Assembly (NCBI GenBank): GCA_963920705.1
Contig: OY987230.1
Location: forward strand, 7,821,185 to 7,885,184
From: Odiellus spinosus
Lineage: Eukaryota > Arthropoda > Arachnida > Opiliones > Phalangiidae
Direction: 5' to 3'
DNA length: 64,000 nucleotides
Shown here: positions 1-64,000 of the stretch, piece by piece
Layout of the letters: each line of letters begins with the position of its first letter
Numbering within the stretch: position 1 is the stretch's first letter
Translations under genes and position numbers: made by a program
Notes under the pieces: generated by a model
What the model was told of the DNA's origin: nothing
The model's database searches: none
What the model saw: the letters and a program-made list of their open reading frames with translations, nothing else

Positions 1-3000
1 AAAAAGTACGACCCGACAAATACACCCCCTGTAAAAAGTACGACGCGACAAATACACCCCCTGTAAAAAGTACGACCCGACAAATACACCCCCTGTAAAA
101 AGTACGACCCGACAAATACACCCCCTGTAAAAAGTACGACCCGACAAATACACCCCCTGTAAAAAGTACGACCCGACAAATACACCCCCTGTAAAAAGTA
201 CGACCCGACAAATACACCCCCTGTAAAAAGTACGACCCGACAAATACACCCCCTGTAAAAAGTACGACCCGACAAATACACCCCCTGTAAAAAGTACGAC
301 CCGACAAATACACCCCCTGTAAAAAGTACGACCCGACAAATACACCCCCTGTAAAAAGTACGACCCGACAAATACACCCCCTGTAAAAAGTACGACCCGA
401 CAAATACACCCCCTGTAAAAAGTACGACCCGACAAATACACCCCCTGTAAAAAGTACGACCCGACAAATACACCCCCGTAAAAAGTACGACCCGACAAAT
501 ACACCCCCTGTAAAAAGTACGACCCGACAAATACACCCCCTGTAAAAAGTGCGACCCGACAAATACACCCCCTGTAAAAAGTACGACCCGACAAATACAC
601 CCCCTGTAAAAAGTACGACCCGACAAATACACCCCCTGTAAAAAGGACGACCCGATAAATACACCCCCTGTAAAAAGGACGACCCGACAAATACACCCCC
701 TGTAAAAAGGACGACCCGATAAATACACCCCCTGTAAAAAGGACGACCCGACAAATACACCCCCTGTAAAAAGGACGACCCGACAAATACACCCCCTGTA
801 AAAAGGACGACCCGATAAATACACCCCCTGTAAAAAGGACGACCCGATAAATACACCCCCTGTAAAAAGGACGACCCGATAAATACACCCCCTGTAAAAA
901 GGACGACCCGATAAATACACCCCCTGTAAAAAGGACGACCCGATAAATACACCCCCTGTAAAAAGGACGACCCGATAAATACACCCCCTGTAAAAAGGAC
1001 GACCCGATAAATACACCCCCTGTAAAAAGGACGACCCGACAAATACACCCCCTGTAAAAAGGACGACCCGACAAATACATCCCCAGTAAAAAGGACGACC
1101 CGATAAATACACCCCCTGAAAAAAGGACGACCCGATAAATACACCCCCTGTAAAAAGTACGACCCGACAAATACACCCCCTGTAAAAAGTACGACCCGAC
1201 AAATACACCCCCTGTAAAAAGTACGACCCGACAAATACACCCCCTGTAAAAAGTACGACCCGACAAATACACCCCCTGTAAAAAGTAAGACCCGACAAAT
1301 ACACCCCCTGTAAAAAGTACGACCCGACAAATACACCCCCTGTAAAAAGTACGACCCGACAAATACACACCCTGTAAAAAGTACGACCCGACAAATACAC
1401 CCCCTGTAAAAAGGACGACCCGACAAATACACCCCCTGTAAAAAGGACGACCCGATAAATACACCCCCTGTAAAAAGGACGACCCGATAAATACACCCCC
1501 TGTAAAAAGGACGACCCGATAAATACACCCCCTGTAAAAAGGACGACCCGATAAATACACCCCCTGTAAAAAGGACGACCCGATAAATACACCCCCTGTA
1601 AAAAGGACGACACGATAAATACACCCCCTGTAAAAAGGACGACCCGATAAATACACCCCCTGTAAAAAGGACGACCCGATAAATACACCCCCTTTAAAAA
1701 GGACGACCCGATAAATACACCCCCTGTAAAAAGGACGACCCGATAAATACACCCCCTGTAAAAAGTACGACCCGACAAATACACCCCCTGTAAAAAGTAC
1801 GACCCGACAAATACACACCCTGTAAAAAGGACGACCCGACAAATACACCCCCTGTAAAAAGTACGACCCGACAAATACACCCCCTGTAAAAAGTACGACC
1901 CGACAAATACACCCCCTGTAAAAAGTACGACCCCGACAAATACACCCCCTGTAAAAAGTACGACCCGACAAATACACCCCCTGTAAAAAGTACGACCCGA
2001 CAAATACACCCCCTGTAAAAAGTACGACCCGACAAATACACCCCCTGAAAAAAGGACGACCCGACAAATACACCCCCTGTAAAAAGGACGACCCGATAAA
2101 TACACCCCCTGTAAAAAGGACGACCCGATAAATACACCCCCTGTAAAAAGGACGACCCGATAAATACACCCCCTGTAAAAAGGACGACCCGATAAATACA
2201 CCCCCTGTAAAAAGGACGACCCGATAAATACACCCCCTGTAAAAAGGACGACACGATAAATACACCCCCTGTAAAAAGGACGACCCGATAAATACACCCC
2301 CTGTAAAAAGGACGACCCGATAAATACACCCCCTGTAAAAAGGACGACCCGATAAATACACCCCCTGTAAAAAGGACGACCCGATAAATACACCCCCTGT
2401 AAAAAGTACGACCCGACAAATACACCCCCTGTAAAAAGTACGACCCGACAAATACACCCCCTGTAAAAAGGACGACCCGACAAATACACCCCCTGTAAAA
2501 AGGACGACCCGACAAATACATCCCCAGTAAAAAGGACGACCCGATAAATACACCCCCTGAAAAAAGGACGACCCGATAAATACACCCCCTGTAAAAAGGA
2601 CGACCCGACAAATACACCCCCTGTAAAAAGGACGACCCGACAAATACATCCCCAGTAAAAAGGACGACCCGATAAATACACCCCCTGAAAAAAGGACGAC
2701 CCGATAAATACACCCCCTGTAAAAAGGACGACCCGATAAATACACCCCCTGTAAAAAGGACGACCCGATAAATACACCCCCTGTAAAAAGGACGACCCGA
2801 TAAATACACCCCCTGTAAAAAGGACGACCCGATAAATACACCCCCTGTAAAAAGGACGACCCGATAAATACACCCCCTGTAAAAAGGACGACCCGATAAA
2901 TACACCCCCTGTAAAAAGGACGACCCGATAAATACACCCCCTGTAAAAAGGACGACCCGATAAATACACCCCCTGTAAAAGGACGACCCGATAAATACAC

Positions 3001-6000
3001 CCCCTGTAAAAAGGACGACCCGATAAATACACCCCCTGTAAAAAGGACGACCCGATAAATACACCCCCTGTAAAAAGGACGACCCGACAAATACACCCCC
3101 TGTAAAAAGGACGACCCGATAAATACACCCCCTGTAAAAAGGACGACCCGACAAATACACCCCCTGTAAAAAGGACGACCCGACAAATACACCCCCTGTA
3201 AAAAGGACGACCAGACAAATACACCCCCTGTAAAAAGGACGACCCGACACATACATCCCTTGTAAAAAGTACGACCCGACAAATACACCCCCTGTAAAAA
3301 GTACGACCCGACAAATACACCCCCTGTAAAAAGTACGACCCGACAAATACACCCCCTGTAAAAAGTACGACGCGACAAATACACCCCCTGTAAAAAGTAC
3401 GACGCGACAAATACACCCCCTGTAAAAAGTACGACCCGACAAATACACCCCCTGTAAAAAGTACGACCCGACAAATACACCCCCTGTAAAAAGTACGACC
3501 CGACAAATACACCCCCTGTAAAAAGTACGACCCGACAAATACACCCCCTGTAAAAAGTACGACCCGACAAATACACCCCCTGTAAAAAGTACGACCCGAC
3601 AAATACACCCCCTGTAAAAAGTACGACCCGACAAATACACCCCCTGTAAAAAGTACGACCCGACAAATACACCCCCTGTAAAAAGTACGACCCGACAAAT
3701 ACACCCCCTGTAAAAAGTACGACCCGACAAATACACCCCCTGTAAAAAGTACGACCCGACAAATACACCCCCTGTAAAAAGTACGACCCGACAAATACAC
3801 CCCCTGTAAAAAGTACGACCCGACAAATACACCCCCTGTAAAAAGTACGACCCGACAAATACACCCCCTGTAAAAAGTGCGACCCGACAAATACACCCCC
3901 TGTAAAAAGTACGACCCGACAAATACACCCCCTGTAAAAAGTACGACCCGACAAATACACCCCCTGTAAAAAGGACGACCCGATAAATACACCCCCTGTA
4001 AAAAGGACGACCCGACAAATACACCCCCTGTAAAAAGGACGACCCGATAAATACACCCCCTGTAAAAAGGACGACCCGACAAATACACCCCCTGTAAAAA
4101 GGACGACCCGACAAATACACCCCCTGTAAAAAGGACGACCCGATAAATACACCCCCTGTAAAAAGGACGACCCGATAAATACACCCCCTGTAAAAAGGAC
4201 GACCCGATAAATACACCCCCTGTAAAAAGGACGACCCGATAAATACACCCCCTGTAAAAAGGACGACCCGATAAATACACCCCCTGTAAAAAGGACGACC
4301 CGATAAATACACCCCCTGTAAAAAGGACGACCCGATAAATACACCCCCTGTAAAAAGGACGACCCGACAAATACACCCCCTGTAAAAAGGACGACCCGAC
4401 AAATACATCCCCAGTAAAAAGGACGACCCGATAAATACACCCCCTGAAAAAAGGACGACCCGATAAATACACCCCCTGTAAAAAGTACGACCCGACAAAT
4501 ACACCCCCTGTAAAAAGTACGACCCGACAAATACACCCCCTGTAAAAAGTACGACCCGACAAATACACCCCCTGTAAAAAGTACGACCCGACAAATACAC
4601 CCCCTGTAAAAAGTAAGACCCGACAAATACACCCCCTGTAAAAAGTACGACCCGACAAATACACCCCCTGTAAAAAGTACGACCCGACAAATACACACCC
4701 TGTAAAAAGTACGACACGACAAATACACCCCCTGTAAAAAGGACGACCCGACAAATACACCCCCTGTAAAAAGGACGACCCGATAAATACACCCCCTGTA
4801 AAAAGGACGACCCGATAAATACACCCCCTGTAAAAAGGACGACCCGATAAATACACCCCCTGTAAAAAGGACGACCCGATAAATACACCCCCTGTAAAAA
4901 GGACGACCCGATAAATACACCCCCTGTAAAAAGGACGACACGATAAATACACCCCCTGTAAAAAGGACGACCCGATAAATACACCCCCTGTAAAAAGTAC
5001 GACCCGACAAATACACCCCCTGAAAAAAGGACGACCCGACAAATACACCCCCTGTAAAAAGGACGACCCGATAAATACACCCCCTGTAAAAAGGACGACC
5101 CGATAAATACACCCCCTGTAAAAAGTACGACCCGACAAATACACCCCCTGTAAAAAGTACGACCCGACAAATACACCCCCTGTAAAAAGTACGACCCGAC
5201 AAATACACCCCCTGTAAAAAGGACGACCCGACAAATACACCCCCTGTAAAAAGGACGACCCGACAAATACACCCCCTGTAAAAAGGACGACCCGATAAAT
5301 ACACCCCCTGTAAAAAGGACGACCCGATAAATACACCCCCTGTAAAAAGGACGACCCGATAAATACACCCCCTGTAAAAAGTACGACCCGACAAATACAC
5401 CCCCTGTAAAAAGTACGACCCGACAAATACACCCCCTGTAAAAAGGACGACCCGACAAATACACCCCCTGTAAAAAGGACGACCCGACAAATACATCCCC
5501 AGTAAAAAGGACGACCCGATAAATACACCCCCTGAAAAAAGGACGACCCGATAAATACACCCCCTGTAAAAAGGACGACCCGACAAATACACCCCCTGTA
5601 AAAAGGACGACCCGACAAATACATCCCCAGTAAAAAGGACGACCCGATAAATACACCCCCTGAAAAAAGGACGACCCGATAAATACACCCCCTGTAAAAA
5701 GGACGACCCGATAAATACACCCCCTGTAAAAAGGACGACCCGATAAATACACCCCCTGTAAAAAGGACGACCCGATAAATACACCCCCTGTAAAAAGGAC
5801 GACCCGATAAATACACCCCCTGTAAAAAGGACGACCCGATAAATACACCCCCTGTAAAAAGGACGACCCGATAAATACACCCCCTGTAAAAAGGACGACC
5901 CGATAAATACACCCCCTGTAAAAAGGACGACCCGATAAATACACCCCCTGTAAAAAGGACGACCCGATAAATACACCCCCTGTAAAAAGGACGACCCGAT

Positions 6001-9000
6001 AAATACACCCCCTGTAAAAAGGACGACCCGATAAATACACCCCCTGTAAAAAGGACGACCCGACAAATACACCCCCTGTAAAAAGGACGACCCGATAAAT
6101 ACACCCCCTGTAAAAAGGACGACCCGACAAATACACCCCCTGTAAAAAGGACGACCCGACAAATACACCCCCTGTAAAAAGGACGACCAGACAAATACAC
6201 CCCCTGTAAAAAGGACGACCCGACACATACATCCCTTGTAAAAAGTACGACCCGACAAATACACCCCCTGTAAAAAGTACGACCCGACAAATACACCCCC
6301 TGTAAAAAGTACGACCCGACAAATACACCCCCTGTAAAAAGTACGACGCGACAAATACACCCCCTGTAAAAAGTACGACCCGACAAATACACCCCCTGTA
6401 AAAAGTACGACCCGACAAATACACCCCCTGTAAAAAGTACGACCCGACAAATACACCCCCTGTAAAAAGTACGACCCGACAAATACACCCCCTGTAAAAA
6501 GTACGACCCGACAAATACACCCCCTGTAAAAAGTACGACCCGACAAATACACCCCCTGTAAAAAGTACGACCCGACAAATACACCCCCTGTAAAAAGTAC
6601 GACCCGACAAATACACCCCCTGTAAAAAGTACGACCCGACAAATACACCCCCTGTAAAAAGTACGACCCGACAAATACACCCCCTGTAAAAAGTACGACC
6701 CGACAAATACACCCCCTGTAAAAAGTACGACCCGACAAATACACCCCCTGTAAAAAGTACGACCCGACAAATACACCCCCTGTAAAAAGTACGACCCGAC
6801 AAATACACCCCCTGTAAAAAGTACGACCCGACAAATACACCCCCTGTAAAAAGTACGACCCGACAAATACACCCCCTGTAAAAAGTACGACCCGACAAAT
6901 ACACCCCCTGTAAAAAGTACGACCCGACAAATACACCCCCTGTAAAAAGTACGACCCGACAAATACACCCCCTGTAAAAAGTACGACCCGACAAATACAC
7001 CCCCTGTAAAAAGTACGACCCGACAAATACACCCCCTGTAAAAAGTACGACCCGACAAATACACCCCCTGTAAAAAGGACGACCCGACAAATACACCCCC
7101 TGTAAAAAGGACGACCCGACAAATACACCCCCTGTAAAAAGGACGACCCGATAAATACACCCCCTGTAAAAAGGACGACCCGATAAATACACCCCCTGTA
7201 AAAAGGACGACCCGATAAATACACCCCTTGTAAAAAGGACGACCCGATAAATACACCCCCTGTAAAAAGGACGACCCGATAAATACACCCCCTGTAAAAA
7301 GGACGACCCGATAAATACACCACCTGTAAAAAGTAAGACCCGATAAATACACCCCCTGTAAAAAAGGACGACCCGATAAATACACCCCCTGTAAAAAGGA
7401 CGACCCGATAAATACACCCCCTGTAAAAAGGACGACCCGATAAATACACCCCTGTAAAAAGGACGACCCGACAAATACACCCCCTGTAAAAAGGACGACC
7501 CGATAAATACACCCCCTGTAAAAAGGACGACCCGACAAATACACCCCCTGTAAAAAGGACGACCCGACAAATACACCCCCTGTAAAAAGGACGACCAGAC
7601 AAATACACCCCCTGTAAAAAGGACGACCCGACAAATACATCCCCTGTAAAAAGTACGACCCGACAAATACACCCCCTGTAAAAAGTACGACCCGACAAAT
7701 ACACCCCCTGTAAAAAGTACGACCCGACAAATACACCCCCTGTAAAAAGTACGACGCGACAAATACACCCCCTGTAAAAAGTACGACCCGACAAATACAC
7801 CCCCTGTAAAAAGTACGACCCGACAAATACACCCCCTGTAAAAAGTACGACCCGACAAATACACCCCCTGTAAAAAGTACGACCCGACAAATACACCCAC
7901 TGTAAAAAGTACGACCCGACAAATACACCCCCTGTAAAAAGTACGACCCGACAAATACACCCCCTGTAAAAAGTACGACCCGACAAATACACCCCCTGTA
8001 AAAAGTACGACCCGACAAATACACCCCCTGTAAAAAGTACGACCCGACAAATACACCCCCTGTAAAAAGTACGACCCGACAAATACACCCCCTGTAAAAA
8101 GTACGACCCGACAAATACACCCCCTGTAAAAAGTACGACCCGACAAATACACCCCCTGTAAAAAGTACGACCCGACAAATACACCCCCTGTAAAAAGTAC
8201 GACCCGACAAATACACCCCCTGTAAAAAGTACGACCCGACAAATACACCCCCTGTAAAAAGTACGACCCGACAAATACACCCCCTGTAAAAAGTACGACC
8301 CGACAAATACACCCCCTGTAAAAAGTACGACCCGACAAATACACCCCCTGTAAAAAGTACGACCCGACAAATACACCCCCTGTAAAAAGTACGACCCGAC
8401 AAATACACCCCCTGTAAAAAGTACGACCCGACAAATACACCCCCTGTAAAAAGTACGACCCGACAAATACACCCCCTGTAAAAAGTACGACCCGACAAAT
8501 ACACCCCCTGTAAAAAGTACGACCCGACAAATACACCCCCTGTAAAAAGTACGACCCGACAAATACACCCCCTGTAAAAAGTACGACCCGACAAATACAC
8601 CCCCTGTAAAAAGTACGACCCGACAAATACACCCCCTGTAAAAAGTACGACCCGACAAATACACCCCCTGTAAAAAGTACGACCCGACAAATACACCCCC
8701 TGTAAAAAGTACGACCCGACAAATACACCCCCTGTAAAAAGGACGACCCGACAAATACACCCCCTGTAAAAAGGACGACCCGACAAATACACCCCCTGTA
8801 AAAAGGACGACCCGATAAATACACCCCCTGTAAAAAGGACGACCCGACAAATACACCCCCTGTAAAAAGGACGACCCGATAAATACACCCCCTGTAAAAA
8901 GGACGACCCGATAAATACACCCCCTGTAAAAACGACGACCCGATAAATACACCCCTTGTAAAAAGGACGACCCGATAAATACACCCCCTGTAAAAACGAC

Positions 9001-9084
9001 GACCCGATAAATACACCCCCTGTAAAAAGGACGACCCGATAAATACACCACCTGTAAAAAGTAAGACCCGATAAATACACCCCC
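1..9084. repeat. 32-bp satellite array (about 284 units)
   Basis: A head-to-tail 32-bp unit fills the window from its first base, so the array continues to the left. Two diagnostic versions dominate: GTACGACCCGAC and GGACGACCCGAT (positions 7 and 18 of the unit change together). They occur in long alternating blocks. Rare private variants (ACATCCCCAGT, GTAAGACCC, GACACGATAAA, ACACACCCTG) recur at fixed distances, which shows block duplication inside the array. The unit has no stop codon in any minus-strand frame, so a 2440-codon minus reading frame (1694-9016) is unavoidable. Its protein would be a hydrophobic 32-residue repeat and is not credible as a gene. Pericentromeric or subtelomeric location is possible but not shown. 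Confidence 0.97.
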
Positions 9085-10422
9085 GTTGAAAAAAATAACA
9101 GACCCGTTGGAAGTAACAGACCCGTTGGAAGTAACAGACCCGTTGGAAATAACAGACCCGTTTTAAATAACAGACCCGTTGGAAATAACAGGCCCGTTGG
9201 AAATAACAGGCCCGTTGGAAATAACAGGCCCGTTGGAAATAACAGGCCCGTTGGAAATAACAGGCCCGTTGGAAATAACAGGCCCGTTGGAAATAACAGA
9301 CCCGTTGGAAATAACAGACCCGTTGGAAATAACAGACCCGTTGGAAATAACAGACCCGTTGGAAATAACAGACCCGTTTAAAAATAACAGACCCGTTTAA
9401 AAATAACAGACCCGTTTAAAAATAACAGACCCGTTTGAAAATAACAGACCCGTTTGAAAATAACAGACCCGTTTGAAAATAACAGACCCGTTTGAAAATA
9501 ACAGACCCGTTTGAAAATAACAGACCCGTTTGAAAATAACAGACCCGTTTGAAAATAACAGACCCGTTTGAAAATAACAGACCCGTTTGAAAATAACAGA
9601 CCCGTTTGAAAATAACAGACCCGTTTGAAAATAACAGACCCGTTTGAAAATAACAGACCCGTTTGAAAATAACAGACCCGTTTGAAAATAACAGACCCGT
9701 TTGAAAATAACAGACCCGTTTGAAAATAACAGACCCGTTTGAAAATAACAGACCCGTTTGAAAATAACAGACCCGTTTGAAAATAACAGACCCGTTTGAA
9801 AATAACAGACCCGTTTGAAAATAACAGACCCGTTTGAAAATAACAGACCCGTTTGAAAATAACAGACCCGTTTGAAAATAACAGACCCGTTTGAAAATAA
9901 CAGACCCGTTTGAAAATAACAGACCCGTTTGAAAATAACAGACCCGTTTGAAAATAACAGACCCGTTTGAAAATAACAGACCCGTTTGAAAATAAAAGAC
10001 CCGTTTGAAAATAAAAGACCCGTTTGAAAATAAAAGACCCGTTTGAAAATAAAAGACCCGTTTGAAAATAAAAGACCCGTTTGAAAATAAAAGACCCGTT
10101 TGAAAATAAAAGACCCGTTTGAAAATAAAAGACCCGTTTGAAAATAAAAGACCCGTTTGAAAATAAAAGACCCGTTTGAAAATAAAAGACCCGTTTGAAA
10201 ATAAAAGACCCGTTTGAAAATAAAAGACCCGTTTGAAAATAAAAGACCCGTTTGAAAATAAAAGACCCGTTTGAAAATAAAAGACCCGTTTGAAAATAAA
10301 AGACCCGTTTGAAAATAAAAGACCCGTTTGAAAATAAAAGACCCGTTTGAAAATAAAAGACCCGTTTGAAAATAAAAGACCCGTTGAAAATAAAAGACCC
10401 GTTGAAAATAAAAGACCCGTTG
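9085..10422. repeat. 18/19-bp satellite array with three successive variants
   Basis: This second tandem array abuts the 32-bp satellite directly. It runs from an 18-bp unit (GTTGGAAATAACAGACCC, with an AACAGGCCC sub-block near 9186-9295) to a 19-bp unit (GTTTGAAAATAACAGACCC, from about 9378). From about 9994 a 19-bp unit with AAAAGA in place of AACAGA takes over, with a few 18-bp units at the end. There are roughly 70 units. Both satellites share the core GACCCG. The reading frames here (9179-9400 plus, 9378-10550 minus) are by-products of the repeat. Confidence 0.96.
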
Positions 10423-10560
10423 ATTGATTTTTTTACAATGGGTACCCCTTGTAAAAAAATAATAATTGATACCCTTTGTAAAAATTTCGTTTTTTTTTTT
10501 TTTTTTTTTTTTTTACAAGGGCAACCCAACGGGAAATAATGCGGTTTCACTGGAAAAAAG
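10423..10560. repeat. Degenerate satellite edge with hairpin and T-tract
   Basis: After the last satellite unit there is a hairpin with 10-bp arms, TTTTTTACAA at 10429-10438 and TTGTAAAAAA at 10449-10458. A further GATACCCTTTGTAAAAA-like unit follows, then a long T-tract near 10490-10515 and ACAAGGGCAACCC. The CCCTTGTAAAAA pieces resemble the CCCCCTGTAAAAA edge of the 32-bp unit, so this may be decayed satellite. Confidence 0.5.
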
Positions 10561-10983
10561 TCCAGTTTAAAAATTAAATGCTTAGGGGCGTACTGGCCTT
10601 GTTGATTGTTAAATATTTCTAAAATTTAGTTTGTTTTTCCGTAGATAACTTAAAAAAGATAATATTGAAATTGATCAATAAAATTCTTTGTTTTTCACTT
10701 AAACGTCCTATTACCAAGGGTAAATATTGTGACTGTGGTCCAATTTTTATTTTTTAACAAAACTGCTTGGGTTCTACCTAAAGGGATCCCCTTTTGGTTC
10801 AACTGCTACTGGCCAAAATCCATATTTCCCAGCCTTAACGCGTTCCCAAAATTCGCTGAATGATTCCGCCACCTACCGAGGAAAAATGACAATCCTAAAG
10901 TACCCCCCTTCTGCTTCAGGAGCGGGGCTGGGGCGTGAGCTTAGGGTTAGTGCTTCTGTGGTTTTTACCGGTTAGTCTGGACT

Positions 10984-11013
10984 TATAAAGAGAGGTCATT
11001 GAGGTCACACGTG
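10984..11013 (+). promoter_or_regulatory. TATA, DR3 half-site pair and E-box upstream of TMEM186
   Basis: In the 75 bp before the start codon at 11058 there is TATAAA at 10984-10989. Two AGGTCA half-sites follow at 10993-10998 and 11002-11007, a direct repeat with 3-bp spacing (DR3, a nuclear-receptor arrangement). The palindromic E-box CACGTG at 11008-11013 follows immediately. The motifs are read directly; their use as a promoter is inferred from position. The rest of 10560-10980 shows nothing recognisable. Confidence 0.5.
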
Positions 11014-11057
11014 GTTACTGTACGGTTTCACTTTGCGAAAATCATTAAGAACTAATT

Positions 11058-11687
11058 ATGTCCCTTATGAATGTGTTTAAAACATTTGTATTACCAAGAA
11101 ACGTTGGCTTTACGAGAATAAATAAATCTTCACCACATTTCTCTACGAATTACAAGATTGAACCTAAAGTTGAAGTTCCTAATAAAACCCAGGCGAAATT
11201 CATCCCAGAAGATCAATGGTGCCGTTTTTACAGATTTCCCTACATAAATCACGCGCGGTTATTAAACAGATTTAAATTGTACCAAACGGCAATAACACTA
11301 ACATCGTCTCCAATATCATTCGGTCTATACATGAATGATGTTGTAACTCAAACAGATTGTCTGTACATGGTAGGATTAGCATCATTAGCTTGCAGTATGC
11401 TTTACATCATGGGAAACATCTTCCGTAAGTTAATCGGTATCATGGATATCAACAAAGCAGGAGATACAATTAGAGTATCTCATTTAACATTTTTTGGTGG
11501 CAAAAATCAAGTGATCTTACCTGCTGAAAATGTGATACCATTCTCTGAACTAGTTTTTAATCCTGCAGATTTGTTTTTAAAATTAAAACGATATGATAGT
11601 AAGGAGGAATTATTCTTTATAATAAAATTTGGTGGTATAACTGATAAGGAAGCGTTTATTAAGGTATTTGGTAACCCAATTGTATGA
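11058..11687 (+). CDS. TMEM186: TMEM186-like mitochondrial complex I assembly protein
   Basis: A single-exon frame of 209 codons resembles the TMEM186 family, inner mitochondrial membrane proteins of the MCIA complex that help assemble the ND2 module of respiratory complex I. The first ~45 residues are basic and hydroxylated, like a targeting presequence. The conserved block RFYRFPYINHARLLNRFKLYQ (about residues 56-76) is interrupted only slightly from the vertebrate pattern. Two hydrophobic segments follow at about 75-93 and 102-121. The C-terminal half has the family signatures SHLTFFGG (141-148) and LKLKRYDS (174-181). The length matches the family. The ATG is the first in frame and follows a TATA/E-box cluster. 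The 3' end faces Pgd, 221 bp away. Recognised by motif memory, not by search. Confidence 0.85.
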   Translation: MSLMNVFKTFVLPRNVGFTRINKSSPHFSTNYKIEPKVEVPNKTQAKFIPEDQWCRFYRFPYINHARLLNRFKLYQTAITLTSSPISFGLYMNDVVTQTDCLYMVGLASLACSMLYIMGNIFRKLIGIMDINKAGDTIRVSHLTFFGGKNQVILPAENVIPFSELVFNPADLFLKLKRYDSKEELFFIIKFGGITDKEAFIKVFGNPIV

Positions 11688-11727
11688 TTAGAAATTCAAG
11701 TAAAGATTTTTTTTTCAAAATCCTAAG

Positions 11728-11733
11728 TTTATT
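11728..11733 (-). promoter_or_regulatory. Probable Pgd polyadenylation signal
   Basis: TTTATT on the plus strand is AATAAA on the minus strand, about 176 bp after the Pgd stop codon. It lies only 41 bp beyond the TMEM186 stop on the opposite strand, so the two 3' UTRs probably overlap. Confidence 0.5.
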
Positions 11734-11908
11734 TAACAAATATGTTCATCTGAAAAAAACAAATACGTGTATGTTTTGTGAAAATATAACATTATGTAAA
11801 TACATTTTCTGTAATTTTTTTTTAATATAATTGAACAACACTTAAATAACATCACCCAATACTACCCTGAAAAATTTAAGTTACATTCGTCGTTTTTTCC
11901 TACTTTTT

Positions 11909-14900
11909 TTAAGCATTGTACGTAGTGGATGCAACGTTTCCACCATGACCAGTCCAGTTAGTGTGATGGAACGAGCCAGGGTTGCCCAATAATTCATAGG
12001 TGTGGGCTCCGAAATAGTCCCTTTGTGCCTATAAATTTTTTAAGTATGTTTCCTTTAACTGTTGGCTGATAACAAGGTTTTTACATGTGACATTAGTTTC
12101 ACTAATTTAATAATGAAAGAAAATCGGCTTTCCCAATGAGGAAAAATTGTAATTTGGTGAAAAATTTGAAATTCCAACAGAATTAAACCAAATTATCCGA
12201 ATGAAATAACCTGCCAATTACTTTGGGAGCACATTGAAACCCGACGTCACATACTTATAAAAACAGCCTCCCGAATGGATTTCCCGAATATAATTTTTTA
12301 AGATTAAATTCACAAGTGGGGCGCCAGATTAACTTCACAAAGCCCAAATCTAGTCAGGTTACGCGTCTACTTATTTAAAACAAATACTCGCTTAGCCTTT
12401 CATATAAAATAGTTTTGGTTAATACCGTTATCTAACCGTTACTGATAAAGCTTTAACAAATACCAATAAATAACATTTTATGGTTTTTAAGTCATTGCAA
12501 GCTCCATCTATCGGATATTAGTTCAATTCTATTTTTGTTGGATTACTTACTTGAATAAGGTTTGCTGGCAAAACTTCCGATCTAAATCCATCATAAAACG
12601 CCAATGCGCTACTAAAAGCGGGAGTAGGAATTCCAAGAAGAGCTCCATTCGCAACAACGTGACGCCAAGAAGCTTGAGAGTTTTGAATGGCATCTCGGAA
12701 GAAATCATCTAGTAAGAGATTGGTCAAATCCGGGTTCTTGTCAAAGGCGGCTTTAATATTGCCCAAAAAAACACTGAAAAAATTATTCAATAAAAACACT
12801 AATTATAATTTGCGAGTATGAAGTCCTAAAAAGTAATTATACGTAGGAGTACACTAGAAGAATAGAGAGTTGATAAGCAAATTTCTGGACTCTAGAAGCA
12901 TTTTGAACCCTAAAAAAAATCTGATATTAAGACTTGAGCAGTTAGTGTACTCCATTTTTGAAACCTTGATCCCGTGTGACGTAGATTTAGAAATGCAGAG
13001 TGCAGCCTATAGTGAGAGTTTTTTAAGCACCTTGCATAGATTTCTACTATCAGAGGTGTCAACCATGGGAACAAATGCTCCCCCCTTGTCTCTTTAGTCT
13101 TGCCTTGTTGCTCCCGCACTTTTCAATAGCGCAACATTTGTCAATAACAGGGTGATCACACCAAAAATCTAAAAATTTATGGGAAAACAAGAAATTTTCC
13201 ATCGATTTGTGGGAAATTATAGGAACAAGTTTTTTGAAATATAGGAAAATAATCAAAATATAGTAGAATTACTGCAATTATAGGAAAGCGAAACATACGG
13301 AAATGGTCAAAATTATAGGAAATGCGTTCACCCCGCAGTTCTAAAAATGTTGGCACACCCCTGTAGACCATTTATAGTCAAAAAAGGTTGCAGCCATTAC
13401 ACTAAACTAGTGTTCAAGAGAATTTATTACCAACAACAGTTTTCCTTATGAGTTTGAGCATAAATCTACCTTGGTTTTTCCCACATTCTGCCAACCCAGT
13501 CGCAACAGGCTGAAGTATAGAAGCTATGTGACTATTGCCTATAAGAAGCTTGACATTGTAATTAAAATAAATTTGAATTAAAAAACCATTTTGTCCATTT
13601 GAACAGTTGTCATTTTTAGATTCAAATTAATGCAAGTCTATTTTAGATTTATAATCTAAATCATAAGCAGAACTCAAAACTGGTTAAAATAATTGCAGAC
13701 TAGAAACTTGAAACTATTCAATACCCTGAAAATTAAGACTAGCTTAGCCCTATCCAAGAGTTCAATGTTTTGACACCAAATTTTAATATTTGGATCCCAG
13801 CTAAACCTTTTAAAGTTCTAAAAAGATACCAATCGCCAGGGAAAATCAAGGCGTTATCGAGCAAGTAACTATTACCAGATAGATTAAAGAATATTATTAC
13901 TAAAAACGGAAGTAATGTTTTGAAAAAAACACTCGTGTCTGAATCTAGTTATTTTTCGTGAAGCCTTGGGCACTACAAGCCGTTATAATTTTTGATTCAG
14001 GGACCTCGGGAAGGCAAGACTTTATTGATGAGCTAGGTCACTAAATCACGTTTCAAAACGTTTGCAAGCCACTCTCTTAAAACCGCCAAGCGCAACTTCT
14101 ATCCTGTCAGAATTTTCTAAATTCTAATCCTGGCTCACTCACACCTATACAGACTTCATTCTATCTTTAATTTTATAATTTACCTTCTAATAATACATCC
14201 TCCTCTCCACATGAGTGCAATTCCCCCGTAGTTTAATTTCCAGTCGAACAATTTGGCCGCTTCTCTTAGCAACATAAATCCTTGGGCGTAGGAAACGATC
14301 TTGGACGCGTACAAGGCTTTACGGATATGTTCGATGAACTCTTTCTTGTCGCCGCTGTATTTGGTAGATTCGGGTCCTTTAAGAACTTTGCTAGCCGTGA
14401 CTCTTTGTTCTTTGAGCGAAGAAAGGCAACGAGAGAAGACAGATTCACCGATTAGCGTAACGGGCACGCCATAATCTAAGGCAGCAATGGCGGTCCATTT
14501 TCCAGTTCCCTTTTGACCGGCGGAGTCGCGGATTTTATCAACCAAAGGTTTGCCATCAGTATCCTTGAACTTCAAAATGTCAGTGGTGATTTCGATTAAA
14601 AACGAATCCAATTCAGATTTATTCCACTCGTTTAAAACCTATAAAATTAATTGTTAGTTTTAAAATTTGTTTATTGATAGGCCTAAAAAGGGGATAAGAT
14701 TATAATTACTTCGCTCATTTCATCGGGTGTCATCCCTAAGGCATCCTTCATCAAATGATAAGCTTCGCAAATAAGTTGCATATCACCATATTCGATTCCA
14801 TTATGAACCATTTTAACAAAATGGCCCGAACCTCCTTCACCAACCTATAACAAAAATAAAATATGTACTATTATTTTCGTCGGGGAAGTTAAGTAGTCAC

Positions 14901-17616
14901 GTAAACTAGTTTCAGGCCTTGTCAAATTGATTTCGCGAATTTATCTAATAGATCTTGATAAAAATTTGTGACTTGGGTTTTACTTTTCATTTTAATGTGC
15001 TTCCATAATAGAAAAAAAAAAAAAAAAAAAATCAGCTTTCCCCAGAATCGAACTTGGTCAAAAATTGTCCAAGTTGGAAAATTACAACAGAATTTAACCA
15101 AATGAGAAAATTCAACTCAACAAAAGTGGACCAACAGCATCTTAGATTTTGGTCCACTTTTTACTTGGTTTTTTTCAGTTGAAATTTTCAGATCTGGACA
15201 AGTTTTGATCAAATTAGAAGAATTTTTGTCATTGGGAATGCCATTTCTTATGTTATTCTATTGAAATGAAAATAAAACTGACATCACGTGTATTCTAAAA
15301 CAGCCTCAGAATTTTTACAATTCGAAAAGATTAAATTTGCAAGATTGGTGCGAAACTGATTTGAAAAGGCCTGAAATAAGTCGGGTTGCGCATCTACTTC
15401 AATCACTAACCCAATCGCAACAAGGTTCTGTGCCAACTTTGGCTGCGACCCCTTGAAAGATATCTTTAATATGAGGCCAAGCACCAGCGTTGCCACCAGG
15501 CATAAGGGATGGTCCGTATCGAGCACCATCTTCACCTCCACTGACGCCGGAACCAACGTATAAAATGTTTTTGTCGGCTAATGCTTTGCATCTTCGGTTG
15601 GTATCTTGGTACTCTGAGTTACCACCGTCGATAATTATATCACCAGCTTCCAAAAGGGGCTCGAGTTTAGAGATAAAAGCATCCACAGCATCACCAGCTT
15701 TGATGGATACAAGTACTTAATTACTATGCGCTCTGCGTACAGTGGCCTAGTATTAAAGATTGTTTTTATATACCTTTAACTAAGAGCATCACTTTGCGGG
15801 GCTTTTTAAGCTTGGCTACCATTTCCTCGATAGAATGAGCCCCGATAACCTTTGTACCCTTAGCTTCGTTTTTAAGAAATTGGTCAACTTTATCGGTTGT
15901 ACGGTTGTAAGCGCATACAACAAATCCATGGTCATTCATGTTCAAAATTAGATTTTGACCCATGACTGCCAACCCGATTAACGCTATATCAGCCCTGAAA
16001 ATAATCATATTTTCTTCAAATACAAATTGTCCCATTAATGCCACATGAAGGAAAAAAAAAAGCCACATGAAGGAAAAAAAAAAAAAAAAAAAAAAAACTG
16101 CCTAACTGTTATGAAAACACTTACATCCTGTTTAGTCTGACAATTTTTTACATTACATTCTTTAGAGGTTATTTGGGCAAATGTAAATTAGGGTTTCATA
16201 TGACTGACGTAATAGGTTATATCATATAATTAACGATGATCCAAATTTAATATTATAATTAATGCTGCATTTACGCTGTAAGGGTTTAGATTATTACCAT
16301 TTTCGTCTTATTTAAAGGCACGCTAAAACGACTGACCTAATTTTCGACCCCCTACCTCGTTTTGTAATTACTCTTCTACGTAAAATTAACAATATATACT
16401 TACACTGGCTCTAACTTCATTTCGCGAGAAAATTTACACAAACCGTTACCCATTGTACAATAAATCAATTCTTAAAAACAGTTTTAAAACGGAAACTATT
16501 ATACCCTATAATACTGTCAAGATCTCACTCATAAAAGCCTTCTGAGTATAATACTGAACTTTCTTAACGCGTTTGAAAGATTAACTGAGGTGCTTTAATC
16601 TAAATCATAGGCGTGGAAACCACCTGAAGGTATTATGAAATCTAAAGACCCCCCCCCCCCCCTTTCTTTAATTTGCTATTAAGTAACCCCACAAAACGAG
16701 CCTAGAATATATTTACTAAGTACATAAGTCCTTTCTAAAAACGAAAGTGGGTTGATCATGGTCACCCTTTGGTAAGTTCCGTTACGGTGGGGTGAGGTCA
16801 GGGGGAGAAAAATTAAGTCAAGACTAACAAAACACTTTCCCTTTTTAAAATCAAAAATTTCGAGAGAAACCAACCCGGTACTTTCTACAGAATCCTGTTT
16901 CAAAAAAATTGCGTAATTATTGCCCTTTAAGCTCCGCCTAGTAACTGGTTTCCTGGGTTTTGCGCCACTTTTGTTTAAATTGTATTCATTTTTATTTATT
17001 TTTTTCACAACAGGGAACTCTACTACGTTTCCTCAGAGAAAACCATAGGTCTACAGTAACTCTACACGTAATGCTTAAAATTACTTTTTTCACCATTAAC
17101 CTAAAGATTTATGTAGATGTAGGATATATTTTTCATAACAGGGTAATTTTAAGTTTTTCTATTAACTACCTTATTTCATTGTTGGATTTAAATTACTTTT
17201 ATGGAATAGAGAATATAGGAAAAACTGTCAGTAGGTCAACTGGCCACTGCCTAGAGATATAACTTTATAGAGGGGTAGCAAGCACTTAGTTTTAAGTAAC
17301 AACTCAGGCATAACCACAACATGGCAACAGTGATGCACAATTGATCATTGACAATTTCATTCATTTAAATGTTTTTTATAAAACAAAATTTTTTTCTGGG
17401 TCTTGTCTAGAATAATTCTTAAAAATCATAGTTTTCAAGAGAACTATAAATTTTTAAATATTACTGCCAAAGAAAAACTCGAACCACATGGGGTGTTTTG
17501 GGGGTCAAATGGCCAAAATTAACCCGAAGTTCCCGAACCAAGAATTGGAAAACGTGAAGCCTTTGCAATTTAATGAAAAGGAATGCTAAATTTTATACTC
17601 ACTTTCCCTCAGACAT
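11909..17616 (-). CDS. Pgd: 6-phosphogluconate dehydrogenase, decarboxylating (7 exons, 484 aa)
   Basis: Cytosolic enzyme of the oxidative pentose-phosphate pathway: 6-phosphogluconate + NADP to ribulose-5-phosphate + CO2 + NADPH. Coding exons on the minus strand: 17603-17616, 15774-15994, 15411-15697, 14710-14844, 14184-14638, 12551-12773, 11909-12028. All junctions are GT/AG and the phases agree, giving 1455 nt. The 14-nt first exon encodes MSEG plus two bases. The dinucleotide motif GLAVMGQNL is at residues 12-20. The catalytic block [17 protein letters not shown] starts at 182, with K185, N189 and E192. The C-terminal HTNWTGHGG motif lies near 467-475. Length equals the family norm (482-484). 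No lesion was seen, so the gene looks functional. A MITE fills intron 3 to within about 11 bp of the donor. Confidence 0.97.
12100..12373. mobile_element. CRE/TATA MITE family, partial copy in Pgd intron 6
   Basis: This shares with the copies at 14890, 40863 and 57110 the blocks CTTTCCCAATGAGGAAAAA, GACGTCACATACTTATAAA and AACAGCCTC, and ends with GTCAGGTTACGCGTCTACTT. The left inverted arm is missing. CpG positions have decayed, suggesting an old insertion. Confidence 0.6.
12774..14183 (-). other. Pgd intron 5, no gene seen
   Basis: AT-rich 1.4-kb intron. Between about 13150 and 13370 there are several degenerate TATAGGAAA-containing stretches similar to material near 18400-18640 and 42270-42800, probably relics of a shared interspersed repeat. 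Small frames here overlap on both strands and have no codon structure or splice logic. Confidence 0.6.
14890..15399. mobile_element. CRE/TATA MITE family copy filling Pgd intron 3
   Basis: About 50-bp imperfect terminal inverted repeats: the left side contains TTTCAGGCCTTGTCAAATTG, and the right side is its inverted counterpart ending GGTTGCGCATCTACTT. Internally, AAAACTGACATCACGTGTAT and AACAGCCTC match the family core. The element makes up about 510 of the 566 intron bases, leaving only about 56 bp of original intron. Confidence 0.7.
15995..17602 (-). other. Pgd intron 1, no gene seen
   Basis: The 1.6-kb intron between the 14-nt first coding exon and exon 2. It contains an A-tract (16073-16097) and a C-tract near 16651-16662. 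No coding signal was found on either strand. Confidence 0.6.
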
Positions 17617-17900
17617 CTTGAAATAATGGATAGTTTACTTGCTAAAGCGTTGTTTCAAAAAAATACTGATTAAAAATTGTTATGCGGGCGTAATTTATCT
17701 CGACTCATTCCAGCAAAAACCGTTCGATTTGTGTATTCTTCGTCCACCGCGGTCCACAAGGAAAACACACTACAAGATAAAAAGTGACGTTACCGGAACC
17801 GGCTTCCGTGGGGTGAGGAGCGACTGACCAATCAGAGACGTTTTTAGAAGGGAGTTATTACTTTCAATCACGTGGTTGGTTAGTGACATCAGCAAATCGG
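17617..17900 (-). promoter_or_regulatory. Pgd 5' flank and probable promoter
   Basis: The less AT-rich stretch upstream of the Pgd start carries CCAAT (17828-17832, plus strand), an E-box CACGTG (17869-17874) and CCGGAACCGGCTTCC (ETS-like TTCC/GGAA cores). No TATA box is obvious at a suitable distance. Assignment as promoter is positional. Confidence 0.4.
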
Positions 17901-19900
17901 ATTGATAGGGATTTACAATCAAGAAACGGCGGGAGATTTTAAATCTGTATTTTTCGGTGATTCTTTTGGTTTCAAGTTGTTTTCCAACTGAAAATAAATT
18001 TAAATCTTGCTGGTAAAATTTAGTTTATAAAGTCAAATAAAGTCCTTATCTTACTCGTGAAACGTTAATTTTGTCTAATTCGCTACAAAAATGGCCTTAT
18101 AATTTCAGGTCTTATCTCTCTAAATATAAAAATTGATAATGATATTAATTTTTATAAAGCATAGGCATAGTTGACAGGTTTCTAATTTAATACGTGGCTT
18201 TTTATGTCAATCATGAAAACAAAACGTGACTTGTCAGGGTTTATACAAGATTTTCTTGTATCTTTTTACATTAACGGGGTAATGTTCGAAATATAGGTCT
18301 GAAATTAAAGATTGATAGCTTTTTTCTGGAGCCATAAAATCGCCCATCTGTTTTTGCTTTGCAACAGTTTTGAGTGTTACAAGTTTTTTCTCATAATAAT
18401 TCCCTGATCAGGGAGCCCAGGAATAAATTTCAATTCCTTATTCAAAATACAGAAATTATACAAAACACAAAATTTGGTTTTATAAAATATAGGATTAAAA
18501 TTATCTCAAATAGGTTTTTAACGGCACAGCGATATTTTTTGATAAAGAAATATATATTAACACAAAATTATGGGACTTTATAAAATATTTGAAGGAAATA
18601 CAAGATAATATAGGACATGTTTCAAAATACACTATTTTAAAGGAATTAATAGACCACTGGGCTGCATACCGAATTTTGTCAAATAATTACGACCTTACCA
18701 GTTTTTACTAGGTTTTTCCACGTCGTACATATTTGTGCAAACCCTGCTTTGTAACAAAATAAATTAGGCGAATTAACAAATGTTATTATTTACCCCATTG
18801 TTTGGTTTTTAATAAAAATTCAAAGTCACAACATGAGTACTATGGAATAATTACTGTAAATTAAATGTAAGTAAAAAAAAAAAAAAAAAAAAACAAGAAA
18901 AAATTACTGAAACGTGGAGATCTGAACGACGATTATGTGATTTTTTTTTTTTTTTTTCTCTCTTCTTAAAATGATGAATCGAATTTGTTTTAAGTGCAAG
19001 TAGTTATTAATTCTCCTTAGCACCACACAATATTGTCGTAGGAACTGCCTTATTATAATAATTTGATAAAATAAAAATTAATTATTTCAAATTAAAGGGA
19101 GAATAAAATTAACCCGGAATTCACGATGAAGTATTTTATATCTCTTTTAAAGCTGCTGCTAGCAGTTTTGTTTAAATAGATTGTCGCCGATAAAATGCCC
19201 TCCCTCATCATAAATTTACAGAAATTTATCTTCGTCATTTTCAAGCAACAGAGTAAATTGTATTTTGTTTTTTTTTTTTCTCTCGTACGTTATAATCGTT
19301 ATTTGTACAATATTTTATTAATTATTCCCCAAAGAGTTTGATTTCGAGCATTTTTTTTGAATTTTGTTTTTTTTTAGGGAATCCTTGTACAGACTGGCTC
19401 ATTGTTAGTTTTTAAAAAATATTGTTACGTAATATTAATATATTACGAACAACTTTGTCAATATATAAGTTTTTACGTTTCATTTATCAAGTGATTAATA
19501 ATGGTACAAAAAATGATTTTTTTTTATCATTGTTTAATCTAATTAAAGAGCGTTTATGACTGGGATTTTAATTTTTAAAGTAGATTTAATAAAAACCAAA
19601 AAATATAGGAATCTTTCCAAATTTTGTTAGAATACTTTACCAACAGGGGAGAAATAATTAAAAATCAAATGTGTCCTACTCTTTTAGTCGCAAAAACTCA
19701 TTTTTTTTATAAAGACTAAGTGGTCCCCCATAATTTTAACTTTATTTTGTTGATTTTTTTTTGCTTTTTTTAAATTTTTTCATTATAAACTTTCCAAAAA
19801 ACGTTTAGAATAAAACAACTCTATTTTTTAAATTTAATTTAAACGCATAAATTCTCCTAGATGATAACTTTATACAGAAATAACGAGAGATATGAGCACT
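17901..19900. other. Intergenic DNA between Pgd and Mi-2
   Basis: AT-rich with long homopolymer tracts (A-tract near 18870-18892, T-tract near 18941-18958). The stretch about 18370-18640 resembles 42260-42420 (both contain ACACAAAATTTGGTTTTATAA), marking a dispersed repeat. No coding sequence was found. Confidence 0.6.
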
Positions 19901-19901
19901 C

Positions 19902-19907
19902 TTTATT
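19902..19907 (-). promoter_or_regulatory. Candidate Mi-2 polyadenylation signal
   Basis: AATAAA on the minus strand about 940 bp beyond the Mi-2 stop codon. If used, the 3' UTR would contain the whole 41-bp minisatellite. Other AATAAA copies exist further down, so the choice is uncertain. Confidence 0.3.
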
Positions 19908-20144
19908 CAAAAAGAGACAAAAGTACTGTCTGGTATGTGTGTATGGTAGTAAAAAACGATTTGGTTTGGTTTTTTTACTACTATGTCAAGTTAATGGTTA
20001 TCATGATGGCTTTGGTTTCTATTGCCACTGGAAAAAGAGAAAAACAAGAATACAAAATTAATAAAAAAATCAGGATTGGGTAATCCAGGACACGCTGAGA
20101 ATGATTTTGAAAAGATACAAGCTACGTTAGCATCAAAACACTCA

Positions 20145-20695
20145 ATTTGGCATCCAGATTCCGCTACTCTGCGATTAATTGGCAAATTTCGCATAAAAAT
20201 AAGGCTACTAGCGCCAAAATTGACGAATTTAACAACAGATTGCAGCTACTAGTGCCAAAATTTAAAAATTTAACACCAGATTGCGGCTACTAGTGCCAAA
20301 ATTGTAGAAATTTACACCAGATTGTGGCTACTGGTACCAAAATTGAAGAATTTGGGACCAGATAGTGCCTAAATTAAAGAATTTAACTCCAGATTGCAGC
20401 TACTAGTGCCAAAATTGACAAATTTGACTCCTGGTTGCAGCTACTAGTGCTAAAATAGACGAATTTAACCCTAGATTGAGACTACTATTGCCAAAATTGG
20501 CCAATTTAACACCAGATTGAGGCTACTAGTGCCAAAATTGACAAATTTAACACTAGATTGTAGATACTAGCGGCAAGATTGAAGAATTTAACACCAGATT
20601 GCGAATACTAGTGCTAAAACTGACGCTTTTAGCACCAGATTGCGACTACTAGTGCTAAAATTTACCAATTTAGCATCAGATTACCGGTGCATGAG
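20145..20695. repeat. 41-bp minisatellite just 3' of Mi-2
   Basis: About 12 degenerate tandem units with a 41-bp period, each of the form GGCTACTAGTGCCAAAATTG followed by ACGAATTTAACACCAGATTG. The period was measured between the starts at 20203 and 20244. The array begins about 150 bp beyond the Mi-2 stop codon on the minus strand and so probably lies in its 3' UTR. Confidence 0.85.
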
Positions 20696-20845
20696 TGCAA
20701 AAATGACAAATGTAGGACATTACAGAGTGTTCTGGAACAAGCATCTCATTAAAGCCTCAAGTATTTTAGAAACCAGCTAAAAAATCTCAAACCAAACAAT
20801 TGGATAACTTAAGAGCTACCTCTTCAATTTAAGACAAAAAAAGTC

Positions 20846-44891
<24,046 letters not shown>

Positions 44892-46249
44892 ATTTTAAGA
44901 CTTTATAAATTTAAAACTTTTAAGAGCGAGTAAAATTAGGAAGCGCCAGGTAGGCGACCCCCTTGAACCACAGACAACAGAGTTTCAATCTTCTAAGATG
45001 TCCGCGATAATTCTAGTGTCTCCCCCGCGGCTTACGGCTTAACCCCCCTCTCAAAAAGCCCCGGCGCATGCGTTTCACTTCGAAAAGGGGAAAAATTGGG
45101 GGGAGTCACGACATCCCATATTATTCGCGTTCGAGGATAACTATGGGATAACTATTAGCGTGACTTTTACTCAGAAAAAAAAAATTAATTTCAAACGATT
45201 TATTACCTATATTTTTAACCCCGCGAGTTACACGCGTCTCGATTAAATACGGTTAAGAAAGTTTTAAGAAGTTGAAAAAAGTCATTTTTTTCGACTTTAA
45301 TAGTTTTAAAATAAGAAATGAAAGGGTGATATTCGATAGACGGGCTTATTTAACGTAAAACGTACGAAAAGCCCTTTCGCTTTAGGGTTGCAATACGCAT
45401 CAACAGCGTAGGTGTACTGGTATCAAAAACACGAACACAGTGCTTTTAATGTACATGTACAATAAAGCAAGGAGTTAAGCCCCCCCCCCCCCTTTGGTCC
45501 CTAAATATAATAAATCGTTATGTAGAACAAATGAGGGAATAATAAAATTCGGATTTTGAAATTGCTTTCTAAGAGAAATTGTTTTCGTCCTTTTAATTTG
45601 ACAACGTTGAGTTCTTAATAATATGAGAGAACTCAAGCTATGTTTATATATTGAATAATAACTTTTTTGAATAAATATATTAAAGTATACCAAAAATTGG
45701 TGACCTTACAGAGTCAAGGGTATGGTTTTCAATTACACACCTTTCTGAAACTTGGTACACATATTTTCCCAAAATTCTAACCACGTTTCTAGTTTATCAC
45801 GTTTGAATTTTCGCGCCTAAACTCCTATAGGTTTAATGTTTGAGCTTTCTTCCAAAAGGCATTGCCTTTGATCTTGATATAAAAATCTACGAACTAACCC
45901 GCGTTTCTAGTTTGTACTCTAGCATCATAAATCGTGGCGGAACACATCATAAAAAGACGCCCAAAAACCCATACGTCACCAAAGTCCTATAAGAGGGACC
46001 CCTCTGTTACACTTTTCATTGTCTAATATTAAAATTTATGCCCTATATATACAATTTTCAGGAGTGCTTTAGCTAAATTGCTTCCAAAAAAACATTTAAT
46101 AGAATATAATAAATATACTTACCAGACTATTTTGAAAACTTGTGAAAAAAATTCAATTTGAATACTACATAAATTAGCAGCCCCGGTTCCTTCAACAATG
46201 CGTTCACATTCACAAACTCTTGCTCTGCTGATAGCTGATTAAGCCTGAT
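44892..46249. other. Divergent intergenic region Mi-2 / RAD54B
   Basis: Holds the Mi-2 5' UTR and promoter (CpG-containing around 44930-45130, no clear TATA) and then AT-rich DNA with a C-tract at 45481-45492. No coding sequence recognised. Confidence 0.55.
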
Positions 46250-46573
46250 TTTGGCGGGAAAGATATTTTGCATCGACCTCGTGACCTTGCGCTTGTGGGG
46301 ACATCTATTAGCTATAAAGCATTAATGTAAGCAGACGATATTTACTCTAGCTGATTAATTGTTTAGCGATATATCTGCCGAGCGTTCGCTGATGTTAACT
46401 TAAATAAAAATCAATGAAATATACGAAATAAAATTATTATATATATTTCATGTTACGCTTCATTTATTTGAAGATCTGGTATCAAATTGAAGAAGTACAT
46501 TAGTCTTGATTAGAGCCCACAGCAGTGGTAATATAATTTTGTTTTTAGGGGTTATTCTAAATTAGGCGGGAAA
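46250..46573 (+). promoter_or_regulatory. Two E2F-type sites upstream of RAD54B
   Basis: TTTGGCGGGAAA at 46250-46261 is a textbook E2F site, and TTAGGCGGGAAA at 46562-46573 lies 17 bp before the start codon. Both face the same way. E2F control would fit a homologous-recombination gene expressed in S phase. Function is inferred. Confidence 0.5.
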
Positions 46574-46590
46574 CTTAAACCGGAAAAAAC

Positions 46591-49392
46591 ATGCGACGAT
46601 CTCAAATTCTTCAAGGACGTAAGAGATCCGCCTTTGTATCTCCATTCCTGAATAAGAACGTAACTAATTTGTCTCCTAATAACGAAGAAATAAACTCCAG
46701 ACCATCCAAAGTTTCCAAAACGGACCTAGAGTCTTACTCACCTCAGAGCTCTGTGGTTTCTCGGGATCAAAATGATGGAAAACTATCTTTATTCCCTCAA
46801 GTACGAGACACTACGGATATTCTAAACATATTAAATTTTGATAACGAGGATGAAGAACAACTTTCCATCACCAATGAAAATAAGATTACACTGGATATTC
46901 TCTCTCCGCACAAAACTCTCGCTCCTTCAGCAAAAGCTGAAGAAACTTCGCAACAAGTATTACCCGGGGAGAGATATTATAACGTAATGTGGTGTAAACT
47001 ATCTACCAAAAAACACAAAAAGTGGGAAGGGGATGCCATACTTATAGTCAAAACCAGGTCAGCTATACTTAAAAGTACTGATGGTAAAGTCATAAGTTCC
47101 GGAATGGGTTATAAGTTAAAACAATTAGAAGAATTGGAAGATGGGAGTACTTTAGTGGTGGGAGGAAAAGAATGCGAGATACAGGGACCCATAACAACTT
47201 CGGATTATCTAAGTGGACGCTGCTTTCATGAAAGTGCCCCGCCAGTGCTATCAGAAAAAAATTCCAATCTCTCTTCTCAACTTCAAGAACCTAACAAGAA
47301 ATTCTGTAACCCTATTAAAGATAAATCCAAAATACCCAAAACAAAAGGACCATTAGTGACCATTCCTCGTTACCCTATTGGGGCAACAGGAGCTTTCGTT
47401 TTGCCACGGCCCAGCAGTTCTCATCAATGGAAGCATAACAAAGAAAGTTTTCCAATAATTGACCTTGTTGTTGATCCTCAGTTGACAATGCATCTAAGAG
47501 AGCATCAGAAGCAAGGAATAGTATTTCTATACGAATGCATTATGGGGATGCGAGAGTATAGCGGCCAAGGGGCCATTTTAGCTGATGAAATGGGCCTAGG
47601 TAAAACCTTGCAATGTATCGCTTTAGTTTGGACTCTACTGAAGCAGGGTCCGTATGGAGGATACCCAATATTAAACCGGGTTTTAATCATCACCCCAAGT
47701 AGTCTGGTGAAAAATTGGCACCAAGAATTCAAAAAATGGTTGTCCAGTGAAAAGTTGAACCCCTTTGCTGTAGAACAAGCCAGTCACGTTAAAGATTTCT
47801 TGTCCTCCCGTTTTTATCCCGTTATCATCATTTCTTACGAAATGTTCGTCAGAAGTTTCGAGCAGCTTAGCAAAGTTAAATTCGACTTGGTCATTTGCGA
47901 CGAGGGTCATAGGCTGAAGAACTCTAATATCAAGACCAGCAATACCATCACAAAGTTGTCGACCATGAAACGCGTCGTCTTGACTGGAACCCCGGTTCAA
48001 AACGATCTACAGGAGTTCTTTTCTATCATAGACTTCTGTAATCCGGGAATCTTGGGTTCAAGCGCCAAATTTAAACAAGTTTATGAGAACCCAATCTCTG
48101 AGAGTCAAAGAACCAACGCGTCCAGCGTCGCAAAGGAAATAGGCAAAGAGAGAGCCGCGGAATTGTCAAGATTAACGAGTTTATTCGTTTTGAGACGTAC
48201 TCAAGAAGTTATTAACAAATACTTGCCTACCAAACTGGAATATGTCGTTTTCTGCAAAGCTACCAGTTTTCAATTGACTCTTTATAAGAAGATCTTGAGT
48301 TCCAAAGCTATCAGATCTTGTCTAGCGGCTTTCAGAAACGCTAGTGGGGGTGCTTCTAGCCACGGTGCGCGTCATTTGACGTGCATCACGGCCCTCAAGA
48401 AACTTTGCAACCATCCTTACTTGCTCTACGAAGAGCCATGCCAAGTTGATGCTAGTTCAGATTTATGTGACGATTACTACGATCCGTCCATTTTCGACGA
48501 AATTAAATCTTTGTTTCCCGAGAAATACGATTTATCTAATCTGGAAGAAGATTCTGGTAAGATGTCCATCGTTGCTTCGATTTTAGACCAAATGTACAAC
48601 CAAGAAACCAAAGAAAAAATCGTCATCGCGTCCAATTATACTCGAACCCTCGGCCTCTTGGAGAAGCTTTGTAACTGCAAAGGATACCCCTTCTTAAGAC
48701 TCGATGGTACCACCCCGACTGTCAAACGCCAATCTTTGGTCGACAATTTCAACCAATCCAAGCACGGAGAAGGTCCATTCGTGTTTCTTCTGAGCGCCAA
48801 AGCCGGTGGTGTTGGACTAAATTTAATCGGAGCGTCGCGTATTATACTTTACGACATTGATTGGAATCCAGCCACTGATTTGCAAACGTTGGCTAGAATT
48901 TGGAGAGACGGTCAGAAGAAAAAAGTTTATTGTTACCGTCTGTTAACTTCGGGCACTGTCGAAGAGAAAATCTACCAAAGACAAGTTAAGAAGCAGTGTT
49001 TGAGCGGTACCGTCGTTGATAACAAGGACCAAGGAAAATTGCAATTTTCCATAGAGATGCTGAAAGATTTATTCACTTTGAAAGAAGACGCCTTGAGTAT
49101 TACTCACGAATACATGGAATGTTCTTGTCTGATGCCTTTATCCGAAAAACAAGACAATCTGCTTCGAGAAGATAAGCCCGAGACTGAAGACGACGATGAT
49201 TTTCGATCTTGTCAATTGGGTAATCGACGCAAAGATGTTGCCGATTCGAAAATGAATAACAAGAATCATGGAATGGATGAACTTCTAAAATGGGACCACA
49301 TATCCGCACCGATCTCGAACAAAATCCATGACCCTTGTTTGTTAGCCGCTTCTGAAAATATAAACTTTGTGTTTCGCAACGAAACTAAATGA
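46591..49392 (+). CDS. RAD54B: RAD54B-like recombination DNA translocase, intronless
   Basis: 933-aa SNF2-superfamily dsDNA translocase of the Rad54 branch. It would act with RAD51 in homologous recombination in the nucleus. The N-terminus (about 1-290) is divergent except for the RAD54B-type block RYYNVMWCKLSTKKHKKWEG near 128-147. The ATPase has ADEMGLGKT (331-339, Lys338), Rad54-type DEGH (437-440, not the DEAH of Mi-2), LTGTPVQNDL, SAKAGGVGLNLIGASR (from 735) and RIWRDGQKKK (from 769). The N-terminal block and a HARP-free layout favour RAD54B over RAD54L. The ATG is the first in frame. AATAAA occurs 11 bp after the stop. A single 2.8-kb exon amid intron-dense neighbours suggests either intron loss or retroposition. 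Confidence 0.93.
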   Translation: MRRSQILQGRKRSAFVSPFLNKNVTNLSPNNEEINSRPSKVSKTDLESYSPQSSVVSRDQNDGKLSLFPQVRDTTDILNILNFDNEDEEQLSITNENKITLDILSPHKTLAPSAKAEETSQQVLPGERYYNVMWCKLSTKKHKKWEGDAILIVKTRSAILKSTDGKVISSGMGYKLKQLEELEDGSTLVVGGKECEIQGPITTSDYLSGRCFHESAPPVLSEKNSNLSSQLQEPNKKFCNPIKDKSKIPKTKGPLVTIPRYPIGATGAFVLPRPSSSHQWKHNKESFPIIDLVVDPQLTMHLREHQKQGIVFLYECIMGMREYSGQGAILADEMGLGKTLQCIALVWTLLKQGPYGGYPILNRVLIITPSSLVKNWHQEFKKWLSSEKLNPFAVEQASHVKDFLSSRFYPVIIISYEMFVRSFEQLSKVKFDLVICDEGHRLKNSNIKTSNTITKLSTMKRVVLTGTPVQNDLQEFFSIIDFCNPGILGSSAKFKQVYENPISESQRTNASSVAKEIGKERAAELSRLTSLFVLRRTQEVINKYLPTKLEYVVFCKATSFQLTLYKKILSSKAIRSCLAAFRNASGGASSHGARHLTCITALKKLCNHPYLLYEEPCQVDASSDLCDDYYDPSIFDEIKSLFPEKYDLSNLEEDSGKMSIVASILDQMYNQETKEKIVIASNYTRTLGLLEKLCNCKGYPFLRLDGTTPTVKRQSLVDNFNQSKHGEGPFVFLLSAKAGGVGLNLIGASRIILYDIDWNPATDLQTLARIWRDGQKKKVYCYRLLTSGTVEEKIYQRQVKKQCLSGTVVDNKDQGKLQFSIEMLKDLFTLKEDALSITHEYMECSCLMPLSEKQDNLLREDKPETEDDDDFRSCQLGNRRKDVADSKMNNKNHGMDELLKWDHISAPISNKIHDPCLLAASENINFVFRNETK

Positions 49393-49850
49393 TTATTATA
49401 ATAATAAAACGTAAAACGTATTCTCTTTTGTATCGTTTGAAATTAATTAAACCACGGTTTTTTATTAGATATATACCTTATTTTATTTTTTTTATTCTCA
49501 ACAATGGGTTCCTCTTTTTTTGGTTTCTTGGACAATTTTCTTTTCGCTTATTACAATTATTAATTTCTCTGGAAATAATCTTTTTAAATTGGTTAATATT
49601 ATTAAAAACATTGTTTTACTGATACTATAACAATTTATTTTAGGTAAATGAGCATGTTTTAATTGTTTTTATATATAATGGAGCCTGTCCTAATTATATT
49701 TAAAAATGGATTCTTTATAGTTATTGATTTAAATTTTTTTCTCCCCGAATTTCATTAAATTTGAATCAAAAGTTAACTTATCCCTGAAAAATAATTAACA
49801 CCAGTAGCGTAAAGCACAAAGCAAACTTAATTAGAACCTGAAGGAAAATC

Positions 49851-49856
49851 TTTATT
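49851..49856 (-). promoter_or_regulatory. AATAAA for a minus-strand gene
   Basis: TTTATT on the plus strand, 122 bp beyond the stop codon of the candidate terminal exon at 49978-50133. It supports a minus-strand transcript ending here, tail-to-tail with RAD54B. Confidence 0.35.
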
Positions 49857-49977
49857 TTTTGATTTCTTACACCCTAAAGTATTGCGAAAAAATGGTATTT
49901 AAATAAGTACCTTTGAATGTCGCACTAACAGGTTGACATAGGGGAGTCGCGCAGTGATGACAATGTTTCGTCTCCCT

Positions 49978-50133
49978 TTACAGGTAGGTCTGCAAAAGGT
50001 CTATTTCGTCCCTACCATACTCATACTCAAAATCTCGAGGAAGAGTCCAAATTACTGAAGCGTAAGAGGGGCGGTAGATAATTTTTAGATCTCCGCCAGC
50101 TCGTACAATATGCAGTTCGCTTAAATCGTTACA
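49978..50133 (-). CDS. Candidate terminal exon of a minus-strand gene
   Basis: An open stretch of 51 codons plus TAA follows a TTAG acceptor at 50134-50137. It reads as a plausible cytoplasmic tail (RPSYASVIWTLPRDFEYEYG, ending LLQTYL). Codon use is less AT-biased than the flanks, and a minus-strand AATAAA lies just beyond. Position and strand suit the 3' end of the PRRT-like gene at 56210-63459. However, that gene's last seen exon ends two bases into a codon, whereas this exon is open only if entered in phase 0, so at least one connecting exon (expected to hold a last membrane span) would be missing. I did not find it. Confidence 0.35.
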   Translation of the reverse strand, partial: CNDLSELHIVRAGGDLKIIYRPSYASVIWTLPRDFEYEYGRDEIDLLQTYL

Positions 50134-50139
50134 CTAACT

Positions 50140-51890
50140 GGGCATTAATTATTTTTCTAGAATATGTGCTTTTGTTTTAATTAATACCTTACGATTTATG
50201 TTTTAGAGTTGATATAAAGCTCTCTTTTTAATTACGTTACGAAGAAAGCTAGTCACGTGATATAATTAGAGGTTTAAATTTTAATTACAAGACCTTTTTA
50301 TATACACGGACGTTTTAACAAACCATATTTTCTAGAATATTCCTTTTTTTAGACAAAATTTAAAATATTGGCACATATTTTTGTTGGTCAGTGACTGCAC
50401 GAATAATAATTATTTTGTGTGGACGGCATTTAAAAACCGAAATAACCTTTTGTTTTATTTTAGTTTTAAAAAAGCATTAGAAACGTTAATCCTTTTTTTC
50501 TTCTTAATAACAAGAAAAGGCGAGATAAGCTCGTGAAAATTATTTTCTTATTATTATTATTTGGCGTTTTAAATTATTTTAAATATTTTTAACGATTTTT
50601 TATAGCTTCACAACTTCAATATATTTAATATAAGTAACATAACAGATATAAGTATAACACTTTTGTAGTCGAATGGGAATCTGAAATGGGTCTCTATTTA
50701 CCTTAGCGTAATTTAAAATTGACCAATCGTAGAATTATACGAACAAAATATTCGCTCCAGCAACTTCATGGCGATAGTAAAGCTGGGTTATTACTGGCTA
50801 ATTATTAAATTAGCGCGGAGGTTAAAATGAATCTAAGAAAATGTTTCTACCCAATATAATCTTACAATAAAGGGCAGTTCGATTAATTTAAGTGGCTCAA
50901 ACTCAACCGTTTTACGGTGTTTTTTGTTTTTTTACGCAATGCAATATTTTAAGCCTTGGTCTAAGGATTAATCCAAAATTTGGCACTATGTTAGATCGAT
51001 TTTGATTAAAAAAATCATGAAAAGTTTTTTTTCCACTGTCATACTTATTTCTATTATATTACTTATGATTTAGAGTTAACCTAATTCTAATTTCGTAAGA
51101 TCTAATTATTATACTTTTAAATATTTCGTTATAATTTTGTTTATTATTATAATTTCCTTCAATAAAAATGGCCATAGTATTGGGAGGGAATCGGTATTAA
51201 TTTTGGTTTTAGAAATTTATCTTAGAAAATGATTAGTAACATTTAAATTTAAACCATAAAATGAATTACCGGAAAATGAGAAAATGCCGTTTTTATAACT
51301 TACCCTTAAACTCCACTATTACATCATATAAAATTCAACACGTCGTTAATATTGGCTTCCTTTTACGGACTTTTAATTTACAATCTATAAATGTTTTTGT
51401 ATACTTGATAATATTTACAGACATTAATTATTATCATTATTAATTTTTATCATACAAATTCTAAAATAACTTTTTCATATATATATTTATATAATACAAT
51501 TCTTTCTCGAGACTCTCATTAATACCGTACTGCTAAAATGGATTTCAGATTATCTTGATTTTAACTTTCAAGATACGTTTAAACACCTTACGGAAAACTG
51601 AAAAGAAATACCTTTTAAGTTGAATCACAGTTGCCAGATTAGTTTTGAAGATCTCGCCCAACCCAAGCGGAAACAAGCCCAAATTCCCGCCAAAAATAAA
51701 AATTTGTTTTTTCGGGGAACCTTCCAATTAACGGGCAAGACAAAGTTCCTTACGCTGGCGTTAAGTGATAACAGGAGTCTTTTTAGCAATGACTCCATCC
51801 CGAAGACCCTTATTTTAGCATTGTCGAATGTCCAACTAGACAGAAATTCAGACACCCGCGTGGAAGGGCTAAACCCTTGTAAACCAAAGT
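50140..51890. other. AT-rich non-coding DNA
   Basis: No coding exon recognised on either strand. Around 51610-51730 there is a block with AAATTCCCGCCAAAA that resembles, in inverted form, sequence at 52310-52410 (TTTTGGCGGGAAACCGCCCA), so the two may be arms of one repeat surrounding the palindromic MITE at 51897-52256. Confidence 0.5.
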
Positions 51891-51896
51891 TCGAAG

Positions 51897-52256
51897 AAAT
51901 CATCCTAACAACAAGTGATTTTTTATCGATTCCTTATCGTTTAAATAGGCCTAATCCAAAATTAAAAAAAAAAAAAAAAAAAAAATCACAAACAAATATT
52001 AAATTAGATATAAATTTAAAACTTACTTAGCTGAATTCATGGAGTTCCTGGACCCCCTATACAAGGAGAAGCGACCAATGAATTGATCGAGAGCCCTTAA
52101 TATAGTATGCAGGATCTCCATGAATCCGGGTAAGTTTTAAATTTATTACTAGTTTAATATTTATACGTACAAATTTTTACTGGAGGATTAGACCTATTTA
52201 AACGATAAGGAATCGATAAAAAAATCACTTGTTGTTTGGTTGCATTCTCCCTTTAA
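51897..52256. mobile_element. Palindromic MITE, copy 2
   Basis: Outer parts AACAAGTGATTTTTTATCGA (left) and TCGATAAAAAAATCACTTGT (right) are inverted partners, and TTGCATTCTCCCTTTAA ends the element. Inner arms include GAATTCATGGAGTTCCTGGA and CTCCATGAATCCGG. It contains an A-tract at 51964-51985. Confidence 0.75.
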
Positions 52257-52767
52257 TAATAAACTCAAGCCGAAAAAGCGGCAGCTGGCCATTTACAAAT
52301 TCAAAGTAGAAACCAGCCCAAAAGATCGCCCACCCGCCCAAGGATTATTTCCCGCAAAAACGCTTCGAAGGAATATCTAATTTTGGCGGGAAACCGCCCA
52401 ACTGGCAACTCTGACTCTAACGTGAGAAAAATAGCGATTCTTTTGTAAGGTACGTTACGACTAGAAGCGTCAAGGTTAAAAACATTGTATACATTTGTAT
52501 TCACAAATAGTTGGCATAATGGGAAAAGGTGAGGCGAATTGATAACGTTAAAACCTCGATCGTAGAGCGAAAAAATAGTTATACCAACTTTTTCAGAACA
52601 CAAAGATATAAGGTTTGTTTTAATTCTTTTATCAAACTTTTTTAAGGAAAGATGAAGAGTCCTAACGTGAAGCGATTTCTTTTTTCATCTATTCTACTAT
52701 ACTAAAATTAAGGCCTGTTTGCGTAGTTAAAATAGTTGGCCTATTGCTAGTAGGCAGAGCAAGTTTG

Positions 52768-52946
52768 TTAAAGGGAGAATGCAACCTAACAACGAGTGAT
52801 TTTTTTATCTATTCTTTATCTTATAAATAGGCCTAAACCACCTGTAAAAAAAAGACAAATATTCAATTTTTTTTTACTAGTGGATTAGGCCTATTTAAAT
52901 AAGAAATCGATAAAAAAACACTTGTTATTTCGCATTCTCTCTTTAA
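52768..52946. mobile_element. Palindromic MITE, short copy 3
   Basis: TTAAAGGGAGAATGCAACC at the left and GCATTCTCTCTTTAA at the right are inverted partners. The central third found in the other copies is absent, leaving 179 bp. Termini with TTAA on both sides would fit a TTAA target site, but this cannot be separated from the inverted repeat itself. Confidence 0.75.
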
Positions 52947-52949
52947 GAG

Positions 52950-54200
52950 GCAACGACAACGCTTTCCAAAGTATAAAAGTTACTCGAGCCTTTAGAGAAA
53001 ACTCCAGCCTTTCCTGACACTGACATAAACGGTCAGTGAATAAAGTCAACTCTTCTAACCTGCCCCAAGATTTTAAGTTCTAGAATGCAGCCTTGGATGT
53101 TTGTGTACTAATATTCTTCATAAAAGTTGTTGATAGCAAAGCAGAAGAAACCCGTCACGATGCCAGGGGCCGTCGACAAGGTATTCTCATTGCGGTAGTT
53201 TGATACGACCTATTGTCTGTCGACTGGGGGGGGGGGGGGTTACCACCCAACCAATGGGATAAAGGTGACTTTTGTGACGTGTCTCACCTTTTCTAGCTTT
53301 ACACCGAGTAGAGAATTTTTTCTCCCGCGAAAAGAGGGGAGATGATACGCCCCGTGACGCCCACTCGCAAAAAGTCTATATCTCGGACGGTCTATGAATC
53401 AGCGACTCAGTTGGGGTCTGAACTTCATGGTCTTTGCAGGAAAAGTGCGGAGGACTTGTTAATTTGTTTATATAATTTAAATTTTAAAGTTTAATTATAT
53501 TATTCTGCTAATGAGCTTCATTATTTCACATCTAGATATTTTTAATATCCTGGTATAACGAATTTATATTTAAATCTTTAGGTTAAGATCCTCTTTCTTT
53601 GTTAATCGATAGAAGGAATAACTTTAAGGCTTTAGAGTAAGTAATCTGGGTACAATAGTCAAGGGTTAGAAGGGTCCGATAGCCCAAGACTGTAGTAGGA
53701 ATGGTCGAAAGAGCGAGATCCCTAAAGGACTTCTCGTAATTTCAATTACGCAAACAGGGTTTATTTTTAATATGAGAATCGACAAAAATATTTTTCTCTT
53801 CACCCTCCCTTTAAATATATAATCCTGAAATGTTTGTTTTTATATTGGCCACCCGAATTTCTTAAGCGTTGAATTTTACAAAGTTTGATTTTTCTAGAAT
53901 TGTTCTACGAAAAAAGAGAATCTCGGTATTTGGCTCCGACACTGAATGGTGGATAACAGTTCATGTGAAAAGATTGACGGGTTATGCTCGCCATTACGCA
54001 ACCCATTATAAATTCAGTAATTCTGCAATTATCGAAGATAAACAAATATTAATACACACATATGGTTTTAAAGCAGGGGGTCGCCATTTCCAATTTCCTC
54101 GCGGTCGACTTTGAGATTGTAATTTCAGCTTGAAAAAAAACTAGGCATTTTATAATTCCTTTCGACCTAAATTGAGTCTAATGTCAATGGAATTTTATTT
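52950..54200. other. Intergenic/intronic DNA, no supported gene
   Basis: A less AT-rich patch at about 53140-53460 includes a G-tract at 53227-53240 and CpGs. An ATG at 53160 on the plus strand opens only a short frame. Nothing recognised. Confidence 0.5.
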
Positions 54201-54212
54201 TCGTAGCCAATA

Positions 54213-54607
54213 TCACCCATTCCTTGTCGTTTAAATAGGCCTAATCCAACAGTAAAAAAAATAAATTACAAACAAATATTAAACTAGAAATAAATTTTAA
54301 AACTTACCCTAAAAATTGGCTTAGCTGGATTCATGGAGTTCACCTGAACTAGCGACCAATGACATTGAACGATGGCTCTTATATGGGGAATGCAGGATCT
54401 CCATGATCAATGTCATTGGTCGTAGTTCTTATACGGGGAGTTCAGGATATATCCATGAATCCAGCTAAGCCTATTTTGATAGTAAGTTTTAAATTTCTAG
54501 TTTAATATTTGTTTGTAAATTTGTTTTACTGTTGGATTAGGCCTATTTAAACAATAAGGAATCGATAAAAAAAAATCAGTTGTTGTTAGGTTGCATTCTC
54601 CCTTTAA
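54213..54607. mobile_element. Palindromic MITE, copy 4
   Basis: Left AAATAGGCCTAATCCAACAG and right TTGGATTAGGCCTATTTAAA are inverted partners, and the right terminus is TTGCATTCTCCCTTTAA. The centre has a further inverted pair, AGCGACCAATGACATTGAAC and GATCAATGTCATTGGTCG. The left terminus is missing. Confidence 0.78.
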
Positions 54608-54652
54608 ATTCGAAGGTTACGCTGGGTATTCAATATGAATACCCAGTCACTC

Positions 54653-55046
54653 CTGTGGCGGCGGACGGTTCTTATTTTGGGGGGGGGGGGGACATTTTTC
54701 GTTAAAGAACTTGGAAACAAGTTGCTCAAGACCAATATACCTGAAGGCTACGGTTGTACTATCGCTCTTCTACAGACGGACTCGCGTAGAAATAAATCAT
54801 ATACCTTATTTAAAGACAGTCTCTTTATAATTTTTGTTATTATATTATATTATTTTCTTAAAAACTCCAAACAGGTTGAGATTATAGACTGATTTTTCTT
54901 ATAATTCATTGAATTCAATTATATTCTGAGATTAATCAGAGTATTGACTAAACAATTTGGGGAGGGACACGTATATTGGTTGTCCCCACCTGGTTTAATT
55001 GAGGGGGGACAATGTCCCCCTGTCCCCACCCGTTCCGCCGCCACTG
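54653..55046. mobile_element. hAT-type MITE, uninterrupted copy
   Basis: The inverse-oriented copy of the 26111 element: CTGTGGCGGCGGACGGTTCT at the left, CCGTTCCGCCGCCACTG at the right, flanked by the 8-bp duplication AGTCACTC (54645-54652 and 55047-55054). It lacks the nested 302-bp insertion and so shows the empty site. Confidence 0.9.
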
Positions 55047-55054
55047 AGTCACTC

Positions 55055-56209
55055 AATCACTGAAACAATCATTTTCTTATTCCTAAACATCTAGTGCTAA
55101 GGTTGAAACCTTTCTACAGGGGCTCGTAGAAAATACATGGCGAGATTTGCCCCTAAATGGCATTTTCTCTCTGAACACACTTGCAATACGGCTGAAACAT
55201 TTTTACAGGCGCTCATACGTAGAGATGTTTAATCTATAAGGTATCTTTTTCTCTGAATACGTAACCAAATCGGGAAAATAGAAGAGACTCTAATCTAGGT
55301 AATTGCATAAGTGAATTAAAGCCTTTAAGTAGACAAATGGGGCATTTATATGACGATTCATCTCTCGTTTATTGTAACGTCATCGGCTTATAGAGGTTCC
55401 GGCCATGAAAACTCGGCGAGGAAGAGAGATTTAGTGCTCTAAGAAGAAAGTATAATTCCGCTAGAGGAGACTAGTGCTCGAATTTTGTCTAACTTTTATT
55501 AATTTTATAGATCAACTGAATTAGATTCAGATACTATCCGTTTGCTTAAAAATTTACTATTTATCATTCCAGCTAACTTATCCGAAGATAAAATAAAGAA
55601 ATAATAATACTAGTGTCCATTTTTATCCGAGAATTGTAACTTATCCTAGTTTTAAGTTCGGATAAGAAAATTTGAATATATTTTCGTCAATAACAGCAAA
55701 GCAAACCTAAAGGGTTGGTTATACTTTTTTTTTTTTCGAATTGTAAGTGAATTTGAATTAAATTTCTTTTTTTTTTCACAAATTCTAAGAAATTGAAACT
55801 TTCTAAGTCTAAATTTCACACGAAATTAAATAGGACGTTATGAAAGATTGACTGCTCGGAAAAAATTGGAAAATGAAATTTATTATTTTTAATTACTGCA
55901 GGGAGTATTTGGCCAACTAGTTGGTGGGAATAATTGTCTGGTGTGAAAGGCCCTTTAGAGTTTAGATCGTCTCTCATTATCATTGGCATCAGCAATTTTA
56001 ACTTCTCGAGAATGTTAATAGTTCCAAAATGTTTGATAATATTTGAACTGCGTACTTAACACTCCAAATCGATTAAATATAATTTTCCGAGTATCCCTTC
56101 AAAACTATATATAGCTTTAAATATATATTTATATTAATATTGACGCGACTAACTTAATACGGACGATAAGATTTCCCACGGGAGTAATATATTAGATTAA
56201 ATTAATTAC
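55055..56209. other. AT-rich DNA, no supported gene
   Basis: Probably intron of the minus-strand PRRT-like gene. No exon with matching phase was recognised. Confidence 0.4.
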
Positions 56210-59200
56210 CTGTAAATGGTTTGATAACAAAACCAAGGAATGATGGCGGGTTTGCCACGAGACGCTGACAATCCGTGAGGTCCCAAGACGCCGTACATTT
56301 GAAAAAAGCAAATAAGTATGCCCAATCCAGCGGCGAAGGTCATCTTACGAATTAATTTGTCCAGACGCGAACCGGTGATAACGCAGCCACCTTTGTACTT
56401 TGGGGAATCAAATCGATATTCGGCATCGGTTATCCGGCCTCCCCTACTATTTTTGATCGAAAAGCGAACAAACAAACACCCTTTCAGTCGGGGGGATCAA
56501 CTCGCCAGAGTGGATAAATATATAGGCTTACGGATAAAACGACTATTAAGAGAGATATATCGAGAGTTTTAGTCGACCTACTTTGTGGAATTTTTGCTCA
56601 TGATGCTGGGCGCTCGCGAGCAAGTGATAATGTCTTCGCTAATAGAGGAGATGGGTCGATTAGGATGATGATGGCGAGGCAACATCACTCCAGCCTCGCC
56701 GCTCTCGTCGATGCTGTGCTGGACGATGGAATGTGGCACGTATTTTTCTCCCTATAATCGTTACGCGATAACTTGATGGGTTAGTAAAGAGACGACGTAA
56801 CACATTGGCCCGGAAAATGATATTTTTAAAGGGAAGGTGAAGAAGAAAAATGAACTGATTGTTTTCGCGTTTTTAATCAAGATGTTGTTGGCCATTAATC
56901 CAGATTTTGCGTCAAAGATGAAGTTTAAAGACTTTCTTTTAACCCACATTAACATGAAACTTAATATAATCTTCTCTTTAAAAAGTTTGATAGAAAACGG
57001 GGCTTTACAGAAGTAAAATATTCAGGCAATGGAAAATTCCTTCTGAATTCGACCACAAAGAGACCGAAAGAAAAAAAAAAAATAAAATAAGCAAAAGATA
57101 ACCAAAGGCATTTTAAGCTTTTGTCTACTTTTGTTCAATTAAAAGTGTTTTATTTGGTTTATTTGATCGAATTCTGTTGGGACTTTTCCAATTCGGACCA
57201 CCATTTTCGACGAAATTAGAAGACTCTTCCTCATTGGGAAAGCCGATTTCTTTTCTTATTCTATGGGAGGTCATTGAAAAGTAAAACTGACGTCACGCGT
57301 ATATAAACAGCCTCGGAATGTTTTTCAATTTATTGTAATTAAATTTGCGAGTTTGACGCGAGATCAATTTGACAAGACCCGAGTCGATTCAGGTTGCGTG
57401 ATCTTTTTAATCCTTCGTTTGACCTTTCCTTCAAATATAATTTATATCGTTATTTCTTACCATAAGGGGATAGCACTGGGAAACGTCTCCTTGACCCTTG
57501 GAACTTCCCGGTTTTTGCGAGGTTGGGGTGGTGGCTCCGCCAGTCACCTTTGACCTCTTCGACCACTTGGAATCTCGATCGGGAACTCGGTTACTCGAAG
57601 CTCCAATTGCCGATTCCAAATGAATGATGCCTATAAACGGCCACGTTATTATGGGAAAGAATAATAAAATTATTAATCCAACAAAATAGGCTTAGCGAAA
57701 ATTCTCTCATTCAGTCATAACTTATATCGGTAAAGCTGGTTTTCACAACGTTTACGATTAAAGCTATATACGATAATTAGTATTTTAACGCTAGCATTAA
57801 AGTATTTATGAAGACGAGTGTAACGTTACGCCTAAAATATTTTTGAAAATCAAATAACCAATTAAAATCAATTACACGCCGTCAATTCCCCGGCTTTAAA
57901 AAATAAATAATTATTGTTAATTTCTTAATTGATAATAAAATTGTTTCTGCCAATCTTCATAACAATATTTTTATGATAAAATTAATTATTATAAACGTGC
58001 ATAATAGGATTATATTTAAATATATTTAATATAAAATACGATCGTGCACGTTAGATAAAAATATTGATTTTTTGTCGAAATAATTGGAAAGTTTGCGAGC
58101 ACATAATCCAATTAAAACTCTTTTTTACGACGTAATTAGTTCGAAAAAATGTAAAAATAATGTTAAATTAATTGGTTTTCAATGTCCAAATAATTAGTAA
58201 TGAATATAAAAGAATTAAGCATAAATTATATATATTCAATAATATAATAAATATTTGTTGCGCTGAATTAAAACCTTCCAACGAAAATGAATGACTTGGG
58301 GACTAGTTTTACGTCATAGCCCACCACTTAAAAATAGCCAAAAAAGTCATCACCCCTGTCTCGCTCGAATGGTTTGGACTCTTCTTCGATATTTTGTGTC
58401 GGGAGAGAGGTACGGAATTCAGGCGGGCCGCGCTTGGCTATATTGTCTTCCCTCCCAACTCCGAATTTCTCCGCAGAGTGGCGCTTCCTCCGTTCACTAT
58501 TTACACGGCGACTGCGGTCGCTAGAGTGTCTCGAATCAGAATCTGCCAGTACATTTTTCACGGCCTTTGCGAATACTAATCTACGGGGCGTTGTTTACTT
58601 TTATGAAATAAAGTGATAGACCTTTGATATTACTTATAATTGGCAAAGAGCCAAATATACGTTTTCTCTTATTACGAGGTCCGTATTCAATTTTCTCCGT
58701 AAGGCCTATAAATAATGGAGTCTATTTGATGCAATTTTAAAGCTTTGGGTCCTTTCGACCGAATTCCCATTCGACCGAACCCAATCCCATTCGACCGAAA
58801 AACCAGTGCTTTGGCGGTTTTTGAAATTTTTGGGGTATTTCCAAGGTCTAACCTAACCTAACCTAACCTTTCAAATAAATATTATTTAAAACTGCATTAT
58901 TGTACTTTTTTTACTACCGTTTACGTACGAAGAACCTAGCTTAACAAAAGTTCCATTCAACGTATTACATATATAATTATGCGTATGCTTCTATTCGATT
59001 GAATTAAATTTTTGAATTTATTAGCCCATTCGGTCGAATGGGAAGAAACCTTTTTCCCAGCCCAATGGGCTAGAAATTGCAGCTATTCGGCCGAATGGGA
59101 TTTCGTTCATATGGGAATTAGGTCGAAAGAGCATATACCATTTTAAAGAGAAGTTAAAAATTATCAGGTTCTACGCTCTCTTGAGAATGAAAACAGCATC

Positions 59201-62200
59201 ATTAAAGGGAAACGGGAACAGATTTTGAATTTATTTTGTAATCACCATGGCAAAAAAAAAAAAAAAAAAAAAAAAAAAACAAATTCGAGGATTTTCAAAA
59301 GAATTATTAGACACTTCTTTGGTGTTTAAATTTAAATTAAATCAAAGTCAAATAGAGTCCAATATCTCTAAATGCAAATATAAATTCTGACCAATCATAT
59401 TATTTCAGCCTTCAACTGCGCTAGCAATGTCCTAACCTTTGATGCCTAAGACCTCAGGCATATTCTTTGGACATTACAAGCGCATTTGAAGGCTGAAATA
59501 ATATGATTGGCCCGAATTTATATTTACTTTTATTCAAACTTTACCAAACTTTAGAAATTAAGTTAAACACGAAAAACGTGCCTAAAAATTGTGAAAAAAA
59601 CAAATCTCGAATACGTTTTGTTGGCATCCGGTGATTCCGAAAATAAATTCAAAAAGCTGTTCCATTTTTAGCTCTCTTTAAATGTCAAAATAATAATATC
59701 TATCTGGCATATTTAAATAGCAAGTGGATAAAATTTTTAAGAATCATTTTCTGGAAGGTTTCAATTAGTACGAATAATTCCGCAAGCTAGAGATCACGGC
59801 TCATGCTTCCCGCTTCGTTTAAATGTATATTTAAATAAATCAGAAACTATAAGTAGTAGACAAGAAACCAGTATAAGGAGAGACGCTCTGTAGCTCAAGA
59901 TGTCCCGAATGAATTAAACGTCTGTCGAACCAATCAGAGACGCGAGAGCAGGGGCGTCAACCACACTCGACTGTCAAACCTGGGGTAAGTGAGCCCCTTA
60001 TACTTTGGCCTTCTTCAACCTGTTCAGCGGCCGATCCACTTAAAAATAACTTCCGACGGCCTTGCGAGAGAGCGAGAATTGCTTTCCCGGTAAAAAATAT
60101 TGCAAGTCATTCAACGGCTCTCACAAAATAATCGTCGTTGGTCCATATATACAATCGGGAATTTATCCACCGAAGTGTAGGTCTTAAAACCGCGACCGAA
60201 ATGAAGATTTTCAACATAGGTGGTTCCTGCGTAAAGTTTTTGTATCTAAATGTTTTTTAGGGTTAGATGTTTCGAGTTAAATCATTTTAGGTGTTAAGTT
60301 ATTCGAGTTAAATGGTTTTCGCGTTAAATAGACGGCGAGCTTAATTAATCTAAAAATCTAGTTAGCACGCTGCGTTTTAAAAAGAAAATCTAGTATAATT
60401 ATTTTGATGGTACAAAAGCCAATACGCGGGGGCCTTTGAGGTGTGTGTAAAACATATAAGAAAAGAACAACCCAAACTGCCCATAGGAATTTGGGTAACG
60501 TAATGTTAAAATTTTTTGTTTCGCCACTGGTAAAATTTTATTGTGATAGTAAACTAGGGTTGTGTCCTCACCTTTCTACCACAAAAATAATCATTTAACC
60601 ATTATAGTCTGCGAATACAAATTAATTGAAGTTTAGCTCGATAATGTTAAAGATAGGCCACATCGTTGGATTCGACAATGGAGTAGACTGTCTTCCCCCA
60701 CCTGAAATCAGTTGAAATTTTGAATATTAGTAGACACACGATAGATAAAGATTCTGGGAAAATATCGTTTTGTAACTGCCATGGGATTTTTCTCAGCAAC
60801 GATTTAAATTACCCAGAATTTTGACATAATTTGAGGTGCGGAAGCCCAAAATGCCTGTAAAAGTGTTCAACCTGCCGAACAACAAAGTTTTGCAGAAAAG
60901 CAAATTCAAGGAGCGAGGCACAGACTATACAGCTAACTCGTATAGTCTTTGTGTTCTGAAAAAACAAAGAGAAATAACACCGCAAAAGTATACTGTAGTG
61001 GTTTTTATTAAGAAACACATTATTAATAATTCGACGAAAAATAACAATTTTAGTGGCATTATATTTCAAACAATGTGGAAAAAGACCTAATTCGTGTTCG
61101 CGTAGGGAGTCAGTTCTCAGCCTCAGCCACGCATCAGGCTTTGATTCGATACATTCCTAATGGTATCGGGATTGATTCAGTTATTTCATGGTATTGCAAC
61201 TGTAAAGGAGGGAACTTGACCATCAGAACTTGTGCTCACGTTAGCAGCCTTATTTGGTGCCTGGGCTATAAACGACACGAAGATAGAGGTAGCTGGTATC
61301 AATATTGCGTGCAGTCTGCGACGATGCCGGTGATTTGGACGATTTACCTAACATTGTTTGAAATATAATGCCACTAAAATTGTTATTTTTCGTCGAATTA
61401 CTAATAATGTGTTTTTTAATAAAAACCACTACAGTATACTTTTGCGGTGTTATTTCTCTTTGTTTTTTCAGAACACAAAGACTATACGAGTTAGCTGTAT
61501 AGTCTGTGCCTAGCTCCTTGAATTTGCTTTGCTACAAAACTTTGTTGTTCGGCAGGTTGAACACTTTTACAGGCATTTTGGGCTTCCGCACCTCAAATTA
61601 TGTCAAAATTCTGGATAATTTAAATCGTTGCTGAGAAAAATCTCATAGCAGTTACAAAACGGTATTTTCCCAGAATCTTTATCTATCGTGTGTCTACTAA
61701 TATTCAAAATTTCAACTGATTTCAGGTGGGGGAAGACAGTCTACTCCATTGTCGAATCCAACGATGTGGCCTATCTTTAACATTATCGAGCTAAACTTCA
61801 ATTAATTTGTATTCGCACACTATAATGGTTAAATGATTATTTTTGTGGTAGAAAGGTGAGGACACAACCCTAGTTTACTATCACAATAAAATTTTACCAG
61901 TGGCGAAACAAAAAATTTTAACATTACGTTACCCAAATTCCTATGGGCAGTTTGGGTTGTTCTTTCACGTAGACCCCTTGCCTTTGACAGTGACAGAGGC
62001 GGCGGACAAGAGCATGAGCAATATAGTAACTCAAAACTAGTCTGGCGTAACTAAAAATGGCCTTACTGATTTCTTGTTTATTGAAAGTTTCTGATAATAT
62101 TAAATTATGTATAAAAGGGAAATTGGAAACGCAAAAAAAAGTAATATTTAACAACCTCAGACTTTTGCATTTCTTTTCCCGTTTTGAGGATAAATAATTA

Positions 62201-63459
62201 GCGTAATTAAATAATATTAATATATATAGTATAATTAAAATATATTTAACGGTCGCGCGTCAGCCACGACTTCCTCCAACGGGCAAATTTCAGTAGTCAT
62301 CGTTAAGAAAGGGATTCTTTGTATTTATTTATTGAGTTTTTTTTTTTTTTTTTCAATCACTTGCAGCAAACACTCACATGCATCATTCACGTTATGCTGG
62401 GAAGCGTCGCTGGCGTAACTGATAGTCTGGTCATTCTCGTCGGTGATACGAATCTTTGGCGTGTACGAACCCTTGGTCGAGATGGACTGAGTGGTGCCGT
62501 TGGACGAAGATCCGACGCTCTGTTGACGACTGACCAATCCCAGCTGTAGAACGCCGCCAACGTCCCCGAACACCTCCTTCTGACTGACCATGGGAGATTC
62601 CTTGGAACGGATCAGGCGGACTCGGCCGTACAGGAAGGAACAGCACAGGAAAATACCCCATAACGCGTAAGAAATCTGGGTCACCAGCCAAAGCATCTGC
62701 GACAAAGATATAACGCGACTCCAAAGATTCAGTATATTATAGATTTTTTCAAGAACTGCAGCTAAGAACATGGGGGCTACGACTAATTTGGTTTATAGCG
62801 TTCTTCTTTGGACTTAACTTGAATTATTAACCAGATATTTTTTCGGACTGTAGGAGGGGCTATTTGAAAAGTTTGAAACTTTGTCGATATAATAATTAAA
62901 ATTCTAACCCTGAGGGAATTTTGCAATGACCAAAGTATGTCGGACGCGATGACTAAGCAGAAATGGGACGTCACGACCAGCGTCACGCACGTTTCGTTGC
63001 TGATTTTGGTGGAACCCAATTTGATCTGGGTCATGTGCAGAAAGGCGAGTTGAAGTAGGGCGAAAGCGGACAAGAGGCAAGGAAAGGCCAAGTCCCATAA
63101 GATGGCGTACATTACCTGAGGCATCACCTGTTGAACGAGTTAGAATTCTTTAGTTTTAACATCCGGGAGAAACGTATTCGTCTCTAATAGATGAATCTCT
63201 AAATTATTATAGTAATAATAGTTACCTGGGTGGAAGCGTACGGGTCGATAAAGAGCATGAGACAACGAGAACCCGAAAGTAAACAGATGAAGAGGTTCAG
63301 GGACGAAAGATGCGGTTTGGCGGAGAGTTGGGCCCGAAGACCCAAAATTGTGAAGAACGTGATGATGCATAAGATCAAGAAGAGGCTCGCCACACCCAGA
63401 ATGTGCAATTGCCACATCCAAGTCAACTCGGACCTCACTTGATCAAAATCCGGTGATAC
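56210..63459 (-). CDS. PRRT3/PRRT4-like multi-pass membrane protein, 5' end off window
   Basis: Seven exons keep phase on the minus strand: 63226-63459, 62909-63127, 62378-62696, 58354-58575, 57461-57630, 56582-56751, 56210-56443 (1568 nt, about 522 residues). The first starts at an intron acceptor, so the N-terminus lies beyond the right edge. Six hydrophobic spans are visible: two in the first exon (WQLHILGVASLFLILCIITF; LNLFICLLSGSRCLMLFID), two in the second (AFPCLLSAFALLQL; LVVTSHFCLVIASDIL), one in the third (SYALWGIFLCCSFLYG), one in the last (GLGILICFFQMYGVLG). A Ser/Arg-rich loop of about 250 residues separates spans five and six. The pattern resembles the C-terminal membrane domain of vertebrate PRRT3/PRRT4, of unknown function. 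Family call is from recalled motifs only. Confidence 0.78.
57110..57400. mobile_element. CRE/TATA MITE family, best-preserved core
   Basis: Contains TCCTCATTGGGAAAGCC, then TTCTATGGGAGGTCATTG, then TGACGTCA at 57290-57297 followed by CGCGTATATAAACAGCC, and GACGCGAGATCAATTTGACA near the right end. The left arm is absent. It lies between exons 57461-57630 and 56582-56751 of the PRRT-like gene. Confidence 0.65.
58740..59148. mobile_element. TIR element with CGACCGAA repeats
   Basis: The left side has CTTTCGACCGAATTCCCATT and two more CCCATTCGACCGAA copies. The right side has the inverse forms (TTCGGTCGAATGGG, TTCGGCCGAATGGG, ATGGGAATTAGGTCGAAAG). A direct repeat ATTTTAAAG occurs at both edges (58734-58742 and 59141-59149 approximately), a possible 9-bp target duplication. 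Superfamily unassigned. Confidence 0.6.
58848..58870. repeat. Short interstitial TTAGG-type telomeric tract
   Basis: Four consecutive CCTAA/AACCT units (complement TTAGG, the common insect telomere repeat) inside the TIR element at 58740-59148. Confidence 0.75.
59376..59526. mobile_element. Palindromic hairpin MITE (~150 bp)
   Basis: The left arm AATCATATTATTTCAGCCTT pairs with the right arm AAGGCTGAAATAATATGATT. Outer AAATATAAATTC pairs with GAATTTATATTT, and inner CAATGTCC with GGACATT. Nearly the whole element could fold back on itself. Confidence 0.7.
60462..61965. mobile_element. Foldback element, 614-bp inverted arms around a SWIM fragment
   Basis: Left arm 60462-61075 and right arm 61352-61965 are equal-length inverted copies. 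They start AAAGAACAACCCAAACTGCC and meet the spacer at CAAACAATG / CATTGTTTG. I noticed only about ten substitutions between them (for example in the AATATCGTTTTG/AATACCGTTTTG region) and no length change. The 276-bp spacer encodes a SWIM-like zinc finger. No target duplication was found at the edges. The element sits in an intron of the PRRT-like gene. Confidence 0.85.
61082..61351 (+). pseudogene. SWIM-type zinc-finger fragment, foldback spacer
   Basis: An open plus frame has the SWIM pattern CxCx(n)CxH: WYCNCKGGNLTIRTCAHVSS, followed by LIWCLGYKRHEDR. SWIM fingers of this type occur in MULE and other transposase-like proteins and in repeat-associated insect genes. The fragment has no start of its own beyond one ATG at the arm junction. 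It runs into the right arm and ends at TAA (61366-61368). After GSWYQY a shift of frame would give an acidic D-rich run, so a frameshift is possible. Likely a remnant of a larger transposon gene. Confidence 0.55.
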
Positions 63460-63537
63460 CTGCGCAAGTATATAATTATAAGTATTATAATCAACCCCAA
63501 GGATTGTCACTCGAGAAACCTTTCTCAGAGGTTTACT

Positions 63538-63835
63538 TAAGCTACGGTCACATTAGCATTTCTTAATCGATTTGAAACGGTAAAATCAAACTGATATTCA
63601 AATAGCCAGGAATCGTTTTAAGCGTCACGTGTTCACGCTTTATCTTTATAAATCGATTTATTGTAACTTCATCTATCGGTTGTTGAAACTGAATCGGTAT
63701 GAAACTGGTTCCCGAAGCGGTTTCGAGAAATAGAAACAAATCGATTCGATAAAAGACGGTTTACCGTTCACACGACACTATCGAAACGCTTGAAACGGTT
63801 TAAAACGATTCCACGGCCTAGTATGAACGCGGCTT
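63538..63835. mobile_element. TTAA-flanked MITE upstream of the first PRRT-like exon
   Basis: TTAAGCTACGGTCACATTAG at the left and CTAGTATGAACGCGGCTTAA at the right are imperfect inverted partners. TTAA at each edge fits a TTAA target site, as in piggyBac-type elements, though TTAA may be part of the inverted repeat. The interior repeats ATCGATT and GAAACGGT motifs. Confidence 0.6.
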
Positions 63836-64000
63836 AATAGAGTAAAAACCCACCAACCCGAATTACGCGTCTAGCTGTGTATACATGAACTGTTCCCGCC
63901 CAGCTACGAACTATTTTAGACCATGTACACTAACAATTATATATTACTAATTTATATATTTATATAACCATAAACTCTCAAATCCAGAGTTTTGAATGTT

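Follow-up and report, generated by a model that had tools for sequence, protein, structure and literature searches.

A non-autonomous foldback family of probable Spy type in Odiellus spinosus and its long foldback relatives

Introduction

The Foldback (FB) and Tetris foldback elements of Drosophila have long inverted arms and a small middle, and the arms of FB are internally repetitive. SWIM zinc fingers are carried by the MULE and KDZ superfamilies, which have transposase types of their own and make target duplications of 8–9 bp; target duplications are also made by Galileo. For this last element, a member of the P superfamily in Drosophila, it has been proposed that the arms lengthened when one end was copied over the other (PMC3573991). 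Spy elements, which belong to the PIF/Harbinger-ISL2EU-Spy (PHIS) superfamily, are described as inserting between AAA and TTT without duplication (PMC4482050, PMC11304231), with a reported arm length of 5–691 bp (PMC11304231).

The window analysed here is a stretch of 64,000 nucleotides from Odiellus spinosus (Arachnida; Opiliones; GenBank assembly GCA_963920705.1, contig OY987230.1, positions 7,821,185–7,885,184), which contains a large foldback element near its right end. A first-pass annotation, made from the sequence alone, had read the element as a non-autonomous foldback transposon with a captured SWIM zinc-finger fragment and knew no named insect family of this make-up; the named group that fits it is Spy.

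Results and Discussion

Structure of the foldback element

The two near-identical inverted arms first reported (614 bp each, around a 276-bp spacer) are real: they lie at 60462–61076 and 61351–61965, measure 615 bp each, are 98% complementary with 10 substitutions and no indels between them, and enclose a spacer of 274 bp. Because the comparison with empty sites (see below) assigns AAA at 60462–60464 and TTT at 61963–61965 to the target, both are excluded from the element, which thus spans 60465–61962 with arms of 612 bp (Table 1). The spacer is protein-like in the way the annotation had described, with an open reading frame (ORF) at 61054–61368 that contains ...SWYCNCKGGNLTIRTCAHVSSLIWCLGYKRHE....

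Table 1. Features of the foldback element, in positions of the window.
Feature	Positions	Strand	Basis or remark
AAA, left half of the AAATTT target site	60462..60464	.	AAA at 24/26 left ends; empty sites point to host bases
Left arm with terminus GAACAACCCAAACTGCC; repeats the transposase 3' end and 3' UTR in inverted orientation	60465..61076	+	
GT, 2-bp match where a deletion is proposed to have joined left arm and coding relic	61075..61076	+	Comparison of C9, stop region and window
Spacer, C-terminal transposase relic	61077..61350	+	278 bp in the majority; 4 bp fewer, with a frameshift, in the window copy
SWIM-like CxC...CxH motif in the relic	61195..61239	+	Invariant in three aligned sequences; read by eye
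Right arm: last transposase codons, stop, 3' UTR, then terminus	61351..61962	-	
TTT, right half of the AAATTT target site	61963..61965	.	TTT at 26/26 right ends; empty sites

Elsewhere in the window, a small inverted repeat with 67-bp arms (88%) occupies 59369–59532; the stretch that holds it (59293–59674) matches several of the fetched loci and stands beside the foldback in L017, L022, and L036. Positions 1–10421 consist of two abutting minisatellites, one with a 32-bp unit repeated 284 times (1–9084; 97% matches), which yields a spurious ORF of 2573 aa, and one with a 19-bp unit repeated 71 times (9092–10421).

Dispersal of the family and age of its arms

In the 443-Mb genome the arm has at least 42 matches at 98–100% (best 40 of 525 candidates scored) and the spacer at least 40 at 96–100% (best 40 of 949 candidates scored), and this genome-wide recurrence of both excludes a chance origin of the arms. 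For comparison, 33 loci (L009–L041) were picked for their arm matches, including the window's own (L041) and one locus twice (L032 and L034). Both ends are present in 26 of these, or in 25 separate places once L032 and L034, a single locus found on two contigs, are counted together; the two-ended counts omit six loci in which one end is missing (L011, L014, L019, L020, L033, L038) and a cut copy (L027). Spacer sequence of the family, whole or partial, occurs in 31 of the 33, and the junction between left arm and spacer is common, within a few mismatches, to 29 of them, the window's own included (it is lacking in L012, L024, L027, and L033). Because the copies share this junction and their ends, the element in the window belongs to one dispersed mobile family with a single founder structure. 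A search with the arm, as proposed in the first-pass annotation, thus bears out its reading of a non-autonomous foldback transposon. Long inverted repeats can arise in assemblies, and the same annotation had allowed for a local inverted duplication or an assembly artefact; 25 separate places carrying both ends in different flanks refute either origin, which we regard as barely conceivable.

Two loci in this set are unusual in other respects. The insertion and flanks of L032 and L034 are identical on the two contigs (C224 and C45), which are probably duplicate haplotype contigs in the assembly. In L010 (1848–3171), a segment of approximately 1.3 kb, bordered on each side by the same 7 bp of arm sequence, breaks one arm of the foldback copy and is a probable nested insertion.

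Across 21 elements (a set that keeps both L032 and L034; L032 was dropped from the spacer and arm-difference counts), mean arm identity is 97.96% within an element and 97.63% between elements. As identity within elements barely exceeds that between them, left and right arms are not distinguishable from each other, and the arms of the founder were already alike, with little or no homogenisation since and drift afterwards. These values speak against recent gene conversion of the window arms, and the earlier view of an element recently formed or gene-converted is not supported. Some copies moved after the main burst, as L021 and L022 are identical in one arm (100%) and nearly so in the other (99.2%) and have different flanks.

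Target site and insertion

All two-ended copies start with AAAGAACAACCC or nearly so, and the termini are sharp, with differing flanks on either side. In a set of 26 elements (the 25 separate two-ended places plus L042, a longer relative described below; L034 was left out), AAA is found at 24 of the left ends and TTT at all 26 of the right ends. Exact repeats of at least 2 bp outside AAA/TTT (lengths of 2–12 bp were tested) flank 2 of the 26 elements (L009 and L013, 2 bp in each), a share close to that among mismatched flank pairs (41 of 650). Empty sites were sought by matching the joined flanks to paralogous copies without the element; nine elements gave junction-spanning matches, of which eight were aligned and one (L013, a 68% match) was not. 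An exact AAATTT empty site was recovered for L009 and for L026, the latter inside a tandem array, and near-matching sites with one or more differences for L010, L015, and L018; for the remaining three of the eight (L022, L023, L040) the comparison is not clean. On the strength of the end counts, the flank test, and the empty sites, AAA and TTT are most likely host bases, and the family as a rule inserts between them without target duplication. In L031 the element is directly flanked by a 28-bp direct repeat with one mismatch (3473–3500 and 5009–5036), for which a target duplication and an older tandem repeat cannot be told apart. The alignment of copies had originally been meant to reveal target duplications and a longer autonomous relative: longer relatives were found, and duplication was not.

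A transposase-bearing relative and the identity of the spacer

On C16, inserted in a Helitron-type gene, lies a relative of 4732 bp (L042) with arms of 1733 bp that have no substitutions and one 3-bp indel between them. Its 752-aa ORF matches DDE_Tnp_4 at 7e-19, above the cut-off, and HTH_Tnp_4 below the cut-off; apart from this ORF and its own inverted partial copy, the element has only ORFs of at most 112 aa. Comparison of L042 with L043, which stands at a different place, gave 100% identity over 3976 bp, and this relative therefore moved very recently. The L042 transposase has 2101 candidate matches in the genome, and the best 60, which were scored, are full-length and 98–100% identical, 34 with no internal stop and 26 with one.

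The spacer of the window element aligns with the C-terminal end of the L042 ORF at 69% DNA identity, and CxC...CxH is invariant across three aligned protein C-termini. The label 'SWIM-like' refers to this motif as read by eye, which Pfam does not recognise as SWIM: no family was found for the spacer and arm ORFs, no SWIM profile was matched by fragments of the window, L042, and L045, of which the C-terminal fragments matched no family at all, and a window fragment gave a single match to DUF282 below the cut-off. NCBIfam returned only matches below the cut-off, and a search of solved structures returned one match (E 0.93). The spacer is a dead relic of the transposase C-terminus, comprising approximately its last 90 codons. 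Among 26 spacers (from the 33 loci, omitting L024, L026, L027, L032, L033, L035, and L038), differences from the majority sequence amount to 1.01%, or 0.95, 0.95, and 1.13% by codon phase; a stop interrupts the coding frame in 11 of the 26, and a 4-bp deletion shifts the frame of the window copy. The lack of a marked codon-phase bias, these stops, and this frameshift rule out a coding role for the spacer. Capture of a SWIM gene from the host is likewise ruled out, as the counterpart of the fragment first described as captured is the C-terminal end of a DDE_Tnp_4 transposase encoded in this genome. The spacer had also been taken for a relic of a transposase-associated gene of the parent; a parental relic it is, from the transposase itself according to the L042 alignment.

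Assignment to Spy

Insertion between AAA and TTT, the lack of a duplication, a transposase of DDE_Tnp_4 type, and a single ORF (the last two in L042, where the ORF is intact) all match the description of Spy, and on these four grounds we assign the element to a new non-autonomous foldback family of Spy, from an unusual, perhaps palindromic, lineage. The CxC...CxH motif had suggested MULE or KDZ relatives, and a SWIM-bearing foldback of either superfamily would account for it; this identity is contradicted by the DDE_Tnp_4 transposase of the relative, the empty sites, and the flank test, which gave no 8–9 bp duplication, and we hold it to be very improbable. A derivation from another PIF/Harbinger-related group (ISL2EU, Pangu, or Nuwa), in which the target duplication has been lost or gone unrecognised, is harder to dismiss and still improbable. 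These groups have related DDE transposases, the DDE_Tnp_4 type being described as superfamily-wide, and the ISL2EU target, A|AT|T, is similar in composition, but ISL2EU is also described as making AT duplications and mostly carrying a second ORF with a YqaJ domain (PMC4482050), whereas here no duplication was found and L042 has no second long ORF besides its own inverted partial copy.

The window arms of 612 bp lie inside the arm range reported for Spy, whereas the 1733-bp arms of L042 exceed it, and relatives with arms of at least 1.7 kb carry transposase sequence in them, up to an element with twin genes. The family also differs from Spy as described in being a short foldback without a transposase, with relatives that have a SWIM-like C-terminus. 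The word 'SWIM' does not occur in the main text, nor 'foldback' in the available text, of PMC4482050 and PMC11304231, and, among the papers listed in a literature search, none combined foldbacks with Spy or linked SWIM with Spy. The resemblance to FB and Tetris, by description only, lies in the long inverted arms and small middle, and FB is set apart, also by description, by its internally repetitive arms. Galileo belongs to another superfamily. As described, it likewise has foldback-like arms that vary in length and have taken up internal sequence (TIR1-F1-F1-TIR2), and two-arm non-autonomous copies, but its longest arms occur in copies without a transposase ORF (PMC3573991), whereas the long-armed copies here keep an open ORF.

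Proposed origin from a longer foldback

We infer that the window element arose when a long foldback of a sister family underwent an internal deletion. The starting point would have been a longer foldback Spy element with an inverted copy of the 3' part of the transposase gene on its other side, and both ends of the present element are copies of one terminus, that downstream of the transposase stop codon. The middle would have been lost in an asymmetric internal deletion whose edges met at a 2-bp match (GT), leaving the last ~90 codons as the spacer, and a single founder would then have been multiplied in trans by a Spy transposase inserting between AAA and TTT. Taken as a whole, this account of a non-autonomous Spy-type foldback, produced by deletion from a longer foldback and amplified in trans by an enzyme-supplying family, is in our judgement very probably correct.

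Such an origin predicts uninterrupted transposase sequence before the spacer start elsewhere in the genome, and a 23-base pattern from the spacer start, without the arm's T, is found at 92 places (reversed control, 0). Neighbours within 6 kb of one another form 22 pairs, of which 20 are oriented '-+', one '--', one '++', and none '+-'. The pair on C9 (C9:635904–640442), read in part as L044, L045, and L046 with 339 bp of one arm left out, belongs to a copy 94–95% like the window family, with a transposase broken by a stop and a frameshift and apparently missing its start. Its arms have 2 differences over the inner 1195 bp (99.8% alike) and 9 over the outer 407 bp (Fisher p 1.4e-4), and because these rates differ the arms appear to be a mosaic in age, in keeping with later copying or conversion of the inner part. 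None of the copies found is identical to the parent, the C9 copy being ~5% diverged.

At the junction, the right side of C9 reads GCCAAGTGGAAAAAG, the stop region, on the reverse strand, reads CAAACAATGTTAGG, and the window reads CAAACAATGTGGAAAAAG. The window junction, CAAACAAT-GT-GGAAAAAG, is compatible with a left arm (CAAACAATGTTAGG) joined to a right arm (GCCAAGTGGAAAAAG) at GT; a match of 2 bp is weak evidence, and may hint at such a joint.

Head-to-head relatives

A 31-base C-terminal tag of the L042 family has 634 exact matches in the genome, 325 on one strand and 309 on the other. Among the first 100 matches listed, 90 form 45 pairs, all of them '-+', and 10 are unpaired; the pairs have 40 distinct spacings, from 328 to 4136 bp. 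The stretch so listed holds eight elements represented among the 60 full-length matches scored; all eight are foldbacks, five of them without internal stops.

These pairs bear on a different route, by which the short foldback would have formed directly from a simple Spy monomer, its 3' end being copied over the left end without any longer foldback. It would lead to the same product, a comparable mechanism has been put forward for arm extension in Galileo (PMC3573991), and for 48 of the 92 pattern places no other exact match lies within 6 kb. The predominance of '-+' pairs, at 20 of 22 for the pattern and 90 of 100 listed tags, speaks against a monomer source, as does the fact that the DNA read (all of L042, parts of L043 and C9, and 200 bp of C1) contained no monomer whose left end differs, and this route seems to us unlikely.

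Returning to derivation from a long foldback, two head-to-head full-length pairs occur among the 60 transposase matches scored, one on C1 (25506503–25511183; 175 bp apart, no stops) and one on C15 (2398797–2403525; 223 bp apart, one stop in each copy). The longest listed tag pair is the twin-transposase element on C1, which is mirror-symmetric at its centre: over the 200 bp read there, the only centre read, symmetry about AAAGAC|GTCTTT is complete apart from one indel. L042 retains a 22-bp palindrome at the point that matches this centre, and for a full palindrome the values computed from L042 are 176 for the ORF gap and 4143 for the tag spacing, close to the 175 and 4136 observed on C1; the gap on C15 differs by 48 bp. 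The fit of gap and spacing, the symmetry of C1, and the pair pattern together suggest a palindromic dimer of ~5974 bp eroded by central deletions. Alternatively, a monomer could have carried the 22-bp palindrome natively, with folding starting at that point.

We propose tentatively, as a reading with slightly less than an even chance of being right, that the master form of this Spy lineage would be a near-perfect palindrome of ~6 kb, in which two complete transposase genes face each other head to head across a centre of zero length (AAAGAC|GTCTTT) and share a promoter region, and both ends are identical, and that it would transpose as such. Its instability would leave nearly every copy with a central deletion of its own, so that the foldbacks form a continuous series, and short stable foldbacks, including the window family from a sister palindrome, would then multiply as a class of their own. 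Among the papers listed in a literature search, none was relevant to twin-transposase palindromes.

Implications

The present analysis assigns a foldback that seemed to defy classification to a known superfamily, and offers a concrete possible route for the origin of foldbacks, namely an inverted-dimer transposon eroding from its centre. A palindrome with twin genes raises the question of how it is replicated, and of whether its transcripts trigger RNA silencing. If the palindrome reading is true, each copy would be a natural record of a palindrome-deletion event, and hundreds of junctions could show directly how unstable long palindromes are in an animal genome.
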